Below are positions 1 to 64,000 of a stretch of DNA of 64,000 nt, one piece after another. A program made the position numbers and the translations under genes. The notes below the pieces were generated by a model. That model did not search any database, was not told the origin of the DNA, and saw only the letters and a list, made by a program, of their open reading frames with translations. How positions within the stretch are numbered: position 1 is the first letter of the stretch; each line of letters opens with the position of its first letter. The DNA comes from a virus, in the IMG/VR virus record IMGVR_UViG_3300032240_001333, positions 1 through 64,000 of that record. One strand, given 5' to 3'.

Positions 1-888
1 GCTGGTTCTCCATGTTATGTAAGTTCTGCTATTACTCAATATAAATATTATCAAAATGAGACAAAATATGCTTGCGACACACCAGCATCCGTTTCAAGTT
101 TATATTCACCATGTCCTGGATGTTCAACATACTCAGTATTAGTGTCAACTACAACTTGTACTGATGTAACTACATACTGGTGTAAATCTAGAAGTTATAC
201 TCAAGATAATCAATGTATAGGGCCAGAGTATATTGCTTATAATAATGTATGTCCAACAGCAGGTCAAAATAATGGAGATGCTTGTGGCTGCTACCAGAGT
301 ACAACCGATAGCTGTTCTGCCCCTAGAACAACTACAAATATTAATACATGTAACTCAGAAAGATGTAATAACTCTTGTACACCATTTACTGTATATTCAT
401 GTCCATCTGGATATGGCAGTCCTTATTTACAAAATGGAAGATATTATTGTACTGGTACCACTACACCATTTGCAACAATTTTTGCAACAGCAACAACAAA
501 CTATTCGTATACAGTAAATGAAACTATAAATGTAAAAAAATATAAAATTAGAAGAAGTGAAACCGTAACAGATTGTAATGCAACGCCCTATGTTGTTTCA
601 GGATACAGCGCTAATTGTCCTGGATGTAGCGTGTATACTACATCGGATCAAGTATGCACCACAAGTTCATATACAGACTATAGATGCGATAGCAGAACAT
701 ACTATACATGCACTGCTGGCCCGTACTACTCAGACACAAATCCCACATATACAGCATGTAGTTCAAATTTGGTTTCAACATATAATTATAAAAAATATGT
801 TCAAACGTGTGATAATTTTATTACTTATTATGCAAATAGCCCCACAGATCCAATATGTGACGGATGCCCAACATCAGAATTGCCATAG
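1..888 (+). CDS. Cys-rich repetitive structural protein, 5' truncated by window edge
   Basis: The frame is open from base 1 with no stop before 886-888, so the true start lies upstream; the GTG at 142 is internal. The product is Thr/Ser/Tyr/Cys-rich with dozens of cysteines, no hydrophobic segment, and repeated CPGC or CDGCP motifs followed by Tyr/Ser-rich stretches (for example near bases 109-135 and 616-642). This suggests a tandem disulfide- or metal-stabilised beta-rich fold of an exposed tail or adhesin protein. It precedes small structural-looking genes. Family not recognised; structural role is inferred. Confidence 0.6.
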   Translation, partial: AGSPCYVSSAITQYKYYQNETKYACDTPASVSSLYSPCPGCSTYSVLVSTTTCTDVTTYWCKSRSYTQDNQCIGPEYIAYNNVCPTAGQNNGDACGCYQSTTDSCSAPRTTTNINTCNSERCNNSCTPFTVYSCPSGYGSPYLQNGRYYCTGTTTPFATIFATATTNYSYTVNETINVKKYKIRRSETVTDCNATPYVVSGYSANCPGCSVYTTSDQVCTTSSYTDYRCDSRTYYTCTAGPYYSDTNPTYTACSSNLVSTYNYKKYVQTCDNFITYYANSPTDPICDGCPTSELP

Positions 889-933
889 ACAAAAAATAAC
901 TTATTTGATACAATATATAAAAAGGAGCAATAA

Positions 934-1167
934 ATGACAGATGAAACACAAAATCAACCAGGGGTAAATAATTTGCCTCCAATTAAACTTGCATTTATAG
1001 TAGATAATGAAGTGGCAGATATCCTTCATACTGATGAAAGACTTTCTGCTATTTTTACAAGTAATCCATTAATTTTAAATGTAACAGATAGATTTGGTCA
1101 AGAAGATATGGCAGTAGGCTATACCTATGATCCAGCAACTGATACATTTACTAAGCCAACAGAATAA
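934..1167 (+). CDS. Small phage protein, unknown function
   Basis: 77 aa, ATG start preceded by AAAGGAG about 8 nt upstream. It begins with a Pro/Asn-rich tail, then a compact region with a VDNEVADIL motif. No membrane segment and no cysteines. It sits between the Cys-rich structural protein and a CxxC protein, so it probably belongs to the tail/accessory operon. Function unknown. Confidence 0.65.
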   Translation: MTDETQNQPGVNNLPPIKLAFIVDNEVADILHTDERLSAIFTSNPLILNVTDRFGQEDMAVGYTYDPATDTFTKPTE

Positions 1168-1172
1168 TAAAT

Positions 1173-1442
1173 ATGTCAAAATCTAATTGGCAACTTTGGA
1201 AAGAAAAACAGGCTGGGGACCCAGTTAGACCTTGGGATTTATTAAATCCTAATATTCAAAATGTAGATGATGAAACATTTAATGATAGATATAATCTATG
1301 CCTTAAATGTCCTTCATTAATTCAAGCAACAAAAACATGTAAAAAATGTGGATGCTTTATGACACAAAAAGCTAAACTTCCTCATGCTTCATGTCCAATT
1401 GGCAAATGGGGAGCTTACGTAGAAGCCCCAGATGTAGTATAA
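1173..1442 (+). CDS. Conserved phage zinc-binding protein (CxxC...CxxCGCFM type)
   Basis: 89 aa. It has a Cys cluster LCLKC, then CKKCGCFM and CPIGKW near the C terminus, a pattern seen in small uncharacterised proteins of several large tailed phages. The spacing suggests one zinc site. It lies 5 nt after the previous gene and is followed 12 nt later by the next, with AAAGGAGG between. Role unknown. Confidence 0.65.
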   Translation: MSKSNWQLWKEKQAGDPVRPWDLLNPNIQNVDDETFNDRYNLCLKCPSLIQATKTCKKCGCFMTQKAKLPHASCPIGKWGAYVEAPDVV

Positions 1443-1454
1443 AGGAGGATTTAA

Positions 1455-1664
1455 ATGTCACTAACTAATCAAGAAAAAATTGAAATTATTAATCAACATA
1501 TTAAGAATTCAGAAAAAAATGAATTTAATCTTTATGTGTCTTTACTAGGAGAACAACAAAAATCAGATAATGATTTAATAATTTCTGCTTTAGAAAAACA
1601 AATACAGGATGAAGTTAATAAACAAACTGTATTAAATTCAGAAAAAACAAAACTACAAGCATAG
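1455..1664 (+). CDS. Small coiled-coil protein
   Basis: 69 aa, charged and largely helical by composition (Lys/Glu/Gln/Asn-rich with heptad-like Leu/Ile). Start codon is preceded by AAGGAGG, spacing about 7. It is paired with the next, similarly coiled-coil 59-aa frame. Unknown function, possibly a structural accessory. Confidence 0.6.
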   Translation: MSLTNQEKIEIINQHIKNSEKNEFNLYVSLLGEQQKSDNDLIISALEKQIQDEVNKQTVLNSEKTKLQA

Positions 1665-1672
1665 GAAAATAA

Positions 1673-1852
1673 TTGGAAAAAACAGAACTTATTATCACAG
1701 CTTTACAACAACGCATAGGAGAAATTGTTTCAAATTATGAAACTCAAATTGCAGTATTACGGGCAGAAATTACTGAACTTATTAATGAAAAGCAGGAACG
1801 TGAAAAGTCTATTCAAGAATACTCAGACTCCATTAATAACATCACCAACTAA
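1673..1852 (+). CDS. Small coiled-coil protein, TTG start
   Basis: 59 aa from TTG 1673 (ATAGGAA just upstream). The product is a continuous charged helix with ITALQQRIGE and LRAEITELINEK segments. No other start fits this frame. It overlaps the 3' gene by about 53 nt. Coding is supported by composition and tight packing; function unknown. Confidence 0.5.
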   Translation: MEKTELIITALQQRIGEIVSNYETQIAVLRAEITELINEKQEREKSIQEYSDSINNITN

Positions 1853-2198
1853 TTTTCCATCAGGTATTGCCGTTAAAACAGATAGGGCAACCTATTGGAT
1901 TAAAGATGGAAAAAGATACAAATTGATTTCTGATAGGGCAGCAAAGTCTTGGTCATTTACTACAGTAAAGGCTACTGAAGAAGCATTATCTTTAATTAAA
2001 TTATCTGGTAAGTTGGGCTTTAGAGATGGGGCTTTGATAAAAAACATAGCAGATGGTAAAATGTATTTAATATCGCAAAATAAAAAAAGGCATATTGTAG
2101 ACCCAGACGTATTTACTAAATATGGATTAGATAGATCTAAAACTATAGAAGTAAGCGAAGCGGAAACAAATGCACATGATTTAGGAGATAATTTATAA
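1800..2198 (+). CDS. Tail-associated protein with IDGKKR-type beta repeats
   Basis: About 132 aa from GTG 1800, chosen because AGCAGGA lies just upstream; the frame is open further 5' but only through the preceding gene. Two related units are visible, TYWIKDGKRYKLIS and MYLISQNKKRHIVDPDVF followed by YGL. These resemble short beta repeats found in secreted and phage adhesion proteins. The stop overlaps the next start (TAATG). Probably a virion surface accessory; family assignment is an inference. Confidence 0.6.
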   Translation: MKSLFKNTQTPLITSPTNFPSGIAVKTDRATYWIKDGKRYKLISDRAAKSWSFTTVKATEEALSLIKLSGKLGFRDGALIKNIADGKMYLISQNKKRHIVDPDVFTKYGLDRSKTIEVSEAETNAHDLGDNL

Positions 2199-2602
2199 TG
2201 GCAGGCGACGTTTGGAAACCAGTAGTATTTAATGAAGGTGCACCATTTGATCCAAATGATTTAAATCAATTACAAACAAATATTACACAGTCTTTTCAAC
2301 AAGGTAAAGATATTTTAAGAAACCTTTTAATTGGAACTGACCAATCTTTATTGCTTGCTGCGGGAACTAGTGAGACTAAATCAGTTCCAGCAAATACAGC
2401 AACATCATTTAATTTAGGTCGTGATAGCAAATTTGGATCAGGTATTCCTACATATGTAGTATCTATTGGCTCACCAATTCCAAATGGAACAATTATGTCA
2501 GTAGGAATTATTAATCCTGATACAAATCCACAAGCTGTAGTAGTTTCAAATAAAGCAGCCACAGGTGTATTTCTTAACTTTATAGCATTTGCTATAAAAT
2601 AA
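2198..2602 (+). CDS. Putative tail/virion-associated protein
   Basis: 134 aa. N-terminal part (WKPVVFNEGAPFDPNDLNQLQ) resembles attachment segments of phage tail appendage proteins. The C-terminal half is rich in Gly, Ser, Asn and Thr with beta propensity and ends FLNFIAFAIK. It is the last gene of this cluster; a promoter and a hairpin follow within 70 nt. Structural role is inferred from context. Confidence 0.55.
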   Translation: MAGDVWKPVVFNEGAPFDPNDLNQLQTNITQSFQQGKDILRNLLIGTDQSLLLAAGTSETKSVPANTATSFNLGRDSKFGSGIPTYVVSIGSPIPNGTIMSVGIINPDTNPQAVVVSNKAATGVFLNFIAFAIK

Positions 2603-2605
2603 TAC

Positions 2606-2644
2606 TTGACAGCATAGTTTAATATGTTACAATTTTATTGTAAC
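2606..2644 (+). promoter_or_regulatory. Promoter with operator-like palindrome over the -10
   Basis: TTGACA (2606-2611), 16-bp spacer, TACAAT (2628-2633). The -10 is embedded in a perfect inverted repeat, GTTACAAT-TTT-ATTGTAAC (2626-2644), which could bind a dimeric regulator. It would drive the metallophosphoesterase gene at 2691. Confidence 0.6.
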
Positions 2645-2650
2645 TTATAA

Positions 2651-2674
2651 AGTCACGACCGTCGTGACTTTTTT
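2651..2674 (+). terminator. Hairpin with T tract
   Basis: Perfect 8-bp stem AGTCACGA/TCGTGACT, 3-nt loop, followed by six T residues: a factor-independent terminator for the upstream cluster. It lies about 10 nt downstream of the predicted start site of the 2606 promoter, so it could also act as an attenuator or 5' stabilising hairpin. Confidence 0.7.
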
Positions 2675-2690
2675 AATTTAAGGATAGTAA

Positions 2691-3506
2691 ATGTCTAACG
2701 ATTTAAAATGGATGTTGTCGTCTGATCAGCAGTTCCCATATCAAGACGATAAAGCCATTGAGCTTTGGTTTAAAGTAATGAAGTGGTTTAAACCAGATGT
2801 AGTTGATTATCTTGGTGATACAGATGATCAAGCATGTTATAGTAAGTACACAGACGGTAAGCCAACAGAATTTTTAAAAGCATATAAAAATGATGATGTC
2901 GCCAATGATTTAGATTTAATGCTTAAAGATATGAAATTAGAGGCAAGCGGTGCTCGTGAATTTTATACTAGAACCAGAAAGATGTTACCTAATGCACAAC
3001 TATTTTCAGCATTAGGAAATCATGATATTAGAATTTTTGATTATTTAGATAAAAAGATTCCTGAATATGCAAAACATGTAACCCCAGAAGCTTTATGGAG
3101 CTTAGACTCATTAGGATATGATTATATTTATTATAATGAATTACCTAAACGTCGTTTTGGAGATATCCATGTTCACCACGGAATGTCAGTGTCAGCTACT
3201 GGTGCAGTTAGAAAAGATATGGAAGATTTACAAATTTCATTAATCCGTGGACATTCACATAGAATTGCTTCACATATGGTAACATATGAATTAAGAAATA
3301 AAGGCAAGGGTGAAACAATTAGAGGTTATGAAATTGGACATATGTGTGATGAAAAAGGTCCAGGAATGAAATATACTCAGCACCATGATTGGCAAAAAGG
3401 ATTTGCAGTTGCTTATATTGAAAATGGAAAATATCCGCATATTAATATGATACATATATCACCAGACTATACATGCGTTGTTGATGGAAAGTTGTTTACT
3501 TTATAA
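2691..3506 (+). CDS. Calcineurin-like metallophosphoesterase
   Basis: 271 aa. Motifs of the metallophosphoesterase fold appear in order: SSDQQFP (residues 10-16, with Gln where the usual DxH histidine sits), YLGDTDD (about 40), GNHDIR (about 107), VHHGMS (about 162) and GHSHR (about 187). Together they form a two-metal phosphoesterase centre. Phage homologues may act on nucleotides or nucleic acids; the substrate cannot be read from sequence. First gene after the 2606 promoter, heading the replication array. Confidence 0.8.
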   Translation: MSNDLKWMLSSDQQFPYQDDKAIELWFKVMKWFKPDVVDYLGDTDDQACYSKYTDGKPTEFLKAYKNDDVANDLDLMLKDMKLEASGAREFYTRTRKMLPNAQLFSALGNHDIRIFDYLDKKIPEYAKHVTPEALWSLDSLGYDYIYYNELPKRRFGDIHVHHGMSVSATGAVRKDMEDLQISLIRGHSHRIASHMVTYELRNKGKGETIRGYEIGHMCDEKGPGMKYTQHHDWQKGFAVAYIENGKYPHINMIHISPDYTCVVDGKLFTL

Positions 3507-3691
3507 TGTGGTGTGCTAAATGTTCTGGAAGAGTTTTTGTTGATAGAGTATTTTCTCAAAAACTACATATAGAGTTATTTTGTATTCTATGTGGTAAGCG
3601 TTGGATGATCAATAAAGAAACGAACAGATTTGGAAAATGGTTAGAAAAAAGAGATCGGGAATACGCAAAAAATTTCTCTATTTCTTCTTAA
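3506..3691 (+). CDS. Small zinc-ribbon protein
   Basis: 61 aa with two Cys pairs, CAKC near the N terminus and CILC at about residue 26, consistent with one structural zinc. TAATG overlap with the upstream phosphoesterase. Basic C-terminal half. Unknown role, possibly nucleic-acid binding. Confidence 0.65.
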   Translation: MWCAKCSGRVFVDRVFSQKLHIELFCILCGKRWMINKETNRFGKWLEKRDREYAKNFSISS

Positions 3692-4116
3692 ATAATCAAT
3701 TACATAAAGTAATTAGATTATCTAGGGCGAAAGATGAAGTCATTGCTTGGCGCTATTCAGATAAAAAAAGAGTCCTATATTCTTATGCAGATGTGCAAAA
3801 AAATATGGAGAACGCTTATACTATTACACAAGTTGGTGCAATATTGGGTAGGCATAAAGTTACTATTGAAGAATACATTCTTCAGGGTAAAATTAGTACA
3901 CCGCAAAAAGTTTACCCGATAAGTAACCCAGACAGTACTTGGTCTAAATTTATGTTTAGCGAATCTGATATATTAAAACTACATGAATATATATTGGAAG
4001 CTGGATATACAAAAAATATACCGTCCAAGGCAGAATTAAGGGCACTTCTCAAAAACAATATGATATTGTATACTAAGACCGAAACAGGGTTTGTACCAGT
4101 ATGGAAGGCGGAGTAA
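3637..4116 (+). CDS. Helix-turn-helix (excisionase/MerR-like) DNA-binding protein
   Basis: About 159 aa. Residues 60-115 read as a winged helix-turn-helix (YTITQVGAILGRHKVTIEEYI, then a basic wing and a FSESDILKLHEYI helix), as in phage excisionase-like and MerR-type domains. The N terminus is basic and overlaps the previous gene by 55 nt, so the exact start is uncertain. Could be an architectural or regulatory protein for the replication genes. Confidence 0.6.
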   Translation: MVRKKRSGIRKKFLYFFLNNQLHKVIRLSRAKDEVIAWRYSDKKRVLYSYADVQKNMENAYTITQVGAILGRHKVTIEEYILQGKISTPQKVYPISNPDSTWSKFMFSESDILKLHEYILEAGYTKNIPSKAELRALLKNNMILYTKTETGFVPVWKAE

Positions 4117-4226
4117 TGTCTAATAGATTTGTTATATGCGATATATGTAACAAAGAAATAGAATTACGATGGGGAATATTTGGAAGCGATACTCTAAGGA
4201 GACATGTAAAGGCGGAGCATAAATAA
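4116..4226 (+). CDS. C2H2-like zinc-finger miniprotein
   Basis: 36 aa: CDIC at the N terminus and RRHVKAEH at the C terminus form a single CC/HH-type finger. Start and stop both overlap neighbours by one base (TAATG at each end), strong evidence for translation. Confidence 0.65.
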   Translation: MSNRFVICDICNKEIELRWGIFGSDTLRRHVKAEHK

Positions 4227-4429
4227 TGGCGGATACAAAAGTAAAAGTAGATCTTTCATTTACTAGAAATCTTGGTAATTATGAAAGCATTAAAATAGGT
4301 ATTGGTATTGAGGATGATGTTCGTGCTGGTGAAAATGTAGATACCGCTACTGAACGTGTATATAAATTTGTTGAAGAAAAGTTAATTCAAAAAACACAAG
4401 AAATTGAAGAAGAGTTAAAACGTGGCTAA
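4226..4429 (+). CDS. Conserved phage protein with NLGNYES motif
   Basis: 67 aa. Pattern FTRNLGNYESIKIGIGIEDDV with an amphipathic C-terminal helix is familiar from small proteins of actinobacterial and other phages, function unknown. Translationally coupled on both sides. Confidence 0.6.
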   Translation: MADTKVKVDLSFTRNLGNYESIKIGIGIEDDVRAGENVDTATERVYKFVEEKLIQKTQEIEEELKRG

Positions 4430-4739
4430 TACCAAAGAGCCCTATATTTTATTAACCATGTATCAAAATATGTATATGGAAAAATATGGTAAAACCCCTT
4501 TTATGAATAAATATAGAGAAAAGTGGGCTATGCAAGATGTCATAGATAGTGTAGGATATACTCGTGCAAAAGAATTATTGGAGTATTATTTTACAACTGG
4601 TAAATATGGACATCCGCTACAGTTCTTCTTTTTTAATTTTGATAAGATTGATATAATGCAAAGAGAAATTGAGAAAGATAAAAAAAATCGTAAGGCTTTA
4701 CAAGAAGCCACAAAGAGATTAGTTGAGGGTGAAGAGTGA
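4422..4739 (+). CDS. Putative helicase-associated protein (possible loader)
   Basis: 105 aa from GTG 4422 (8-nt overlap with the upstream gene), mostly helical, with YGKTPFMNKYREKWAMQDV and YYFTTGKYGHPLQFFFFNF. It sits directly before, and overlaps by 4 nt, the replicative helicase. Position and helical composition fit a helicase loader or replisome adaptor, but no family signature was recognised. Functional call is inference only. Confidence 0.45.
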   Translation: MANTKEPYILLTMYQNMYMEKYGKTPFMNKYREKWAMQDVIDSVGYTRAKELLEYYFTTGKYGHPLQFFFFNFDKIDIMQREIEKDKKNRKALQEATKRLVEGEE

Positions 4740-5974
4740 ATACAGAAGCTACGTTAATATCAGCAGTATGCAAAAACAAGGATATCAGTACATTACTTGC
4801 AGACAATGTTGATGATTTATTTACTTCACATAGAGATATTTGGGAAGGTTTAAAATCCTACTATTATAAATTTAAGGCTGTCCCAGAAACTGGTGTACTA
4901 CAAGAAAAATTTAAAGACTTTGAACCTGATCTAAATGTAAAGGCAGAAACTGGATACTATCTAGACAAATTAAAGAATGAGTATTTATCTGCAAGATTAA
5001 AAAGCATTATTCTTCAAGGTGGATCTGCGTTAAAAGAAGATGCAGCATCTAGAGTTTTAGCAGACATGCAAAGCAAACTTGCTGGCCTTGCTAGATTTAC
5101 AAATAATGTTAGAGATTTAGATATTACAGATCTAGATGCAGCAGAAAGACACTTTGCATCCGTTAAAGATAGATCTGCAGCAATGGGTGGAAGTCCAGGA
5201 ATTAAAACTGGTTTTCAAGCAATTGATACTGCATATCCAACAGGCATGGCTCCAGGACATTTAATTGTTGCTATTGGTTGGCCAGGAAAAGGTAAGACAT
5301 GGTTTACATCATATCTTGCATGCAAAGCTTGGGAGCAAGGTTTCAAGCCAATGATTATATCGCTAGAAATGTCTCCAGAAAATATGCGTGATCGTATTTA
5401 TACAATGTTGGGATCTGGTTTATTTAAAGCCAGCGATTTGTCAAAGGGAGATATTAATATAGATGATTTTAAATCATGGGGACAGAAAAAGTTTGAAGGA
5501 AAGAATAGTTTTGTATTGGTATCAAATGAAGGAACAGCAGAAGTTACACCAGCTACTGTCCAAGGTAAAATTGATCAACACAAACCCGACCTTGTTATAT
5601 TGGATTATCATCAGTTGTTTAATGATAACAAACGCTCTAACTCAGAAGTAGAACGAAATAGAAATATTTCTCGTGAGTTTAAATTACTAGCAGTATCTAA
5701 TAATATTCCAATTATTGATATTACGGCTGCAACAGCAGATGATATTTCTGATCAAGAGAATCCACCAATGATGAGCCAAGTTGCTTGGTCAAAAGCAATT
5801 GAATACGATGCTGATATGGCTATGGCTATTCACAGATATCCAGGAACAAATCTAATTGAAGTGGTTTCACGAAAGAATCGTCATGGACATGAATTTGATT
5901 TCCATTTAGATTGGGACATCAATAGGGGTGTTATTAAAGAATTATATGATTATGTACCACCACAGACCAATTAA
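4736..5974 (+). CDS. DnaB-like replicative DNA helicase
   Basis: 412 aa from GTG 4736. RecA-like ATPase core with Walker A GWPGKGKTW (about residues 181-189) and Walker B DLVILDYHQL (about 284-293), followed by an Arg-finger region (SRKNRHG, near residue 380). The N-terminal 150 residues match a DnaB-N-like helical domain with EATLISAVCKNKD. A hexameric helicase that unwinds the fork ahead of the phage polymerase; it pairs with the primase gene 6182-7180. Confidence 0.9.
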   Translation: MNTEATLISAVCKNKDISTLLADNVDDLFTSHRDIWEGLKSYYYKFKAVPETGVLQEKFKDFEPDLNVKAETGYYLDKLKNEYLSARLKSIILQGGSALKEDAASRVLADMQSKLAGLARFTNNVRDLDITDLDAAERHFASVKDRSAAMGGSPGIKTGFQAIDTAYPTGMAPGHLIVAIGWPGKGKTWFTSYLACKAWEQGFKPMIISLEMSPENMRDRIYTMLGSGLFKASDLSKGDINIDDFKSWGQKKFEGKNSFVLVSNEGTAEVTPATVQGKIDQHKPDLVILDYHQLFNDNKRSNSEVERNRNISREFKLLAVSNNIPIIDITAATADDISDQENPPMMSQVAWSKAIEYDADMAMAIHRYPGTNLIEVVSRKNRHGHEFDFHLDWDINRGVIKELYDYVPPQTN

Positions 5975-6245
5975 AAGATTTCAAATAGATGTTGAATTTA
6001 AAGACGATTCAGATTTAATTAGATTAAGAAATCAGTATGAAAATATGTTAGTGCACCAAATGAGAGATAAGGGATACTCAAGAGTGCTTGACATAGACAC
6101 TGCATTTTCGGTAGAATTTACAGGTGAATCATGGAAGTTTTTAATGACTCTCCATGGAATACATACAGGAAGGCGGAAAGCATGGGAATCAGAGGGAATA
6201 ACACAAGGGAAGTTAGTTCCACGCAATATGCACCAAACCATATAA
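5952..6245 (+). CDS. Conserved phage protein of unknown function
   Basis: About 97 aa. It carries YSRVLDIDTAFSVEFTG and GIHTGRRKAWESEG, motifs shared by small proteins in actinophage replication regions. Several starts (GTG 5928, ATG 5946, ATG 5952) are possible. It overlaps the helicase 3' end and the primase 5' end, so all three are probably coupled. Confidence 0.6.
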   Translation: MYHHRPIKRFQIDVEFKDDSDLIRLRNQYENMLVHQMRDKGYSRVLDIDTAFSVEFTGESWKFLMTLHGIHTGRRKAWESEGITQGKLVPRNMHQTI

Positions 6246-7180
6246 AAGCTGTTGTAAAAGAAATTGGTTTAAAAATTATTAGTGAATCTAATAATAATTT
6301 AGTTATATATTGTCCATTCCATAATAATACTCATAGCCCAAGTTTTTATATTAGCGAAGAAAATGGCGCATGGCTTTGTTTTAATCCGTCATGTGCAGAA
6401 ACTGGCAATATTATTCAGCTAGTTAAAAAGATTACTAATAAAAATGATTTTGAAGCCATTAGACTTGTAACCGCAAAAGAGTCACAGGCATTAGATAGTT
6501 TTGATGAAGCACTTAATCAAATGTTTGAGGAAAAGCCAGAATTTATAGAATTTGATCAAAGTAAATTAGATGATTTATCTATGGAATTAACGTTTAATAA
6601 AGATGCTAGAGACTACTTTGAATCTCGTGGTATAAATCAAGCATCTATGACTTATTTTAAATTAGGATATTCACAGTCTCAAGGAATGGTTATTGTCCCA
6701 GTACATAGTCCAGATGGCGTGCCAGTTGGACTAGTTGGTAGATCAATAACTGAAAAGAAGTTTAAAAACAGTACAAATTTACCAAAAAATAAAACATTGT
6801 TTAATGTGCATAGAGCTAAAAGAATTGGTGATCAGGTAATAATTGTTGAATCTAGTTTTGATGCAATTATAATACATCAAGCAGGATTCCCTAATGTTAT
6901 TGCAACATTGGGTGGTCACATCTCATCAGATAATATAAATTTATTAAATAGATATTTTAATAAGATTATTATCATGACAGATGCTGATCATGCAGGAAGA
7001 GAATTAGGGTTATCAATATCTAGTAAATTAAGAAACAAAGACATCTTGTGGGCTTCTTATGCTTATGGTAAAATATATCCACATGAAGCAAAAGATGCAG
7101 GAGATATGACTGAAGAAGAAATTAAGCTTTGTATTAACAATGCTGTTTCTGACATAGAATACAAATCCTGGACCTTGTGA
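6182..7180 (+). CDS. DnaG-like DNA primase (CHC2 zinc finger + TOPRIM)
   Basis: About 332 aa from ATG 6182 (GGCGGAAAG just upstream); a longer ATG at 6131 lies inside the previous gene. N-terminal zinc finger YCPFH ... CFNPSC is followed by a DnaG-type core, then TOPRIM motifs IIVESSFDA (catalytic Glu) and IIMTDADHAG (DxD). It lacks the long C-terminal helicase-binding domain of bacterial DnaG. Synthesises RNA primers; adjacent helicase supports the assignment. Confidence 0.88.
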   Translation: MGIRGNNTREVSSTQYAPNHIKAVVKEIGLKIISESNNNLVIYCPFHNNTHSPSFYISEENGAWLCFNPSCAETGNIIQLVKKITNKNDFEAIRLVTAKESQALDSFDEALNQMFEEKPEFIEFDQSKLDDLSMELTFNKDARDYFESRGINQASMTYFKLGYSQSQGMVIVPVHSPDGVPVGLVGRSITEKKFKNSTNLPKNKTLFNVHRAKRIGDQVIIVESSFDAIIIHQAGFPNVIATLGGHISSDNINLLNRYFNKIIIMTDADHAGRELGLSISSKLRNKDILWASYAYGKIYPHEAKDAGDMTEEEIKLCINNAVSDIEYKSWTL

Positions 7181-7212
7181 TATAATACAATGACAGATGG
7201 ATTTATACCATC
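7178..7212 (+). promoter_or_regulatory. Extended -10 promoter with 5' hairpin leader
   Basis: TGaTATAAT (7178-7186) has no clear -35. About 10 nt downstream, GATGG (7196-7200) pairs with CCATC (7208-7212), placing a hairpin at the mRNA 5' end before the AGAGGAAG ribosome-binding site of the ssDNA-binding protein gene. Confidence 0.6.
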
Positions 7213-7235
7213 AACTATAGAAAAGAGGAAGTAAT

Positions 7236-7901
7236 ATGGGTCTAGTAAAAGGACTAAAAGATTTAAATAAAGTAATGGATAAACCGCAAGCATCTAGCGG
7301 TGACGGGTCGAAAGCTCGTTGGGTTAAATTAGATGACACAGAAAGTGTTAAGATTAGATTTCTTCAGGAATTAGATCCTGATTCTCCCTACTACAATGAA
7401 AAAAATGGTTTAGGCTTTATTGCCGTTGAACACACAAATCCAAAAGATTATAAGCGTAAAGCTTTGTGTACAATTGATGACCAAGGAAAATGTTGGGGAT
7501 GTGAACAACATCGCAAAGATTACAAGGCAGGATGGAAAGGCCGTTCCCGTCTTTACATTAACGTTCTTGTAGATGATGGCAAAGAGGAGCCATATGTTGC
7601 CATCTTGTCTCAGGGTAGTAGCGGAAAGACTATTACTCCTACATTAATTGAATATGCTGGCGAAATGGGTAGCATTTCAAATTTAATGTGGCGCATTAAG
7701 CGTACAGGCACAAAGACAGACACCAGTTATACATCAATCCCACTTGCCAAAGATGAGGTACCATTTGATTCATCTGGATTGGAATTGTATGAATTGGAAA
7801 AGGTTGCAGTTCGTGACCTACCCTATACAGAGCAAGAAGCCTTCTTCAATGGTGAAGGCGTAGATGAGCCATCAAACGCAACAGGTAGCGTAGAGTGGTA
7901 A
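7236..7901 (+). CDS. Single-stranded DNA-binding protein (phage gp32/SSB-like)
   Basis: 221 aa. Basic N terminus (LVKGLKDLNKVMDK), a central OB-like region with a zinc-type Cys set (ALCTIDDQGKCWGCEQH), and an acidic/aromatic C-terminal tail (GVDEPSNATGSVEW) typical of replisome-interacting SSBs. Own promoter with 5' hairpin and own terminator suggest high expression. It sits between primase and polymerase genes. Name rests on architecture and context. Confidence 0.7.
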   Translation: MGLVKGLKDLNKVMDKPQASSGDGSKARWVKLDDTESVKIRFLQELDPDSPYYNEKNGLGFIAVEHTNPKDYKRKALCTIDDQGKCWGCEQHRKDYKAGWKGRSRLYINVLVDDGKEEPYVAILSQGSSGKTITPTLIEYAGEMGSISNLMWRIKRTGTKTDTSYTSIPLAKDEVPFDSSGLELYELEKVAVRDLPYTEQEAFFNGEGVDEPSNATGSVEW

Positions 7902-7912
7902 ATTAAATAGAT

Positions 7913-7945
7913 AGGGGATGGCTCTTGTCATCCCCTGTTTTATTT
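7913..7945 (+). terminator. Factor-independent terminator after ssDNA-binding protein gene
   Basis: Perfect 8-bp stem AGGGGATG/CATCCCCT with 8-nt loop, followed by GTTTTATTT. The next promoter's -10 begins 3 nt after this tract. Confidence 0.8.
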
Positions 7946-7947
7946 AG

Positions 7948-7953
7948 TAGAAT
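7948..7953 (+). promoter_or_regulatory. -10 TAGAAT, leaderless start for 7960
   Basis: TTTAGTAGAAT with the hexamer exactly 6 nt before ATG 7960, placing the start site at the start codon. The same 11-mer recurs before genes 30440 and 55822. Confidence 0.6.
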
Positions 7954-7959
7954 CCATAT

Positions 7960-8166
7960 ATGAGAACTTACGAAATACCAGATCCATTTGTTGAGTTTGT
8001 CCATAATAAAAATCTTAAGTTATCTGGTGCAATACATGATTACTTTGCAAAAGAATGGAGTTATAAATGCATTACCTGTCTAGAAGTAATGTATGCTCCA
8101 AGTAAAAAAACAATAACAAAAACTAGACTTTATCATACTAGAAATATATGTTTGGGCGGATATTAA
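7960..8166 (+). CDS. Small protein with CxxC
   Basis: 68 aa, probably read from a leaderless mRNA. One CITC pair at about residue 38 and a C-terminal ICLGGY. It overlaps the polymerase start by one nucleotide (TAATG), so it may be a leader gene for polymerase expression. Function unknown. Confidence 0.6.
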   Translation: MRTYEIPDPFVEFVHNKNLKLSGAIHDYFAKEWSYKCITCLEVMYAPSKKTITKTRLYHTRNICLGGY

Positions 8167-11100
8167 TGAGTTTTACACATTTACATGTTCATAGTTACTA
8201 CAGCCTTATGGATGGATTAAATTCACCATTAGAGTTAGCTCAGGCTGCAAAAGATGCTGGCCAAACTGCAATAGCAATTACAGATCATGGAACTCTTGCA
8301 TCTCATAGAGATATGCAATTAGCATGTAAAGAAATTGGCATTAAACCAATTTTAGGTGTAGAAGCATATATATCTCCAACAGATAGATTTGATAGATCAT
8401 CTAAAACAGATAAAAGTATTCAGGCATATAACCATATTATTCTTTTAGCAAAAAATATGAAGGGCTTAGAAAATATAAATATTCTACAGGAACTTGCATG
8501 GAATGAAGGGTTTTATCATAAGCCACGTATTGATAGAGAGGTTTTAAATGATTATAACGAAGGTATTATCGTTCTCAGCGGATGTCTTAATGGACTCATT
8601 AGTAAAGCTATCGATAAAGGTAACATGGAGGAAGCAGAACTTCTTCTCAAAGGTTTTAAACAAACTTTCGGACAAGATTTTTACGTGGAAGTGCAATCAC
8701 ATAACCCTATGGAGATCAACTCTGCCCTTTTAGAATTAGCAGACAAGCTTGGAATTAAAGCGGTGGCAACAGGAGATGCTCACTTTGCTAAGGGTGAAGA
8801 TAAGATATTAGAAGAGGCAATGCTTATATTGTCCACATCCCCTAAATCAGATAAAGAAGCAGATTTTGAAATGTCTAGAAATATGAATAATATGTTGGAT
8901 AGATTTAACTATCTTTATCCTGATCGTCGTATTTCATTTCAAGACTATAATTTATTTATTCAAAGCAGATCTGAAATTGAATTAGATTTTAATAATGCTG
9001 GAATTACAAGAACTGATATTTACGATAATACTATTGAAATAACAGAAAAAATTGGAGAATACGATTTTAACAGGGGATTAGATCTCCTCCCAGTACCTAA
9101 GACCAATGCTGACCAGAAACTGGCTGATATGGCCTTTGAAGGCCTAGAAAGGCTACGTCTAAGGGAGAACTGGCTAGGAAATGATATATATGATCAAAGA
9201 CTTATGGAAGAACTTGAAATAATTAAAGAAAAGAATTTTGCCTCATATTTTTTAGTAGTAGCAGATATGATTAATTGGGCTAAAGAAAATAATATTATGG
9301 TTGGTCCTGGCCGTGGTTCAGCAGCAGGTTCTTTGGTATGCTATGCCCTAGGAATTACAGATGTAGATCCAATTGAATATGATTTATTGTTTTTCCGATT
9401 TATTAATCCTGAGCGTAATGACTTTCCAGATATTGATACAGATTTTGAAGATCGTCGTCGCAAAGAGGTTAAAGATTATCTTAAAAAGAAATTTAAGCAC
9501 GTAGCATCTATTTCAACATACACATATTTTAAAGATAAGGGTGTTATTAGAGATGCTGCTCGTGTATTTATGGTGCCATTACAAGATGTAAATCGTGCAA
9601 TGAAATCAATTGATACATTTGAAGATTTTATGGAATCCCCTAATACAAAAGAATTTAGAATGAAATACCCAGAAGTAGTATGGCTTGCCGAAAGATTGCG
9701 TGGAAAGATTAGAAGCGTAGGAGTACATGCTGCTGGTGTTGTTGTTGCAAAAGATGATATTAGAAAGTTTGCTCCAATTGAATCAAGAGAAGATGCACAG
9801 GATAAAGTATCTGGAAGAATTCCAGTTGTTGCTTATGACATGGATACTGTTGCAGATATTGGTCTTATTAAACTTGATGCTCTTGGATTAAAAACTTTAT
9901 CTGTTATTTCTGACACATTAAAGGCAATTAAAAAAAGACATAATAAAGATATAGAACTCTCAAGCCTATCCTTAAATGATGCAGAAGTTTACAAAACATT
10001 AAGCGAAGGATATACAAAAGGTGTATTCCAAGCTGAAGCAACTCCATATACAAACCTATTAATTAAAATGGGTGTAGATAAATTTGAAGATCTTGCTGCT
10101 TCAAATGCTTTAGTTCGTCCAGGTGCTATGAATACCGTAGGTGCTTCATACATTAATAGAAAACATGGGCGTGAAGATGTAGAATATGTTCATGAAATTA
10201 TGAAGCCTTTTACCGAAAACACATATGGTGTTATTATATATCAAGAACAGGTTATGCAAGCTTGCGTACACCTAGGAGGGATGTCTTGGTCAGAGGCTGA
10301 TAAGGTCCGCAAGATTATTGGTAAGAAAAAAGATGCAAAAGAATTTGACCAGTTCAAGGATAAGTTTATTGATGGGGCTTCAAAGCACATTTCTAAAAAG
10401 AAAGCCGAATCGTTATGGCACGATTTCGAGGCTCACGCAGGCTATTCTTTTAATCGTAGTCACGCTGTTGCTTATTCCATGCTTAGTTATTATACGGCTT
10501 GGCTTAAAAAGTATTACCCTCTTGAGTTCATGTTTTCAATTCTTAAAAATGAAAACAATAAAGATGCTAGGACGGAATATTTAATTGAGGCTAAACGCCT
10601 AAACCTTAAAGTATTATTGCCACATATTAATGAATCAGATGTATATTTTTCATTAAAACAAAATGCTATTCAATTTGGATTAGCTGAAATTAAATTTATT
10701 TCAGATAGTATTGCAAATAAAATTATAGAAAGAAGACCTTATGAAACGTATGCCGATTTCGTTCAAAAAGCCTCTGCCAAAGGTAGTGGCATTAACAGTA
10801 GGGCTGTATCTGCTCTTAATGCTATTGGTGGTGCTGCTTTCGACGACAATATCAGAAGCGGTAAGGAAAAGGAAAACTACTACGAATATTTAGGAATACC
10901 TACATTTAATTTAGAATCAATTCCACCACGAATTAAATCACAGGCTAGACCAATCCAAGACTTTGACGATCTTGGATCATTCCCAATGTTTGGTATGGTA
11001 AAAAGTATTAAACGTGGAACTGGATGGGCACGTATAGAATTAGTAGATGAAACTGGATCAATTGGTTTATTCCATCATGAGCAAACTCAAATTGAAACTG

Positions 11101-11444
11101 GACAAATGTATTTTATTCTTGTAGGAGATAATCGTATTGCTAGATATATTAAGGTAAACGATATTGATCCCAACGGCTCAGATCTATTTGTAGATTATTT
11201 ATATAGAAAAGAATATGATATGGAAGATGATGAAATGATGGTTATTAACTTTAATCCATATAAAACAAAAGCTGGCAAGACAATGGCACACATTGTTATG
11301 ACAGATAAAAATAAAGAGTTAAAACGGGCTATCGCATTCCCAGCCATGTATCCAAAAGTACTAGCCAAAATGCGTGAAGGTATGAAATGTAAACCAGTTC
11401 TGTCTAAATTAGATGACGGAACCTTAATGATAAAGGAAGCATAA
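8166..11444 (+). CDS. dnaE: DNA polymerase III alpha subunit (DnaE type, C family)
   Basis: 1092 aa from ATG 8166. N-terminal PHP domain starts THLHVHSYYSLMDG. The C-family nucleotidyltransferase palm shows GPGRGSAAGSLV and FPDIDTDFEDRRR (catalytic Asp pair), then IIYQEQVMQACVHLGG and AGYSFNRSHAVAYS. The tail looks OB-like. Length is close to bacterial DnaE (about 1160 aa), so this is a full replicase alpha subunit rather than a family A or B phage polymerase. No proofreading exonuclease gene was recognised nearby. Confidence 0.95.
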   Translation: MSFTHLHVHSYYSLMDGLNSPLELAQAAKDAGQTAIAITDHGTLASHRDMQLACKEIGIKPILGVEAYISPTDRFDRSSKTDKSIQAYNHIILLAKNMKGLENINILQELAWNEGFYHKPRIDREVLNDYNEGIIVLSGCLNGLISKAIDKGNMEEAELLLKGFKQTFGQDFYVEVQSHNPMEINSALLELADKLGIKAVATGDAHFAKGEDKILEEAMLILSTSPKSDKEADFEMSRNMNNMLDRFNYLYPDRRISFQDYNLFIQSRSEIELDFNNAGITRTDIYDNTIEITEKIGEYDFNRGLDLLPVPKTNADQKLADMAFEGLERLRLRENWLGNDIYDQRLMEELEIIKEKNFASYFLVVADMINWAKENNIMVGPGRGSAAGSLVCYALGITDVDPIEYDLLFFRFINPERNDFPDIDTDFEDRRRKEVKDYLKKKFKHVASISTYTYFKDKGVIRDAARVFMVPLQDVNRAMKSIDTFEDFMESPNTKEFRMKYPEVVWLAERLRGKIRSVGVHAAGVVVAKDDIRKFAPIESREDAQDKVSGRIPVVAYDMDTVADIGLIKLDALGLKTLSVISDTLKAIKKRHNKDIELSSLSLNDAEVYKTLSEGYTKGVFQAEATPYTNLLIKMGVDKFEDLAASNALVRPGAMNTVGASYINRKHGREDVEYVHEIMKPFTENTYGVIIYQEQVMQACVHLGGMSWSEADKVRKIIGKKKDAKEFDQFKDKFIDGASKHISKKKAESLWHDFEAHAGYSFNRSHAVAYSMLSYYTAWLKKYYPLEFMFSILKNENNKDARTEYLIEAKRLNLKVLLPHINESDVYFSLKQNAIQFGLAEIKFISDSIANKIIERRPYETYADFVQKASAKGSGINSRAVSALNAIGGAAFDDNIRSGKEKENYYEYLGIPTFNLESIPPRIKSQARPIQDFDDLGSFPMFGMVKSIKRGTGWARIELVDETGSIGLFHHEQTQIETGQMYFILVGDNRIARYIKVNDIDPNGSDLFVDYLYRKEYDMEDDEMMVINFNPYKTKAGKTMAHIVMTDKNKELKRAIAFPAMYPKVLAKMREGMKCKPVLSKLDDGTLMIKEA

Positions 11445-11683
11445 TGAGCAAAACCCCTGTAGAAGTATATGAAGCAATGAATGCTACTAATATTTTAGTG
11501 GCAATTTTAGATTCACAAAAAACAGTATCTATACCATTAGACGTATTCTTAAATGCGTCAAATGAAAATAAAAATTTAAATGTTGAATATAATGAGGATA
11601 CAACCTCATTTATTTTTGAATTGAGGGATAAAGTTGAACAACAAAATGTTGATCAGAATGTTGATGCAGAATCAAATAATTGA
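11444..11683 (+). CDS. Small acidic protein, unknown
   Basis: 79 aa, coupled to the polymerase gene by TAATG overlap. Beta-rich N-terminal part (NILVAILDSQKTVSIPLDVF), then an acidic, Gln/Asn-rich tail (VEQQNVDQNVDAE). No recognised family. Confidence 0.55.
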   Translation: MSKTPVEVYEAMNATNILVAILDSQKTVSIPLDVFLNASNENKNLNVEYNEDTTSFIFELRDKVEQQNVDQNVDAESNN

Positions 11684-11738
11684 ACCAGATCAGCCTATTA
11701 TTTATAATAGGTCAGAAGATTTTAGTTATAAAAAATAA
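11664..11738 (+). CDS. Possible 24-aa miniprotein
   Basis: ATG 11664 opens a 24-codon frame overlapping the end of the previous gene by 20 nt. It has no ribosome-binding site and no family match; listed only because the space is otherwise unused. Confidence 0.25.
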   Translation: MQNQIIEPDQPIIYNRSEDFSYKK

Positions 11739-11751
11739 AAACTAGTTTTAA

Positions 11752-11760
11752 TGCTATAAT
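11752..11760 (+). promoter_or_regulatory. Extended -10 promoter for recA-like gene
   Basis: TGcTATAAT (11752-11760), 23 nt upstream of ATG 11784; no clear -35 at 17 bp. Confidence 0.55.
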
Positions 11761-11783
11761 GAGTAGATAGAGAAAGTAGAAGA

Positions 11784-12788
11784 ATGACAATTTTAATAGA
11801 TGATGTATTAGCAAAATTAGATCCAAAAACAAGAGCAAGAGTGCAGTCAGCACAAGATATTCAAGTACATAAACAACTTACACCAAGCATTGGTTTAAAT
11901 AGTGCATTGCGTGGTGGTTTGGGCTATGGAAGACAAGTCCTTGTATGGGGAAATAAATCTGCTGGTAAATCTTCGTTTTGTTTACAAATGATTGCTCTTG
12001 CACAAAAAGAAGGAAAAGCATGTGCATGGATTGATGCTGAAGCATCATATGATCAGTCATGGGCAGAACAATTAGGCGTAGATTCTTCTAAATTAATTTA
12101 TTCACCAGCTAAAACAGTTAACGATATGGTTGATGTTGCTACAAAATTAATGGAAGCTGGGGTGGATCTAATAGTAGTAGACTCCATATCAGCATTATTG
12201 CCAGCAATTTATTTTGAAAAAGATGGTAATGAAATGAAAGATTTGCAAGATACAAAGCAAATTGGTGCAGAAGCAAAAGATATGACACATGCCGTTAAGA
12301 TGTTAAACTATGCAAATAAAAATACATTGCTTGTTTTAATCTCACAGCAACGAAATCAATTTGGATCTATGCATGCCTCTCATATTCCTACAGGTGGTAT
12401 GGCTGTTAAATTCTTTTCATCAACTGTTATTAAGTTGTGGAGTTCTGAAGCAGAAGCTAATGCAATTAAAGCAGGAGTTCCTGTTGGTGATAAGATTATT
12501 GAGCAAAGAGTTGGTAGACCAGTAAATTGGATTATTGATTATAATAAACTTGGACCACCAAACTTATCAGGACAATATGACTTTTATTATCAAGGAAAGT
12601 CTCTTGGCGTAGATAGGGTTGGAGAAACTTTAGACATTGCAGAAATGTATGGCATTGTAGAAAAAGGTGGTGCTTGGTATACGGTAAATGGGGAAAGATT
12701 CCAGGGACGTGCTAAAGCAGTTGCATACTTAAAAGAAAATTTAGATGTTGTTGAGAAATTAATTGAGGAAATAAATGCCAAATCTTAA
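11784..12788 (+). CDS. recA: RecA-like recombinase
   Basis: 334 aa. Walker A GNKSAGKSS (about residues 55-63), Walker B LIVVDSISALLPA (about 130), and the loop region SQQRNQFGSMHASHIPTGGMAVKF in order. The N-terminal domain is short. Catalyses homologous strand exchange for repair and recombination-dependent replication. It lies directly upstream of nuclease and resolvase genes, forming a recombination set. Confidence 0.9.
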   Translation: MTILIDDVLAKLDPKTRARVQSAQDIQVHKQLTPSIGLNSALRGGLGYGRQVLVWGNKSAGKSSFCLQMIALAQKEGKACAWIDAEASYDQSWAEQLGVDSSKLIYSPAKTVNDMVDVATKLMEAGVDLIVVDSISALLPAIYFEKDGNEMKDLQDTKQIGAEAKDMTHAVKMLNYANKNTLLVLISQQRNQFGSMHASHIPTGGMAVKFFSSTVIKLWSSEAEANAIKAGVPVGDKIIEQRVGRPVNWIIDYNKLGPPNLSGQYDFYYQGKSLGVDRVGETLDIAEMYGIVEKGGAWYTVNGERFQGRAKAVAYLKENLDVVEKLIEEINAKS

Positions 12789-12966
12789 AGAGTTTTTTGA
12801 CAAACCAGAGATTCTTCACAAACAAGGTCTAGAAGAAATTCCTGGAACCAAACCATGTTCTAAATGCGATAAGGATGCTGAAAGTGCATTTTGGGATCCA
12901 AATACATTTATTATGTCTTGGAAATGTCCAGATGGACATGATAATCAATATAAGGTAAATGTTTAA
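12775..12966 (+). CDS. Small zinc-ribbon protein
   Basis: 63 aa with CSKC and, 24 residues on, CPDGHD: a single metal site with C2-CH character. Start overlaps the RecA gene end by 14 nt and its stop overlaps the next start (TAATG). Confidence 0.6.
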   Translation: MPNLKEFFDKPEILHKQGLEEIPGTKPCSKCDKDAESAFWDPNTFIMSWKCPDGHDNQYKVNV

Positions 12967-13274
12967 TGTCAGAAAGATCTGAGGTTAAACGTGATGGTGC
13001 TAAGGCTCAAAAAAATAGTGGGCGTGGCGACTATCAAAAAGGTGATGCCAAGTGGAATCAATTTCTTGTTGATTATAAAGAGGCATCACGTTCATTTACT
13101 TTAAATAAAGATGTCTGGTCTAAAATATGCACAGACACATTTAAAGTTAGCAGAGACATGCATCCAGCTTTAAAAATAATTATTGGTGAAGATGCAAAAG
13201 TAAGACTAGGAATTATTGAATGGTCTATATTAGAAGAGTTAATTAATTGCTGGGAGGAGCACAATGGGAAGTAA
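12966..13274 (+). CDS. Conserved phage protein, unknown
   Basis: 102 aa. Basic N terminus, then a compact KWNQFLVDYKEASRSF and SRDMHPALKIIIGED region and a Trp-rich C terminus. Co-transcribed with RecA and nuclease genes; a recombination-linked role is guessed from position only. Confidence 0.55.
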   Translation: MSERSEVKRDGAKAQKNSGRGDYQKGDAKWNQFLVDYKEASRSFTLNKDVWSKICTDTFKVSRDMHPALKIIIGEDAKVRLGIIEWSILEELINCWEEHNGK

Positions 13275-13404
13275 TAATAAAATACCTTTTAATCCAACTA
13301 TTATTAAAAATGGCAGGATTATAAGACTACGCAAAGATGGAACAATTAAAGCAGATCTTGGTCCATATGAAACAAAGAAAAAGAAAGAGGTAAAACGTGG
13401 TTAA
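13264..13404 (+). CDS. Small basic protein
   Basis: 46 aa, Lys/Arg-rich (RIIRLRKDGTIKAD, C-terminal KKKKEVKRG), no cysteines. Start preceded by GGAGGAGC; overlaps its neighbours by 11 and 8 nt. Likely nucleic-acid binding by charge. Confidence 0.55.
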   Translation: MGSNNKIPFNPTIIKNGRIIRLRKDGTIKADLGPYETKKKKEVKRG

Positions 13405-13501
13405 TTTTGCATTTGGTTTAGGACTTGGATATGTACTAGGAGTATATGTTCAATATTATGTTATTAAACTAAGCAAGGATTTAGAGAATGACGGAAAGTA
13501 A
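13397..13501 (+). CDS. Single-pass membrane miniprotein
   Basis: 34 aa from GTG 13397. One hydrophobic helix (FAFGLGLGYVLGVYVQYYVI) with a short charged tail. Overlaps both neighbours. Function unknown. Confidence 0.5.
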   Translation: MVNFAFGLGLGYVLGVYVQYYVIKLSKDLENDGK

Positions 13502-13826
13502 GAATACGCTTGAGCTAATTAGCGATATTACAGAATTTAATGACCTTCATGAATTTATGAAGGATGAGCACCTAGATAAAGCTCTGGCTATTGTGGTAAA
13601 ATTATTAATGAATCCAGATGTGCCGTCTTCAAAAGCTCCACATTTAATTATGGAATTACAAGCAATGTCTACTAAATTTGCTGTCATGGCGTCAGTATAT
13701 TCTACTATTATGAAAGACAAATCTGGAACAGAGAATAATAACAAAAAGAATGTTTATTATTCAGTTAAGGAGTCGATAGACAAACTTGTAGATGCTCTCA
13801 AGTATGTTGTCAGATATAATGGGTAG
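13488..13826 (+). CDS. Conserved helical protein, unknown
   Basis: 112 aa, all-helical by composition, with DPVPS-like loop NPDVPSSKAPHLIMEL. Coupled to the Cas4-like nuclease downstream (8-nt overlap), so a partner role in recombination is possible but unproven. Confidence 0.6.
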   Translation: MTESKNTLELISDITEFNDLHEFMKDEHLDKALAIVVKLLMNPDVPSSKAPHLIMELQAMSTKFAVMASVYSTIMKDKSGTENNNKKNVYYSVKESIDKLVDALKYVVRYNG

Positions 13827-14595
13827 AGAAATAGTAAGTAATTTAAAATTTAAAAAAGTTAACGGTAACTTTGATCCAGAGTCATTTGCTAAAATGCTTG
13901 ATGATGCATACTTAGCAACAAAACGTGGCGATCAAACAATGATTAAGACATCATTTAGTCCTAGCACTATTGGTTATGGACATGGAAATTGTCCTAGATA
14001 TTGGTATTTAGCTTTTAGTGGTGTTGGATTTATTGATGAGAATGATTCGATTGCAGTTGCTAATATGGCTCAAGGAACTCAAGCACATGAGAGATTACAA
14101 AAACTAATTAATTCTACAGGGAAATTAAAAGAAGAAGAACGTGAAATTAAAAATGAATATCCACCAATCAGAGGATTTATTGATCTTGTTTTAGATTGGA
14201 ATGGCAAAGAAGTTATAGGTGAAATTAAAACTGCTAAACAAGAAGTATGGGATACCAGACAAGCCACAATGAAGCCTTCTGCAAATCATCTGCTTCAACT
14301 ACTTACATATATGAAATTAACTAAAGCCAAAGAAGGATTTTTCTTATATGAAAATAAAAATACTCAAGAAGTATTAATTATTCCAGTTTCAATGAATGAA
14401 AGAAATACAAAGATAATTGAAGATACCTTTACTTGGTTATGTGAAGTTTGGGATAATTTTAAAGATGGAGATTTGCCAATGAGGGCATTTACAAAGTCTA
14501 CATCTACATGTAAATATTGTCCTATTAAAAAAGACTGTTGGTCAATGGAAACTGGTACGGTGCAAATAGAAGCATTTGAGGTCCCTAAGATATGA
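13819..14595 (+). CDS. Cas4/RecB-like PD-(D/E)XK nuclease with Fe-S cysteines
   Basis: About 258 aa from ATG 13819. Nuclease motifs: helical HERL region, GFIDLVLDW (catalytic Asp), EIKTAK (E-x-K), then HLLQLLTYM (QxxxY-like). An N-terminal Cys (GNCPRYW) and a C-terminal trio CKYC...KKDCW form the four-Cys iron-sulfur site of Cas4-type exonucleases. Expected to resect DNA ends for RecA-mediated recombination. No CRISPR genes are nearby, so this is a recombination exonuclease. Confidence 0.85.
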   Translation: MGREIVSNLKFKKVNGNFDPESFAKMLDDAYLATKRGDQTMIKTSFSPSTIGYGHGNCPRYWYLAFSGVGFIDENDSIAVANMAQGTQAHERLQKLINSTGKLKEEEREIKNEYPPIRGFIDLVLDWNGKEVIGEIKTAKQEVWDTRQATMKPSANHLLQLLTYMKLTKAKEGFFLYENKNTQEVLIIPVSMNERNTKIIEDTFTWLCEVWDNFKDGDLPMRAFTKSTSTCKYCPIKKDCWSMETGTVQIEAFEVPKI

Positions 14596-14870
14596 TTTGT
14601 TCAAATAAAGAATGTGCTAAAGAGTTTGATGCAAAAACTCATAATCAAAAGTACTGTACAGATGAATGTTGTCGTATTGCCACAAACCGCAGAATAATGG
14701 AAAAGTATTATGAAAAAAAGGCTATTAAGAATGGCGCACATAGAATTTGCAAAAATTGTAAAACTAAATTAAGTAGATATAATCAATCTAATATATGCTC
14801 AACTTGCGAAAAAAATATTGATTATCAAAGCAAAAAAGTAATTTGGAGTATATTAGGTGACCTTAGCTAG
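14592..14870 (+). CDS. Double zinc-finger phage protein
   Basis: 92 aa. First site: CSNKEC ... YCTDECC; second: CKNCKTK ... ICSTCEK. Basic residues between them suggest nucleic-acid binding. Starts within the nuclease stop (ATGA-type overlap), and its end overlaps the resolvase start. Confidence 0.65.
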   Translation: MICSNKECAKEFDAKTHNQKYCTDECCRIATNRRIMEKYYEKKAIKNGAHRICKNCKTKLSRYNQSNICSTCEKNIDYQSKKVIWSILGDLS

Positions 14871-15423
14871 TTTAAAAAAAACTCAAGCTTATAGAGTTTT
14901 AGGCATAGATGCATCTACAAACTCAGTTGCCTTTTGTTTAATGGAAAATAATATACCTTTAAAATGGGGTAAGATAGAGTTTACTGGCGCAGATATATAT
15001 GAAAAAATATATGACGCTAAAATTAAAATGAATGCAATGTTAAATGAATTAAAGTCAGATTATATTGTAGTTGAAGGCGCAGTCCTTGTCAGATCCCCAG
15101 ATGCTGTAATAAAATTGTCTTATGTCTATGGAGTTGTTATTGCTGAGCTTATGTCTACTGGCGCTAAAGTTATTACAATTAGCCCATCCGCATGGCAGGC
15201 GTATATTGGCAACAAAAATCCGACAAAAGATGAAAAGTCTGCAATAAGACTAAAGAATCCAGGCTACGCAGATTCATGGTATAAAAACCAATTAAGAAAC
15301 ATGCGTAAACAAAGAACTGTAGATTATTTTAATAATAAATATAAGTTAAATTTATCAGACTTTGATGTAGCAGATTCATTTGGCATTGCTCATTATTCAA
15401 ATGAGGTATTGACTAAACGATGA
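14857..15423 (+). CDS. RuvC-like Holliday junction resolvase
   Basis: 188 aa from GTG 14857. RNase H-fold acidic residues: LGIDASTNSVAF (first Asp), IVVEGAVLV (Glu) and SDFDVADSFGIAHY (paired Asp). Matches phage RuvC-like endonucleases that resolve branched DNA before packaging. Follows RecA and the exonuclease. Confidence 0.85.
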   Translation: MTLASLKKTQAYRVLGIDASTNSVAFCLMENNIPLKWGKIEFTGADIYEKIYDAKIKMNAMLNELKSDYIVVEGAVLVRSPDAVIKLSYVYGVVIAELMSTGAKVITISPSAWQAYIGNKNPTKDEKSAIRLKNPGYADSWYKNQLRNMRKQRTVDYFNNKYKLNLSDFDVADSFGIAHYSNEVLTKR

Positions 15424-15566
15424 AACTATATCAAAATAAAACGTGGCTATATCGTAGGTATATAATTCAAAAAAAAAGTATTACAGTAATAGCTCAAGAG
15501 TGTGGCGTATCAACCATGACTATACAAAGATATGTTCAAGAGTTTGGATTTAGTAAAAAAAGATGA
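15420..15566 (+). CDS. Small helix-turn-helix protein
   Basis: 48 aa. SITVIAQECGVSTMTIQRYV is a clear homeodomain-like HTH. ATGA overlap at both ends. Likely DNA-binding regulator or adaptor. Confidence 0.6.
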   Translation: MKLYQNKTWLYRRYIIQKKSITVIAQECGVSTMTIQRYVQEFGFSKKR

Positions 15567-16258
15567 ATATAGCATATAAACTTTTCCATTTGCCAAGAGA
15601 TCATGAACGCAATAAACTTGTTGAAAATGTTCATTCTAATCTTCTTAAAAGTATAAAAATATTAAATACAGATACAATTAAAATATCATCTTATGATGAA
15701 TATACTGCATTTAGAGAGCGGTATCCAGATTTTAATATAGACCCTAATGGATATAACTTAGATAATAAACAAGGTTGGCGGTACGGAGAAGTTGGTATCT
15801 GGGCTAGTAATTGGTTAGCTTGGAAAAATTTTATAGAGTCTGATTATGATTATTTAATATTAATGGAAGATGATATATTATTATATGATGATTTTTTAAT
15901 TTATGTTAAAAAATATTTAAAAGAATTACCAGAAAATTTTGATGCATTTCATGTATTTTCACCAGAAGATCAAAATTATAAATATAATACTGGACTAGAT
16001 ATATCAGAAAATATATGCTCTTCATATCAAGACTGGTCTTGTGCTTGTTATATAATTAATAAGTCTGGTGCTAAAAAAATGATAGAATTAGCCTCTAAGG
16101 GAATCTACCTTCCATTAGATTGGTTTATGTTTAGACAAAAACATGCATTAAATATATGTACAGTTAAACCAATGCTAAATAAAATATGTACAGTAATTAA
16201 TATACAATCAACATTTCAAACTAGAGAAGATAGGAAAATATTAAATGGGATTCTCTGA
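15563..16258 (+). CDS. Glycosyltransferase family 25-type protein
   Basis: 231 aa. GT25 hallmarks: WRYGEVGIWASNWLAW (GE-G-ASH-like block), YLILMEDDILLYDDF (acidic metal-binding motif) and YLPLDWFMF near the C terminus. The family transfers sugars to LPS and, in eukaryotes and giant viruses, galactose or glucose to hydroxylysine of collagen-like proteins. First of a run of surface-sugar genes inserted between recombination and packaging genes. Confidence 0.75.
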   Translation: MNIAYKLFHLPRDHERNKLVENVHSNLLKSIKILNTDTIKISSYDEYTAFRERYPDFNIDPNGYNLDNKQGWRYGEVGIWASNWLAWKNFIESDYDYLILMEDDILLYDDFLIYVKKYLKELPENFDAFHVFSPEDQNYKYNTGLDISENICSSYQDWSCACYIINKSGAKKMIELASKGIYLPLDWFMFRQKHALNICTVKPMLNKICTVINIQSTFQTREDRKILNGIL

Positions 16259-16763
16259 TCCAACTAATAAGCCATGGACACAAGAAAAAATAATTGAATT
16301 AAATCCTACAACGGTTCTTGATGTAGGTGCTGGTCAGGGGGTGTATCTTGACTTAATTAGACAAGGTTTAGGAAATGGTGTTACTGTAAATGCAGTAGAA
16401 GTATGGCAGCCATACATAGATCAGTTTGATTTAGAAAATAGATACGATAAATTATTTGCAATGGATGTAAGAGATTTAACAAATTTTGCATACGATCTTG
16501 TAATACTTGGAGATGTATTAGAGCATATGTCGGAAAATTCAGCGGTTGAACTTTGGGACAGAATATCTCAACAGGCAAGACATGCTATTATCTCTATTCC
16601 TATTATTCATTACCATCAAGACGCAATTAATGGAAATCCATATGAAGTTCATGTGGAAGAAGATTGGAATACTGAAAGGGTTTTAAAAACTTTTAAAGGA
16701 ATTATAGAGCATAAAGAGTTTCCAGTGACAGGAGTATTCATAGCGAAATTTGATAATCAATGA
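16245..16763 (+). CDS. Class I SAM-dependent methyltransferase
   Basis: 172 aa. SAM-binding motif I VLDVGAGQGVYLDL, acidic motif II (NAVEVWQPY), and YDLVILGDVLEHM. Flanked by glycosyltransferases with 14- and 4-nt overlaps, so methylation of a glycan or small metabolite is more likely than DNA methylation. Confidence 0.75.
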   Translation: MGFSDPTNKPWTQEKIIELNPTTVLDVGAGQGVYLDLIRQGLGNGVTVNAVEVWQPYIDQFDLENRYDKLFAMDVRDLTNFAYDLVILGDVLEHMSENSAVELWDRISQQARHAIISIPIIHYHQDAINGNPYEVHVEEDWNTERVLKTFKGIIEHKEFPVTGVFIAKFDNQ

Positions 16764-17476
16764 TTCCAAAGATTATCTGGCAAACTTACAAAGATCCATT
16801 CGATCAACTACAACCATATATGCTGGATGCAGTAAATACATGGAAGACATTAAATCCTGAATATGAATATAAATACATGGATGATAGTCAAGCTGCACAA
16901 TTTATTTTAAAAGAATATGGGCAAGAATGGCATGACTTATTTGTCGGACTTCCAGTAGGAGTAATGCGTGGTGATTTATGGAGATATATGATTATCTATA
17001 AATATGGTGGAGTTTATACAGATTTAGATACAGAATGCTTAAATCCAATTAAGGTATGGTTAAATGAAGAATATGAAATGATTATTTGTCCTGAAACTGA
17101 TATTCATTTTTGTCAATGGACATTTGCTGCATCTGCTGGAAATCCAATATTAAAATCAGTTTTAGATACAATTAAAGAAAAATTAATTAATCCAACATAT
17201 GGGTCACCACATTTTGTTCATACACATACAGGACCAGCAGTATGGACTGAAGGTATTATTAAAGCTTTAGATATTAAAGTAAATAATTTAATTAGCGATC
17301 ATCTATTGTTAAACTCTTCAGATAATGCTAAACTATATAAGTTCCACTGTTATGGTGGAGAAAATTGGCGGATATTTCATTTTATTGATGTTAAGCATAT
17401 TTACGGTAGTCAAAAATGGAATGACGGAAATTATATTCAATGGATTGAAGATCCATTAGTTAGGGGTACAAGATAA
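16760..17476 (+). CDS. GT32/OCH1-type glycosyltransferase with DXD motif
   Basis: 238 aa. Starts IPKIIWQTYKDP, then RGDLWRYMIIYKYGGVYTDLDTEC with the DXD motif. Typical of capsular-polysaccharide glycosyltransferases that transfer hexoses from nucleotide sugars. Two more family members occur at 51560 and 53948. Confidence 0.85.
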   Translation: MIPKIIWQTYKDPFDQLQPYMLDAVNTWKTLNPEYEYKYMDDSQAAQFILKEYGQEWHDLFVGLPVGVMRGDLWRYMIIYKYGGVYTDLDTECLNPIKVWLNEEYEMIICPETDIHFCQWTFAASAGNPILKSVLDTIKEKLINPTYGSPHFVHTHTGPAVWTEGIIKALDIKVNNLISDHLLLNSSDNAKLYKFHCYGGENWRIFHFIDVKHIYGSQKWNDGNYIQWIEDPLVRGTR

Positions 17477-17799
17477 TGCCAAAACCAGTATTTAAAGACA
17501 GTAAGCAATTTATATATGATGAATTATATATGCATTCATTATCAGCACCTTCTGGAATTAAAATATTAAATGCATGTGTGGATGTGGCTCAAATGCTTAT
17601 TGAAAAAAATATATCATATGGAGATTCAGCTTTGTCCCCAATTAGATTATTTTCAACAGCGGATAATATAGAACAATTAAAAGTAAGAATAGATGATAAA
17701 TTAAATAGGGTTAAAAATGCCCAAGGATTCCCAGGAGATAATGATATAGATGACCTAATTGGTTATTTAATATTGTATAAAATAGCCAAATCTAATTGA
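17476..17799 (+). CDS. Nucleotide-modification-associated (DUF1599/MazG-like) protein
   Basis: 107 aa. ISYGDSALSPIRLF, RIDDKLNRV and DNDIDDLIGYLILYKIA match the all-alpha family linked to phage nucleotide metabolism. A pyrophosphohydrolase-like activity is plausible; family assignment from memory of the YGDS / DDLIGYL signature. Confidence 0.6.
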   Translation: MPKPVFKDSKQFIYDELYMHSLSAPSGIKILNACVDVAQMLIEKNISYGDSALSPIRLFSTADNIEQLKVRIDDKLNRVKNAQGFPGDNDIDDLIGYLILYKIAKSN

Positions 17800-17824
17800 C
17801 ATTTTAGTCAACTAGAATTATAAT
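17796..17824 (+). promoter_or_regulatory. Consensus promoter for the packaging genes
   Basis: TTGACA (17796-17801), 17-bp spacer, TATAAT (17819-17824); start site predicted at or next to ATG 17833. Inverted repeat TTGAC-N6-GTCAA overlaps the -35, and the spacer contains TAGTCAACTAG, a motif found elsewhere in the window. Confidence 0.75.
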
Positions 17825-17832
17825 TCATATAT

Positions 17833-18375
17833 ATGGAAATTGAATTATCTGATCATTTTGATCGTATGAATAAAGTTGTTGCCGAACTTTTAAAAGGCAA
17901 TAATCCGACCCAGATTGCCTCTCTAACGGGCTTTAAACGATCTGACGTAGTAGAACTTATAGATGAGTGGAAAGCGGTCGTATACAACGATACAAGTTCT
18001 AAAGAACGGGCTAAAGAGGCTATTTCAGGAGCAGATCAACATTACTCAATGCTAATTAAAGAAGCATGGAAAACTGTAGAAGATGCTGATCAAGCAGGTC
18101 AATTAAATGTTAAAGCTAATGCTCTTAAATTAATTTCAGATATTGAAACAAAAAGAATTACCATGCTTAAAGAAGTAGGCGTATTAGATAATGCTGAAAT
18201 TGCAGCACAAATTGCTGAAACTGAACATAAGCAAGATATATTAGTTAAAATATTAAAAGAAGTAACTGCTACATGTCCTAAATGTAAAATGGATGTTGCT
18301 AAAAGATTATCTCAAATTACGGGTATTGTTGAACCAATTATTATTCAAGAGGAAAAAATAGAAGATGTTCAATAA
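17833..18375 (+). CDS. terS: Terminase small subunit
   Basis: 180 aa. N-terminal HTH (NPTQIASLTGFKRSDVVELI), long central helices for oligomerisation, and a C-terminal CPKC pair. One gene separates it from the large subunit. TerS rings recognise the packaging site. Assignment from HTH architecture and position. Confidence 0.75.
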   Translation: MEIELSDHFDRMNKVVAELLKGNNPTQIASLTGFKRSDVVELIDEWKAVVYNDTSSKERAKEAISGADQHYSMLIKEAWKTVEDADQAGQLNVKANALKLISDIETKRITMLKEVGVLDNAEIAAQIAETEHKQDILVKILKEVTATCPKCKMDVAKRLSQITGIVEPIIIQEEKIEDVQ

Positions 18376-19003
18376 AAATGGATTTAAAACAATTGGTGAT
18401 AATATTTATGTATATAATAATTTTGTTACAGAGCAAGAATGCAATCAGATACTTTCTTTAATTAAAACATTTCAAGAAGATAAATGGATGGGTAGATTTT
18501 CTATTGATGGTGAAGGTCATAAGTGGTATGATTTTAGTGTTGATTTATTAGTTCCAATAAAAAAAAGAATTGAAAATATTCTTGATGATAAAATATATTT
18601 AGGTGACAATTTAAGCATAATAAGAATGTTAAAAGGACAGTCTTGGGGACTGCATTCAGATGATCATGATTACAAAGAAATAGTAAAAGCTAGTAAAAAT
18701 TTAAAAGAAGGCGAAGAATTTGAGTTAAGACAAAATATTGTTATGGGTCTTATACTTTATTTTAATGAATTTGAGGGTGGAGATCTATACTATCCTATTC
18801 AAAATGTAGGCTACCAGCCTAAAAAGGGAGATCTTGTAATCCACGGACCAGATAAAAATTGTCAACATAAAGTAAATAAATTAATTAGTGATGTTAGATA
18901 TTCTCACTCAAATCATCTGTATGAAATTATTAAAGTGCCAAAAGGAACACCTGGAGAACCAGCTCATTATTTTAATGAAAGTGATATAGATAATGTCATT
19001 TGA
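18365..19003 (+). CDS. 2-oxoglutarate/Fe(II)-dependent oxygenase (P4H-like), copy 1
   Basis: 212 aa. Double-stranded beta-helix signature: HSDDHD (HxD iron ligands, about residue 97), LILYFNEFEGGDLYYP, GDLVIHG, then QHKV (distal His) and DVRYSHS (2OG-binding Arg). Inserted between terS and terL with overlaps of 11 nt on both sides. Prolyl/lysyl-hydroxylase-type; substrate unknown. Confidence 0.85.
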   Translation: MFNKNGFKTIGDNIYVYNNFVTEQECNQILSLIKTFQEDKWMGRFSIDGEGHKWYDFSVDLLVPIKKRIENILDDKIYLGDNLSIIRMLKGQSWGLHSDDHDYKEIVKASKNLKEGEEFELRQNIVMGLILYFNEFEGGDLYYPIQNVGYQPKKGDLVIHGPDKNCQHKVNKLISDVRYSHSNHLYEIIKVPKGTPGEPAHYFNESDIDNVI

Positions 19004-20792
19004 TTTTGCAGATATAATAGATATTTTAGATAATGAAGAATTTGAAGAGCGCCCAGTAGATTTAAGAACATTCGTTACCAGTCCAGAATATCTTGGGCTA
19101 CCACCACTTTCAGAGCATCAATATACATTAATTGAAAAATCATCTCAAATTTATAAAGAGTCTACTTTAATTAAGTTATTTGGTGAAGACGAAGGCAGAC
19201 GTATATTTAAACAAACTGCTAATGAAGTTATCGCACAATTAGGTAAAGGTTCTGGAAAAGATTATTCATCTACTATTGCTGTAGCATATATTGTATATTT
19301 GCTGTTATGTCTTAAGGATCCTGCATTATATTATGGAAAACCACCAGGAGATGCAATTGATATTTTAAATATTGCTATTAACGCACAGCAGGCAAATAAT
19401 GTTTTTTTTAAAGGGTTTAAAACACGCATTGAAAAGTCACCATGGTTTGTTGGAAAATATACAGATAAAGCTTCCGAAATGAAGTTTGATAAATCTATTA
19501 CAGTTCATTCTGGTCACTCTGAACGTGAAGCATGGGAAGGCTATAACGTTATTATTGTTATTCTTGACGAAATATCTGGTTTCGCTACAGAAAATACAAC
19601 TGGTCATGATCAAGCAAAAACTGCTGACGCTATATATGATATGTATCGTGCATCGGTAGATTCTCGTTTCCCAGATTTTGGTAAAGTTATTTTGCTTTCA
19701 TTTCCTCGTTTTAAAAATGATCCAATTCAAAAGTTTTATGATTCAGTAATTGCAGAAAAAGAAACAATTACTAGAAGCCATAGATTTAAAATGGATTTAG
19801 ATTTACCTGATGGAACGGAAGGTAATGAGTTTGATATTGAATGGGAAGAAGATCATATAATATCTTATTCTATTCCTAAAGTATATGCATTAAGAAGGCC
19901 AACATGGGAGATCAATCCCACAAGAAGCATTGAAGATTTTAAAGTAGCTTTTTATAAAAACTCTATGGATGCTTTAGGTAGATTTGCTTGCATGCCACCA
20001 GAAGCCATAGATGCATTTTTTAAATCAAGAGAAAAAATTGAAATAGCTTTTAATAATACAGCATTAGCAATTGATCAATTTGGAAGATTTGAAAACTGGT
20101 TTGCCCCAGACCCAGATAAAGATTATTTTATACATGTAGACTTAGCACAAAAACATGACCATTGTGCAGTATCTTTAGCACATGTACAAAAATGGGTTAA
20201 TGTGAAGTTAACGGATACATACTCACAACCAGCACCAATTGTAGAAGTTGATGCAGTAAGATATTGGACACCAACAGCAGATAAATCTGTAGATTTTACT
20301 GAGGTTAAAGATTATATATTATCTTTAAGAACAAAAGGATTTAAAATAAAAGTTTGTACATTTGACCGATGGAACTCTCATGACATGATGCAACAACTAA
20401 AACAATATGGCATCAATACAGAGATTCTGTCGGTCGCTAAAAAACATTATGATGATATGGCAATGGTCGTTTTAGAAGAAAGATTAAAAGGTCCACATAT
20501 TCCATTATTAATAGATGAACTTTTACAATTAAAAATTATGAGAGATAGGGTTGACCACCCAAGAAAAGGTTCTAAAGACTTAGCAGATGCTGTTTGTGGA
20601 TCAATATATAATGCTATTAGTAAAACAAGATTTGAGTCAAATAATGAAATTAAAATTCATACATACGAATCTATGAGTTTTGATAATGACTTTAACCCAA
20701 CACAAGAAGAAGAGTTTGTACAAAATATGATCAGGGCACCAAGGATGCCAGATCATTTAGCAGAATCCTTAGAAAGAATGACAACGTTATGA
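18993..20792 (+). CDS. terL: Terminase large subunit
   Basis: 599 aa. ATPase Walker A-like AQLGKGSGKDYSS (about residue 84), Walker B VIIVILDEISG (about 187), coupling motif LLSFPRF. The C-terminal RNase H-like nuclease shows FIHVDLAQKHDHCAV (first Asp, about 383) and KDLADAVCGSIYNA (last Asp). Motor and headful/cos nuclease for DNA packaging. Confidence 0.92.
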   Translation: MSFDFADIIDILDNEEFEERPVDLRTFVTSPEYLGLPPLSEHQYTLIEKSSQIYKESTLIKLFGEDEGRRIFKQTANEVIAQLGKGSGKDYSSTIAVAYIVYLLLCLKDPALYYGKPPGDAIDILNIAINAQQANNVFFKGFKTRIEKSPWFVGKYTDKASEMKFDKSITVHSGHSEREAWEGYNVIIVILDEISGFATENTTGHDQAKTADAIYDMYRASVDSRFPDFGKVILLSFPRFKNDPIQKFYDSVIAEKETITRSHRFKMDLDLPDGTEGNEFDIEWEEDHIISYSIPKVYALRRPTWEINPTRSIEDFKVAFYKNSMDALGRFACMPPEAIDAFFKSREKIEIAFNNTALAIDQFGRFENWFAPDPDKDYFIHVDLAQKHDHCAVSLAHVQKWVNVKLTDTYSQPAPIVEVDAVRYWTPTADKSVDFTEVKDYILSLRTKGFKIKVCTFDRWNSHDMMQQLKQYGINTEILSVAKKHYDDMAMVVLEERLKGPHIPLLIDELLQLKIMRDRVDHPRKGSKDLADAVCGSIYNAISKTRFESNNEIKIHTYESMSFDNDFNPTQEEEFVQNMIRAPRMPDHLAESLERMTTL

Positions 20793-21034
20793 GTGAATAT
20801 CAAGAAAAAGCAAAAGAATGTAAATGTTGTGGAAAACATGTACCACTTCCAACTGTATTAAAAGAGTATAATGGAATTATGGTATGCCCAACTACATTTT
20901 CAAACATTACAGAATATACTAGAATATGGAATAGTTTAGGACATAGACCAGCTGGAAATATTAGAAAACATTTTTCAGAGTATGTTCAGCAAATAGTTGA
21001 AAGATCAATGACGGAGGCAAAAAATGATATCTAG
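20789..21034 (+). CDS. Small Cys-rich protein, unknown
   Basis: 81 aa. CKCCGKHVPLPT then MVCPTTF suggests a zinc-stabilised N terminus; helical C terminus with VQQIVERSMTEA. ATGA overlap with terL. Confidence 0.55.
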   Translation: MSEYQEKAKECKCCGKHVPLPTVLKEYNGIMVCPTTFSNITEYTRIWNSLGHRPAGNIRKHFSEYVQQIVERSMTEAKNDI

Positions 21035-21668
21035 TTTTATTGAAAATAATTATCAAGTTAAAGAATTTATGGATCAGGTATTTATTGTAGAGAACTTTAT
21101 AACTGAAGAAGAGCAAAATTTTTTAATGAATTTAGCCGAAACAAGCACTCAAAAAGATTGGGAAAAAGAATATACTAAAAATTTAAAAAATTTTTGTATG
21201 GAAAAGTTTGGCAGAGATGATGTCGATAATTTAGTTAAAGAAGGTAAATTTGAAATAACTGAAAATTGGTCCGATAAAATTATTGCAATACATCAAACTA
21301 CTGCATCTAAAAATATTACATCTAGATTAAAAGATGTTTTAAAAACATATGAACATTTAGATATAAGGGGTTTTGGAAGCGTACAAAGACAAACAGAAGG
21401 TATTCCTTTAAAAGCACATACTGACATACATACAGATCCATCCATTCAATATGCATCAATTATTTATTTAAATGATGACTATAATGGTGGAGAATTTTAT
21501 TTTGTAAATAAAGATTTTGAAATAAAACCACCAGCTAGATCTTTATTAATTTTTCCAGGAACTGATGAATTTGAACATGGAGTAAATTCACCACAAGCTG
21601 GACCAATTAGGTATGTATTGCCTGGATTTATTCATACAAAAGGTTTCTACGAAAATAATAAATTTTAA
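21024..21668 (+). CDS. 2-oxoglutarate/Fe(II)-dependent oxygenase, copy 2
   Basis: 214 aa. KAHTDIHTD contains the HxD ligands, then IIYLNDDYNGGEFYF, LLIFPGTDEFEHGV (distal His) and PIRYVLPGF (Arg). Last gene of the packaging unit before the tRNA promoter. P4H-like. Confidence 0.85.
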   Translation: MISSFIENNYQVKEFMDQVFIVENFITEEEQNFLMNLAETSTQKDWEKEYTKNLKNFCMEKFGRDDVDNLVKEGKFEITENWSDKIIAIHQTTASKNITSRLKDVLKTYEHLDIRGFGSVQRQTEGIPLKAHTDIHTDPSIQYASIIYLNDDYNGGEFYFVNKDFEIKPPARSLLIFPGTDEFEHGVNSPQAGPIRYVLPGFIHTKGFYENNKF

Positions 21669-21673
21669 TATTA

Positions 21674-21702
21674 TTGACTGTTGTATATTTAATATATATA
21701 AT
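21674..21702 (+). promoter_or_regulatory. Promoter for tRNA / 21802 unit
   Basis: TTGACT, 17-bp spacer, TATAAT (21697-21702); predicted start a few nt before the tRNA. Confidence 0.65.
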
Positions 21703-21714
21703 GATATTATTATG

Positions 21715-21789
21715 AGCAACAGTAGCTTAGTTGGTTAAAGCCCCGAACTCATAATTCGGTAATCGTAGGTTCAAGTCCTACCTGTTGCA
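21715..21789 (+). tRNA. tRNA with CAU anticodon (Met, or Ile2 if lysidine-modified)
   Basis: 75-nt cloverleaf: acceptor GCAACAG/CTGTTGC, anticodon stem CCGAA/TTCGG with loop CTCATAA, T arm GTAGG-TTCAAGT-CCTAC. CCA is not encoded. Initiator features are absent. Confidence 0.9.
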
Positions 21790-21801
21790 CAAGGAGATAT
21801 T

Positions 21802-22092
21802 ATGGATAGTTATGATGAAAGATTAGCATACTATATTGAAATAGGTGCAATAGATCCTGTAGGATTAGACAAAGACGGAGAAGTAATATTTCAAGTTACA
21901 GAAAAGGCAAAAGATTTAATACCAGAAATATGGGAAGCCCATACTCAATATGTTGATGAAATTTTAATTGATTTATTTGAAAAAGACCTTATATCTGTAG
22001 AGTACAATGAAAATTTAGAGGCAAATATTAGTTTAACAGATGAAGCAAGAAAAATAATACAAGAAAAAGGAATTATTGACCTAGAAGAATAG
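21802..22092 (+). CDS. Small winged-helix-like protein, unknown
   Basis: 96 aa, acidic, starting after AAGGAG. Pattern LAYYIEIGAIDPVGLDKDGEVIFQVT followed by helices and a second similar half (DLISVEYNENLEANISLT) looks like a duplicated winged helix. Cotranscribed with the tRNA. Function unknown. Confidence 0.6.
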   Translation: MDSYDERLAYYIEIGAIDPVGLDKDGEVIFQVTEKAKDLIPEIWEAHTQYVDEILIDLFEKDLISVEYNENLEANISLTDEARKIIQEKGIIDLEE

Positions 22093-22112
22093 GTCTTTTA
22101 GGCAACTGGGGA

Positions 22113-22121
22113 TGGTATACT
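22113..22121 (+). promoter_or_regulatory. Extended -10 TGgTATACT, leaderless start for Dps
   Basis: Hexamer TATACT (22116-22121) lies 6 nt before ATG 22128. Confidence 0.6.
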
Positions 22122-22127
22122 AAGATC

Positions 22128-22577
22128 ATGGAAGAATTAATTTACAGACTAAGACAATGGCAGGCAAATTCTCTTGTCCTGTATTCAACTGCACATGGAT
22201 TCCACTGGAATGTTGAAGGTGCATTATTTACACAGTATCATGAATTTTTTGAAAAAATTTATACCGATGTTTTTGAATCAATTGATACAATTGCTGAATG
22301 GCAACGTAAGTTTCAAAGTCCAGCTCCATTCACATTACAACAATTTACATCTTTAAATACATATGGAGATATTCCAACAGGTTATACATCTCCACTTGTA
22401 ATGTCAGAAGCATTATTACTTATGATTGAAAAAATGATTGAAGATGTAAAATCTTTATTTGATATTGCCACCGCCAATAGAGAACAGGGGTTAGCAAATT
22501 TTGCTGCTGATCGTCAAGATAAACTAGAGTTTTGGGCATGGTGGTTACGCTCAAGTATTAAATCAACAATTAACTAG
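22128..22577 (+). CDS. dps: Dps-like ferritin (DNA/iron protection)
   Basis: 149 aa four-helix ferritin-like protein. STAHGFHWNVEG and YHEFFEKIYTDVFESIDTIAEW carry the inter-subunit ferroxidase His, Asp and Glu residues of Dps. Short N terminus, no obvious Lys-rich DNA tail. Stores iron and protects DNA from oxidative damage. Forms a stress group with the Hsp20 gene 280 nt downstream. Confidence 0.85.
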   Translation: MEELIYRLRQWQANSLVLYSTAHGFHWNVEGALFTQYHEFFEKIYTDVFESIDTIAEWQRKFQSPAPFTLQQFTSLNTYGDIPTGYTSPLVMSEALLLMIEKMIEDVKSLFDIATANREQGLANFAADRQDKLEFWAWWLRSSIKSTIN

Positions 22578-22585
22578 GAGTTAAT

Positions 22586-22768
22586 ATGCCATACAATATC
22601 AAGCAAGGCGCAGCAGGATGTAAAGGCTGGGCAGTAGTAAATGATAAAGGTGAACTAAAAGGTTGCCATCCAAGTAAATCAAGAGCATTAGCACATCAAA
22701 GAGCCTTATACGCAGCAACTGCAAATGAACAAAAAATGGCTGAACAAAAAAAGAAACGTATATTGTAA
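22586..22768 (+). CDS. Small conserved phage protein (GCKGWAV / HQRALYA)
   Basis: 60 aa. PYNIKQGAAGCKGWAVVND, GCHPSKSRALAHQRALYAA: a signature common to tiny phage proteins near head-gene modules. Begins after TAGGAG. Possible DNA-binding by basic residues; role unknown. Confidence 0.6.
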   Translation: MPYNIKQGAAGCKGWAVVNDKGELKGCHPSKSRALAHQRALYAATANEQKMAEQKKKRIL

Positions 22769-22825
22769 AAAAATAAAGTATTTGATATACTTATATACGG
22801 ACCGCTCAAATGAGGGTCCGTATAT
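22763..22825 (+). promoter_or_regulatory. Promoter and 5'-terminal stem-loop of the hsp20 mRNA
   Basis: TTGTAA (22763-22768), 17 bp, extended TGaTATACT (-10 at 22786-22791). Predicted transcription starts inside a perfect 11-bp inverted repeat ATATACGGACC/GGTCCGTATAT (22793-22803 / 22815-22825), whose loop also contains CTCA/TGAG. There is no T tract, so it is a leader hairpin rather than a terminator. Confidence 0.65.
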
Positions 22826-22853
22826 TAATTTATTCGCTTGAAGGAGGAATAAA

Positions 22854-23261
22854 ATGGTAACAAAACTTGCTATGGATCTTTTTAATGATCCATTTTTTAT
22901 TGGGTGGGATACAAATTTTGCAAAAATGCAATCTTCAAATTCTAACTATCCAATTTATGATTTAGTTAAATTCGATAACGGTTCCTACGGAATTAGTCTG
23001 GCAGTTGCTGGATTTGAACGTAGTGATATTAAAGTATATGTTGAAAATAATACTTTAGTTATTGAAGGTGAACTTCATGGAGAACACTGGGATGGTGAAT
23101 ATATTCATGAGGGCATTGCTAAAAGAAACTTTCAAAGATCATTCTCATTAGGAGAATATATGGAAGTTACTGAAGCTGAAATGAAAGATGGAATGCTCTA
23201 TATATCAATTGATAAGAATGTTCCAGAAGCAAAAAAGCCAAAGACTATTAAAATAAAATAA
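22854..23261 (+). CDS. Small heat-shock protein (Hsp20 / alpha-crystallin)
   Basis: 135 aa. Alpha-crystallin domain with GSYGISLAVAGFERSDIKVYVENNTLVIEGE in order, RNFQRSFSLGE and the DGMLYISI strand. C-terminal KKPKTIKIK carries the I-x-I anchor. Strong AAGGAGG ribosome-binding site. An ATP-independent holdase that may protect host or virion proteins. Confidence 0.92.
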   Translation: MVTKLAMDLFNDPFFIGWDTNFAKMQSSNSNYPIYDLVKFDNGSYGISLAVAGFERSDIKVYVENNTLVIEGELHGEHWDGEYIHEGIAKRNFQRSFSLGEYMEVTEAEMKDGMLYISIDKNVPEAKKPKTIKIK

Positions 23262-23268
23262 ACAATAG

Positions 23269-23379
23269 TATAATATAAGTCTGCATCCCGTCACTGGGAA
23301 GTCGCAGGCTATTCGGGTCGCTACCCGAAGGATACACCTGAGCATGTGTATAAACTGCTCCTTAACATTAAGGATTATT
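23269..23379 (+). promoter_or_regulatory. Promoter and highly structured 5' leader of the FmdB-like gene
   Basis: TATAAT at 23269-23274, then about 100 nt holding four consecutive inverted repeats. CTGC/GCAG (23281-23307) encloses CCC/GGG; TTCGGGT-CGCT-ACCCGAA is at 23112+200, i.e. 23312-23329; TACAC/GTGTA at 23333-23350; TCCTTAA-CA-TTAAGGA at 23359-23374. The last repeat includes AAGGA, the Shine-Dalgarno 5 nt before ATG 23380, so pairing would hide it. Confidence 0.6.
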
Positions 23380-23565
23380 ATGCCAACGTATGAGTATAAA
23401 TGCATGAATAATAAAACTCACACCATTGAAGAACAAAGATCAATAGATGACAGAGATTTACCAACCACATGTTCATGTGGATCTGATATGTCAAGAGTTT
23501 TAGTTGGTAGCGTAGGTATTCAGTTTAAAGGAACTGGTTTTTACAAAACAGATAATCCTAAGTAA
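23380..23565 (+). CDS. FmdB-family zinc-ribbon protein
   Basis: 61 aa from ATG 23380. PTYEYKC start, TCSCGSDMSRVLVGSVGIQFKGTGFY in order, as in FmdB regulatory proteins. The first Cys pair is incomplete (KCMNNKTH in place of CxxC), so metal binding may use His or be lost. Role in bacteria is poorly defined; here it has an unusually structured leader. Confidence 0.8.
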   Translation: MPTYEYKCMNNKTHTIEEQRSIDDRDLPTTCSCGSDMSRVLVGSVGIQFKGTGFYKTDNPK

Positions 23566-23590
23566 CTAAGATTATTTAAATAAAGATACA

Positions 23591-23628
23591 TGATATAATT
23601 TCAATGTAACAAAAAGTTTGTTGCATTG
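23591..23628 (+). promoter_or_regulatory. Extended -10 promoter with 5' hairpin for 23638
   Basis: TGaTATAAT (23591-23599). Immediately downstream CAATG-TA-ACAAA pairs with TTTGT-TG-CATTG (23602-23628), ending at the GGAG ribosome-binding site. Confidence 0.55.
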
Positions 23629-23637
23629 GAGACCCAA

Positions 23638-25188
23638 TTGAGTAGAAAGTTAAAACTATTACTAGTCAGCCTATTATCATTTGGCTGGCTTTTTGCAATT
23701 AATACTGAATCATCAAATTCTGTTTGTATTAATACTTCACAGGCTGCAACGATTGCAGCTGCTGCTACACCTACTGCTCCTGGAGATACTCCAACTGTTA
23801 CCGTATTAGAAACTTGTGGCGGAGACGACATTTCCTATTCAGTACCAATTACTGCAACGGTAACATTTGATGGTCGTCAATATGATTCTGTATATGCAAC
23901 GACCAACTCAGTAATTACTTTTGGTGCCCCAGACGGCACCTACTGGCAATATCCTCAGACACCATCTATTTCTTTATATAGTATGGACTGGGTTGCTTAT
24001 CCACGAACTTGTATTGCTCCATGTGTTAGACCATGGGAACATGATGATGAGCATTTTATTATTAGTTCTAGTGATGGTGGCTTTCAAGTAGATTTATCAG
24101 CAAGACCATATTGGATGCAAAATGCTGCTGAAGCAACTAACATTGTTATTACTGCTGCAATAAATGCAAATGGAACTGTTGCAATATCTTATGCTGTAAA
24201 TGGACCTACTTATACAGGTCAAACAAGAACTGGTGTTACATTAAATAATGGAAATGTAGTTACTCTTGAAGAATATGGTGTTGTACGTGTAGAAACACCT
24301 GTTGTTCTTACACCAACAGTGGTTGAAACACCTACAGTAGTTATTGAAACACCAACTGTTATTGTTGATACTTCGACTTCAACTGTTGATAGTGGTTCTG
24401 TAACTGTGGATACTCAAACTTCCCAAACTGATACGTCAACGGCTCCAACAACTCAACCTGTTTCTCCAACTCCACCAGCGCCAGTTGAACCCGCTCCTGC
24501 AATTGAGCCACTTCCTCCTGTAGTGGAACCTGCTCCAGAACCTGCTCCAGTTGTTGAACCTGCGCCGCAACCAGACCCAGAACCTGCGCCTGCTCCTGCG
24601 CCAGAAGAAGCACCCGCTCCTGAGCCTGCTCCAGAGCCTGAACCAATTCCTGAAGTTGCACCTGAACCTCCTTCTGTTGAAAGTGTAGTAAGTGATGCTA
24701 TGGCAGATGGAAAATTAACGGATGCTGAAAAAGAAATAATTGCTGATGCGCTTATTGCTGATGCTCTTGTTAATGGAACAGCCGTTACTGCAGAAGATAT
24801 AAAAAATGCAGGTCTTACATATGCTGATTTACCACCAGAAACTCCAGTTGAAGTTAGAACTGATGCTCATGGAAATGAAGTTATTATTACTGCAGAAGTT
24901 GCTGCAAATTTAGAATTAGTACAAGATCCTGGAGCATTATTAAATGCAGTATTTACAAATCCAGCAGAAGCATTAGCAGCATTAGGTAGTTTGGGTGCAG
25001 ATATGAGCCCACAAGAAAGAGCAAAAGCAGAAGATATGGTTGTAGCAACAGTAGTTGCAACAGGAGCAGCAATAAATGCAGTAACAGTAGCTTCAGGACC
25101 AAGTACTCCATCAAATAATAGATCATCTAACGGATCATCTGGTGGTACTAATTCTGGAGGTTCAAGAAGGAGGAACGAAAGATGGTAA
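23638..25188 (+). CDS. Secreted Pro/Glu/Ala-rich surface protein
   Basis: 516 aa from TTG 23638, chosen because GGAG lies 7 nt upstream. Signal-like N terminus (KLKLLLVSLLSFGWLFA). Residues 20-200 form a globular beta domain with paired Cys (ETCGGDDI; PRTCIAPCVRP). Then a Thr/Val repeat region and about 70 residues of PAPEPxPEP linker, an EF-hand-like acidic helical segment (ADGKLTDAEKEIIADAL), and a Ser/Asn/Gly-rich basic tail. Probably exported and surface-exposed; resembles host envelope proteins more than virion proteins. Confidence 0.65.
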   Translation: MSRKLKLLLVSLLSFGWLFAINTESSNSVCINTSQAATIAAAATPTAPGDTPTVTVLETCGGDDISYSVPITATVTFDGRQYDSVYATTNSVITFGAPDGTYWQYPQTPSISLYSMDWVAYPRTCIAPCVRPWEHDDEHFIISSSDGGFQVDLSARPYWMQNAAEATNIVITAAINANGTVAISYAVNGPTYTGQTRTGVTLNNGNVVTLEEYGVVRVETPVVLTPTVVETPTVVIETPTVIVDTSTSTVDSGSVTVDTQTSQTDTSTAPTTQPVSPTPPAPVEPAPAIEPLPPVVEPAPEPAPVVEPAPQPDPEPAPAPAPEEAPAPEPAPEPEPIPEVAPEPPSVESVVSDAMADGKLTDAEKEIIADALIADALVNGTAVTAEDIKNAGLTYADLPPETPVEVRTDAHGNEVIITAEVAANLELVQDPGALLNAVFTNPAEALAALGSLGADMSPQERAKAEDMVVATVVATGAAINAVTVASGPSTPSNNRSSNGSSGGTNSGGSRRRNERW

Positions 25189-25352
25189 ATTTCATTAAAG
25201 ATATGCTAGATCAAGCATGGACTCTATTAGGTATGTTTGTAGCTTGGCTAGTATTAGAAGGAAGCGCTAAAACCGTTACTGGGTATGCAATTATTCTAAC
25301 TAGCTTTATTTGGGCTCTTACATACCCTTTACGCACAAAAGACGAAAATTAG
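25182..25352 (+). CDS. Two-TM membrane protein, holin candidate
   Basis: 56 aa. Two hydrophobic helices (LLGMFVAWLVLEG and TGYAIILTSFIWALTYP) with a charged C terminus. AAGGAGG of its ribosome-binding site lies within the previous gene, which it overlaps by 7 nt. Size, topology and proximity to the CHAP endolysin suggest a holin; competing candidates are at 25580 and 63568. Confidence 0.55.
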   Translation: MVNFIKDMLDQAWTLLGMFVAWLVLEGSAKTVTGYAIILTSFIWALTYPLRTKDEN

Positions 25353-25353
25353 G

Positions 25354-25359
25354 TATAAT
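25354..25359 (+). promoter_or_regulatory. -10 TATAAT, leaderless start for 25366
   Basis: Hexamer 6 nt before ATG 25366; starts 2 nt after the upstream stop codon. Confidence 0.55.
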
Positions 25360-25365
25360 GGGTAT

Positions 25366-25587
25366 ATGAAAAAAATTACCCGTATTGCCCTATCTGGCAT
25401 ATTAATGCTATCATTAACCTCATGCGGATATGATGGTGGATATCGTTATTCATGTCAAGATCCAGCAAATTGGGGAAAAGCAGAGTGCAACCCTCCAATT
25501 TGTGAACCTTCTGGAATATGTTCAAAAGATCTAGTAGGTAAAGCAACATGGGACGAATATCAGAAAACAAAGGTAAATAATGGCTAG
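25366..25587 (+). CDS. Cys-rich lipoprotein
   Basis: 73 aa. Basic MKKITR, hydrophobic ALSGILMLSLTSCG with lipobox LTSC (lipid Cys about residue 20). The mature part has several Cys (YSCQDPANWGKAECNPPICEP, GICSKDL). Expected to be anchored on the outer face of the host membrane; candidate for superinfection exclusion or lysis modulation. Confidence 0.75.
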   Translation: MKKITRIALSGILMLSLTSCGYDGGYRYSCQDPANWGKAECNPPICEPSGICSKDLVGKATWDEYQKTKVNNG

Positions 25588-25993
25588 ACGTGAAAGATTA
25601 ACACCAGCAGAATTAGATGCTAGATTAAAATTTATTTTAGGTATTACATTGGGAACAATTTTATTATGTACAGCATTAGGAATTCTTTACGGCCTTTTGT
25701 TTGTTACTCAACCAGTAGGTGCACAATCAGAAAATGATAAAATGTTTTTTAATGTGTTAGGATCAGTAGCAACATTTATTACAGGAACATTGGCGGGTCT
25801 ATTAATTGGACAATCAGGTGCTAAAGATATTATGAAGGCACAACTTGATAATAAAGAAATGGATTCTAAAAATACTTTAGCAGATAAAAAATTAGAAGCA
25901 GAAATTGATGAAGCAGCAGCTCGTAGAGCAGCAAAAGATCCTTCACAAGTTCCACCAGAGCACCCAATTGATGATGATTGGAATAAAAAATAA
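25580..25993 (+). CDS. Two-TM membrane protein (holin-like)
   Basis: 137 aa. TM1 FILGITLGTILLCTALGILYG, TM2 VLGSVATFITGTLAGLLIG, then a charged coiled-coil tail. Overlaps the lipoprotein gene by 8 nt and ends 2 nt before the endolysin, an arrangement typical of lysis cassettes. Confidence 0.6.
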   Translation: MARRERLTPAELDARLKFILGITLGTILLCTALGILYGLLFVTQPVGAQSENDKMFFNVLGSVATFITGTLAGLLIGQSGAKDIMKAQLDNKEMDSKNTLADKKLEAEIDEAAARRAAKDPSQVPPEHPIDDDWNKK

Positions 25994-25995
25994 TC

Positions 25996-26499
25996 ATGGC
26001 TTCATTAGGTACAGCAGCAAAATTAATTGAAGTTGCAGAACAAGAAGTAGGAACAGTTGAAGGTCCTAAAGATAATGAAACTAAGTATGGTAAATTTACT
26101 AAAGTAGATTTTGCTCCATGGTGTGGTTCATTTGTTATGTGGTGTGCCAATCAAGCAGGAGTTAAAGTTCCAAATACTGTTCATACTCCAACAGGTGCAG
26201 CAGCATTTAAAAAAGCTAATGCGTGGATTGATGGAGATCTAGCAGATCCAGAGCCAGGAGATATTGCATATTTTGATTTTCCAGCAGATGGTGTAGATCG
26301 TATTAGTCACGTTGGAATTGTTGTTAAAGACAATGAAGACGGAACAGTTTGGTGTATTGAAGGAAATACTTCTGGTAACCCTAAAGGCAGCCAAAGAAAT
26401 GGTGGAGAAGTAGCCAAAAAACTTCGTGCATTTAGAAAAAATAAAAAAGGTGTACAAATTTCAATAGTTGGATTTGGAAGACCTGTCTTTAAAAAATAA
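25996..26499 (+). CDS. CHAP-domain endolysin
   Basis: 167 aa. Catalytic Cys motif DFAPWCGSFVMWCANQAG, catalytic His SHVGIVVKDN and EGNTSGNP, in CHAP order. No signal peptide and no separate wall-binding domain. Amidase/endopeptidase cleaving host peptidoglycan; adjacent membrane proteins would supply export. Confidence 0.85.
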   Translation: MASLGTAAKLIEVAEQEVGTVEGPKDNETKYGKFTKVDFAPWCGSFVMWCANQAGVKVPNTVHTPTGAAAFKKANAWIDGDLADPEPGDIAYFDFPADGVDRISHVGIVVKDNEDGTVWCIEGNTSGNPKGSQRNGGEVAKKLRAFRKNKKGVQISIVGFGRPVFKK

Positions 26500-26642
26500 T
26501 GAATGTTTATAAAGTAAAATTAGAAGTAGAGGTAGAAGTAGAAGCCTTTGATGAAAATGATGCTTTAGATTATTCAAATGATATATTTGGCATAGATGAT
26601 GAAATAACAAACGTTAAAGTAATTAATATTAAGGAGAAATAA
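26499..26642 (+). CDS. Small acidic protein
   Basis: 47 aa with YKVKLEVEVEVEAFDENDAL, a beta-then-helix pattern resembling antitoxin-like or DUF folds of under 60 aa. TAATG overlaps at both ends. Unknown. Confidence 0.5.
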   Translation: MNVYKVKLEVEVEVEAFDENDALDYSNDIFGIDDEITNVKVINIKEK

Positions 26643-27748
26643 TGGCTAAAGAAGGATACAAACCAACCGCAGGAATGCAGTCAGCAGCACGTCGTGCTAT
26701 TAAATTAAAAGAGCAAGGCAAAGCAAAAGGTGCTGGTACAGCAGTAGGATGGACTCGTGCAGGACAACTTGCTAGAGGAGAATCTTTAAGTTTAGATACA
26801 GTAAAAAGAATGTATTCTTTCTTTTCACGCCATGAAGTAGATAAAAAAGGTAAGGACTGGGGTAACGCAGAAAATCCATCAAATGGAAAAATTATGTGGT
26901 TAGCTTGGGGCGGAGATGCAGGATTTTCTTGGTCAAGAGCAATTGTAAACCGTGAAAAGAATAAAGTTAATAAAGCATACGGCAATGAGATTGTAGAAGA
27001 AATTAAATCAATGTTTGATGATGTCATTGATCCAATTACAGAAGAAATTCAAATTGATGATACAGAAGAAATTCAAAAAGCATTAAGAGCAGAAGTTTCT
27101 AGAGAGCAATTGTATGAATTAGTACAACATTTACATGAGGCAATTGAAGCCTTAGTTGAAACTCCAGACACTATAGAAGAAGATGATATGGCGGAAGAGT
27201 CTGATATTATGATCGAAGATGCTAATCCAGGAAACCCAGCTCCAATAGGAGATCCCGATAAAAATCCTATTAATTGGCCAATTGCTAAATCTGAAGAAAT
27301 GGAAGATTTAAATAAAGCCAAAGATAAATATGATAATGTAATTAAACCTAGAAAAGGTGAACCAGCAGATAAAGAATTATATGCCAGGATTATTGCTGAA
27401 GCTAAAAGAAAATTTGATGTATATCCATCTGCATATGCAAATGGATGGGTAGTTCAAGAATATAAAAAGCGTGGAGGAACATATAAAGTGTCAAAAAATA
27501 TATTTGAAGGATCATTTGACCCATATGATTTAGTAAAACGTAAATTTAGTCCTGAGTCAAGAAGAAGAATGGCAGATTCAGGAAATGCAATGCCAGATGG
27601 ATCTTATCCAATTGGCAATAAACAGGATTTAATGAATGCTATTCGTTCATGGGGACGTGGCGGATCAGATCCAAAAGTTAAAGCACATATCAAGCGTCGT
27701 GCAAAGGAATTAGGCGCCGAAGATATGATTCCAGAAAATTGGAAATAA
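26642..27748 (+). CDS. Three-module phage protein (head-region type)
   Basis: 368 aa. Module 1 (1-110): GYKPTAGMQSAARRAI, GTAVGWTRAGQLARGE, KRMYSFFSRHEVD, MWLAWGGDAG. An acidic linker follows. Module 2 (about 225-285): RIIAEAKRKFDVYPSAYANG. Module 3 (about 300-368): SPESRRRMADSGNAMPDGSYP, AHIKRRAKELGAEDMIP. Each module occurs alone or fused in phage proteins near head genes. Functions unknown; probably nucleic-acid or virion associated. Confidence 0.65.
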   Translation: MAKEGYKPTAGMQSAARRAIKLKEQGKAKGAGTAVGWTRAGQLARGESLSLDTVKRMYSFFSRHEVDKKGKDWGNAENPSNGKIMWLAWGGDAGFSWSRAIVNREKNKVNKAYGNEIVEEIKSMFDDVIDPITEEIQIDDTEEIQKALRAEVSREQLYELVQHLHEAIEALVETPDTIEEDDMAEESDIMIEDANPGNPAPIGDPDKNPINWPIAKSEEMEDLNKAKDKYDNVIKPRKGEPADKELYARIIAEAKRKFDVYPSAYANGWVVQEYKKRGGTYKVSKNIFEGSFDPYDLVKRKFSPESRRRMADSGNAMPDGSYPIGNKQDLMNAIRSWGRGGSDPKVKAHIKRRAKELGAEDMIPENWK

Positions 27749-27761
27749 TTATAAAAAACAG

Positions 27762-27805
27762 TTGACAAGGCTTAAAAAATCCCTGTATAATAGTATGCAG
27801 GGATT
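27762..27805 (+). promoter_or_regulatory. Promoter with -10 between perfect 8-bp inverted repeats
   Basis: TTGACA (27762-27767), 18 bp, TATAAT (27786-27791). AATCCCTG (27778-27785) and CAGGGATT (27798-27805) flank the -10. Strong operator-like design upstream of the WhiB unit. Confidence 0.65.
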
Positions 27806-27827
27806 CGCCCTTTATATTTAAGGAAAA

Positions 27828-28058
27828 ATGTTACATTTAAACGAACTTGGTGTAAACGTATTTATAAATAAATATAAATCATTAGTAAATGAAGCTTATT
27901 GGAATAATTACGATTTAATTATTTGGAAAAAAAATCAAAATGGATTTTTTAATGTAAAAGGAATGTTTAAAAATTCTTGGGGCACAGCAGATAAAGTATC
28001 TGTAAATTATAATGGAATGTGGGTTTTACCAAAACAATATGTCAAATATTTTAAATGA
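27828..28058 (+). CDS. Small protein, unknown
   Basis: 76 aa, basic and aromatic (NNYDLIIWKKNQNGFFNVKG, WVLPKQYVKYF). AAGGA before ATG. First gene of the WhiB transcription unit. Confidence 0.55.
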   Translation: MLHLNELGVNVFINKYKSLVNEAYWNNYDLIIWKKNQNGFFNVKGMFKNSWGTADKVSVNYNGMWVLPKQYVKYFK

Positions 28059-28350
28059 TTTAGGTGTTGATAAAGACGATCTGGATTGGTGGCACCTTTC
28101 AGTATGTCGTGGCATGGATACTAATTTATTTTATGATAAATATGAAAATGATCCAAAGATTGCAAAAAATATAGATGAGGCATGTCTAGCGTGTCCAGTA
28201 ATATCTATGTGTTATAAAAATGGAGTTAGCAATAATGAATACGGAGTATGGGGCGGAGTTTATTTAAGTTCTGGCGCAATAGATAAAGCTAGAAATATTC
28301 ATAAAACACCAGACGTATGGAAAAAATTAAAGGCAAAGAATGTTCATTGA
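28039..28350 (+). CDS. WhiB-family iron-sulfur transcriptional regulator
   Basis: 103 aa from ATG 28039. Four-Cys cluster SVCRGMD ... ACLACPVISMC and the GVWGG turn, preceded by an acidic segment, are diagnostic of WhiB. The basic C terminus (KAR...KKLKAKN) is the presumed DNA-binding tail. WhiB proteins are confined to Actinobacteria and their phages and work with the primary sigma factor region 4. Likely reprograms host or phage transcription. Confidence 0.9.
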   Translation: MSNILNDLGVDKDDLDWWHLSVCRGMDTNLFYDKYENDPKIAKNIDEACLACPVISMCYKNGVSNNEYGVWGGVYLSSGAIDKARNIHKTPDVWKKLKAKNVH

Positions 28351-28657
28351 TAAAAACAAAGATCATTTTAAATATGGAATTAACCAATGGACTGGGGAAC
28401 CAAACAAACCAGTTTTTTATACACCAGAAATGGCAAAAGCTTTAAGAGGAATAACTAAACCAGTAAACAACTTACAAATGGATGTTGTTAAATATCCAGA
28501 ATTTTTAGCATTAAGATTATATGAAGATAACTTTATACAATTTGAAGGAGTTAAAAAAGAAATGGTCATTGATTATGTAGCAAAAGCAAAAAAGCTAATT
28601 GAATCATATGGCGTAAGATGCGTGCTGGAAGGAGTCCCTAGTGAAAGAGTACTATGA
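28340..28657 (+). CDS. Conserved protein, unknown
   Basis: 105 aa with YGINQWTGEPNKPVFYTPEMA and a helical C-terminal half. Overlaps WhiB gene end by 11 nt and next start by 17 nt. Confidence 0.55.
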   Translation: MFIDKNKDHFKYGINQWTGEPNKPVFYTPEMAKALRGITKPVNNLQMDVVKYPEFLALRLYEDNFIQFEGVKKEMVIDYVAKAKKLIESYGVRCVLEGVPSERVL

Positions 28658-28844
28658 TAGAGTTTTAATAGTTTTTATTCACGATATGGGAATATATGGA
28701 TCTACAGAAAAATTAGGAGCATTTGCTTCTATAATTAAATATACAATAAATGGAGTGGAGCATGAAGAGTTGATTGATAATGATGAATTTGCAATCATGG
28801 ATGAGTTAGTATTTACACACGTAGAAGAGGATTATAATGGATAA
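28641..28844 (+). CDS. Small acidic protein, unknown
   Basis: 67 aa from GTG 28641 (GGAG upstream). Beta-rich N terminus RVLIVFIHDMGIYG, acidic C terminus. Coupled to both neighbours. Confidence 0.5.
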   Translation: MKEYYDRVLIVFIHDMGIYGSTEKLGAFASIIKYTINGVEHEELIDNDEFAIMDELVFTHVEEDYNG

Positions 28845-29073
28845 AGTACTTTGTTACTCATGTAATAAATCAAAAAATAAGCTAAATGTAAAAAAGTCTA
28901 GTTTACTAGCAATTAATTTATTAATGTGTGAAGGATGTATTACATCTAAATTTGAACCACGTTGGTTAATTGTAATTGCTGGAAGACAAAATGGTGCGGA
29001 TTCAGTAAGAGAATTTGTATTAAAAAAGAAGTATGTTGGAAATGAAATCTCTGCTTCTGAATTATTAATTTAG
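28837..29073 (+). CDS. Small zinc-ribbon protein
   Basis: 78 aa. CYSC and MCEGC pairs about 25 residues apart, then a basic region FEPRWLIVIAGRQNG. A familiar actinophage small-protein type; unknown role. Confidence 0.6.
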   Translation: MDKVLCYSCNKSKNKLNVKKSSLLAINLLMCEGCITSKFEPRWLIVIAGRQNGADSVREFVLKKKYVGNEISASELLI

Positions 29074-29086
29074 CAAACATTTACGG

Positions 29087-29092
29087 TATAAT
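29087..29092 (+). promoter_or_regulatory. -10 TATAAT upstream of 29103
   Basis: Ten nt separate the hexamer from ATG 29103, so the mRNA would have a leader of only about 3 nt. Confidence 0.5.
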
Positions 29093-29102
29093 ATGATATA
29101 TA

Positions 29103-29411
29103 ATGACCCTAGACCTGAACTCTATAATTATTGCCATAGCTGCAGCCGTATTGTCTGGCATGGGAACGGCAATTATTGCTGGATTGAACGATAATAAAAA
29201 AGAAAAAAATAGACAAAAAGAACGAGAACAAGATCAATTAAAATTAGAGGTTAAAGATCTTAAAATTGAATTATATCAATTAGAAAAAGAATTAACTGAC
29301 TGGAAAGATAAATATTATGATGCTATTCAGGAATTAATTTTAATTAAATCTGAGCTTGAAAATGCGCTTAGAGACCTTTCTGAGGTGGAATTTAACGAAA
29401 AAGAAGACTAG
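29103..29411 (+). CDS. Membrane-anchored coiled-coil protein
   Basis: 102 aa. N-terminal TM (IIIAIAAAVLSGMGTAIIAG) followed by about 65 residues of continuous charged coiled coil. Topology resembles spanin-like or cell-division-interfering proteins; no family recognised. Confidence 0.6.
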   Translation: MTLDLNSIIIAIAAAVLSGMGTAIIAGLNDNKKEKNRQKEREQDQLKLEVKDLKIELYQLEKELTDWKDKYYDAIQELILIKSELENALRDLSEVEFNEKED

Positions 29412-29431
29412 ACCTTCGAATTTATAAATAG

Positions 29432-29437
29432 TATACT
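29432..29437 (+). promoter_or_regulatory. -10 TATACT, leaderless start for 29444
   Basis: Six nt to ATG 29444. Confidence 0.55.
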
Positions 29438-29443
29438 AGTACT

Positions 29444-30013
29444 ATGACTGCCGTAGTAGCCCTAATTCATGAAAATAAAGTCCTCTTAGGAGGAGATGCT
29501 GCTGCATCCGATGATAAAAGTGGTTTAATTTTTTCTAGAACAGATCCAAAAGTATTTAAAGTAGGACAATTTGGTATTGCATTTGTTGATAGTTTTAGAA
29601 TGGGACAAATTTTACAATACAACTGGATCCCACCAGTTTATAAGCCAAGTGCTGGATTTAAAAACTTAGATAAATTTATGAGAACTAAATTTGTAGAGTC
29701 TATCAAAGAAGCATTTAAAGAAAATGGATATGGAAACCAAGTTCCAGGATCAAGCGAAGATGGTGATGAAGGCGGAGTATTCATTATTGCAGTTCAAGGT
29801 GCAGGCAGAATTTTTACAATGGATTCAGATTTTCATATAGGTGAAGCAGATTTACAATATATGGCAGAAGGAGCAGGACAAGAAATAGCTTTAGGTTCAT
29901 TATTTTCTACCACATCTATTAAGACCCCTCGTAAACGTGTTAGAATGGCTCTAGAAGCCTCTGCCAAGTTCAACATGTCAGTCAGACCCCCATTTACAAT
30001 AATTGAAGTTTAA
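29444..30013 (+). CDS. Proteasome/HslV-like Ntn-hydrolase
   Basis: 189 aa. After removal of Met, Thr1 begins TAVVALIHENKVLLGGD: Thr1 and Asp17 align with the proteasome catalytic residues, and Lys35 (DPKVFKVG) with Lys33. GAGQEIALGSLFS matches the conserved GSGG-like turn that positions the active site. A self-activating threonine peptidase of the T1 type. Partners (an unfoldase or assembly ring) are not in the window. Leaderless start makes Met-Thr the exact N terminus. Confidence 0.75.
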   Translation: MTAVVALIHENKVLLGGDAAASDDKSGLIFSRTDPKVFKVGQFGIAFVDSFRMGQILQYNWIPPVYKPSAGFKNLDKFMRTKFVESIKEAFKENGYGNQVPGSSEDGDEGGVFIIAVQGAGRIFTMDSDFHIGEADLQYMAEGAGQEIALGSLFSTTSIKTPRKRVRMALEASAKFNMSVRPPFTIIEV

Positions 30014-30015
30014 AG

Positions 30016-30021
30016 TATAAT
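30016..30021 (+). promoter_or_regulatory. -10 TATAAT, leaderless start for 30028
   Basis: Six nt to ATG 30028; begins 2 nt after the upstream stop. Confidence 0.55.
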
Positions 30022-30027
30022 AATATT

Positions 30028-30240
30028 ATGGATGATATTGGAGATTTAAGCCCTAAGAATTACTCTCAGGCTATGGATCTAAGAGGTACTCCAACACATG
30101 TATGTCCATGCGGTTGTTTTGTATGGAATGTTAAAGTAACTTTTTATGATTATGAAATTGTTCAATATTTTTTAGATATGGAATGTGCAAACTGCGGAAG
30201 CTTAGCAACCGCCCCAACACCAGAGGATAGGCCAGAATGA
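30028..30240 (+). CDS. Small zinc-ribbon protein
   Basis: 70 aa. VCPCGCF and CANCGS pairs, 35 residues apart, acidic ends. Stop overlaps next start (ATGA). Confidence 0.6.
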   Translation: MDDIGDLSPKNYSQAMDLRGTPTHVCPCGCFVWNVKVTFYDYEIVQYFLDMECANCGSLATAPTPEDRPE

Positions 30241-30407
30241 GAAAATCAGAAAGACTAAGACTACTTGAAATGCAAATTATTAAAATGGAATTTGAATTAG
30301 ATTTATTAAACAATATGCTTGCAACTTTATTAGAAGCCAACAACCTTGCTCAGCCACAATTAGATGCTGGTAAGTGGTATCAAAGAAGGCTAGATAAAAA
30401 CTCTTGA
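30237..30407 (+). CDS. Small coiled-coil protein
   Basis: 56 aa, amphipathic helix (RLRLLEMQIIKMEFELDLL) and basic C terminus. Its last codons overlap the -35 of the next promoter. Confidence 0.55.
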   Translation: MRKSERLRLLEMQIIKMEFELDLLNNMLATLLEANNLAQPQLDAGKWYQRRLDKNS

Positions 30408-30433
30408 CATATACCCTACTAATTTAGTAGAAT
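30404..30433 (+). promoter_or_regulatory. Promoter with palindrome, leaderless start for subtilase
   Basis: TTGACA (30404-30409), 18 bp, TAGAAT (30428-30433), 6 nt to ATG 30440. Inverted repeat CTACTAA-T-TTAGTAG (30416-30430) overlaps the -10. Confidence 0.65.
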
Positions 30434-30439
30434 GTAGAC

Positions 30440-31372
30440 ATGAATAAAAAATTAATAACTGCAATTTCAGCGGTAACTTTAATGCTACCAATTACATTTA
30501 TTACTGCAGAGGCTAAGGCGGATACACAAGCCCCTGCAGTTGCTGTATTAGATACAGCCTTAGATACTTCATTACCAATTTTTAAAGATAGAATTGCATA
30601 TGAAGTATGTATTTTGGAATGGGCCTCATGTCCAAATGGTCAAAAGTTTATGGAAGGCACAGGATCAACAGTGCTTCCATCAAATATTATTTTACAAAAT
30701 GGGTTTGATCATGGAACACAAATGGCATCAATTGTTGCCAATACAGATCCAAACGTTAAAATTGTATTTGTTAGGATTATTGGAAATACAAAAGCTGGTG
30801 CACGACAAACTACTAGCGAATCAACTGTAGCGTTAGCATTAAAATGGGTATTAGATAATAAAGATCGTTTTAATATTCAAGCAGTTTCAATGTCTCAGGG
30901 TCATCATAATTTAACTACTTTAACTGATTACTGTCCTAAAACAACAATGACTAAATCATTAGTAACATCGTTAATGCAGGCACAAATTCCAACTTTTTTT
31001 CCTGCTGGTAATGGAAGGGATTATGAAAGATTAGATTGGCCAGCATGTATTGACGAATCAATTTCTGTTGGAATGACAGATCAATATTCACAAATTGATA
31101 ATTATTCTAATTATGATTTTAAAAAATTAGATTTTTATGCTTTGGGTAATTTATTAGTAACTATGCCAGGAGGTATTGTTAAGTATGCTGCTGGCACTTC
31201 AGCATCGACACAAGTTGCAGCAACTACTTGGGTAGCAGTTAAAAATAAAAATCCTAATTTAACTTATCAACAAATATTTGATATTCTTTCAAAAACCTCA
31301 ACCTCAACTAGAGGTTCTAGAGGACAGGTTGGTAAATTAATTGACTATAAAGGAGCATTAGATGTCAGATAG
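30440..31372 (+). CDS. Secreted subtilisin-like serine protease (S8)
   Basis: 310 aa. Signal peptide (MNKKLITAISAVTLMLPIT ... AEAKA). Catalytic triad motifs in order: VAVLDTALDTS (Asp), GFDHGTQMASIVA (His), PAGNGRDYE (oxyanion Asn), AAGTSASTQVAATT (Ser). No long propeptide. Would act outside the membrane on envelope proteins; rare cargo for a phage. Confidence 0.88.
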   Translation: MNKKLITAISAVTLMLPITFITAEAKADTQAPAVAVLDTALDTSLPIFKDRIAYEVCILEWASCPNGQKFMEGTGSTVLPSNIILQNGFDHGTQMASIVANTDPNVKIVFVRIIGNTKAGARQTTSESTVALALKWVLDNKDRFNIQAVSMSQGHHNLTTLTDYCPKTTMTKSLVTSLMQAQIPTFFPAGNGRDYERLDWPACIDESISVGMTDQYSQIDNYSNYDFKKLDFYALGNLLVTMPGGIVKYAAGTSASTQVAATTWVAVKNKNPNLTYQQIFDILSKTSTSTRGSRGQVGKLIDYKGALDVR

Positions 31373-31571
31373 AATGACAGTTCTTGAAGAAATTATTAAA
31401 GAAGTTTCTGCAGAGTTGTATCAAAAATGGTACAACGCAATGCCAGAAGAAGAAAAAAATGAATCTTCATCTGAAGCTTTGGCTAAAAATGCTGGAGAAA
31501 CCACATTTTTTGTAGTCCAAACTTTTATGAATAAGTTTAATTCAGCAGCAGAAGAGTTAAAAGATAAGTAA
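31362..31571 (+). CDS. Small helical acidic protein
   Basis: 69 aa, Glu/Lys-rich helices, no Cys. Overlaps subtilase end by 11 nt and thioredoxin start by 1 nt. Confidence 0.5.
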   Translation: MSDRMTVLEEIIKEVSAELYQKWYNAMPEEEKNESSSEALAKNAGETTFFVVQTFMNKFNSAAEELKDK

Positions 31572-31876
31572 TGATAGAGATTACAGATCTAACATTTACC
31601 GATCATTTATCTCAACATGATATACTAGTAGTTGATTTTTGGGCCACATGGTGTAGACCATGCAAAATGTTTTCCCCAATTTTAGAAGAAATTGCTAAAG
31701 AAAATAACATTTGGATTGCTAAGATTGATGTAGATGAAAACCCAGAATCTGCTCAAAAGTATGAAATCTCATCAGTACCAACTACAATAGTATTTGAAAA
31801 AAAAATGCCAGTTAAAACAATAATTGGTGCAAAGCCAAAACATCAAATGCTTGAGGAATTAAAACAATGGCTATAG
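31571..31876 (+). CDS. trxA: Thioredoxin
   Basis: 101 aa. VVDFWATWCRPCKMF (redox WCRPC), KIDVDENPESAQKYEISSVPTTIVF with cis-Pro, single thioredoxin fold, no signal peptide. Reduces disulfides, plausibly regenerating the phage class II ribonucleotide reductase at 61594. Confidence 0.92.
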   Translation: MIEITDLTFTDHLSQHDILVVDFWATWCRPCKMFSPILEEIAKENNIWIAKIDVDENPESAQKYEISSVPTTIVFEKKMPVKTIIGAKPKHQMLEELKQWL

Positions 31877-32043
31877 AATTTCTTGATGTTCAATCTTGGT
31901 ATGAATATGGTCGCAAAAAGAATTGGGTATCAGAAGTATTTTGTGATACACATGAAGGCCCTCCATTAACTGATGAAGAGGCTAAAGATTGGGAAGAGGG
32001 CGGAGATCCTTGCTCTTTCCATATTAAATTATGGGATCAATAG
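31867..32043 (+). CDS. Small acidic protein
   Basis: 58 aa, Trp/Asp/Glu-rich (SWYEYGRKKNWVSE, EEAKDWEEGGDPC). Starts inside the thioredoxin gene. Unknown. Confidence 0.5.
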   Translation: MAIEFLDVQSWYEYGRKKNWVSEVFCDTHEGPPLTDEEAKDWEEGGDPCSFHIKLWDQ

Positions 32044-32066
32044 AATTCCACGCCCATAAGGGGTGG
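32041..32066 (+). promoter_or_regulatory. -10 TAGAAT and 5' hairpin for 32090
   Basis: TAGAAT (32041-32046) overlaps the upstream stop; CCACGCCC-ATAA-GGGGTGG (32048-32066) would form a leader hairpin, followed by AAAGGAG. Confidence 0.5.
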
Positions 32067-32089
32067 ATGTTAAAGGAGAAAAAAAATAA

Positions 32090-33706
32090 ATGAGTTCATT
32101 TAAAGATATGTCTAAACTGAAGCGTATAGCTATCGCTACAGTTTTAGCATTGACGTTTGGTGCGTTATCAGCACTCCCGTCTAATGCAGCACACAATGCA
32201 GACACCTTATCACTTGATACTAATTCAACTACAATTATTGCTGGTGAAACAGCAACCGCAGTTGCATCTGTATCATTTTTGGCAACAAACTCAGGAGATA
32301 CAATTACATTGACATCTTCTGTTGTTAGCTTACCTTCAGGTGCTGCACAATTGGCAGTTCTTTCTGTAAAGGAAACTACTAGTGCAGTTGTAACAGTATC
32401 AGCAGATAAATATACTGCAGATATTTCATCAACAACTAATAGTCTTACAGCAGTATCTGCTAAATTAAACTTAAATCTTGTTGCTCCAAGCGTTGCTGGA
32501 ACATACGTAATTAAGTTAACACCTACAGTAAAAGGTGGCGGAGGATCATTAAATTCATCTGCAGTCCTATGGTCAGTAGTAGTAACAGCAAAAGATGTTT
32601 ATGCATCTGCTTCAACAACTACATCAATCATTAATTCAGGTGAAACAATTTCAGCAACTACTGATGCAACAGTATATGCTTCAAAAACAGTATCTTCCGA
32701 TGCTGCAGCAGTTATTGTTGTAACACAAAAAAATGCTGCTGGATCTTCTGTTGCAGAGTCATTAACAGCAACTGTTTTAGGATCTGGTTTAGTTGGTGCT
32801 GGTTCAAACCATGCAACAATGTCAGCATTGGGTCGCTCAATTTCAGTTAAAGCTGGAGATTATATTGGTGTATTTGCTGACGGTACTTCTGGTACTGGTG
32901 CAGTAACTATTACATCACAATCTGGTGTAGTACTAGCAACAGAAAAAATAACATTCTATGGTGATGTTGCTAAGGTAGTAACTACTGTAAAGAAGCCTGT
33001 AATTGCTACAGGAACAACAACAGATGTTCTATCTGCAGTAGCATACGATGCTAATGGAGTTATTGTAGGTTCTGGAACTCTTACTGCAACATCTTCTGAT
33101 CTAGCAGTAATTAGTAATTCAGCAACATCTGCTTCAATCGTAAATGGTGAAGCATTATTCCCTCTAACTGGTGTAAAAACTGGTGCTGCAGGTATTGTTG
33201 TAAAGAGCGGATCAATTTCTGCAGATACAGCAACTGTACGTGTAGAAGGAACTGCTGGTTCAGTTAAGTTAGCTTTTGATAAGGCTACATATGCTCCAGG
33301 AGAAGCAGCATTAATTACAGTTACAGTTCTTGATACTGTAGGATTAGTAATGTCTTCAAAGACACAATCTAATCTATTTGCAGATGGTGGAATTGTTTCA
33401 AGTTATGCATTCTCATCAGGAGATACCCTTACTGCAGTATCTGTAACTACAGATGCTAATGGTGTAAAGACATACAAGGTATTTATGCCAGCAACAGAAG
33501 GTGCTGTTACAATTACAGCAAAAGGTGGAACATTGCTTCCAGTTGCATCTCGTGTAGATGTAACCGCATCAGCAACAGTAGTAAACTCAGCAACAACTGC
33601 TCTTACTCAAATTGCTGCTTTGGCTGCTACCGTAACATCTCTTAAGACTTTAATTAATACCCTTATGGCTATTATTTTAAAGATTCAAAAGAAAGTTAAG
33701 GCCTAA
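32090..33706 (+). CDS. Secreted Ig-like surface protein
   Basis: 538 aa. Signal peptide (LKRIAIATVLALTFGALS ... SNAA). Then about five beta-sandwich (Ig-like) repeats, for example STTIIAGETATAVASVSF, TTSIINSGETISATTDA and DKATYAPGEAALITVTV. Ends in a hydrophobic/basic helix (LKTLINTLMAIILKIQKKVKA) that could anchor it. Low in Lys/Asn compared with neighbours; synonymous use favours GCT/GCA. Strong RBS, leader hairpin and strong terminator imply high expression. Host-envelope-like; could mask receptors. Confidence 0.7.
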   Translation: MSSFKDMSKLKRIAIATVLALTFGALSALPSNAAHNADTLSLDTNSTTIIAGETATAVASVSFLATNSGDTITLTSSVVSLPSGAAQLAVLSVKETTSAVVTVSADKYTADISSTTNSLTAVSAKLNLNLVAPSVAGTYVIKLTPTVKGGGGSLNSSAVLWSVVVTAKDVYASASTTTSIINSGETISATTDATVYASKTVSSDAAAVIVVTQKNAAGSSVAESLTATVLGSGLVGAGSNHATMSALGRSISVKAGDYIGVFADGTSGTGAVTITSQSGVVLATEKITFYGDVAKVVTTVKKPVIATGTTTDVLSAVAYDANGVIVGSGTLTATSSDLAVISNSATSASIVNGEALFPLTGVKTGAAGIVVKSGSISADTATVRVEGTAGSVKLAFDKATYAPGEAALITVTVLDTVGLVMSSKTQSNLFADGGIVSSYAFSSGDTLTAVSVTTDANGVKTYKVFMPATEGAVTITAKGGTLLPVASRVDVTASATVVNSATTALTQIAALAATVTSLKTLINTLMAIILKIQKKVKA

Positions 33707-33719
33707 ATAAATTAATATT

Positions 33720-33750
33720 GGGGCAAGGGAAACCTTGCCCCTTTATTTTT
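33720..33750 (+). terminator. Strong terminator with GAAA tetraloop
   Basis: Perfect 9-bp stem GGGGCAAGG/CCTTGCCCC, GAAA loop, then TTTATTTTT. Confidence 0.9.
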
Positions 33751-33754
33751 AAAA

Positions 33755-33763
33755 TGGTAAAAT
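33755..33763 (+). promoter_or_regulatory. Extended -10 TGgTAAAAT, leaderless start for 33770
   Basis: Six nt from TAAAAT to ATG 33770. Confidence 0.55.
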
Positions 33764-33769
33764 AGATTT

Positions 33770-33904
33770 ATGGACTACATAGAAGACCAAATTCGAGAAA
33801 AAATTTTGCAGGAAATTAAATATTTAGAATTACCACACGAATGGAAACCGCAGGAAGTAATTAGCTATATAGTAAATAAATTAAGTAGGGGGAATTATGG
33901 ATAG
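33770..33904 (+). CDS. Small helical protein
   Basis: 44 aa (MDYIEDQIREKILQEIKYLE...). Supported by the leaderless promoter and 8-nt overlap with the next gene. Unknown. Confidence 0.55.
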   Translation: MDYIEDQIREKILQEIKYLELPHEWKPQEVISYIVNKLSRGNYG

Positions 33905-34115
33905 TAAAAAAAGAAGTTTGTATAAGTCAATAACTTGGCCATTAGTACATATGGCATTTGTTGGTACATTAGTATATTTTTTTGAAAAAGTTATTACTGG
34001 TGAGGCACATTGGGAATATGCTGGGGGATTTGCAATAATTTATACATTATGTGAAATGTTAGGATTTTTTTTACATGAAAGAGTTTGGGCAAGATTTGGG
34101 AAAGGAGTAGAGTGA
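33897..34115 (+). CDS. DUF2061-like membrane protein
   Basis: 72 aa. KKRSLYKSITWPLVHMAFVGTL opens the first TM, second TM around YAGGFAIIYTLCEML, then FLHERVWARFGKG. Layout (Lys-Ser-Thr-Trp start, YxxHERxW end) matches DUF2061. Role unknown. Confidence 0.65.
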   Translation: MDSKKRSLYKSITWPLVHMAFVGTLVYFFEKVITGEAHWEYAGGFAIIYTLCEMLGFFLHERVWARFGKGVE

Positions 34116-34258
34116 ACTTAGTAAGTAAAGCAGAAAATCCATTAGTACACAGCATGTGTGAAAAAGGAAATTGTGAAAATAAAGCAACTAGAATCATTAA
34201 AGATTTAAATGTTTACACATGGGTTTGTGAAAATTGTTATGGAATATATAGACCTTGA
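34112..34258 (+). CDS. Small zinc-ribbon protein
   Basis: 48 aa from GTG 34112 (AAAGGAG upstream). MCEKGNCENKATR and WVCENCYG give four Cys. GTGA overlap with upstream stop. Confidence 0.6.
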   Translation: MNLVSKAENPLVHSMCEKGNCENKATRIIKDLNVYTWVCENCYGIYRP

Positions 34259-34878
34259 TAAAAAATATAAATAATAAAATTTATATAATTGAAAATTATA
34301 TTTCTGAAGGTACTTCTAAATTTATAACAGACGTATATAATGAATCACTATATGATTCTCCAAGCTATCAAATTAAAGGCGGACCATCTTTAAAACCAGA
34401 TGACGGATATACTTTTCAATGTGGTAAAACAATTGACCAATATAATGGAAATTTAAATCACGATGTAGCAGTAGATATATTAACTATGATTTGTACATCA
34501 ATGACTAAAACAATATCAGATTTTGCTGATAAGCAAATGGATATTAAAACTATGTTTTATGGACTAATGCTTCCAGGATCTAAAAATGAACTGCATTCAG
34601 ATAATTACTTAGAAATAAACAATGAGGATAGTCTTAGACAAAATTCAAAAGATGATTGGTCTGGATTACTGTATTTAAATGATTCATATGAGGGTGGACT
34701 TTTAGAATTTCCTGAAGAGGAGTTTTCAATAAAACCTAAAATTGGTACATTTATATTTTTTAAAGGGGATCATAATTTACCCCATAGAGTTTCAGAAGTA
34801 ACAGGCGGATCTAGAAATGTAATAATATCCTTTTTTTGGCCAAAAGAATACCGTGGTTTAGACACTATTTTAGGCTAG
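34255..34878 (+). CDS. 2-oxoglutarate/Fe(II)-dependent oxygenase, copy 3
   Basis: 207 aa from TTG 34255. ELHSDNYLE (HxD), LLYLNDSYEGGLLEFPEEE, LPHRVSEVTGGSRNV (distal His and Arg). P4H-like; reads through from the small-protein operon. Confidence 0.82.
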   Translation: MIKNINNKIYIIENYISEGTSKFITDVYNESLYDSPSYQIKGGPSLKPDDGYTFQCGKTIDQYNGNLNHDVAVDILTMICTSMTKTISDFADKQMDIKTMFYGLMLPGSKNELHSDNYLEINNEDSLRQNSKDDWSGLLYLNDSYEGGLLEFPEEEFSIKPKIGTFIFFKGDHNLPHRVSEVTGGSRNVIISFFWPKEYRGLDTILG

Positions 34879-34890
34879 TAATTTCTTAAA

Positions 34891-34929
34891 TGCTATAATA
34901 GACCTATAGATGGATTTCTAGACCCATCT
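34891..34929 (+). promoter_or_regulatory. Extended -10 promoter with 5' hairpin
   Basis: TGcTATAAT (34891-34899), then AGATGG (34908-34913) pairing with CCATCT (34924-34929) and a TAGGAG ribosome-binding site. Confidence 0.6.
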
Positions 34930-34957
34930 AAATTAAACAACCTATAGGAGAAATAAA

Positions 34958-35158
34958 ATGTCAGACGGTATTAATACAACAGGATTTACAGACCCAAAAG
35001 TTAACCCATCATCACCATGGGCAACAGAGTCTTACACAGAAGCACCAGCTTCTGCTTTTCCAGCAAAAGATATGTCATCACAAGGCAATGCAGGATTAAA
35101 TGGAGAAGGATCTTCATCCGCTCTTCCAATTTCTGGCGCAGACGAATCGGATATGTAG
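34958..35158 (+). CDS. Small low-complexity protein
   Basis: 66 aa, Ser/Gly/Pro/Ala-rich, apparently disordered. Shares the FPAKDMSSQGNAG-type motif with the next gene (FSDKDMSAQGQSG). Good ribosome-binding site; probably abundant. Unknown. Confidence 0.6.
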   Translation: MSDGINTTGFTDPKVNPSSPWATESYTEAPASAFPAKDMSSQGNAGLNGEGSSSALPISGADESDM

Positions 35159-35160
35159 TT

Positions 35161-35316
35161 ATGTGTGAAATGTGTGGATGCGGTAGCCAAGAATTTATGG
35201 GCGTACCATTAAAATCATTTTCAGATAAAGATATGTCGGCTCAAGGACAATCTGGAACAACTAATACAATGGTTAATTCTATTGAATCAATGAGAGAATT
35301 TGGAGCAGGAAAATAA
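35161..35316 (+). CDS. Small Cys-cluster / low-complexity protein
   Basis: 51 aa from ATG 35161. CEMCGCGS N terminus and the KDMSxQG motif repeated from the upstream gene, suggesting duplication. TAATG overlap downstream. Confidence 0.55.
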   Translation: MCEMCGCGSQEFMGVPLKSFSDKDMSAQGQSGTTNTMVNSIESMREFGAGK

Positions 35317-35456
35317 TGTCAGATACAAATGTAACTGGAGAAGCTCAGGTTATCAGATCGGGAAATATGTTTTCAACTGATTCACAAGATACCCTTGGAA
35401 CTCAAATGGAAATGCCTTTAACTGCAGCACCTGAAGTAGAAATTAATAACAAGTAA
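35316..35456 (+). CDS. Small disordered protein
   Basis: 46 aa, Ser/Thr/Met/Glu-rich, no Cys. Both ends overlap by TAATG. Same operon of short disordered products. Confidence 0.5.
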   Translation: MSDTNVTGEAQVIRSGNMFSTDSQDTLGTQMEMPLTAAPEVEINNK

Positions 35457-35686
35457 TGTCATCATTTAAAAAAGATGACGGTACTGGAATGCAAGCACCA
35501 GCCGAAACTGGAGCAGCAGGAGCAGTTAGTTCTTCTCAAGTTGGACGAAAAAATCCATCACAAGGAAAACTTAGATCAGGAATTAATGATCAAAGATCAA
35601 TGACAAGAATTGATCGTAATAAACATGGTATTCGTAGAGAAACAAATCTAGGTGCCAAAAAAACAGGTAGACCAAAGAAAGTATAG
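35456..35686 (+). CDS. Small basic disordered protein
   Basis: 76 aa. Ala/Gly-rich N terminus, strongly basic C terminus (MTRIDRNKHGIRRETN, KKTGRPKKV). AT-hook-like GRPKK end suggests DNA binding. Confidence 0.55.
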   Translation: MSSFKKDDGTGMQAPAETGAAGAVSSSQVGRKNPSQGKLRSGINDQRSMTRIDRNKHGIRRETNLGAKKTGRPKKV

Positions 35687-35689
35687 TTT

Positions 35690-35791
35690 ATGTGCACAAA
35701 ATCAATATCTAGTTCTTCGGAGCTAGATATTGACATTTTAAATACCATAGACGATCAAATAGATAAAGCCGAAAGTACGGGATTAATTTAA
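35690..35791 (+). CDS. Possible 33-aa miniprotein
   Basis: Starts 4 nt after the upstream stop; Ser-rich then acidic helix (ELDIDILNTIDDQI). Its codons contain a long stem-loop (35704-35731), so it may be a leader rather than a functional peptide. Confidence 0.35.
   Translation: MCTKSISSSSELDIDILNTIDDQIDKAESTGLI
35704..35731 (+). other. 12-bp stem-loop capped by C(UUCG)G
   Basis: AATATCTAG (35704-35712) pairs with CTAGATATT (35723-35731); the inner T-T-C and G-A-G extend the stem to a UUCG tetraloop. No U tract follows, so RNA processing/stability element is more likely than a terminator. Confidence 0.6.
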
Positions 35792-35796
35792 TAATT

Positions 35797-36591
35797 ATGA
35801 ATACAATAACTACTATTGATTTTCCTGGATATGATGAAATAAAAAATAATTTTAAAAAATACAAAGAAATATTTATTAATAATAAAATAATAGCATTTCG
35901 AAATGCAAATATTGATTTTAATATGCAAACCAAAATAATGCATTTATTTGGAGATAATTTAGGATGGTATCCTAATTCAAATAATCCAGAATCATCTGAT
36001 TATATAGAAGATCATCATAAACATATGAATAATAATAATACTAATAAAAAAGATAGTATTATGTTAGCTTGGCATCAAGAACATGTTGCTACTACTGGCA
36101 AGCCATTAGTAAGTGGATTATGGAATATGACTTTATTTAACTGTAACCCAGACACTGGAAAAACTTATTTTATAGATATGTCAAAGTTTTATTATTCTTT
36201 ATTAAAAGAAGATCAATTATTTTTAGATAAATGTAAAGCAATGGTTAACATAGAAGATTCATTTTTTATATACGATGTAGTTTCAAACCATTGGATAACA
36301 AATGAAAAAGTATTAAGAACATATTTTGATGATGAAATAGTAGAATTAATTGAATTTGATTCAAAAGAGCCATCAGAAATAGAAAAAAATAAATTTAATT
36401 ATTTATCTAAATATATTTCTAATGAAATTAATTTTAATGAAGATATAAAAATGCAACATATATGGCAACAAGGAGACTTATTAGTTCCTGATTTATTTAA
36501 ATTAGCACATGCAGTAAGTGGTGGATTTAATAAAAATGAAAGAAAGCTAGAAGGAATGTTTGGTAAGTTAGAACCTTGGGGTAAAGGTTAA
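35797..36591 (+). CDS. TauD/TfdA-type 2-oxoglutarate dioxygenase, copy 4
   Basis: 264 aa. AWHQEHVATTG provides HxE iron ligands; KLAHAVSGGFNKNERKLEGMFG supplies the distal His and 2OG-binding Arg. Longer than the P4H-like copies and of a different subfamily. Convergent with 36588. Confidence 0.7.
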   Translation: MNTITTIDFPGYDEIKNNFKKYKEIFINNKIIAFRNANIDFNMQTKIMHLFGDNLGWYPNSNNPESSDYIEDHHKHMNNNNTNKKDSIMLAWHQEHVATTGKPLVSGLWNMTLFNCNPDTGKTYFIDMSKFYYSLLKEDQLFLDKCKAMVNIEDSFFIYDVVSNHWITNEKVLRTYFDDEIVELIEFDSKEPSEIEKNKFNYLSKYISNEINFNEDIKMQHIWQQGDLLVPDLFKLAHAVSGGFNKNERKLEGMFGKLEPWGKG

Positions 36592-37151
36592 TAATTTAAA
36601 GCATAGTCTTTATCATTAGTTAACCAAAATAAAACTGCATATCTTGTACTAGATATTTTTTTAATACAATGATCATACTCTGGTTCAGTAGAAGGCCAGC
36701 AGACCAAGTCTCCCTTTATAGATTTATATTTATAATTAAAATATGGGAAATATAGTTCGCCATCTTTTATTGTATCATTTAAATAAATAGCACAACTATA
36801 TTTAAATTGAGTATTATTGCCATTATCGCTATCATTATGCATATCCAAATGAGAACCATCTGATTGTTTGGCCAGCCAAAAAGAATTAATATATAATTCA
36901 TCATTATAATTAAATTCATTTTTTACTTTATTGATTACTTTATTAAAATATTCAATAATTAAATCTTTTATTTCATCAATTCCCTCTAAATACTCTATAG
37001 ACTCTTTATGGTATTTATCCTTACCAAATAACAATATTCTATATTTATCATCTTGATAAGAAACAAATTTATTTAAATTATTATCTATATAATTAATTAT
37101 TAAATCTGCGGACCGATCATCGATAAAATTATTAAATATTTTAATATTCAT
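36588..37151 (-). CDS. 2-oxoglutarate/Fe(II)-dependent oxygenase, copy 5
   Basis: 187 aa. MHNDSDNG (HxD), IYLNDTIKDGELYFP, GDLVCWPS, YDHCIKKISSTRY (distal His, Arg). Divergent from copy 6 with only 33 bp between start codons. Leaderless by position of TGaTATAAT. Convergent by 4 nt with 35797. Confidence 0.85.
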   Translation of the reverse strand: MNIKIFNNFIDDRSADLIINYIDNNLNKFVSYQDDKYRILLFGKDKYHKESIEYLEGIDEIKDLIIEYFNKVINKVKNEFNYNDELYINSFWLAKQSDGSHLDMHNDSDNGNNTQFKYSCAIYLNDTIKDGELYFPYFNYKYKSIKGDLVCWPSTEPEYDHCIKKISSTRYAVLFWLTNDKDYALNY

Positions 37152-37184
37152 TATTATATTATATCATTTATGCTATAATATAAT
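37152..37184. promoter_or_regulatory. Back-to-back leaderless promoters
   Basis: Minus: TATAAT (37163-37158) with TG extension, 6 nt to the ATG ending at 37151. Plus: TGcTATAAT (-10 at 37174-37179), 5 nt to GTG 37185. The two -10 elements are 10 bp apart, so polymerases would compete. Confidence 0.65.
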
Positions 37185-37742
37185 GTGAACAAAAAAGAGT
37201 TAATTCCAGGCGTAGTCGTATATTCAGATATTAACGATAATTTAAATTTTATTGATTTTATTATAAATAGTAATCTTTTATGGCAGCAGTCCCTATCAGT
37301 TATAAATAATGAAGAGGTTTATGATGATAAAAGAACAAGCAAATATATATATATTCCTCATGAACAAGAAAGCAATAATAGTATTCAAGAAAATTTGAGA
37401 CAAAAAATTATAAATTTTTCTAAAGAAGCTGAAGAAGACTACAAGAATGAATATGAAATTCAAACAAAATTTCATGATGGATATTCTATATTAAAATATG
37501 AAAAAGGAGATAAATGTGCTGAGCATATTGATAATAATGAAATTAATCCTAGAACGATTTCTACTGTGTGGTATTTAAATGAAGACTATAAAGGCGGGGA
37601 AATATACTTTCCTAGATTCAATTTAAAATATAAACCTTTAAAAAATGAATTATTAATATTTCCATCATTTTATGTGTATAACCACGAAGTATTGCCAGTT
37701 ACAGAGGGAACAAGATATTCCATTGTAAGCTGGTTAAATTGA
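37185..37742 (+). CDS. 2-oxoglutarate/Fe(II)-dependent oxygenase, copy 6
   Basis: 185 aa from GTG 37185. CAEHIDNNE (HxD), WYLNEDYKGGEIYFPRF, NHEVLPVTEGTRYSI (His, Arg). Shares overall length and layout with copy 5, from which it is divergently transcribed. Confidence 0.85.
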   Translation: MNKKELIPGVVVYSDINDNLNFIDFIINSNLLWQQSLSVINNEEVYDDKRTSKYIYIPHEQESNNSIQENLRQKIINFSKEAEEDYKNEYEIQTKFHDGYSILKYEKGDKCAEHIDNNEINPRTISTVWYLNEDYKGGEIYFPRFNLKYKPLKNELLIFPSFYVYNHEVLPVTEGTRYSIVSWLN

Positions 37743-37753
37743 TTGACTAATCT

Positions 37754-37761
37754 GGTATAAT
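37754..37761 (+). promoter_or_regulatory. -10 TGGTATAAT for small-protein operon
   Basis: TATAAT at 37756-37761 with TG extension; ATG of first small gene at 37778. Confidence 0.5.
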
Positions 37762-37777
37762 ATTATACAATTACTAG

Positions 37778-37900
37778 ATGTTAAATAAAATCATATGTAA
37801 AATATGGGGGCACCCCATTTTTAGAGCAACCTCATGTCCATTTACAATGATGAATTATCTTGTATGTGATAAATGTGGTTATATGAAAGTGGTGAGATAA
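37778..37900 (+). CDS. Small zinc-binding protein
   Basis: 40 aa. ICKIWGHP ... SCPF ... VCDKCGY: a WGH-plus-CxxC pattern common in tiny phage proteins. TAATG overlap downstream. Confidence 0.6.
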   Translation: MLNKIICKIWGHPIFRATSCPFTMMNYLVCDKCGYMKVVR

Positions 37901-38028
37901 TGAAGATTGTATTATTTATAGGTTTAGCAATAGCAATAACTATTGGAATATTTAATTTAATATATAAAAATGTTTTAAAAGACTATCAAACATTAGATTT
38001 AACTGGTAAGTCTTGGGAAGAGGAATGA
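37900..38028 (+). CDS. Single-pass membrane miniprotein
   Basis: 42 aa. N-terminal TM (IVLFIGLAIAITIGIFNLIY), acidic C terminus. Overlaps both neighbours by 1 and 4 nt. Confidence 0.55.
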   Translation: MKIVLFIGLAIAITIGIFNLIYKNVLKDYQTLDLTGKSWEEE

Positions 38029-38255
38029 GAAAACTCCTTGATGGCAAAATAGTTAATTCTTACTTTGACCCAATAGATTTAACTATTCATACCAAAGCCC
38101 CAGGCAAATGGAAACTAATTGATATGGAAACTGGTCAGGAATATATAGGATCGGATACAATGACTCAATACGGAATGTGGATCAGAGTTAAAGAGGCGGC
38201 AACACCAGGAAACATGGATATAGTAAAAGCTAAATATGGTAAGGATTGGTCATAA
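38025..38255 (+). CDS. Small conserved protein, unknown
   Basis: 76 aa from ATG 38025 (GAAGAGG upstream). APGKWKLIDMETGQEYIGS, GMWIRVKE: compact beta-like domain. Unknown. Confidence 0.55.
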   Translation: MRKLLDGKIVNSYFDPIDLTIHTKAPGKWKLIDMETGQEYIGSDTMTQYGMWIRVKEAATPGNMDIVKAKYGKDWS

Positions 38256-38526
38256 TGGGATTAAAGTTTAGAAGCCCAATATATTGGGAATATAAATTCA
38301 ATGGTTCGGTAAATAAACTCTGTTATACCTGTGGTGTTAGATATACGACTACCTTTAAAAAGATAGAGAAAAAAAAAGATAAATGCCCATATTGCAAATA
38401 TAGAGAGGCAATCTAATTAAACAGGATTATCCAGAAGAATATACTAATCCTGGATTTAGCATAGCCAAATGGTCAGACGATGACGATTGGCATCCAATAA
38501 CTCCATTTAGAGGAAAACTAAGATGA
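38255..38526 (+). CDS. Small zinc-ribbon protein, 3' end uncertain
   Basis: Starts at ATG 38255 (TAATG). KLCYTCGVRY and KCPYCKY give a zinc ribbon. Beyond about 38450 I could not confirm the frame to a stop; the end given is the TGA overlapping the next start, after a DDDDWHPITPF segment. Confidence 0.4.
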
Positions 38527-39341
38527 ATTCTAGTAGATTTGTTTTACATGGTTATACAATAAACCCGATAACAGAAGCTAAAACTTTACATAGTATAATC
38601 AATGGTTTATGTTCATATGAATATAAAATAAGCCATATTTGCGATTTTGATCCAAATAGAGTAAAAAAACATATAAATTATTTAGGTTCACCTATTAGTG
38701 TTGCTAAAATTGAAAAAATTCAAGATAATGATAAAACAGGTTTAATTGCAACTCAATTTTTAACCAATGGATATTTTACAATAAAAATATGGGAAAATAT
38801 AACTCCATCACTAGTGCGATTTGATTTATATTTAGATGAAAAATTAGATGATATTGATTTAATACTAGACCACCTAACATCTCCTGCTATACCTGATGAT
38901 GGATTAGGTTTATTTGATTATACATATTCACTGACCCATGATCAATTTCATAAGCATCCTTTGCAAAAATATGATAAGAAAATGTCTTCTTATTTTATTA
39001 ATGATAAGATTAAATATGAGGACGATGAAATAAATTGGTCAATTACTTTAAATGAGTTGGATAAAATAGAATGTCATTTTTGTAGTAATGCTGCCACACA
39101 ATGGATTATAATTAGCCCACCTTGGTTAAAAGAAGGTGAATTTGGCGAAGATTATAACTTTATAACTGTAACTGTTTGTTCCAATTGTGTTTCTAGGGGA
39201 AGAAAAGGAGAAATTATAAAAATTAAAAAAGATAATATGAAAATTATTACTACTTCAGATTTAAATTATTTAAAAGTAACAGAAATAGATGAATTTGGAA
39301 ATAAATATACTAGAAATGATCCACAAGATAATCATGAATGA
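38523..39341 (+). CDS. AdoMet decarboxylase-like protein with C-terminal zinc ribbon
   Basis: 272 aa. Residues 6-125 resemble bacterial SAM decarboxylase proenzyme in order and length: HGYTINPITEAKTLH, LIATQFLTNGYFTIKIWENIT, VRFDLYLDEKLDDIDLILDHL. The autocleavage ESH motif is replaced by a TNG-type sequence, so pyruvoyl formation seems lost. Residues 180-230 hold CHFC and CSNC pairs. Perhaps a SAM-binding or structural relic; similarity is by eye. Confidence 0.45.
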   Translation: MNSSRFVLHGYTINPITEAKTLHSIINGLCSYEYKISHICDFDPNRVKKHINYLGSPISVAKIEKIQDNDKTGLIATQFLTNGYFTIKIWENITPSLVRFDLYLDEKLDDIDLILDHLTSPAIPDDGLGLFDYTYSLTHDQFHKHPLQKYDKKMSSYFINDKIKYEDDEINWSITLNELDKIECHFCSNAATQWIIISPPWLKEGEFGEDYNFITVTVCSNCVSRGRKGEIIKIKKDNMKIITTSDLNYLKVTEIDEFGNKYTRNDPQDNHE

Positions 39342-39504
39342 ATTTGATGGATATTGCAAATATTGTGAAATGGTTGTAAGAGGTAAAACTACAGCAATCA
39401 ATACCCTGGAATCTGGTAATTACCTATATATAGGAGAATGCCTAATATGCCTATATGAGATCAGAAAAATAGTTGCAAAAGCTAAACAAATTATAGTTGA
39501 CTAG
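39334..39504 (+). CDS. Small zinc-ribbon protein
   Basis: 56 aa from ATG 39334. CKYCEMV and CLICLYE pairs. 8-nt overlap with the previous gene; its stop lies within the TAGTTGACTAG motif of the next promoter. Confidence 0.6.
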   Translation: MNEFDGYCKYCEMVVRGKTTAINTLESGNYLYIGECLICLYEIRKIVAKAKQIIVD

Positions 39505-39525
39505 AATATATATATAATATATACT
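39494..39525 (+). promoter_or_regulatory. Promoter with TAGTTGACTAG box
   Basis: TTGACT (39497-39502) within TAGTTGACTAG, 17 bp, TATACT (39520-39525). Confidence 0.55.
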
Positions 39526-39575
39526 ATATACATCCCAATTAGTGCAAGCGAAAAGTGAAGCGGAAAAGAGAACAA

Positions 39576-39857
39576 ATGAACATATTTAGGCAATTTCGCC
39601 TTAAGAAGGCTATTGGCCAGATAATGAATGAGCATGAAGAATTATTTAAACAATTAGCAGAGGCGGAGAAACAACCAATTACCAATTTAACATGGCAAGA
39701 TGATGATGGGCTATATAGGGCATGGTCCTATAATAAAAAGCAAAATAGATACTATTTCAATGATATTGGTGATGAGATGTTTTTGAAAGTATGGGAGTAT
39801 ATATTTAAAGATGGCGGGGAAGATGAATTATCTAAAGGAAGGCTGGTAGAGTTATGA
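39576..39857 (+). CDS. Small protein, unknown
   Basis: About 93 aa (ATG 39576; GTG 39555 is an alternative). Helical N terminus, then a WQDDDGLYRAWSYNKKQNRYYF beta region split over Trp/Tyr-rich strands. ATGA overlap with the next gene. Confidence 0.5.
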   Translation: MNIFRQFRLKKAIGQIMNEHEELFKQLAEAEKQPITNLTWQDDDGLYRAWSYNKKQNRYYFNDIGDEMFLKVWEYIFKDGGEDELSKGRLVEL

Positions 39858-40036
39858 GTTATATATTTTTGATGGCTATTACATGGTTAATAACTAGGTT
39901 ATATTACACAGGAAAGCTGGAAAAAATTCTAGGCAATTCAAATCTCATAGAGACTAAATGCGATAGATGCTCCAATATCCTGTATTTAACCCAAGAGAAC
40001 ATTAGAGCAGTAAATTACTGCAATGGCTGCAAATAG
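39854..40036 (+). CDS. Membrane-anchored zinc-ribbon protein
   Basis: 60 aa. N-terminal TM (YIFLMAITWLITRLYY), then CDRC ... YCNGC. Unknown. Confidence 0.55.
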   Translation: MSYIFLMAITWLITRLYYTGKLEKILGNSNLIETKCDRCSNILYLTQENIRAVNYCNGCK

Positions 40037-40049
40037 GACGGGGAAAGCG

Positions 40050-40223
40050 ATGAAATGCGATATATGTAAACTAGATAAGAAACTATACCTATATATCAAA
40101 GATACTCTAATATACGGATTATGCTTATTATGTCTGAAGACCCAAGAGCAAATAGATATAGCCAGAGATTATAAAGAACTTAAAGAGCAACTATATAATA
40201 ATATGCTGAAAGATGACCTATAA
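40050..40223 (+). CDS. Small zinc-ribbon protein
   Basis: About 57 aa from ATG 40050 (GGGGAAAG upstream; ATG 40023 also in frame). CDICKLDKK and GLCLLCLK pairs and a helical tail. Last gene of the plus-strand array. Confidence 0.55.
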   Translation: MKCDICKLDKKLYLYIKDTLIYGLCLLCLKTQEQIDIARDYKELKEQLYNNMLKDDL

Positions 40224-40787
40224 TAGCTGATATAAGCCATTAGAAATTCTTTCAGTATGGCTAAAATATGCTACATATCCTAACTTCCCCCTTCCCTTCC
40301 AGAGCTCTTAAAACCCCCTTTAAAGCCCATTTAGAGCCATTTCTATTAGATATCTATGAAAGTAAATACTATTAATTCATTAGTAAATACTATAGATTTA
40401 TGATTATATAATTATACATGTATTTGAGCATCCTCCATAACTCCCCATAATGCTCCACATGTCCCCATGTCTATCAAATGTTCAGGGATTTGTCAACATG
40501 TCTCGTAAAAGCATATTTTTGCCCACATGTCAATAGATTTTATATAACAATTTGGCATAAATGTATGTTAAATTTGCTATACATTTTGCTATATTTTATA
40601 TATATTTTAATAGATTCTATATATGTTTTATTATATTATTATACATTCTTATATGATTCTCAGGGATTTTTAAGTATTCTTCGTAAAGGAGAAATTGTGC
40701 CCTTAGCTAATATACAAAAAAGGGACATATATATCCAAGATGTACATATAGTACAAATCGGACATACATGTCCCATGTTTGATTATA
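40224..40787. other. 564-bp intergenic region between convergent gene blocks
   Basis: No convincing gene; a 106-aa plus-strand frame (40478-40798) has Tyr/Ile/Leu-rich composition unlike its neighbours. Contents: 12-bp direct repeat AGTAAATACTAT (40361-40372, 40382-40393), several ACATGTC words, and CAGGGATTT followed by TCGTAAA (near 40481 and 40662). No strong hairpin terminator was seen. Confidence 0.6.
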
Positions 40788-41057
40788 TTATATTATAGGT
40801 TCATGTTGTTCTATTACTTCGGCTAGATGACTGGATAACATTAGGGCTTCTGATGTATATCCTTCCGCCCATGCCGTTTGGAAATTACCCGCCTGTTGTT
40901 TAATAACTTCCTTTATCAGTTCCATAAGTCTATCTTGAGTATATAGCGGTAGGTTATTAACAATAATACTAGCGCAAATCATTGGATTAAACCAATGATT
41001 ATCTAATACTACTTGTAGTTGGTCTACGATTTTTTCTTCATCTGTTTTCTTTGCCAT
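40788..41057 (-). CDS. Helical protein, unknown
   Basis: 89 aa (VDQLQVVLDNHWFNPMICAS; AEGYTSEALMLSSHL). Last gene of the minus-strand block, with its own promoter. Unknown function. Confidence 0.55.
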   Translation of the reverse strand: MAKKTDEEKIVDQLQVVLDNHWFNPMICASIIVNNLPLYTQDRLMELIKEVIKQQAGNFQTAWAEGYTSEALMLSSHLAEVIEQHEPII

Positions 41058-41080
41058 GTCCGCCTCTTTCTAGTCTTTGG

Positions 41081-41111
41081 ATTATATCAAAAAAGTTGGG
41101 AAAGGTCAATA
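41081..41111 (-). promoter_or_regulatory. Promoter for 40788-41057
   Basis: On the minus strand TTGACC, 19 bp, TATAAT (41086-41081). Unlike most of the block it lacks the TGTCRG box. Confidence 0.5.
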
Positions 41112-41150
41112 GTGATATGCGACTATCAACCCCTCCCAATGTTAGATAGT

Positions 41151-41291
41151 TTACTTGGTCTTAACCTCTGCAGTAAACTTGATGCCGTTCTTCTCGGCCT
41201 CTGATAGAGCTTGCTTGGCTGCTCCTGAGAAGCGACCACGCTTGCCGACAGTAATGCCCTTGCTTACTAGATATTCACGTTTTGTAGCCAT
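41151..41291 (-). CDS. Small basic protein
   Basis: 46 aa. TKREYLVSKGITVGKRGRFS then a helical segment: a short basic DNA-binding-like protein (GRFS/AAK pattern) seen widely in actinophages. Begins 3 nt after the upstream gene's end. Confidence 0.6.
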   Translation of the reverse strand: MATKREYLVSKGITVGKRGRFSGAAKQALSEAEKNGIKFTAEVKTK

Positions 41292-41293
41292 TT

Positions 41294-41725
41294 TTATTCC
41301 TCTTCTAATATAACAGGTTCCGCCTTGAAACCTGGTTCTTGCGTTCCATATTCAGTTGTATTATCTGACTCCTCGTCAGAATCTTCATCCAGCCATCCGT
41401 CGTCTTCGAGGGCGGCAAGGAAATCATTATCAATCATCCAATCAAGAATTGCCTCATCAACAGCCTCCGCACCATATTCAAGGGTAAAATCACTTGGCGG
41501 GTTGGCCCAGAGTTTATCCCAGATAACATCTAGAGTAGTATTAGCAGTTATTACAAAGTCATTGCCAAAATCATCTTGAGAATAATTATTAAACTTATCT
41601 TTAATTACATCCCATACCCATAGCCATACTAATGACATTGGAACATCCATGCCATTTAAAGTATCGACAATTTGGTCCAATTGCATTCTAATCTTGACAC
41701 CACGGTCATATTGTGCATTATCCAC
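41294..41725 (-). CDS. Acidic Trp-rich protein, unknown
   Basis: 143 aa. WLWVWDVIKDKFNNY, DVIWDKLW, then a very acidic C terminus. The start-associated sequence ACGAAAGGGC is present upstream, inside the preceding gene. Could be a DNA mimic by charge, unproven. Confidence 0.55.
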   Translation of the reverse strand: MDNAQYDRGVKIRMQLDQIVDTLNGMDVPMSLVWLWVWDVIKDKFNNYSQDDFGNDFVITANTTLDVIWDKLWANPPSDFTLEYGAEAVDEAILDWMIDNDFLAALEDDGWLDEDSDEESDNTTEYGTQEPGFKAEPVILEEE

Positions 41726-41972
41726 GCTGTTTTGCCCTTTCGTTGATAGCGAATGCTAAATTATACGTCATAACATACAAATCTGTCAATGCGTCCATAC
41801 GTCCTTCAAAATAAAATTTATCTGCAATATTATCAGAATCACCTATTTCCGATAGTTTTGTTTCACATTCATACATCCAATTTTTTAATTCACCATGCAT
41901 GATGTTAGTACCTGTTTCTCCCAGGTCAATCAGCTTTTGAAGATGTGGGCTTAATTCATCAGACATTATCAT
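41718..41972 (-). CDS. Helical protein, unknown
   Basis: 84 aa. GGAGG before the ATG at 41972. YFEGRMDALTDLYVMTYNLAFAI near the C terminus resembles the WHYIQGQIFAIEHLLEVA region of the next gene, so the two may be paralogues. Confidence 0.5.
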   Translation of the reverse strand: MIMSDELSPHLQKLIDLGETGTNIMHGELKNWMYECETKLSEIGDSDNIADKFYFEGRMDALTDLYVMTYNLAFAINERAKQRG

Positions 41973-42165
41973 TTGCTACCTCCAATAAATGTTCTATGGC
42001 AAATATCTGTCCTTGTATATAATGCCAATCAATTGAATCATCTTTTAAAGATGTCTTTTCAATTAGTTCTTTATCTTGTTCAAGACTTATTAAATGAAGT
42101 TTCATATATTCGATTAAATTAGTCATGGATATCTTTCTGTCCAGTTTCTCTATTATGAATTGCAT
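41959..42165 (-). CDS. Helical protein, unknown
   Basis: 68 aa from the ATG at 42165, chosen because GGAG lies 6 nt upstream. Similar layout to 41718-41972. Confidence 0.5.
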   Translation of the reverse strand: MQFIIEKLDRKISMTNLIEYMKLHLISLEQDKELIEKTSLKDDSIDWHYIQGQIFAIEHLLEVANDNV

Positions 42166-42229
42166 ATACTCCGCAATCACAATTAAAGTATCCTGGTGTG
42201 TCGGTGCATTCCCATTTATGACTATGCAT
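42119..42229 (-). CDS. Small Cys protein
   Basis: 36 aa (HSHKWECTDTPGYFNCDCGV): WECxDxPGxxxCxCG zinc-type pattern. Its ATG overlaps the upstream gene's stop, and it overlaps the downstream frame by 47 nt. Confidence 0.45.
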   Translation of the reverse strand: MHSHKWECTDTPGYFNCDCGVYAIHNRETGQKDIHD

Positions 42230-42401
42230 GATCGAAATACCCCTCAGCCCATAGTCCTTGCAAGAAACTGTTTGCCATTTCTAAATCGCTTCTAAGTTCT
42301 GTCTTATCCATTAAATTGGACGGGGTCCTAAGATAAAAAAGTTTTGCGTCATGTATAGCATTAATCATTCTATTTAAATCATTTTCAGTATAACCTAGCA
42401 T
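42222..42401 (-). CDS. Helical protein, unknown
   Basis: 59 aa (LGYTENDLNRMINAIHDAKLF ... MANSFLQGLWAEGYF). 7-nt overlap with the upstream gene. Similar helical design to neighbours. Confidence 0.5.
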   Translation of the reverse strand: MLGYTENDLNRMINAIHDAKLFYLRTPSNLMDKTELRSDLEMANSFLQGLWAEGYFDHA

Positions 42402-42604
42402 AAGAAGTACTCATCCCCTTCTTTATATCCATAATATTCATTATAAGATTGTCTTACATTATCAGGAGCAAATTCCATAAATTTAAATTCAGCATATTCT
42501 TCGCCTTCATCTAAATTAGAATTATTCCAGTCTTCAAACAATTGCTCTTTTATATCATGCTGGATAGAATCTATTAGCATTTCATTCATATCATCTGTAA
42601 ACAT
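42395..42604 (-). CDS. Acidic small protein
   Basis: 69 aa, Asp/Glu/Tyr-rich (DEGEEYAEFKFMEFAP). Start-associated sequence upstream and TGTCRG promoter at 42628-42649. Confidence 0.55.
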   Translation of the reverse strand: MFTDDMNEMLIDSIQHDIKEQLFEDWNNSNLDEGEEYAEFKFMEFAPDNVRQSYNEYYGYKEGDEYFLC

Positions 42605-42627
42605 TTTTCCCCTTTCGTTATGGCTTA

Positions 42628-42649
42628 ATTATATATCAGACCACTGACA
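42628..42649 (-). promoter_or_regulatory. TGTCAG-N10-TATAAT promoter
   Basis: Minus-strand TGTCAG (42649-42644), 10 bp, TATAAT (42633-42628), driving 42604 leftward. A hairpin TGGTGTG-TTT-CACACCA (42666-42682) lies just upstream. Confidence 0.7.
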
Positions 42650-42761
42650 TTTGTAAATAGAATATTGGTGTGTTTCACACCACATTGTCCAAAGATTGAG
42701 ATTTCCAGGAAATTTACTTGACATCCGTAAAACAGATATGATACCCTCACCAGCTGCGGGA

Positions 42762-42894
42762 AATAAGAAACCCCCCAGCCGAGACTACTGGGGGATTAAG
42801 AGAGTGGCTGCTAGGACCTCAACGAAAGGAAAAGCCTGCTTTACTTAGCAACTAGATAAGTTGCACCACTCATATGAATAGGCACCCTGGGCCT
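42762..42894 (-). ncRNA. Candidate small RNA antisense to the start-associated sequence
   Basis: Gene-free interval after the stop of 42912-43316. Minus-strand extended promoter TGcTATAAT (42909-42901) predicts a start near 42894; a GC-rich hairpin and U-rich tract end it near 42762. The transcript contains UUUUCCUUUCGUU (42833-42821), perfectly complementary to AACGAAAGGAAAA upstream of many block genes. Upstream of this it can fold GCAACU/AGUUGC (42848-42864); GGCU/AGCC may present the antisense stretch in a loop. A 10-codon frame (42873-42841) also exists. Not annotated from any known family. Confidence 0.5.
42772..42794 (-). terminator. Terminator of the candidate small RNA
   Basis: CCCCCAG/CTGGGGG 7-bp stem with 9-nt loop; read leftward the stem is followed by GTTTCTTATTT. 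Confidence 0.7.
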
Positions 42895-42900
42895 AATCAA

Positions 42901-42909
42901 ATTATAGCA
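42901..42909 (-). promoter_or_regulatory. Extended -10 promoter of the candidate small RNA
   Basis: Minus-strand TGcTATAAT, directly after the stop codon of 42912-43316; no TGTCRG box. Confidence 0.55.
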
Positions 42910-42911
42910 TA

Positions 42912-43316
42912 TTAGACGAGCAGTCTCTCCAATGCATACTTCTCACAGAATGATGTGAGATCCATGGTAAAGATTGCTTCATTCTTCATACCTAAAACTT
43001 TATTCTCTAAGTTGCGATGATCATCTTGCTCATGCAATGAGAACGTTTGGTCCTTCCAATTAATAACAGCGATCTTGTGCTCATTGTCACCAATTGAATT
43101 TACCTGCAGACCCCAGCCTGTTTCCATGTTCCATTGGTCGCCGATCAAATGACTAATAGCAATACGTGTTGCATATGATTCGTCATTCCATCGAGGACGT
43201 GCTGCAATAACAGCATCCGCCAATTTACCTAACATGTTATATCCAGCCCAGTGTCCGTATAAGCAGATTGTATCTCCTGCTCCATCAACGAATACGTAGT
43301 TTGCTCTATCTCCCAT
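42912..43316 (-). CDS. Conserved phage protein (GDRANYVF family)
   Basis: 134 aa. MGDRANYVFVDG, LYGHWAGYNMLGKLADAV, WNDESYATRIAISHLI, ETGWGLQV: a widespread uncharacterised family in phages and actinobacteria. Start overlaps the upstream stop (TAATG). Confidence 0.7.
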   Translation of the reverse strand: MGDRANYVFVDGAGDTICLYGHWAGYNMLGKLADAVIAARPRWNDESYATRIAISHLIGDQWNMETGWGLQVNSIGDNEHKIAVINWKDQTFSLHEQDDHRNLENKVLGMKNEAIFTMDLTSFCEKYALERLLV

Positions 43317-43507
43317 TATATTTCCGCCTTTTCTAGTTGAGGTGTTTCTTCCGTTTTGTTTAATTCTATCATTTCATAGGCCCATTTGTCTAGAGCCTCT
43401 GAATTACTATTTCGGTGATGTCCGCAAAATGCCAGCTCACCTGATGTGCTACGGGCTAACCATTTAGCCTGAGCTGAGCATGAATCACATTTGATCCATT
43501 CGCTCAT
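43316..43507 (-). CDS. Small zinc-finger protein
   Basis: 63 aa. IKCDSCSAQAKWLA then LAFCGHHRN forms a CxxC...CxHH site. Acidic tail. Coupled to both neighbours. Confidence 0.6.
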   Translation of the reverse strand: MSEWIKCDSCSAQAKWLARSTSGELAFCGHHRNSNSEALDKWAYEMIELNKTEETPQLEKAEI

Positions 43508-43650
43508 ATCTTGTTTTCCTCTATCATATCTGATAGGCGGTCAAGGAGCCAAGAGTCGATATCCGCTAAGTCTATCTCTCTTAACTTCTCAATGATCTCC
43601 TCACGAGCAAATTTATACCCGTCATCAAAACCATCTTTATACTCAGACAT
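43504..43650 (-). CDS. Small helical acidic protein
   Basis: 48 aa (SEYKDGFDDGYKFAREEIIEKL), good GGGGAG site. ATGA-type overlap with the downstream gene. Unknown. Confidence 0.55.
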   Translation of the reverse strand: MSEYKDGFDDGYKFAREEIIEKLREIDLADIDSWLLDRLSDMIEENKI

Positions 43651-43876
43651 TTTCTCCCCTAACATATGCTAATTCATTCTCAGCATAATCTTTTTCATTT
43701 AATACTGTAAGATTGTGAGTTTGAATTAACTTGCTCACCTTCTCAATATTACCTGTTCCGATCTCGAATGTCAAGGACTTACGGTCATGAGAATCAGGAT
43801 CAAGCCCCATGACCTCCGCATCCCATGAGGCTCTATGGAAAGCAACATTACTATTTGCTTTTAATTTATAAAACAT
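43643..43876 (-). CDS. Small protein, unknown
   Basis: 77 aa from the ATG at 43876 (TAATG overlap). FYKLKANSNVAFHRASWDAEVMG, FEIGTGNIEKVSKL. Unknown. Confidence 0.55.
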   Translation of the reverse strand: MFYKLKANSNVAFHRASWDAEVMGLDPDSHDRKSLTFEIGTGNIEKVSKLIQTHNLTVLNEKDYAENELAYVRGENV

Positions 43877-44328
43877 TAGTTCCAATCCACATCTGTGTCT
43901 TCAATTGACCAATCATTTACTTCAACATCGCTTCCATATGATGTTAAAGTAAGTTCATCTCCAAGTTTGTAATGAGCGTCAAAGTTATCAACCTCATCAA
44001 GTGGAACCTGAACAGTTACTTCAAAATTAATAGTTCCAGTTACTGTAACTGTCTTTGATAATTCAAATCCAAACAGTTCTGCTATTTGTTGAAGCGCTTC
44101 TTCCTTTGTATAATTAGGATTATATAATTCAACTAGAAGTTCTTCTAACTCATTAACCTTTGATTTAAGGCTATGATAGTTATCATTAGCACGACGACCT
44201 TGATCTAAGGCCCATTCTAAATCAACTACCTTATCGGTAATATATTCAGGTGCTTCAGGTGCTGCGTAGGTTCCTGCAATCTTCTTGTAAGTCACAAGTA
44301 GATTAGGATTGTATGTTTCTATTGACAT
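43876..44328 (-). CDS. Acidic coiled-coil/beta protein, unknown
   Basis: 150 aa. N-terminal coil, C-terminal beta segment TVTVTGTINFEVTVQVPLDEVDNF similar to conserved actinophage domains, and an acidic end. Start-associated sequence immediately follows its start region on the upstream side (44334-44343). Confidence 0.55.
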   Translation of the reverse strand: MSIETYNPNLLVTYKKIAGTYAAPEAPEYITDKVVDLEWALDQGRRANDNYHSLKSKVNELEELLVELYNPNYTKEEALQQIAELFGFELSKTVTVTGTINFEVTVQVPLDEVDNFDAHYKLGDELTLTSYGSDVEVNDWSIEDTDVDWN

Positions 44329-45086
44329 TAGTTTCCTTTCGTTGTAGTAGTGGTTAAGTATACATTATGGGTCTGACATTCCGCCATAGCATCTTCATCC
44401 TGCCAAGAGCCTTGATTACATTCTGAGCAGAATTCTCCGCATCCGTCTTCACAATAATCTATTGTGTTAAAAGATTGGCAGGCATAACATCTGTTTTCAT
44501 ATTCTAAGTTTTCATTAACTTCACCACGAACAATCTCGTATTCACCACCCCAACCAGTCTCTTCTTCAAATTCAAGGGTTAATAGAGAGTTTGGAACAAG
44601 ATTGCTAAGTTTAGTTAATATAGTAACGGCAGGTGACCAAGCAGTATTATATTTATAGATAACCCAGTTGTCTTCACCCTCTGATGTATATTCAAGTAAT
44701 TCAGTATCAGGATATTCATCTTTGTCTGCTACGGCAACATCCCATTTTGTTCCCCAGTTAGTTGTATTCCAGTTATACCAATCTTTCTGAGTTTTAGCAT
44801 GCTCCATTTCTTTATCAAACCAATCAGGTTGATTTGTAGAAATTCCAAGTCGTGCAGGTTGTTGAACATATTCTTGCATTGTAATACCATCTTGTAATGG
44901 AGAATGTATATTCCAAAATGCAAAGACAGGATTAGAGTAAGTAGATTCAGTTACTTCCATTTTATTAGTTTCCATGTTCCAACTATCGTGCCATACCATA
45001 AATGGCTCGTTAAGTTTATCTTTGATAAAATCTATCTCAGACTTTGGTCCTTGGATTGTTAATGTGTTATACACCCAGTTAGGCAT
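44328..45086 (-). CDS. Api92-like (ferredoxin-fold DUF1281) protein with Cys-rich tail
   Basis: 252 aa from the ATG at 45086. PNWVYNTLTIQGPK start, FWNIHSPL, WGTKWDVAVAD, TAWSPAV, GGEYEIVRGE match the Api92-like fold. C-terminal RCYACQS ... YCEDGCGEFCSECNQG adds a zinc cluster unusual for the family. Function unknown. Confidence 0.7.
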   Translation of the reverse strand: MPNWVYNTLTIQGPKSEIDFIKDKLNEPFMVWHDSWNMETNKMEVTESTYSNPVFAFWNIHSPLQDGITMQEYVQQPARLGISTNQPDWFDKEMEHAKTQKDWYNWNTTNWGTKWDVAVADKDEYPDTELLEYTSEGEDNWVIYKYNTAWSPAVTILTKLSNLVPNSLLTLEFEEETGWGGEYEIVRGEVNENLEYENRCYACQSFNTIDYCEDGCGEFCSECNQGSWQDEDAMAECQTHNVYLTTTTTKGN

Positions 45087-45111
45087 ATTATTCCTTTCGT
45101 TGATTAGCGCA

Positions 45112-45133
45112 ATTGTATCAGAGTCGACTGACA
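45112..45133 (-). promoter_or_regulatory. TGTCAG-N10-TACAAT promoter
   Basis: Drives 45086 leftward; start-associated sequence at 45092-45101 (minus). Confidence 0.7.
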
Positions 45134-45210
45134 TTATCAAGGATTTCCAGGAATTTTATTGATGTTCTCATAAAAGCGAAAAAAGGCCCTTAGCTATTGG
45201 GGGCAGCTTG

Positions 45211-45284
45211 CGATCCCAACGGGACTTGAACCCGTAGCCTTTACCGTGACAGGGTAACGATCTAACCAATTGATCTATGGGACC
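45211..45284 (-). tRNA. tRNA-Asp (GUC)
   Basis: 74-nt cloverleaf on the minus strand; acceptor GGTCCCA/TGGGATC (one wobble), anticodon arm TTACC-CTGTCAC-GGTAA, T arm with GGTTCAAGTCC. No CCA encoded. Probably processed from the 46323 transcript. Confidence 0.88.
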
Positions 45285-45290
45285 TAGATG

Positions 45291-45310
45291 TGGGGCCCTT
45301 TCGGGCCCCA
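45291..45310 (-). terminator. GC-rich hairpin between DUF932 gene and tRNA-Asp
   Basis: 8-bp TGGGGCCC/GGGCCCCA, read leftward with a GAAA loop. No U tract in the leftward direction, so it may mark RNA processing rather than termination. Confidence 0.55.
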
Positions 45311-45315
45311 TTTAT

Positions 45316-46323
45316 TTATACTAGTTGCAGATTATTTTGTACAACTTTTAACAAGCGATTTTTTTCTGCGTTAATTACAGGATTGAAACCACTTGCAGAT
45401 GCTAAAAGAGTTTCAGCATTTCCACGGCGATGCCAATCTAAACGCTCAGTTAAAGCGTTAAATGCTCCCCATGCATTACCAGCGATCATGTGATTAAATT
45501 CGCCAGTGTAGATATCATTAATGAGATCAACTTTCGTTTCCCATTTTTTAATTGCGCCCTTAGTATCTTTTGTAGGCTTAGGGTACGCAGCCAAAATAAT
45601 ATCGTTAAATTGTTGAGCGGTGATTTCTTTTTGAATCATCTGCTTAGCCATGATATCGAATTTATCCATGTATGAATTCGCAAGACCTAAAGCCTCACGA
45701 GCCACACGCACACGACCTTCAGCAGATTGTGTATGACGGATTTTGAAAGATTGCTTAACGCCATCTTTCTTTTTGATATTGCCCATCGCAAGATTTAGCG
45801 TGTTAGCGCATACAACACGAACGGGTGTTATAGATGCTTGAATAGCAATTGAGCCATCATGTGATGTATTAATAAGCAGATAAGTTTTAACAACATCTGC
45901 CACGCCACTAGGATCAAGAACGGTTTCACGCTCTAATGCTAATGAGCCGAATACAACACGACCGCCACGAATTGAGCCAGCAGTCTCCCAACGTCCACCG
46001 CCATCAAGAATATTATCGCCGAATGCGAATAATTCTTCATTTTGCAATGGTACATAACGCTCACCGACAATTCCTAAAACATCGGTTTGTGTTTTGTCCG
46101 TAGGATTAGTACGCACAACATATTGATAGTTTTTATCGCTTGTTAATGTAGATGGAATTTCTAATTCCTCTAAGCGAACATTCCAACCATTAAGGTTAGC
46201 GGTTTCTAGCATTTCGCTAGTTGTTTTTTCTTCTGTGAACACGGTACCTAAACCATGCCACGCAGGTTCACGAAATGATGCAAAAGAAGTTTTGCCATTT
46301 TGTGATTCTAGTTCATGAGCCAT
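45316..46323 (-). CDS. DUF932 (phage/plasmid-like TIGR03299) protein
   Basis: 335 aa. AHELESQNGKTSFASFREPAWHGLG, YVVRTNPT, GIVGERYVPLQNEELFAF, RVVCANTLNLA: classic DUF932 signature. Common in large phages and plasmids; role unresolved. Largest gene of the minus block, with promoter 46352-46373. Confidence 0.88.
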   Translation of the reverse strand: MAHELESQNGKTSFASFREPAWHGLGTVFTEEKTTSEMLETANLNGWNVRLEELEIPSTLTSDKNYQYVVRTNPTDKTQTDVLGIVGERYVPLQNEELFAFGDNILDGGGRWETAGSIRGGRVVFGSLALERETVLDPSGVADVVKTYLLINTSHDGSIAIQASITPVRVVCANTLNLAMGNIKKKDGVKQSFKIRHTQSAEGRVRVAREALGLANSYMDKFDIMAKQMIQKEITAQQFNDIILAAYPKPTKDTKGAIKKWETKVDLINDIYTGEFNHMIAGNAWGAFNALTERLDWHRRGNAETLLASASGFNPVINAEKNRLLKVVQNNLQLV

Positions 46324-46351
46324 TTATTTTCCTTTCGTTTAATGTAGCGTT

Positions 46352-46373
46352 ATTCTAGCATACATGACTGACA
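46352..46373 (-). promoter_or_regulatory. TGTCAG-N10-TAGAAT promoter
   Basis: Upstream of DUF932 gene; preceded further right by CGACACGCC (46391-46399) and AGGGATTTT. Confidence 0.7.
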
Positions 46374-46433
46374 TTTGGCAATATCCTATCCGACACGCCA
46401 GGGATTTTAAAAGCTTGACTTAAAGCAGAAAAT

Positions 46434-46454
46434 GCCCCCACAGTATCTGGGGGC
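46434..46454 (-). terminator. Bidirectional-type terminator
   Basis: GCCCCC/GGGGGC 6-bp stem, 9-nt loop; ATTTT leftward and TTTT rightward. Ends the 46679 transcript. Confidence 0.65.
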
Positions 46455-46460
46455 TTTTAA

Positions 46461-46679
46461 TTAAGAAATGACTAACGATTTAAAATCGGTTGGAAAAAAC
46501 ATTGCCAGAATCTTTTTCTTTTCAACATTGTCATATACATATGCTTTGACATTGCCCTGGAACTTATTTAGATTTTTTCTAACAACTTTATTTAGCGCTT
46601 CACGATTTAATATATCATTAAAATGTAAAGTTAAATCATGAGCTTTGTTAGCATCATAGATTTCTACACGATACCGCAT
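46461..46679 (-). CDS. Small protein, unknown
   Basis: 72 aa (YRVEIYDANKAHDLTLHFND; AYVYDNVEKKKILAMFF). Variant start-associated sequence CAAAAGGAAAC; -10 TAAAAT (46712-46707) without the TGTCRG box. Confidence 0.55.
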   Translation of the reverse strand: MRYRVEIYDANKAHDLTLHFNDILNREALNKVVRKNLNKFQGNVKAYVYDNVEKKKILAMFFPTDFKSLVIS

Positions 46680-46717
46680 TTGTTTCCTTTTGTAGTAGGG
46701 AGAACTATTTTAACATA

Positions 46718-46742
46718 GGGGGCTAGATTTTGTCTAGCCCCC
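46718..46742 (-). terminator. 10-bp hairpin
   Basis: GGGGGCTAGA/TCTAGCCCCC with 5-nt loop, between 46752-47174 and the -10 for 46679. No U tract leftward. Confidence 0.6.
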
Positions 46743-46751
46743 ATTTGTTTA

Positions 46752-47174
46752 TTATAGATATTGAGCGATAGCGTTGTAAGTAGAAGTTGAAACTACTTCC
46801 TCATCTGTCATTTTCAGAATACGGATAGCGTTTTCAATTTCATCTTTTGTAGCCTTGTAAGTATGAACATGGAAGGTTTCAAAATCACGCTCAGGTTGCT
46901 TAGGAAAATCCTTCTCGTCAATTTTTAAGTCAAAATCAACATTGAGTTGGTTATTCCATGAACGATAATTTGTGCGGACATTTTCCGCTTTTGAGATATT
47001 ATCAAGAGCAAACTTAACAATATCTTTATTCCACTTAGCCAAAGTCTTTTGATACTTTGCCTCGTTCTCGTCTTGTTTCTTATAGTTAGTTTCAATTTCT
47101 GCTAACTTAGTTTCTAAAGCCTTGATAACTTTAGGTGTAGCGATTTTAACGCTAATTGCTTTTTGTCTTGACAT
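46752..47174 (-). CDS. Helical protein, unknown
   Basis: 140 aa, Lys/Glu-rich helices (KALETKLAEIETNYKKQDENE), then FETFHVHTYKATKDEIENAIRIL. Single-gene unit with TGTCGG promoter and start-associated sequence. Confidence 0.6.
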   Translation of the reverse strand: MSRQKAISVKIATPKVIKALETKLAEIETNYKKQDENEAKYQKTLAKWNKDIVKFALDNISKAENVRTNYRSWNNQLNVDFDLKIDEKDFPKQPERDFETFHVHTYKATKDEIENAIRILKMTDEEVVSTSTYNAIAQYL

Positions 47175-47200
47175 GTATTTCCTTTCGTTAGGTTGGGTTT

Positions 47201-47222
47201 ATTATAGCGGACACCACCGACA
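47201..47222 (-). promoter_or_regulatory. TGTCGG-N10-TATAAT promoter
   Basis: Drives 47174 leftward. Confidence 0.7.
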
Positions 47223-47241
47223 AGCGGTGTCCGCATATTAC

Positions 47242-47385
47242 TTAGTTTAGAACTACTGAAGTCCAGCGTTCTTTGCCATTTACATCTAGCAAGATACGAG
47301 CCACTCCGCTTGGGTGATTATCAACGGCTTTGATAATTCCAGTAATACCACTTGTAGTGGTTGTGTATAGTTGTCCGATTTCCAT
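47242..47385 (-). CDS. Small beta-barrel-like protein
   Basis: 47 aa from the ATG at 47385, 7 nt after CGAAAGGAAA. EIGQLYTTTTSGITGIIKAV ... RWTSVVL: SH3-like small protein. Unknown. Confidence 0.6.
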   Translation of the reverse strand: MEIGQLYTTTTSGITGIIKAVDNHPSGVARILLDVNGKERWTSVVLN

Positions 47386-47413
47386 TTTTGTTTCCTTTCG
47401 TTTATGGGTTGTT

Positions 47414-47435
47414 ATTATAGCACCTGCCACCGACA
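47414..47435 (-). promoter_or_regulatory. TGTCGG-N10-TATAAT promoter
   Basis: Abuts the stop codon of 47437-47706; drives 47385 leftward. Confidence 0.7.
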
Positions 47436-47436
47436 A

Positions 47437-47706
47437 TTAGTAATCGGTTTCAGGTAGCCACGCTTCTAGGTGGTGAGCCTCGATAATTGCTAAGGCAGGA
47501 GCCTTATCTCTGCCCCTATATGACACGCCTTGAGGCATATCTATCAGGCGATCATAGTCCTCATCATAGTACGCATCTATGGCATCAATACATGGTTGTA
47601 CCATTGATAGCGGAACGGGTGGATAGTGATTACCTTGTAAGTGATAACCAATAGCCATTTCTAAGTCTAAGTTTTCTGCTAAGTCTATTGCTGTATTTAA
47701 TCCCAT
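47437..47706 (-). CDS. Conserved small protein, unknown
   Basis: 89 aa, acidic. GYHLQGNHYPPVPLSMVQPC, AIDAYYDEDYDRL, HHLEAWLPETDY. Directly downstream of 47707-47982 without spacing, so cotranscribed. Confidence 0.6.
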   Translation of the reverse strand: MGLNTAIDLAENLDLEMAIGYHLQGNHYPPVPLSMVQPCIDAIDAYYDEDYDRLIDMPQGVSYRGRDKAPALAIIEAHHLEAWLPETDY

Positions 47707-47982
47707 TTATTCATTCTCCTCTAATATAGTTTCGGATAAGTTTTCTATTTCGTTAATACTATCCGTCATCTCTTTCATCTCGGTTTCGGATAGTAATACT
47801 TTAGTAGTTAGGTCTGCTGTTTTACTAGCAAGACTAGCAGAATAAAGATAAATTAACTTTGCGAAAGTTTTATCATCTATTTCATTTCTGCGTTCCATTA
47901 AGTCCCCTGCTAAGGCTGTAATATCATCATTAAATACTGCTTCCTTAGTTGCTTCTGATATTGCTATGGCTGTTGCTAACAT
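47707..47982 (-). CDS. Helical protein, unknown
   Basis: 91 aa, acidic helices (ALAGDLMERRNEIDDKTF, KLIYLYSASLASKTADLT). Start-associated sequence and TGTCGG promoter upstream. Confidence 0.55.
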   Translation of the reverse strand: MLATAIAISEATKEAVFNDDITALAGDLMERRNEIDDKTFAKLIYLYSASLASKTADLTTKVLLSETEMKEMTDSINEIENLSETILEENE

Positions 47983-48008
47983 ATTTTCCTTTCGTTGGTG
48001 ATGGGCTG

Positions 48009-48030
48009 ATTATACACCAGCCCACCGACA
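48009..48030 (-). promoter_or_regulatory. TGTCGG-N10-TATAAT promoter
   Basis: Drives 47982 leftward. Confidence 0.7.
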
Positions 48031-48034
48031 TTTA

Positions 48035-48295
48035 CTAAGCCAGTACTATAAGAGCCTGCGTAGCAAACTCATTAGCAATATCTAACTTTGCTTGGATTTC
48101 ATCTCTAGTCATATCGGCAGGGTTACCGACAAACTCAGTAATTGCGCCTTGATTGTAAGTTGCAAACCTACCAGCAGGCAAGTTTTCTACTTTTGGATAA
48201 AACTCACCTTTTGGATCTAATAAAGAGTTAAACTTAACTCCATTAACTTCGAATGGATAAACCACCCAATTAGTTGTGTCTAGCATTGTTTTCAT
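48035..48295 (-). CDS. Small protein, unknown
   Basis: 86 aa (WVVYPFEVNGVKFNSLLDPKG, LPAGRFATYNQGAITEFVG). Compact alpha/beta. Single-gene unit. Confidence 0.55.
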   Translation of the reverse strand: MKTMLDTTNWVVYPFEVNGVKFNSLLDPKGEFYPKVENLPAGRFATYNQGAITEFVGNPADMTRDEIQAKLDIANEFATQALIVLA

Positions 48296-48322
48296 TTTAT
48301 TTCCTTTCGTTTAAGTAGTGGA

Positions 48323-48344
48323 ATTGTAGCAGATCTAACTGACA
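48323..48344 (-). promoter_or_regulatory. TGTCAG-N10-TACAAT promoter
   Basis: Drives 48295; preceded by CGACACGCC (48353-48361) and TTTTCAGGG. Confidence 0.7.
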
Positions 48345-48407
48345 TTTTGTTGCGACACGCCGTCAGCTCGTAAAAATTTTCAGGGTGTTTTATATCACAT
48401 TCTTAAC

Positions 48408-48461
48408 GACACGCCCGACCCCGCAGTATTTGCGGGCAAAGCCCCCTTTTGTCAAGGGGGA
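48408..48461. repeat. GACACGCC box and two tandem hairpins
   Basis: GACACGCC (48408-48415), then CCCGCA-GTATT-TGCGGG and CCCCCTT-TTGTC-AAGGGGG, between 48474-48566 and the promoter of 48295. Likely terminator or processing region for the 48775 transcript. Confidence 0.55.
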
Positions 48462-48473
48462 CACGCTGGTTAT

Positions 48474-48566
48474 TTAATAACACTCTCCACATAATGGATA
48501 GTAATATTCGCCATCATCAGTAATAAACTGAGTGGTATCTTGATTGCAAGATGAACATTTATTCAT
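48474..48566 (-). CDS. Zinc-ribbon miniprotein
   Basis: 30 aa: KCSSC ... LCGEC. TAATG overlap with 48566-48775. A one-zinc knuckle. Confidence 0.55.
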   Translation of the reverse strand: MNKCSSCNQDTTQFITDDGEYYYPLCGECY

Positions 48567-48775
48567 TATAAATCCCCCATTTCTGCGTCAGCCATGCGTG
48601 TATTCATATGATCTGCATCAATATCACGCCAGCCAAAGTAAGCCATTTCTGACATATCATAACATTCAGGGCAGACATAATCGTCGCCAAAGATTTCATA
48701 TTCCTCAATAGTTTCGAAAGTCTGAGTAGCACCACAGATTTCGTACATTAAGCAAGCAACTGTTAGATTTTCCAT
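48566..48775 (-). CDS. Small Cys-containing acidic protein
   Basis: 69 aa with ACLMYEICG and VCPECYDMSE, then an acidic tail. Promoter and start-associated sequence upstream. Confidence 0.6.
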   Translation of the reverse strand: MENLTVACLMYEICGATQTFETIEEYEIFGDDYVCPECYDMSEMAYFGWRDIDADHMNTRMADAEMGDL

Positions 48776-48803
48776 TTTAGTTCACCTTTCGTTAAGTAAT
48801 GGA

Positions 48804-48825
48804 ATACTAACACATCACACTGACA
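48804..48825 (-). promoter_or_regulatory. TGTCAG-N10-TAGTAT promoter
   Basis: Drives 48775; CGACACGCC (48835-48843) and TTTTCAGGG just upstream. Confidence 0.65.
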
Positions 48826-48887
48826 TTTCCAAATCGACACGCCGAAATTTTCAGGGCATTTTTATCATGTGTCTTAAATCACAAAAC

Positions 48888-48913
48888 GCCCCCACAGCTT
48901 TTGCGGGCTTTTT
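48888..48913 (-). terminator. Hairpin with flanking T/A tracts
   Basis: GCCC/GGGC stem extended by an internal pair, loop CACAGCTTTT-like; GTTTTG leftward and TTTTT rightward. Ends the 49051 transcript. Confidence 0.55.
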
Positions 48914-49051
48914 CTAATCTGTCAAGTCGACACGCCGTTTATGTTTTAATTTTCTTGTGTATTTTTTTTTATTGCGAACAGGTTGGGCCGCATTGCTGCG
49001 GCGTAATTCCTGAATGCGTTTTACTTTATTTAGAAGAATATTTTGGCACAT
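48914..49051 (-). CDS. Small basic disordered protein (RRSNAA type)
   Basis: 45 aa from the ATG at 49051. RIQELRRSNAAQPVRNKKKY and KLKHKRRV: a Lys/Arg-rich tail type seen in many actinophage small proteins. Overlaps the upstream gene by 26 nt. Confidence 0.5.
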   Translation of the reverse strand: MCQNILLNKVKRIQELRRSNAAQPVRNKKKYTRKLKHKRRVDLTD

Positions 49052-49217
49052 GATAACCGCTTGCTTCATGAAATTTAACAACATCAAAACGCTCATTATC
49101 TTTTGCAAACATTTCTGCAAAATCGTGAACAGTTTTAGAAAAAACAGCGGGATGAATTTTATCGCTGATATATTTTAAAATTTCAGCGGTTGCGATATAG
49201 TCTTTACGGGTCATCAT
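49026..49217 (-). CDS. Small conserved protein, unknown
   Basis: 63 aa. TRKDYIATAEILKYI ... AEMFAKDNERFDVVKFHEASG, a familiar actinophage pattern. Start overlaps the upstream stop (ATGATG). Confidence 0.6.
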   Translation of the reverse strand: MMTRKDYIATAEILKYISDKIHPAVFSKTVHDFAEMFAKDNERFDVVKFHEASGYHVPKYSSK

Positions 49218-49414
49218 TTTGCGGACACCAATCCAATCAAGTTAAAATTTTTAGTATACATTTTACCATTAGGCATAGTTAAATTATATCTTGCGTTTTC
49301 TACGGCAAAGCCATGATCTTTACATCTAGCAAAAGCCTCAAACGCTTGAAGAGCATCAGAAAATTCATGGGTAAATTCTAATTTCCCATCATAGTAAGTA
49401 AATAATTTATACAT
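49214..49414 (-). CDS. Small protein, unknown
   Basis: 66 aa from the ATG at 49414 (TAATG with the upstream gene). YKLFTYYDGKLEFTHEFSDAL, CKDHGFAVENARYNLTM. Unknown. Confidence 0.55.
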   Translation of the reverse strand: MYKLFTYYDGKLEFTHEFSDALQAFEAFARCKDHGFAVENARYNLTMPNGKMYTKNFNLIGLVSAK

Positions 49415-49545
49415 TAGATCACCCACTCATCTAAAACACAATCACAACTTTCAACATCATAATTTTTTTCATCGCCCCAAAATACAAATCCTGCGCCACC
49501 GCATTCTTCACATTCAATTGCGATTATTTCTTTTATATTTCCCAT
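49414..49545 (-). CDS. Small zinc-binding protein
   Basis: 43 aa: IECEECGGAGFVFWG and ESCDCVLDEW. DnaJ-like CxxCxGxG fragment. Start-associated sequence upstream. Confidence 0.6.
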   Translation of the reverse strand: MGNIKEIIAIECEECGGAGFVFWGDEKNYDVESCDCVLDEWVI

Positions 49546-49575
49546 TTAGTTTTCCTTTCGTAGTTTGTTAATAGA

Positions 49576-49597
49576 ATTATAGCGGATACCGCTGACA
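49576..49597 (-). promoter_or_regulatory. TGTCAG-N10-TATAAT promoter
   Basis: Drives 49545-48914 unit. Confidence 0.7.
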
Positions 49598-49598
49598 C

Positions 49599-49814
49599 CT
49601 AGTAGGTGTCAGGGTAAACATCTTCGGGTTTTCCAATCCCGATTACACGATATTTATTACGGATCATGCCCGTATCAATTTCGATTAAATAAGCATCAAT
49701 ATATCTGCCAAAAAAAGCAGAATGTTTTTCAGCAGAAACAATTTTTCCGCTGATAGTATCGGATGAATAAGTCCTACCGACTAGCAAGTCGGTGTGAGAG
49801 TAGATATTAGCCAT
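49599..49814 (-). CDS. Small beta protein, unknown
   Basis: 71 aa (YSHTDLLVGRTYSSDTISGK; YIDAYLIEIDTGMIRNKYRV). Single-gene unit with promoter 49843-49864. Confidence 0.55.
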   Translation of the reverse strand: MANIYSHTDLLVGRTYSSDTISGKIVSAEKHSAFFGRYIDAYLIEIDTGMIRNKYRVIGIGKPEDVYPDTY

Positions 49815-49842
49815 AGTTAGTTTTCCTTTCGTTTATGGTGTA

Positions 49843-49864
49843 ATTTTAACATAACCCACTGACA
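49843..49864 (-). promoter_or_regulatory. TGTCAG-N10-TAAAAT promoter
   Basis: Box lies at the end of gene 49866-50015; drives 49814. Confidence 0.7.
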
Positions 49865-49865
49865 A

Positions 49866-50015
49866 TCAGTGGGTTGGCGTTTCCGCCATGATTAGTTTTA
49901 ATAAACCAATTCGTTGCGATTTGGTTAAATTTAATTTCGCAACAGTTTCGGATTTTATTCCGCCATTATTATATTCGAACAAAAGTTCGTTATAGATTTC
50001 GCTAAATTCTTTCAT
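49866..50015 (-). CDS. Small helical protein
   Basis: 49 aa (KEFSEIYNELLFEYNNGGIK; LNLTKSQRIGLLKLIMAE), HTH-like. Preceded by the start-associated sequence and promoter 50043-50064. Confidence 0.6.
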   Translation of the reverse strand: MKEFSEIYNELLFEYNNGGIKSETVAKLNLTKSQRIGLLKLIMAETPTH

Positions 50016-50042
50016 TTAGTTTTCCTTTCGTTTAATAGTTTT

Positions 50043-50064
50043 ATTCTAACACCTACCACTGACA
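50043..50064 (-). promoter_or_regulatory. TGTCAG-N10-TAGAAT promoter
   Basis: Drives 50015; right next to the DnaA-box cluster. Confidence 0.7.
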
Positions 50065-50100
50065 TTTTGCCTATTACTGACCAGTATTTGAGACAGTATT

Positions 50101-50200
50101 CGTGTGATCATAATCACACGAGTTATCCACGACACGCCCGAAGTTTTCCACAGATTTTCAGGGGTTTTCCACATCTGTGCATAAACCCTGTGGATAACGC
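50101..50200. other. Candidate origin: DnaA-box-like cluster
   Basis: Palindrome CGTGTGAT-CATA-ATCACACG (50101-50120) followed by TTATCCACG (50123-50131), TTTTCCACA (50144-50152), TTTTCCACA (50165-50173) and an exact TTATCCACA on the minus strand (50197-50189). Lies in a gene-free gap of 234 bp inside the minus block. No classic AT-rich 13-mers were identified. Confidence 0.5.
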
Positions 50201-50249
50201 CCACAAAAAGCTGCGGGCCAATGTCGCCATTGTCAAGGCGACACGCCGT

Positions 50250-50348
50250 CTATTTCTTGTGAGTTTCCTCACATACGCATTTGGTATATGCGCCAGCGTT
50301 TAACCTGCCACATTTAGGGCAGGTATAGAAACCAGCAGGATTAGTCAT
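50250..50348 (-). CDS. Zinc-ribbon miniprotein
   Basis: 32 aa: TCPKCGRLNAG and KCVCEE. Overlaps upstream gene end by 8 nt. Confidence 0.55.
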   Translation of the reverse strand: MTNPAGFYTCPKCGRLNAGAYTKCVCEETHKK

Positions 50349-50454
50349 TTAACCCACCGCTCTTTACATCGTAGTAGATAGCGTAGACTAGGGCAGATAC
50401 TACACCTAGCAACGCTAATTGGATGGCGGTGGTGATTAGTCTATTTAGTGTCAT
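50341..50454 (-). CDS. Membrane miniprotein
   Basis: 37 aa with one TM (IQLALLGVVSALVYAIYY). TAATG overlap with upstream gene. Confidence 0.5.
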   Translation of the reverse strand: MTLNRLITTAIQLALLGVVSALVYAIYYDVKSGGLND

Positions 50455-50585
50455 TACTTACGACCTCTCCATATTTTAATTCCAGCAATTACTACAACAG
50501 ATACGATAATTAGTTTCCAATCTAGTGCGACATAGAACCAATCGCTATCTACGCAGAAACCATATGAGTTTAATTCAATAGTCAT
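50454..50585 (-). CDS. Membrane miniprotein
   Basis: 43 aa; TM near C terminus (LIIVSVVVIAGIKIW) with basic RGRK end. Coupled to 50341-50454. Confidence 0.5.
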   Translation of the reverse strand: MTIELNSYGFCVDSDWFYVALDWKLIIVSVVVIAGIKIWRGRK

Positions 50586-50588
50586 TTA

Positions 50589-50765
50589 TTACTCCGTCCA
50601 GTCTAAGGTTAATTCTTGCTCTGCTAATTCATCAAGGCTAATTATATCGGTATCAAAATCGCTAACGATATCTTCATCGCCCTCTTGCTTGGCGATAGCC
50701 TCTCTCTCGTCCCAATGGCGGTATGCGTCTGCGATATCCGCTTGGATAGTGTCCCATTTAGTCAT
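50589..50765 (-). CDS. Acidic helical protein
   Basis: 58 aa, Asp/Glu-rich (TKWDTIQADIADAYRHWDER ... LDELAEQELTLDW). Alternative ATG at 50768. Confidence 0.55.
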   Translation of the reverse strand: MTKWDTIQADIADAYRHWDEREAIAKQEGDEDIVSDFDTDIISLDELAEQELTLDWTE

Positions 50766-50769
50766 CATA

Positions 50770-50880
50770 TTAGAAACCCCAGCAATCTGAGCAGATAACT
50801 ACATCGCTCTCATCGTAGAATATAGAGGACATCTCTACATCGCACACCTTACAATTTAAGGTGATTAGTGTGTCGTTCAT
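50770..50880 (-). CDS. Zinc-ribbon miniprotein
   Basis: 36 aa: LNCKVCDVEM and VICSDCWGF. First gene of the 50880-50250 operon. Confidence 0.55.
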   Translation of the reverse strand: MNDTLITLNCKVCDVEMSSIFYDESDVVICSDCWGF

Positions 50881-50913
50881 TTTCTTACCTTCTTTCGTTT
50901 TTGTTATGGTGAA

Positions 50914-50935
50914 ACCTTATCATACCCCACCGACA
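50914..50935 (-). promoter_or_regulatory. TGTCGG-N10-TAAGGT (weak -10) promoter
   Basis: Same box and spacing, poorer -10. Drives 50880. Confidence 0.5.
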
Positions 50936-50969
50936 AAGCGCAAGCCTTGCCGATGTGATGTTGCTCACA

Positions 50970-51194
50970 TTAGTAGGCACCATAGGTGCCATCCTTTAGT
51001 GATTGGATAGTAGTCAATACATGGTCAATAGCCATCATGACTATCTCTTTATCAGAGCGGTCTTGATAAGCCCAATGATCCTTATAGTAGACATATGCTT
51101 GCTCATATGTCCAGCAATAAGTATCGTGATAATACTTAAGCGTAGGAGATAGCGTTTCATACGCCTCATTTATTTCTTTTATCATAGTTATCAT
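50970..51194 (-). CDS. Small helical protein, unknown
   Basis: 74 aa (AYETLSPTLKYYHDTYCWTYEQAYVYY broken by charged turns; KEIVMMAIDHVLTTIQSL). AACGAAAGGATAT before the ATG at 51194. First gene of the minus block; untranslated leader about 100 nt. Confidence 0.55.
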   Translation of the reverse strand: MITMIKEINEAYETLSPTLKYYHDTYCWTYEQAYVYYKDHWAYQDRSDKEIVMMAIDHVLTTIQSLKDGTYGAY

Positions 51195-51227
51195 ATTTAT
51201 ATCCTTTCGTTGATATATATTGAGCGG

Positions 51228-51269
51228 TTATTTGCTAGGCTCACCTTTCGGATTATTTGCTAGGCTCAC
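51228..51269. repeat. 17-bp direct repeat
   Basis: TTATTTGCTAGGCTCAC at 51228-51244 and 51253-51269, within the presumed leader of 51194. Confidence 0.75.
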
Positions 51270-51299
51270 GCTCTAATTCTTTATTTAATTTATACTATA

Positions 51300-51321
51300 A
51301 TCATATAAGAGGGGACTGACA
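51300..51321 (-). promoter_or_regulatory. TGTCAG-N10-TATGAT promoter
   Basis: Start of the minus-strand block; drives 51194 leftward. Confidence 0.6.
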
Positions 51322-51547
51322 TTTTGCAAGTCACAAATCGGACATGTCGGACATTTTGAAAACTTTTTTTGGAAAATCGTGTGATACTCCTCACATATGG
51401 TCGCTCTAAAGGGATAAATCGGACATTTCAAAATGGTGTATCATACAAAATAAAAATATATTAACATTTTGTGAAATCTGAAATACTAGTCGACTAGGAT
51501 TATATGTGTATATATGAGATATATTTTAGTTAACTAAGATATTAATG
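51322..51547. other. Divergent intergenic region
   Basis: No gene. Repeated words TCGGACAT (51338, 51347, near 51420) and two TAGTNNACTA palindromes, TAGTCGACTAG (51487-51497) and TAGTTAACTAA (51527-51537). Separates the minus block from the rightward surface-sugar genes, so probably a regulatory hub. Confidence 0.5.
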
Positions 51548-51553
51548 TATAAT
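51548..51553 (+). promoter_or_regulatory. -10 TATAAT, leaderless start for 51560
   Basis: Exactly 6 nt before ATG 51560; supports that start over ATG 51545. Confidence 0.6.
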
Positions 51554-51559
51554 TTAAAT

Positions 51560-52180
51560 ATGATTCCTAAAATAATATGGCAAACCCATGAATGGGAGTT
51601 GGCGAATCTTCCAGATACTTTTAAAGAAAGCATGAATAGTTGGAAAGGCATAAATCCTACATGGGATTATAAATATATAAGTGCCAGAGAAAGATTAGAT
51701 CATATTAGAGATTATGGCGGGGAAGAACTTTTAAAATACTATAAAGAGTGTAATAAACTTACTCAAGCAGATCTATGGAGATATCTAATTCTATATAAAT
51801 TTGGCGGGGTATACTCAGATATGGATTTTAAATGCATTTCGCCTATAGACCAGATAATAGAAGAATCATATAAAGAAAATTCAATAATATTACATTCATT
51901 TATGGAAAATCAAACAGATCCTTTTGTCAATAGCGTTATAGGATCAGATGCTAGTCAACCAGTATTTAAAAGACTAATAGAAGATGCTATAGAAAAGTTT
52001 AAATCTCTCCCAGTAGATAAAAATAATCTATATTGTCAACATGGATGTTGTTATAATAGTGATAGAGAATGTAATGGTAGAGATGATTATCATTTAGGAT
52101 GGGAGTATTTTTCTATGCATATTCAAAGACATGGGTCTCTTATTTCGCCGACGTTGCACTTGATTGCTCAACCATTTTAG
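51560..52180 (+). CDS. GT32-type glycosyltransferase with DXD motif
   Basis: 206 aa from ATG 51560. IPKIIWQTHEW, QADLWRYLILYKFGGVYSDMDF with DMD. Homologous in layout to 16760 and 53948. Sugar donor and acceptor unknown. Confidence 0.82.
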   Translation: MIPKIIWQTHEWELANLPDTFKESMNSWKGINPTWDYKYISARERLDHIRDYGGEELLKYYKECNKLTQADLWRYLILYKFGGVYSDMDFKCISPIDQIIEESYKENSIILHSFMENQTDPFVNSVIGSDASQPVFKRLIEDAIEKFKSLPVDKNNLYCQHGCCYNSDRECNGRDDYHLGWEYFSMHIQRHGSLISPTLHLIAQPF

Positions 52181-52189
52181 GATATATGT

Positions 52190-52873
52190 ATGCACAATGT
52201 ATATTTAATTGGTGATTGTCATACAACTAGAATTTATCAACATCATGATTTTAATAGTAAAGATATTGATTTAAAAATTTGGGGCAAGGCTGGATTAAAT
52301 GCTTGGGATATAGCTTTTGATATAGAAGAATTAAAAAGAAATAATACAAAGGCTTCTAATATAGAATATGGAGACTTAGAAGATTGGCCAAGTGTATTAC
52401 ATTTTAATGATATAAAAGATGATGGATTAATATTAGCTTGGGCTGGGTATATAGATATAAAATATAATTTACCTAAATACAAAAATTCTGAAAAAGTAGT
52501 TATTAACTATATAAACTCTTTAATAAAGGCATTTCCAAATTCTAAAATTAAAATAATAGAACCACATCCTCAATTTGTAGAAGATATGATTAGAAAAGGG
52601 GAGGGACATGAAGGATTTGATTATGAGACCAGAGAAAAACAAAATAAAGAGTTTTGCAAAGCTCTCCAGAAGTATTCGTTAGAATTTGGTCTAGGTTTTA
52701 CTATTACTCAACAACAAATATATGAAGCAGCTGGATTAGATAAATTTACTATACTAGATACAATAAAAGGATTTCATCCAGATGATGTAGTAGATGGATT
52801 ACATCCTAAATATAGAGTAGGCATCTATAATATGTTTATGGATGAGATATATGGGATATTAAGTATAAGATAG
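52190..52873 (+). CDS. SGNH-hydrolase-like protein with Cys at the nucleophile position
   Basis: 227 aa. N-terminal VYLIGDCHTTRIY aligns with block I GDS of SGNH/GDSL enzymes but has Cys for Ser. DGLILAWAGYIDI, IIEPHPQF and C-terminal VDGLHPKYRVGIYNMF (DxxH) follow. Such proteins O-acetylate or deacetylate glycans; here flanked by glycosyltransferases. Family call is moderate. Confidence 0.6.
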   Translation: MHNVYLIGDCHTTRIYQHHDFNSKDIDLKIWGKAGLNAWDIAFDIEELKRNNTKASNIEYGDLEDWPSVLHFNDIKDDGLILAWAGYIDIKYNLPKYKNSEKVVINYINSLIKAFPNSKIKIIEPHPQFVEDMIRKGEGHEGFDYETREKQNKEFCKALQKYSLEFGLGFTITQQQIYEAAGLDKFTILDTIKGFHPDDVVDGLHPKYRVGIYNMFMDEIYGILSIR

Positions 52874-52903
52874 TCTCTTAATTCCGCCGATGCACTTTTA
52901 TTT

Positions 52904-53728
52904 TTATATATAAAACTTTTTGTATTGATCTGGGACTACGCCATTTATTTTTGCTCCTGGATTAACTCTTTTTACTTGTTCTTCCGTAAGCATTGATCCA
53001 TCATCATTTACATATGGATTATTTACAAATTGATCAGATTTGCCTTCTTCTACCTGCCAGTGTCCTTTAATCATATATTTTTCTCCACTTCTTATTTCAT
53101 GAGCTGTGTGTGGATATATATGCGGTTTTAATGGTGGAAATATAATTACACTAAAAGGTTTTGGTTTTAACCAAAATGTAATAAGATCTTTATTTTTTTC
53201 ATGGTCTGGTGGGTACAGGCCATTTGGACCTTCTGTAAGATTACCATTTATTACTTCTATTCTTTTATCAGCACTTGGTAAACTAAAAGATAATTCTCCG
53301 CCCTCGTAGTCATCATTTAAATACATTAATACCGAATAGCTTTTTAAATTAATAGGAACAGTGTCTATATGTGTTATGTAAACAGTTCCTGGGCAATGCC
53401 TGTCAATATGACTAAATTCATCAAATGGCTTTTGAGCATCTATATGCTTATCATTAGAGTAGTGAATTGATGCTTCAACAAATGCTTTGCTTATAATTTC
53501 ATTTACTTTAGGATGAGTTTGTTTACTAAATTCTTTTCTATAAGCTACCATTCCACTTTGATTTGCTTTTATTTCTGGATCTCGGTCTGGGTTATATATT
53601 TTACCAGTATCATATATTTTTACCCAATTTTCAGGTTTATTTAATATTGATAAAATATATTGTGCGTCTTCTTCATTAATTAAATCTGTATAGTAATAAC
53701 AATTTTCATCTAATTTTTCAATATTCAT
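52904..53728 (-). CDS. 2-oxoglutarate/Fe(II)-dependent oxygenase, copy 7
   Basis: 274 aa from the ATG at 53728, 6 nt from a TACAAT -10. YITHIDTVPI (HxD), LMYLNDDYEGGELSFSLP, FSVIIFPPLKPHIYPHTAHEI with a distal His, GEKYMIKGHW. P4H-like, longer than the other copies. Confidence 0.85.
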   Translation of the reverse strand: MNIEKLDENCYYYTDLINEEDAQYILSILNKPENWVKIYDTGKIYNPDRDPEIKANQSGMVAYRKEFSKQTHPKVNEIISKAFVEASIHYSNDKHIDAQKPFDEFSHIDRHCPGTVYITHIDTVPINLKSYSVLMYLNDDYEGGELSFSLPSADKRIEVINGNLTEGPNGLYPPDHEKNKDLITFWLKPKPFSVIIFPPLKPHIYPHTAHEIRSGEKYMIKGHWQVEEGKSDQFVNNPYVNDDGSMLTEEQVKRVNPGAKINGVVPDQYKKFYI

Positions 53729-53734
53729 ATACAC

Positions 53735-53743
53735 ATTGTAGCA
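53735..53743 (-). promoter_or_regulatory. TGcTACAAT, leaderless start for 53728
   Basis: Minus-strand hexamer (53740-53735), 6 nt to ATG. Confidence 0.6.
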
Positions 53744-53765
53744 AATATAGTATACTAATATAGAT

Positions 53766-53838
53766 TGGTCCATAGCTCAGTTGGCAGAGCGCAGAGCTGT
53801 TAACTCTGATGTCCCAGGTTCGAGCCCTGGTGGACCAG
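53766..53838 (+). tRNA. tRNA-Asn (GUU)
   Basis: 73 nt; acceptor TGGTCCA/TGGACCA, anticodon loop CTGTTAA within AGAG/CTCT arm, T arm CCCAG-GTTCGAGC-CTGG. No CCA. Confidence 0.9.
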
Positions 53839-53858
53839 CATATTACAAGGAGGTAGAT

Positions 53859-53951
53859 ATGGAACCCAATAAAATGACACCTAAAGGATTATTTACAATT
53901 GGTGTATTTATTATGGCTTTAGTAATTTTTTCCATTGTTATAGCATCTTGA
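53859..53951 (+). CDS. Membrane miniprotein
   Basis: 30 aa; one TM (LFTIGVFIMALVIFSIVIA). AAGGAGGT ribosome-binding site; overlaps next start by 4 nt. Confidence 0.55.
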   Translation: MEPNKMTPKGLFTIGVFIMALVIFSIVIAS

Positions 53952-54574
53952 ATATTCCAATAAATAAAGTAATATGGCAAACAAATGATGAAAATTTTGA
54001 AGATTTGCCACAAAGATTTATTAATAACATTAATTTTTGGAAAAACAAAAATTTAGGTTGGGATCATAGATATTTTAATGGTGAGCAAAGAAAAAATTTT
54101 TTAATTGAAAATGGATTTTTAAAAAATAATTTATCTTTAGATCGTTATAATAATTTAAAAAAATCTTGGCAATCTAATCTTTGGCGTGTAGCCGTGGTTT
54201 GGCAATTTGGTGGATCTTATGCAGACATGGACTCCGTTCCAGCGTTAGATCAATGTTTAGACAAGGCAATATTTAATGCAAATTCTTTAAAAAAACCATA
54301 TACTATTATTTGTACAAGAGATGAAAATCATTTAGGAATGGGTTGCAATAATGCAAATTTTATTGCACCAAAAAATTCAGATTTTTTAAAATCTGTATTA
54401 GATAAATATTTAAAGGTATTAAATAGCGATTATGATTATTTAAATGATGCTCAAATTAAAGAAAGAATAGAAAGAACAATGCCAAATATTACTTTTGGAT
54501 TAGAATCTATATATAGAGAAGATGCTGCATTTATTTTTGATGGAGTGCTTCATGGTAGTTCATTTAAACCATAA
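53948..54574 (+). CDS. GT32-type glycosyltransferase
   Basis: 208 aa from TTG 53948. NKVIWQTNDENFEDLP, QSNLWRVAVVWQFGGSYADMDS (DMD), CTRDENHLGMGCNNANFIAPK. Third family member; lies between two tRNA genes. Confidence 0.8.
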   Translation: MNIPINKVIWQTNDENFEDLPQRFINNINFWKNKNLGWDHRYFNGEQRKNFLIENGFLKNNLSLDRYNNLKKSWQSNLWRVAVVWQFGGSYADMDSVPALDQCLDKAIFNANSLKKPYTIICTRDENHLGMGCNNANFIAPKNSDFLKSVLDKYLKVLNSDYDYLNDAQIKERIERTMPNITFGLESIYREDAAFIFDGVLHGSSFKP

Positions 54575-54584
54575 TTAAAGAATT

Positions 54585-54656
54585 GGCTCCATCGTCTATC
54601 GGTTAGGACGCCAGATTTTCAATCTGGTAAGACGGGTTCGATTCCCGTTGGGGCTA
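54585..54656 (+). tRNA. tRNA-Glu (UUC)
   Basis: 72 nt; acceptor GGCTCCA/TGGGGCT (two wobbles), anticodon arm CCAGA-TTTTCAA-TCTGG, T arm ACGGG-TTCGATT-CCCGT. No CCA. Confidence 0.9.
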
Positions 54657-54660
54657 CTAG

Positions 54661-54690
54661 TTGACAGAAAATTTTATTTAATGTTATACT
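54661..54690 (+). promoter_or_regulatory. Promoter after tRNA-Glu
   Basis: TTGACA (54661-54666), 18 bp, TGtTATACT (-10 at 54685-54690). A transcript would cover 54697-54854, gene-free. Confidence 0.6.
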
Positions 54691-54763
54691 AATCACGGTT
54701 TGTGGGGGCTTACACTAGGGACTCAAATGTACCAGATGTAAATTCCTCTCTATCTTTCCAAAA

Positions 54764-54807
54764 AGATTTTTTAAATTTGGGGGGTAGGGGGGCTTTCCTA
54801 AAAATCT
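54764..54807. other. G6-TA-G6 tract framed by inverted repeat
   Basis: AGATTTTT (54764-54771) and AAAAATCT (54800-54807) frame GGGGGG-TA-GGGGGG (54779-54792). The strongest G tract in an AT-rich genome, just upstream of an HNH gene. Could be a nuclease/packaging site or structured RNA. Confidence 0.45.
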
Positions 54808-54854
54808 AAATACCCAGATATAACTTAAAAAAATATATAATATATAATAAAGAC

Positions 54855-55139
54855 ATGAAGTCTGAAAAGACTAGTATATCTAAACAAAAGGCATACTTGT
54901 CTAAATATATTCAGGAATTAAAATCCAAGACTCTTTGTATGGATTGTAAGATAAACTATCCCTATTATGTAATGGATTTCGATCATGTCAGAGGTAAAAA
55001 ACATAAAAATGTAATGGAATTAATTCCTACATTATCTAAAAAGAAAATTGATGAGGAAATAGCTAAATGCGAAATAGTATGTTCGAATTGTCACAGGATC
55101 AGAACTCATCAGAGAAAATTGAAAAAAACGGGGAAATAA
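54855..55139 (+). CDS. HNH endonuclease
   Basis: 94 aa. LCMDCKINYPYYVMDFDHVRG (DH of HNH with first Cys pair), KCEIVCSNCHRIRTHQRK (second Cys pair, N, H). Zinc-stabilised beta-beta-alpha-metal nuclease. Leaderless: TATAAT (54843-54848) 6 nt before ATG. Free-standing homing or packaging-associated nuclease. Confidence 0.85.
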   Translation: MKSEKTSISKQKAYLSKYIQELKSKTLCMDCKINYPYYVMDFDHVRGKKHKNVMELIPTLSKKKIDEEIAKCEIVCSNCHRIRTHQRKLKKTGK

Positions 55140-55270
55140 AAATTTGGGACTTTGATCTCAGACCCATACCAGAGAATAATCAAATAGATTGGGAACATCT
55201 TAATAGATCCCATGAAGCACATAAGATAGTTGTAGGTCCTAATCCTCCAGTTGTATGGTGGTCTATATAG
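55079..55270 (+). CDS. Small protein, unknown
   Basis: 63 aa from ATG 55079 (ATG 55067 alternative), overlapping the HNH gene by 61 nt. IWDFDLRPIPENN, WEHLNRSHEAHKIVVGPNP, VVWWS. Unknown. Confidence 0.5.
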   Translation: MFELSQDQNSSEKIEKNGEIKIWDFDLRPIPENNQIDWEHLNRSHEAHKIVVGPNPPVVWWSI

Positions 55271-55290
55271 TCTATATATATTCTAGTTGA

Positions 55291-55638
55291 CTAGGATTTA
55301 GCTATAGAAAATGAATAGTAAAGCAACTCTTCAGTTTTAGACTTTACATCTTTATTTATTTTATTATACTTTGTAGTTAATTTATTATACTCATCTACAA
55401 GAAAAGCAATATTTTTATTTGCTTGATCTACATCAGCCTTATGATTTGATCTTTCATTAACTAACTCTACAGATCCATTCATAATAATATCGCTAGTATA
55501 TTTAATACAATACTGAGCAGATTGCAGAGAATTTTTTCTTTGATACTGTAAATCATCATTTATAAATATAATAACTATAAATTGTGCCAATAATAATCCG
55601 ACTAATATTAATATTAATTTATTTTTTTTATTTGTCAT
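55291..55638 (-). CDS. Membrane-anchored coiled-coil protein
   Basis: 115 aa. N-terminal TM (LILILVGLLLAQFIVIIF), then coiled coil to the end. Leaderless: TATACT (55650-55645) 6 nt from ATG. Topology like 29103; spanin-like or unknown. Confidence 0.6.
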   Translation of the reverse strand: MTNKKNKLILILVGLLLAQFIVIIFINDDLQYQRKNSLQSAQYCIKYTSDIIMNGSVELVNERSNHKADVDQANKNIAFLVDEYNKLTTKYNKINKDVKSKTEELLYYSFSIAKS

Positions 55639-55780
55639 ATACCTAGTATAGTATTTATATGTGTAACTTTCAAGTAGCCCACTTTTTCTAGAATAGCCCG
55701 TATTGGCCTTCTAAGGCCCTTTTGGGAGTTTTCTAGGCATAGATGGTGGGTTGGGTATGGATATCTCTCTTTCGACGCAC

Positions 55781-55815
55781 TGCAATTTTACGCAATTGCA
55801 CTTATTTAGTAGAAT
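55781..55815 (+). promoter_or_regulatory. -10 TAGAAT with upstream inverted repeat
   Basis: TGCAATT-N6-AATTGCA (55781-55800), then TTTAGTAGAAT with the hexamer at 55810-55815, 6 nt before ATG 55822. Confidence 0.6.
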
Positions 55816-55821
55816 TAGATC

Positions 55822-56322
55822 ATGGAAGAACAATACATTAAAGGTGATGAACCACTATGGGAGTATTTAAATAAAGAGCCTTATACCATCCGTCAAAGAA
55901 TGGCTGAATACTTTTTAGCAGATGAATCTTTAGTAGTAGATATAGGAACATATAAAGTTCCACTTAAGGTTAAGGGTGAGTTAATATCTATAGATCCACT
56001 TTGTACTTTTGCGGGTGGATACAATAAGGATGTTAAAACATTTTTAGAACAAGTTAATCCAATTAATTTTTCATTGTCTTGTCTCGGACTAGCAATAGAG
56101 GGCGGACAACAACAATGGGATGCCTTTATAGAGTTATTTAAAAGATCTAAGATAGCCGTTATAGAATATTCCAGAGATGCTCATAATCATTCTCATTTTG
56201 ATAAATTAGAAGAATTATGTAATATAAAAGAAGTTTATTTTAAAGCCTATTTAGATATGCCAGATATAGAATCTGAGGGAATTAAACCATATCCTAAAAG
56301 AAAATTTTTAGTCTTTAGGTGA
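55822..56322 (+). CDS. Possible Rossmann-fold (methyltransferase-like) protein
   Basis: 166 aa. SLVVDIGTYKVPLKVKG and LISIDPLCTFAGGY resemble motif I and an acidic strand-2 end of class I methyltransferases, but the Gly-rich loop is poor. Leaderless. May be a degenerate methyltransferase. Confidence 0.45.
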   Translation: MEEQYIKGDEPLWEYLNKEPYTIRQRMAEYFLADESLVVDIGTYKVPLKVKGELISIDPLCTFAGGYNKDVKTFLEQVNPINFSLSCLGLAIEGGQQQWDAFIELFKRSKIAVIEYSRDAHNHSHFDKLEELCNIKEVYFKAYLDMPDIESEGIKPYPKRKFLVFR

Positions 56323-56457
56323 TTTTTTCCAAAACAGTAATTTTTTAAGAAATTTTTCAATTTTGTTTTGCATTCTCATTTCAGCACTTTCATTTTTATA
56401 ATGATCTGACTGAAAGTATGGACTAAACATTTGATTAGAAAAGTGTTTTGGGCTCAT
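56308..56457 (-). CDS. Small basic protein
   Basis: 49 aa (SPKHFSNQMFSPYFQSDHYK; KIEKFLKKLLFWKKS). Supported by TATAAT (56469-56464) exactly 6 nt before its ATG; tail-to-tail overlap of 15 nt with 55822. Confidence 0.55.
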   Translation of the reverse strand: MSPKHFSNQMFSPYFQSDHYKNESAEMRMQNKIEKFLKKLLFWKKSPKD

Positions 56458-56486
56458 AGTTTAATTATACCTTAAATTTATTATAA

Positions 56487-57812
56487 TTATTGTGAAATAA
56501 ATGTTCCGCTAATATTAAATGTTGTTGATGTAGTCATATTAGCTGGTTTTTGTTTGGTAAATGATTCATATGTATTAGGGGTATTAGCTCCGTTAGAGAC
56601 ACTATAAATTAATCCAATAGAATTTGACCCAGCTGTTACTTTTCCACCAATATCATATATTGTTCCACCAATTGTACACTGTCCAAAAAGTAATGAATTA
56701 TAAGCAGCAGTAAATGGAAGAGTTAAAAAGTATTGAACTCCATTTTGACCAAAATTAGTTACTGTTGCTAGGTTAACATCTATATGCACAAGAACCATTT
56801 TTCCAGTTGCAAGATATCTTGCAGATGTTGGTGTTCCTGAGTATGCAAGATTTGTTGATGAAAGTGTTGATACATATGTTGTTACCGTTGGTGTAATTGA
56901 AGATAAATCTGGTTTATTAAGAATTTGAGCTTTACCAGATACTGCATTCCAATCAGAGTTTACTTGTGGAATAGCAGCAGTTGATTGAGTTGTATTATCT
57001 CCAAATGTCAGCGTTTTCCCAGAAGCCAATACCGTATTTCTATTTAATACTAAATTTGCAGAAGAGGAGGTAAGTCCAATTTGAATATCAGTAGATCCTA
57101 AAGTAGATTCAATTGTATTATTAACAAATTTAAGTTGACCCACTTGTAATTGATTAGCGCCATTAATTAAAAGTATTCCATTGTTTACAGATATACTAGC
57201 ATTTGTTAATAAAGATTGATCAACAATATTTATTGTATTTGGTCCAATATAAATATCCGCCCATTTTTTTGTTAAAGTTCCTAGAGTATATGTATTTGTT
57301 GTTGTTGGAACAATGTTGCTTGCTACATTTAAAAAGTCTAAAGGATTACCATCGGCACCAGTATCACCTTTGTCACCCTTTGGACCAATGTCACCTTGTG
57401 CACCAGTTGCTCCTTGAATACCTTGAATACCTTGTATGCCTTGTATGCCCTGTAAACCTGTATCACCTTTATCGCCTTTAATACCTTGTATGCCTTGAAT
57501 ACCAGCATCGCCCTTTGCACCAGTTGCACCAGTATCACCTTTTGGTCCAGTTAAACCAGTATCACCTGTATCACCTTTATCGCCTTTAATACCTTGAATA
57601 CCTTGTGGTCCAACAATATCTCCTGCATCTACCCAACCTTCTAATGTTGAATAAACCATTAAAGATCCGTCTGATTGTAATAACCAACAATCTCCTGGAG
57701 TACCTGCAGATGCACCTGCTCCTGCATTAAATGCAGCAAGATTTGGATAATTTCCTTTTAATGTAAATGATTGACCAGATGGTCCACGTTCTGAGGTTAT
57801 GATAAATGGCAT
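56487..57812 (-). CDS. Collagen-like tail fibre
   Basis: 441 aa. Residues 1-65 form an N-terminal attachment-like domain. About residues 67-156 are 30 uninterrupted G-X-Y triplets ([15 protein letters not shown] ...), eight with Lys at Y and almost no Pro at Y. The C-terminal part is a trimer-type fibre ([33 protein letters not shown]) ending in a beta-rich tip, likely receptor-binding. Cotranscribed with 57814. Confidence 0.88.
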
Positions 57813-57813
57813 A

Positions 57814-58074
57814 TTATCTTTCCAATATTAAAATAGAAGTTGTTCCAGATCCAATAGCATAAAGTTTGTCATAGGGATAGAGATCGGCACTAAAAATTTG
57901 TCCAGGTGCAAGTTTAATTCCATAAGATAATGTACTTACATTTTCATCGCCAATATAAAGCACATTTGTTGGATCTGTATTTTGAATAGATATTGTATTA
58001 TGTGAATCTACAGGATCTGTTAACGTCAATAATGCTGGAGTCCCAGTTAAAGTTAAATTTCTAGTTCTTAGCAT
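57814..58074 (-). CDS. Small virion beta protein
   Basis: 86 aa. [21 protein letters not shown] and [24 protein letters not shown] resemble small phage head/tail decoration proteins with a beta-sandwich. Directly upstream of, and 1 nt from, the fibre. Confidence 0.65.
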
Positions 58075-58086
58075 AAAATCCCCTTA

Positions 58087-58114
58087 GTTGCCAATTTGCA
58101 ACAATTCCATTATA
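58087..58114 (-). promoter_or_regulatory. Promoter and 5' hairpin of the fibre operon
   Basis: Minus-strand TATAAT (58114-58109) followed by GTTGC/GCAAC hairpin (58102-58087) and AAGGGGA before the ATG at 58074. Confidence 0.6.
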
Positions 58115-58146
58115 CACCCATATAAACAATAACTAAAATAACAGAA

Positions 58147-58176
58147 AACCCAATCGGAGGCGGATCCAATTGGGTT
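58147..58176 (-). terminator. Terminator after oxygenase copy 8
   Basis: AACCCAAT/ATTGGGTT 8-bp stem, 14-nt loop; read leftward it ends in TTTTCTGTTATTTT. Confidence 0.7.
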
Positions 58177-58270
58177 CTGGCATCTAATGATGCAATGTAA
58201 GGAGCCAAAGCTCGACCTACAAAATAAGTATATAATTCTTAATTTTATAAGTCAATAGAATTAGTAAATA

Positions 58271-59074
58271 TTACCAACCATTTTTTTCCATCATAATTTT
58301 TGTTTTTTCTTCTATTATATCTGCAAATTGTGGATTAATTCTTAGCGGAGAATTCCAATCATTTAATTGTTGTTCGCTAGGATTTTCATATTTTCCAATT
58401 TGTTCTTCCCATTCAGGAGTTTTATAATTATAAAATGTTCCTGGGTTATCCTCTGCTAATAAAGCAAAGCATGAAAATGCAAATCTTGTACCACTTTTTG
58501 TTTTTCTAGTTCCATGATCATAAGGGATACATGCTCCATGTAATATAATATCTCCTGGTTCTGGCTGAACTTCAAGACAAGGCTGAGCAAGTTTTTTCTC
58601 ATCAATTCTCATATCGCCAGTTTTTTCAGTACCATCTGGATTAATATTTGGATAATATAAAGCACCGCCAGTAAAGTCACCCAAATAGGCAATCATTCCA
58701 TATTCAAGTTCACAACATGTAGACCATTGATCTATTTCAAGTAATAATTCACATCTTCCTTTTCCAGGACTGTCAGCATGAACAAACATACCTTCATCAT
58801 GTGGTTGAGAAACCATTAAACTTCTTACTGGATGAATAACAATTTCTGGATGTATTAATTCTGACATAAATTTCCATAAAGGGAATGTGCTAGAAAAACC
58901 TGGAGTCATTTTGTCCTTATACCAGTCCCTAACACTCCAGTCATTATCTGCCCCACCTCTTTCAAAGGTTGCAAGATCTTTATTAATCGATTCAATTATT
59001 TCTTTAGGAATAATATTTTTAAATATATAAATTCTATTTGCTATTTTTTTACATCTAGGATCATCGTAAAACAT
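58271..59074 (-). CDS. 2-oxoglutarate/Fe(II)-dependent oxygenase, copy 8
   Basis: 267 aa. FVHADSPGKG (HxD), GMIAYLGDFTGGALYYP, GDIILHGACIPYDHGTRKTKSGTRF (distal His and Arg). AAAGGAGGAAA ribosome-binding site; extended -10 TGgTATAAT (minus, -10 at 59110-59105). Neighbour of the collagen-like fibre operon, making the fibre a candidate substrate. Confidence 0.85.
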   Translation of the reverse strand: MFYDDPRCKKIANRIYIFKNIIPKEIIESINKDLATFERGGADNDWSVRDWYKDKMTPGFSSTFPLWKFMSELIHPEIVIHPVRSLMVSQPHDEGMFVHADSPGKGRCELLLEIDQWSTCCELEYGMIAYLGDFTGGALYYPNINPDGTEKTGDMRIDEKKLAQPCLEVQPEPGDIILHGACIPYDHGTRKTKSGTRFAFSCFALLAEDNPGTFYNYKTPEWEEQIGKYENPSEQQLNDWNSPLRINPQFADIIEEKTKIMMEKNGW

Positions 59075-59104
59075 ATATTATTTCCTCCTTTATTTTATGT
59101 TAAT

Positions 59105-59134
59105 ATTATACCACTTATGTGATACAATAACACT
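59105..59134. promoter_or_regulatory. Divergent promoters
   Basis: Minus TGgTATAAT (-10 59110-59105) for the oxygenase; plus TGaTACAAT (-10 59123-59128), 6 nt before ATG 59135. Confidence 0.6.
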
Positions 59135-59218
59135 ATGACCGAAAACATAAATGAGGCATCAGTTAACTGCTGTGAAGCATGTACTTGTGATACTCCTCAT
59201 AAATCAAAACCAGAGTAA
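59135..59218 (+). CDS. Cys-rich miniprotein
   Basis: 27 aa (NCCEACTCDTPH), four Cys in seven residues. Supported by a perfectly placed leaderless promoter. Metal-binding peptide by look. Confidence 0.5.
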   Translation: MTENINEASVNCCEACTCDTPHKSKPE

Positions 59219-59242
59219 TTTTTAAATTTACTTATAAATAAA

Positions 59243-59265
59243 GCCCCAGTCTATTGACCAGGGCC
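59243..59265. terminator. Hairpin between convergent genes
   Basis: GCCC-CA-GTC-TATT-GAC-CA-GGGC type stem; AT-rich on both sides. Confidence 0.5.
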
Positions 59266-59284
59266 TATATTTATTGTGCAAAAT

Positions 59285-59473
59285 TTATTCTTTTATTAAT
59301 TCTTTTTCTAATAGCCTTTGATAAGTGTTTGTACATACCAATTCAAAACTAGGTTTACCTTGTTCTATATAATTAGCAGACTCATCATCGGAGATACCAG
59401 CATTAGAATACATAAATTTCATATCTTCAATAAATCCATTTAGCATTAATTTAATAATTTCTTCTTTATTCAT
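59285..59473 (-). CDS. Small helical protein
   Basis: 62 aa (NKEEIIKLMLNGFIEDMKFMY). 8-nt overlap with the upstream gene. Unknown. Confidence 0.55.
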   Translation of the reverse strand: MNKEEIIKLMLNGFIEDMKFMYSNAGISDDESANYIEQGKPSFELVCTNTYQRLLEKELIKE

Positions 59474-59669
59474 TAATTTCTCCTTCTGGTGTAAATGATG
59501 GAACTGGTCCTAATAAATATCCTTGATTATGATATTCTACCATTTTAGAAGTCTTTTCTTCCCCAGCAACTTTATTAGAAATTAAAGTTAATATATCATA
59601 TATTCTATGAAGCATAATATATGTAACCATTGGAATATTTTCTTCTAAATTTTGATTTTCATCTGACAT
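59466..59669 (-). CDS. Small helical protein
   Basis: 67 aa. MVTYIMLHRIYDILTLISNK helix, then QGYLLGPVPSF. Overlaps both neighbours. Confidence 0.55.
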   Translation of the reverse strand: MSDENQNLEENIPMVTYIMLHRIYDILTLISNKVAGEEKTSKMVEYHNQGYLLGPVPSFTPEGEINE

Positions 59670-59874
59670 TTGCGTCTACCGCCTTTTTCATATCGTTATA
59701 AGCTTTTTCTCCTATAAACTTTTTATAAGAGCAAGAAAGACAATATAAATAAACATTGTCTTCTAAATCTAAATTAGAAAGAAGAAGACCTTGATCCATT
59801 GGACATTCCATTTTAGGAACCAGGCCTTCTTCTGATAAAGCTATATATTTAGATACGTATTGTATCTGTTTCAA
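59659..59874 (-). CDS. Small zinc-ribbon protein
   Basis: 71 aa. MECPMDQG and LYCLSCSYKK. Follows the transglycosylase gene by 9 nt. Confidence 0.6.
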   Translation of the reverse strand: MKQIQYVSKYIALSEEGLVPKMECPMDQGLLLSNLDLEDNVYLYCLSCSYKKFIGEKAYNDMKKAVDANVR

Positions 59875-59883
59875 TATTGCTCC

Positions 59884-60435
59884 TTAAGCTGATGGAAACT
59901 CTGTTATGAGTTGCCTTGCTTTGCCTATTGAATTAGGCCAAGCTGACCAATTTTTACCGCCATCGGTCATATAGTACGTTATCTCTGCGTTTGTTACTGG
60001 ATCAAATAATTCCTTATTTGAAACTAAATCGAACTTTTCTTTTCTCTTTACGCCTAAATCTCCAAGCATATTGATTTGGAAAATTCCGTAAGACTTATCT
60101 CCAGTTGATTTGTTATCGTTTAAAGCCATTGGTCGCCCATGTGACTCTACCGTTGCAACAGCCCAAGCTGTTTTTAATTCAGTTCCTTCAAAACCTACAG
60201 CCCATAAAAGATCTTTTAAATCTTCAGGCGAAAGCATTTCAGAACTGCCATAAGTATCATTACTGAACTTATTTAGTATTTCTCTTTTTAGTTGTTTTTC
60301 GGTTTTTTGCGGTTTTACTTCTAAAGCCTGAGTTACTGTTGGTCCAGGTTGGACGGAAAATAAGAATAATGTTATCATTCCTATTGCAGTCCAATTATGA
60401 ACAACATCGCTCAAACTTTGTTTGATTCTCTCCAT
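59884..60435 (-). CDS. Membrane-anchored lytic transglycosylase (SLT-like)
   Basis: 183 aa from the ATG at 60435, chosen because GGAGG lies 7 nt upstream (ATG 60441 is too close). TM/signal anchor (WTAIGMITLFLFSVQPG), then AWAVATVESHGRP (catalytic Glu), SYGIFQINMLGDLG and a C-terminal WSAWPNS. Cleaves peptidoglycan glycan strands, either at entry or in lysis with the CHAP enzyme. Confidence 0.75.
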   Translation of the reverse strand: MERIKQSLSDVVHNWTAIGMITLFLFSVQPGPTVTQALEVKPQKTEKQLKREILNKFSNDTYGSSEMLSPEDLKDLLWAVGFEGTELKTAWAVATVESHGRPMALNDNKSTGDKSYGIFQINMLGDLGVKRKEKFDLVSNKELFDPVTNAEITYYMTDGGKNWSAWPNSIGKARQLITEFPSA

Positions 60436-60463
60436 TGGCATTCCTCCTTTAGAGATAACGAAC

Positions 60464-60469
60464 TATAAT
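60464..60469 (+). promoter_or_regulatory. -10 TATAAT for the GT4 gene
   Basis: TATAAT at 60464-60469; AAGGA then precedes ATG 60520. Confidence 0.45.
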
Positions 60470-60519
60470 AATAACATTGGCGGGTAATGACTGTCAAGCC
60501 AGTCAACCAGAAGGATTTA

Positions 60520-61509
60520 ATGAATATTTCATTTTCTACAGTAATTGCTAATTTAAGAAGTAGCAATGGATATGGATATGCTGGTCAAAATATAGTAAAA
60601 TCATTAAATAACTTAGGACACTTTGTTCCATTTCAAGATCCAAAAGCACTAGTACAATTAAATTTTTCTCAACCATCACATTTTAAATTACATAAAAATC
60701 AATATCAAATTAGCTATACTCCATGGGAATCAACTGTAATACCAGAAGAGTGGAAATATTATATGAATGCATGTGATGAAATTTGGACAACATCTAACTG
60801 GTGTGCAAATGTATTTGAAGATAATGGATTTAAAAATATAAAAGTATTTCCTCATGGAATTGATCCAATGTGGGTACCAAATAGAAGACAAGATGATGGT
60901 ATTATTAAATTTTTACATATAGGAGAACCAGCTCCTAGAAAAGCTGGACAAATAGTAGTTGATGCATTTACAAAATTATTTGGTGGAAAAGAAGGATATT
61001 CTTTAACAATTAAAGCAGATCAAATTAATACTACTAGAATATATAATAATTATATAGATAAAAATATAATTGGATTACCTAATGAGTTATATCCAAATAT
61101 TAATTTAATAACTAAAATTTTAAATGATGAAGAATTAGTGCAGTTATATCAAACACATGATGTATTAATTTATCCTAGTTATGGAGAAGGATTTGGATTT
61201 ATTCCACTTCAAGCTTTAGCAACTGGTATGCCAACAATATGTACATCTGGTTGGGCACATTATGAAAATTATCTTGGTCCATTAAAATTAAAATCAGAGT
61301 TAATAGATTCGCCTTGGCCATTTCCACATGAAGGAAAAGTATTTGAACCAAACTATCAACATTTACTTGAGCTTATGAGAGATGTAGCAATAAACTTTAA
61401 TGCATATTCTGGATATTATTTTGCTCAGTCAACTAAAATACATAAAGATTATAATTGGGATCAGTTGACCAAAAATGCATTTAATCATATTTTTAAAAAA
61501 TTTTCATAA
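60520..61509 (+). CDS. Glycosyltransferase family 4 (GT-B)
   Basis: 329 aa from ATG 60520 (AAGGA 5 nt upstream; ATG 60487 in frame lacks a site). SNGYGYAGQN at the N-terminal Rossmann, IKVFPHGIDP linker, IKFLHIGEPAPRKAGQ, and YPSYGEGFGFIPLQALATG with the E-x7-E motif. Transfers sugar from a nucleotide donor. Confidence 0.88.
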   Translation: MNISFSTVIANLRSSNGYGYAGQNIVKSLNNLGHFVPFQDPKALVQLNFSQPSHFKLHKNQYQISYTPWESTVIPEEWKYYMNACDEIWTTSNWCANVFEDNGFKNIKVFPHGIDPMWVPNRRQDDGIIKFLHIGEPAPRKAGQIVVDAFTKLFGGKEGYSLTIKADQINTTRIYNNYIDKNIIGLPNELYPNINLITKILNDEELVQLYQTHDVLIYPSYGEGFGFIPLQALATGMPTICTSGWAHYENYLGPLKLKSELIDSPWPFPHEGKVFEPNYQHLLELMRDVAINFNAYSGYYFAQSTKIHKDYNWDQLTKNAFNHIFKKFS

Positions 61510-61593
61510 AGTCTTCCCTCTATAAATAACATTTGATACACTTAGATCTCATTCAAAAATTTATTTAACCGTAAGGCAGAGGAAAAGGTCTAT

Positions 61594-63528
61594 ATGTCAA
61601 CATCTATTGAAAACCCATATGAAAATTTTATTGCGTTATCTCGTTATGCAAGATGGATACCAGAAGAGAATCGCAGAGAAACATGGAGTGAGACAGTAGA
61701 TCGTTATTTTTCTTTTATGCTTGATCACTTATTTAAAGAGCATGCATATGAGCCATCATCAAAATTAATTGCAGAATTAAAGCAAGCAGTATTAGATCGA
61801 AATGTAATGCCATCAATGAGATCAGTAATGACCGCTGGTGCAGCACTAGAAAGAGATCATGTTGCTGGATATAATTGTTCATTCGTACCAGTAGATAATC
61901 CAAGATCATTTGATGAGACTATGTATATTCTTATGTGTGGAACTGGTGTTGGATTTTCTGTTGAATATAAATATGTTAATAAACTTCCTGCCATTCCAGA
62001 ATCATTTGAAAAGTCATCAACAATAATTAACGTTGAAGATTCTAAGCAAGGATGGGCAAAAGCATATCGTGAACTATTGGCACTCCTTTGGACGGGACAA
62101 ATTCCATCAATTGATGTAAGCAAACTTCGTCCTGCAGGTGCAAGACTTAAAACAATGGGTGGTCGTTCATCTGGACCACAACCATTAATTAATCTTTTTG
62201 ATTTTACAATTGCAAAATTTAAAAATGCAGCAGGTCGTCAACTTAAACCAATTGAGGCACATGACATTATGTGCAAGATTGGTGAAATTGTAGTAGTTGG
62301 TGGAGTTCGCAGATCTGCAATGATTTCTTTGTCAAACATTAATGATATTGAAATGGCTCAAGCAAAATCTGGTAATTGGTGGGAAAATAATTCACAACGT
62401 GCATTGTCTAATAACTCAGTGGCCTATTCACGCAAACCAGAAATGGAACAATTTATAGCAGAATGGAAATCTTTATATGATTCAAAATCAGGAGAACGTG
62501 GAATTTACAATGTTGCAGCAGCACAAAAACAAGCAGCTAAATATGGAAGACGGGATCCTGAAATTCATTATGGAACCAACCCATGTTCAGAGATTATTCT
62601 ACGTCCTTATCAGTTTTGTAATCTTTCAGAAGTCGTATTACGTGAAAAAGATAAAATTGAAGATGTTGCAAATAAAGTCCGTCTTGCCACTATTTTAGGA
62701 ACATGGCAATCAACATTAACAGATTTTAAATATCTTCGTAAAATTTGGAAAGATAATACAGAAGAAGAACGTTTATTAGGAGTTTCTTTAACTGGTCAAT
62801 TTGGACATAAATTCTTTTCAGGTAAAGAAGATATTAATAAATTGGAACAAGTATTAATTGAACTTCGTGAGTCTGCAAGAAAAACAAATGCAGCAGAGGC
62901 TAAAAAAATTGGTATTCAAGAATCAGCAGCAATTACATGTGTTAAGCCTTCTGGAACCGTATCTCAATTAGTTGGAGTTTCATCTGGAATGCACCCATGG
63001 CACTCTGAACACTATATTCGTACAGTTCGTGGGGATAAAAAAGATCCTATTTCTACATTCTTAAAAGAAGTAGGAATTCCAGTAGAAGATGATGTAATGA
63101 AACCAAACGATACATATGTATTTTCATTTCCAGTAAAAGCACCAGAAGGTGCTATTGTTAGAAATGATCTTACTGCAATTGATCATTTAAATACATGGTT
63201 AATTTATCAACGTGCATGGTGTGAGCATAAGCCATCAATTACAGTTTCTGTAAAAGAAGATGAGTGGATGGAAGTTGGAGCATGGGTATACAAGCATTTT
63301 GATGAGGTATCTGGAATTTCATTCCTACCACATTCAGATCACACATATAAGCAAGCACCTTATCAAGAAGTTTCCAAAGAAGAATATCTAGATCTTTTAG
63401 GTAAAATGCCTAAAGAAATTAGATGGGCAGATCTTTCATTTTATGAAACAGAAGATGGAACATCTGGAACTCAAACACTTGCATGTACTTCTGATGGAAA
63501 TTGTGAAATTGTAGATATTTCAGCATAG
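61594..63528 (+). CDS. Ribonucleoside-triphosphate reductase, adenosylcobalamin-dependent (class II)
   Basis: 644 aa. RtpR-like order: VMPSMRSVMTAG, YNCSFVP, CGTGVGFSVE, RRSAMISLSN, GTNPCSEIILRPYQFCNLSEV (radical-bearing Cys and conserved Asn/Glu), TCVKPSGTVSQL, and C-terminal CTSDGNC redox pair. Monomeric class II type, needing host B12. Converts NTPs to dNTPs for replication; thioredoxin at 31571 is a likely reductant. Confidence 0.92.
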   Translation: MSTSIENPYENFIALSRYARWIPEENRRETWSETVDRYFSFMLDHLFKEHAYEPSSKLIAELKQAVLDRNVMPSMRSVMTAGAALERDHVAGYNCSFVPVDNPRSFDETMYILMCGTGVGFSVEYKYVNKLPAIPESFEKSSTIINVEDSKQGWAKAYRELLALLWTGQIPSIDVSKLRPAGARLKTMGGRSSGPQPLINLFDFTIAKFKNAAGRQLKPIEAHDIMCKIGEIVVVGGVRRSAMISLSNINDIEMAQAKSGNWWENNSQRALSNNSVAYSRKPEMEQFIAEWKSLYDSKSGERGIYNVAAAQKQAAKYGRRDPEIHYGTNPCSEIILRPYQFCNLSEVVLREKDKIEDVANKVRLATILGTWQSTLTDFKYLRKIWKDNTEEERLLGVSLTGQFGHKFFSGKEDINKLEQVLIELRESARKTNAAEAKKIGIQESAAITCVKPSGTVSQLVGVSSGMHPWHSEHYIRTVRGDKKDPISTFLKEVGIPVEDDVMKPNDTYVFSFPVKAPEGAIVRNDLTAIDHLNTWLIYQRAWCEHKPSITVSVKEDEWMEVGAWVYKHFDEVSGISFLPHSDHTYKQAPYQEVSKEEYLDLLGKMPKEIRWADLSFYETEDGTSGTQTLACTSDGNCEIVDISA

Positions 63529-63531
63529 TAG

Positions 63532-63555
63532 TATAATAGATAGTGGCGAAAGCCA
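63532..63555 (+). promoter_or_regulatory. -10 TATAAT and GNRA leader hairpin
   Basis: TATAAT (63532-63537) then TGGC-GAAA-GCCA (63544-63555), followed by AAAGGAG. Confidence 0.6.
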
Positions 63556-63567
63556 AAAGGAGATAAC

Positions 63568-63762
63568 ATGAACACATATACAGCACAAATACTAGCAGCA
63601 CTAGGAACTTACGGAAGAGCATTCCTAGCAGCAGCTACAGCCTTATACATGACTGGAAATACAAATCCAAAAGATTTAGTTGCAGCAGGAGTTGCAGCAA
63701 TAGCTCCAGTTATTCTAAAGGCATTAAGTCCAAGTAATCAAGAATTTGGCTTCAAGAAGTAA
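63568..63762 (+). CDS. Small membrane protein, holin-like (r1t-type)
   Basis: 64 aa. YGRAFLAAATALYMTGNTNP and DLVAAGVAAIAPVILKALSP form two short hydrophobic segments, similar to r1t-family phage holins that carry an RAFLA...AG-V pattern. Not next to a lysin gene. Confidence 0.55.
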   Translation: MNTYTAQILAALGTYGRAFLAAATALYMTGNTNPKDLVAAGVAAIAPVILKALSPSNQEFGFKK

Positions 63763-63787
63763 AATAAAGTAATACCAATTAGGATCG

Positions 63788-63817
63788 CTCCTATGCTAAA
63801 ATGGGCATAGGAGTTTT
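63788..63817 (+). promoter_or_regulatory. Inverted repeat enclosing an extended -10
   Basis: CTCCTATG (63788-63795) and CATAGGAG (63806-63813) flank a TGcTAAAAT -10 (TAAAAT 63797-63802), then TTTT. Either a terminator for 63762 or a promoter under a repressor, like 27778-27805. Confidence 0.5.
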
Positions 63818-63840
63818 CCTATTTTAGGAGATTTTGCAAA

Positions 63841-64000
63841 TGGCAGTAAACAAAAATTTTGAAGTAGATCAAAATACTACTTTCACCTTTCAGGTTCAAT
63901 ATACCTTAGAGGATGAAGTAACGCCTATTAATTTAACTGGTGCAACAGCAAAGATGCAAGTTAGAAATACACAAGGTGGAGATAAACTAGCTTTTACTTT
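63841..64000 (+). CDS. Tail/baseplate-like protein, 3' truncated by window edge
   Basis: 53 residues visible. FTFQVQYTLEDE, TPINLTGATAKMQVR resembles the N-terminal domain of phage BppU/baseplate upper and similar tail proteins. TAGGAG precedes the ATG. Start of the next structural module. Confidence 0.6.

Follow-up and report, generated by a model that had tools for sequence, protein, structure and literature searches.

Antisense RNAs directed against ribosome-binding sites are, as a kind, already known. In staphylococci, small RNAs such as RNAIII carry C-rich loops (UCCC) that pair with the Shine-Dalgarno sequences of several mRNAs. Cluster K mycobacteriophages possess start-associated sequences (SAS) before many of their non-structural genes, which include the Shine-Dalgarno sequence and are conserved beyond it (Pope et al., 2011, PMC3203893). 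In four of these phages a single copy lies in reverse orientation away from gene starts, and the passages devoted to SAS leave open whether an RNA or a protein binds them (PMC3203893). SAS were still called ill-defined in 2024, in a paper (PMC11373665) whose main text, like that of a second cluster K paper, does not contain the term "small RNA".

The locus compared with these systems here lies in the window, i.e., the whole stretch of 64,000 nucleotides of viral DNA that was analysed, which is part of a virus record of 81,264 bases. The window encodes a DNA polymerase of PHROG 405, a DUF7455 protein and a DUF932 protein. Its proteins have relatives in Streptomyces, Mycobacterium and other actinobacteriophages, and judging from these sequences the host of this virus group is probably an actinobacterium. 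Among records of named phages, no DNA similarity was found to the gene block, to the RNA region, or to the RNAs of two of the loop groups treated below (B and D). Elsewhere in the window, a 644-aa ORF at 61594-63528 matches ribonucleotide reductase only in pieces (residues 17-41 and 141-216), and it is possibly an interrupted, split or diverged form of this enzyme.

A shared leader and an RNA gene in one gene block

With at most two mismatches, AACGAAAGGAAA has 23 matches in the window versus a mean of 8.66 in 100 shuffles, none of which reaches 23. Fifteen of the 23 precede minus-strand starts, from 41733 to 51211. CGAAAGG is kept in 14 of these (13 are exactly AACGAAAG and one is TACGAAAG), and the match at 46683-46694 is TACAAAAGGAAA. 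A sixteenth leader, the variant AACGAAAGAAGG, lies at 50899-50888. The preliminary description had counted about 15 minus-strand starts with a shared leader, in agreement with the 14 carrying CGAAAGG and the two variants found here. By a crude gene caller, CGAAAG stands before 12 of 34 minus-strand genes, all at 41.7-51.2 kb, versus 1 of 86 plus-strand genes, and in this sole plus-strand case the motif sits upstream of an ordinary AAGGAG. Several genes of the block are without the leader and have an ordinary Shine-Dalgarno sequence instead, e.g., those with starts at 41972, 43316, 43507 and 47706. The leaders, read from the sequence, are the following.

41733-41744, minus strand: leader AACGAAAGGGCA, start 41725
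42608-42619, minus strand: leader AACGAAAGGGGA, start 42604
44332-44343, minus strand: leader AACGAAAGGAAA, start 44328
45090-45101, minus strand: leader AACGAAAGGAAT, start 45086
46328-46339, minus strand: leader of the DUF932 gene, start 46323
46683-46694, minus strand: deviating leader TACAAAAGGAAA, start 46679, with the weakest predicted duplex of the 15 (-12.3 kcal/mol)
47178-47189, minus strand: leader, start 47174
47391-47402, minus strand: leader, start 47385
47985-47996, minus strand: leader, start 47982
48300-48311, minus strand: leader, start 48295
48782-48793, minus strand: leader AACGAAAGGTGA, start 48775
49551-49562, minus strand: leader TACGAAAGGAAA, start 49545
49822-49833, minus strand: leader, start 49814
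50021-50032, minus strand: leader, start 50015
50888-50899, minus strand: leader variant AACGAAAGAAGG, start 50880
51200-51211, minus strand: leader AACGAAAGGATA, start 51194

Within this block, an RNA gene made up of an extended -10 element, a folded core and a terminator occupies 42769-42911 on the minus strand, in a gap bounded by ORFs at 42395-42604 and 42912-43316.

42912-43316, minus strand: 134-aa ORF directly upstream of the RNA gene, the neighbour used as anchor for relatives
42901-42911, minus strand: extended -10 promoter element TATGCTATAAT of the RNA gene (sequence)
42799-42874, minus strand: structured core, a three-way junction of P1, P2, J2/3 UAAGUAAA and P3 (covariance model R1 and covariation in relatives)
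42821-42828, minus strand: P3 loop CUUUCGUU, antisense to the leader AACGAAAG (sequence; CTTTCGTT in relatives)
42769-42797, minus strand: intrinsic terminator-like hairpin with a U-rich tail (sequence)

It had been claimed from the sequence that this gene-free gap holds a single reversed copy of the leader, together with an extended -10 and a hairpin plus U-rich tract on the minus strand. All three were recovered: 42821-42832 is the only plus-strand match without mismatch, TATGCTATAAT stands at 42911-42901, and a terminator-like stem lies at 42797-42769. With the leader that is commonest in this phage, the loop matches over about 12-13 nt (UUUUCCUUUCGUU). For the 133-nt RNA of the window, the computed fold has an energy of -49.1 kcal/mol (z -2.75).

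Two observations concern the surroundings of the gene. Directly past the terminator, at 42703-42755, a stretch like GAGGGTANCATATCTGTTTTACGGATGTCAAGTANATTTCC is strongly conserved, and relatives have it at the corresponding position; motifs of the TTTACG type are met again in Streptomyces phages. By its sequence, this stretch is possibly an operator or a plus-strand promoter. On the other side of the gene, the 134-aa protein has a homologue in MindFlayer (L267, 5001-5695), encoded directly upstream of a phage tmRNA gene.

Conservation and fold of the RNA in relatives

Relatives were collected from viral contigs by means of the 134-aa neighbour protein, a search that does not select for the RNA. 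Of the 65 loci that it gave, two (L062 and L066) were set aside, as the contig end cut the match or the match spanned only 15 residues. CTTTCGTT was present downstream of the 134-aa gene in 63 of the 63 loci examined (48 distinct sequences), with a chance expectation of 0.007 per 330 nt. Loop length and flanks vary among these neighbour-found loci, and CUUUCGUU is kept. The same three-way junction scaffold was found in 62 of the 63. In the exception, L060, the scaffold is gone, and there is a 9-bp hairpin with UUUCCUUUCGUU in its loop and, after it, another hairpin that resembles a terminator. The contig carries 11 leaders with CGAAAG. At another locus (L065), the RNA is present though the neighbour protein is only 41% identical.

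A pattern scan that selects for the loop brought the set to at least 100 parsed RNAs with 88 distinct cores. For the alignment A1, 52 of 100 parsed RNAs were chosen by hand for diversity, and the covariance model R1 was built from these 52 sequences. The core of the window, itself one of the 52, scores 73 bits against R1 (E 5.5e-15). From the 80 loci listed by a second loop-selecting scan, 69 were given to R1, and 48 of them matched at E < 1e-9. Three matches at E 0.081 (L452, L458 and L494) have one common sequence that reads as coding DNA, and were judged to be chance. The exact pattern of the window's own loop had 0 matches in viral contigs. In a pattern scan of bacterial genome contigs, the matches listed come from unrelated bacteria and were, unscored, judged from their titles to be chance.

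The fold is supported by covariation. Positions 1-6 of P2 are paired in 85-88 of the 88 cores, and at position 3 G-C, A-U and C-G are exchanged. RNAalifold, applied to the alignment of 52 RNAs, predicts P1 and P2 unaided, with changes on both sides. In the P1/P2/P3 structure 92.8% of cells are paired, and 162 cells have changes on both sides. Its covariation score is 0.384; shuffled alignments give 0.131, with none of 500 attaining the observed value, and sliding the structure along the alignment gives 0.082 at most. A pseudoknot of J2/3 UAAGUAAA with the loop UUUACUUA (group B, e.g., L040) was also considered and rejected; it is perfect in many RNAs and broken where J2/3 is UAAAUAAA. Many of the conserved pairs are G-U or U-G on the minus strand, e.g., in 35 of 52 sequences at columns 14-43.

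These pairs bear on the strand that is transcribed. The preliminary description had offered as an alternative a plus-strand transcript, starting from a TTGACA at about 42718 and carrying a decoy ribosome-binding site. A plus-strand promoter match does exist at 42713-42742, but it is weak (9 of 12 positions), and both the terminator and the strong -10 lie on the minus strand. Moreover, a plus-strand RNA is disfavoured because the conserved G-U and U-G pairs would be A-C mismatches there. The decoy transcript is thus hardly credible. Because the stems covary and the G-U pairs fit the minus strand, the RNA is, as judged by comparison of sequences, real as a structure and on that strand. The minus-strand RNA gene with an antisense stretch that had been proposed has turned out to be a conserved structured RNA with a loop core invariant in the loci examined.

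As an independent transcription unit, which antisense small RNAs form as a class, the RNA has the sequence features of a promoter and a terminator. A TATAAT-like box (loose pattern) was found within 70 nt upstream in 88 of the 98 parsed RNAs with enough flank and is absent from 10, and a terminator-like site follows 78 of the 98 and not the other 20. The class also has a conserved secondary structure with an exposed pairing stretch; the structure is seen by covariation, and the exposure is only partial in computed folds. In the folds of seven RNAs, accessibility of the 8-mer is uneven, part of it lying in small hairpins, with unpaired probabilities from 0.05 to 1.0.

Against Rfam release 15, the window gave only tRNAs at the gathering threshold. 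With E up to 5, the best matches to the RNA region were NsiR1 at 16.2 bits (39 needed) and anti-hemB at 13 (49.5 needed), and five further RNA loci gave three sub-threshold hits only, all in L407. We assume that the c4 antisense RNA may be among the families of this release.

Pairing of the loop with the leader and their change in evolution

The loop CUUUCGUU is the exact complement of the leader AACGAAAG, as had been claimed, and the same 8 nt are conserved on the leader side. When leaders of RNA-bearing contigs are anchored only on AAAG, the preceding bases are A in.88, A in.87, C in.77 and G in.87, with low conservation further upstream; the conserved AACG before AAAG thus gives the same 8 nt as the loop core. 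In related contigs, the C of CGAAAG lies 9-18 nt past the -10 box in 314 of 358 cases. Because it follows promoters so closely, we infer that the leader is an element near the 5′ end of the mRNA.

The reading that we prefer is as follows. The gap would be the gene of a small phage RNA, about 130 nt long and equipped with a promoter and a terminator, as its mostly conserved sequence features indicate. This RNA would fold as a three-way junction, for which the covariation speaks, and its third hairpin would display the loop CUUUCGUU. The loop would pair in trans with AACGAAAG, close to where the promoter-proximal mRNAs of the block presumably begin. AACGAAAG overlaps the Shine-Dalgarno sequence, so that a paired leader would be closed to the ribosome. 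The block as a whole would thereby be turned down in one step, probably to end or limit the expression of its small accessory genes. Genes inside operons of the block that have ordinary Shine-Dalgarno sequences would be affected only indirectly. To the whole chain, in which a small RNA pairs with 5′ leaders, blocks ribosome binding and represses the block, we assign a probability of about 0.58; expression, pairing in vivo, and the sign and timing of regulation are parts of it that we infer. Repression of initiation would be the most likely outcome, because the Shine-Dalgarno sequence, close to where the mRNA begins, would be taken up in the pairing.

The same pairing could also have a positive effect, by protecting the 5′ end from decay or by helping translation. 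The place of the leader, near the presumed 5′ end, would suit this, and there is a precedent in FasX, a small RNA that stabilises ska by pairing with the 5′ end. However, GAAAG(G), which is the Shine-Dalgarno sequence itself, is part of the stretch that pairs, and this should hinder initiation. A positive effect is therefore regarded as unlikely.

Repression of the block through its leaders also has to be weighed against a more general activity. The 16S tail presumably contains CCUUUC, and so do the loops of groups A and B; the loop may thus be a mimic of the 16S tail or a general decoy for host and phage mRNAs or a ribosomal factor, the block leaders being only some of its targets. The predicted duplexes bear on this idea in two ways. 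With a 23-nt loop segment, the 15 block leaders have a median of -19.2 kcal/mol versus -9.2 for 68 other starts, which were picked by hand from the window's ORF list, so that the block leaders bind better as a set. Nevertheless, some genes with ordinary Shine-Dalgarno sequences score well too: five of the 68 reach -14 kcal/mol or lower, and the best, at -22.1, equals the best block leader. Against mimicry, the constant part of the loop is CUUUCGUU and not CCUUUCU. Depending on the loop group, the base before CUUUCG is A, T or C. By contrast, GUU is constant, and nothing in the 16S tail matches it. Mimicry or general decoy activity is accordingly judged very unlikely.

The preliminary description had proposed to look in relatives for a conserved promoter, a conserved terminator and compensatory changes. 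The first two are mostly conserved, as given above, but no double compensatory change in the 8-nt core of loop and leader was seen when groups A-D were compared, because neither side varies there. Outside the core the flanking base is not the same in all loop groups. In group C (loop ACUUUCG) every leader is mismatched to the loop at position +6, and group D leaders tolerate A at +6 (27%), where the loop of group D has U. In a 4 by 4 table of groups A-D, compensation beyond the core found no support, because own-group pairing was not best on the diagonal. The pattern named as contrary evidence, a leader that changes while the antisense stretch stays, was not seen among the contigs examined.

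A different kind of change was found in a sister clade, whose DUF932 proteins are 80-87% identical to that of the window. The clade is represented by 73 contigs, drawn from 80 relatives that were the best of 465. In searches of whole records, 0 of the 73 gave an R1 match below E 0.1 (best 0.12); many of these records are fragments, and four are 89.8-116.6 kb long. A cmsearch on pieces of the 73 contigs gave no R1 match up to E 1 and no match of the reciprocal model R2 described below. As positive controls, seven of seven records were found by R1 at E 7.4e-12 or lower, five of the seven being sequences from which R1 was built. The whole-record search missed the diverged RNA of phage Paradiddles, which a direct search found, so this RNA-less clade may yet have a strongly diverged RNA.

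The leaders of this clade differ as well. CGAAAG follows 358 of 523 promoters in RNA-bearing contigs versus 42 of 262 promoters of the same type in the RNA-less clade (the counts exclude L209, a regex match judged to be chance, and L001, a copy of the window). Where GAAAG follows these promoters, RNA-bearing contigs have C immediately before it in 354 of 410 leaders, and the RNA-less clade has A in 134 of 189 and C in 40. Among the 135 distinct sequences of a DUF932 tree, 56 make up the RNA-less clade (support 0.833), which is sister to five RNA-bearing sequences including that of the window. This joint clade (support 1.0) is in turn sister to the other RNA-bearing phages, and the RNA-less clade is thus nested among them. 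From the nested position and the leader counts together, it follows that losing the RNA went along with a change of the leader. We take the actinobacterial 16S tail to be CCUCCUUUCU, and the tail of the actual host may differ. The leader A can pair with the last base of this tail, and C cannot. The co-change is the best evidence that it is the RNA for which the leader retains its C. It amounts to one transition, seen on the tree of one gene, and a change of host could be its cause.

Related scaffolds and comparison with known systems

A more distant phage, DSL-LC01 (L266, L392), has 23 CGAAAGG leader-like sites, 16 of which are CGACGAAAGG. They stand mostly before gene starts, just after TATAAT-type promoters. 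CCTTTCG was not found on the leader strand of this phage. As DSL-LC01 has the leader and no RNA was found in it, the leader can exist without the RNA. Across the phages compared, the core is the same on both sides where both occur, the leader differs in one RNA-less clade, and DSL-LC01 has a leader with no RNA found.

A related scaffold occurs in Streptomyces phages. In Paradiddles (Stanwilliamsviridae), a three-way-junction RNA lies at 751-822 on the minus strand (L269, 9593-9664). This RNA is near the left genome end. Similar DNA is found in 83 Streptomyces records, at two places per record listed, which are likely to be terminal repeats. The RNA is not annotated as such in the records viewed; the annotations of Jay2Jay, Warpy, Daubenski and a few others assign the matching DNA to a hypothetical protein. 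The scaffold has covariation of its own, with 100% of cells paired in 10 sequences. R1 finds the Paradiddles RNA at E 0.0041 and six of nine further loci of this type at E 0.011-0.072; by themselves these scores are weak, since the three chance matches in coding DNA score almost as well (E 0.081). Conversely, the reciprocal model R2 recovers three of 13 sources of the family treated here, at E 0.0006, 0.0006 and 0.023; the window is not one of them. With E up to 1, no such RNA was found in the RNA-less contigs or in DSL-LC01. The reciprocal hits, the place and the fold, taken together, indicate that the two RNAs are related: the Streptomyces-phage RNA is a similar three-way junction that lies near the DUF932 relative, in the gene block at the left end, and it has a TTGACA promoter of its own.

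The Streptomyces-phage RNA differs in its P3 loop, which is AAGGUCGG or AUGGUCGG. No leader complementary to this loop (GGUCGG) was found, and the leaders of these phages (AUCGAAAGGG and similar) do not match it. P1 is followed by a conserved tail, ACCUUUCAAUU; this could base-pair with GAAAGG, leaving the C of the leader mismatched. Such a loop on a related scaffold, and a scaffold (including J2/3) conserved beyond the needs of displaying a loop, would be expected if the RNA acted through a phage or host protein, in replication or in packaging, and the complementarity were a by-product, e.g., of a common protein ligand. On the other hand, the 8-nt complementarity is exact, lies at the same positions and changes together with the leader, and the L060 hairpin keeps the loop without the scaffold. 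An origin of the complementarity as a by-product is thus considered quite unlikely, and pairing with the leaders is retained as the preferred reading.

In cluster K, the resemblance extends in part to the reverse SAS copy. In Adephagia and Angelica, it lies in a long, strong hairpin whose loop CCUCCUAUCC is antisense to GGAUAGGAG. The intergenic region concerned has several hairpins (L411, 33600-33800, i.e., Adephagia 58599-58799, and L413-L422), and sequence like it is found in 164 records. Twelve cluster K phages, picked by hand and including 10 from the 164 records, were aligned; the antisense loop is kept in five, four have the CCCTTCCC type and three have neither. Forward SAS copies (at most two mismatches) number 15-20 in each of 11 cluster K records searched. 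Since the antisense loop is kept in only five of 12 and forward copies occur throughout, the parallel is real in part and not general. The present family, the Streptomyces scaffold and some cluster K hairpins may be cases of one class of anti-leader RNAs of actinobacteriophages, in which a scaffold with an exchangeable loop reads the phage's own start-associated leader for one-to-many control of a block. This generalisation from sequences is tentative and rather doubtful.

If the preferred reading is true, one phage RNA rules a regulon written by the phage itself through a common 8-nt leader, as a post-transcriptional counterpart of a repressor with many operators. Through the candidate loop, one RNA could switch the block off or on. 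The pair of leader and RNA also offers a direct test of what start-associated sequences do, a question raised in the SAS passages of Pope et al. (PMC3203893). A further gain is an RNA family with covariation, for which the tests made gave no Rfam 15 match; it occurs in uncultured phages, and Streptomyces phages have a related scaffold.

In the open-licence literature, no report of one constant-loop RNA against a leader common to a phage gene block was recognised. What was not found described, and would be new, is such an RNA directed against a block-wide phage leader, on a scaffold that had no Rfam 15 match in the tests made. The staphylococcal RNAs with UCCC loops share with it the use of one RNA with a pyrimidine loop against the ribosome-binding sites of several mRNAs; they are bacterial and have generic Shine-Dalgarno targets, whereas the present target is a common, nearly identical phage leader. 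The c4 antisense RNA of phages P1 and P7, the nearest parallel among phage antisense RNAs, is likewise a phage RNA with loops complementary to a ribosome-binding region, but in the description given there it has one target, the ant mRNA, and controls immunity, by which it is set apart from the present RNA (PMC12197685). The SAS of cluster K, which come closest to the present leader, share the arrangement: many copies in one orientation stand just before gene starts in one part of the genome, and they are conserved beyond the Shine-Dalgarno sequence. The sequence itself is different, being GGGATAGGAGCCC in the SAS and AACGAAAGG in the leader of the present phage.
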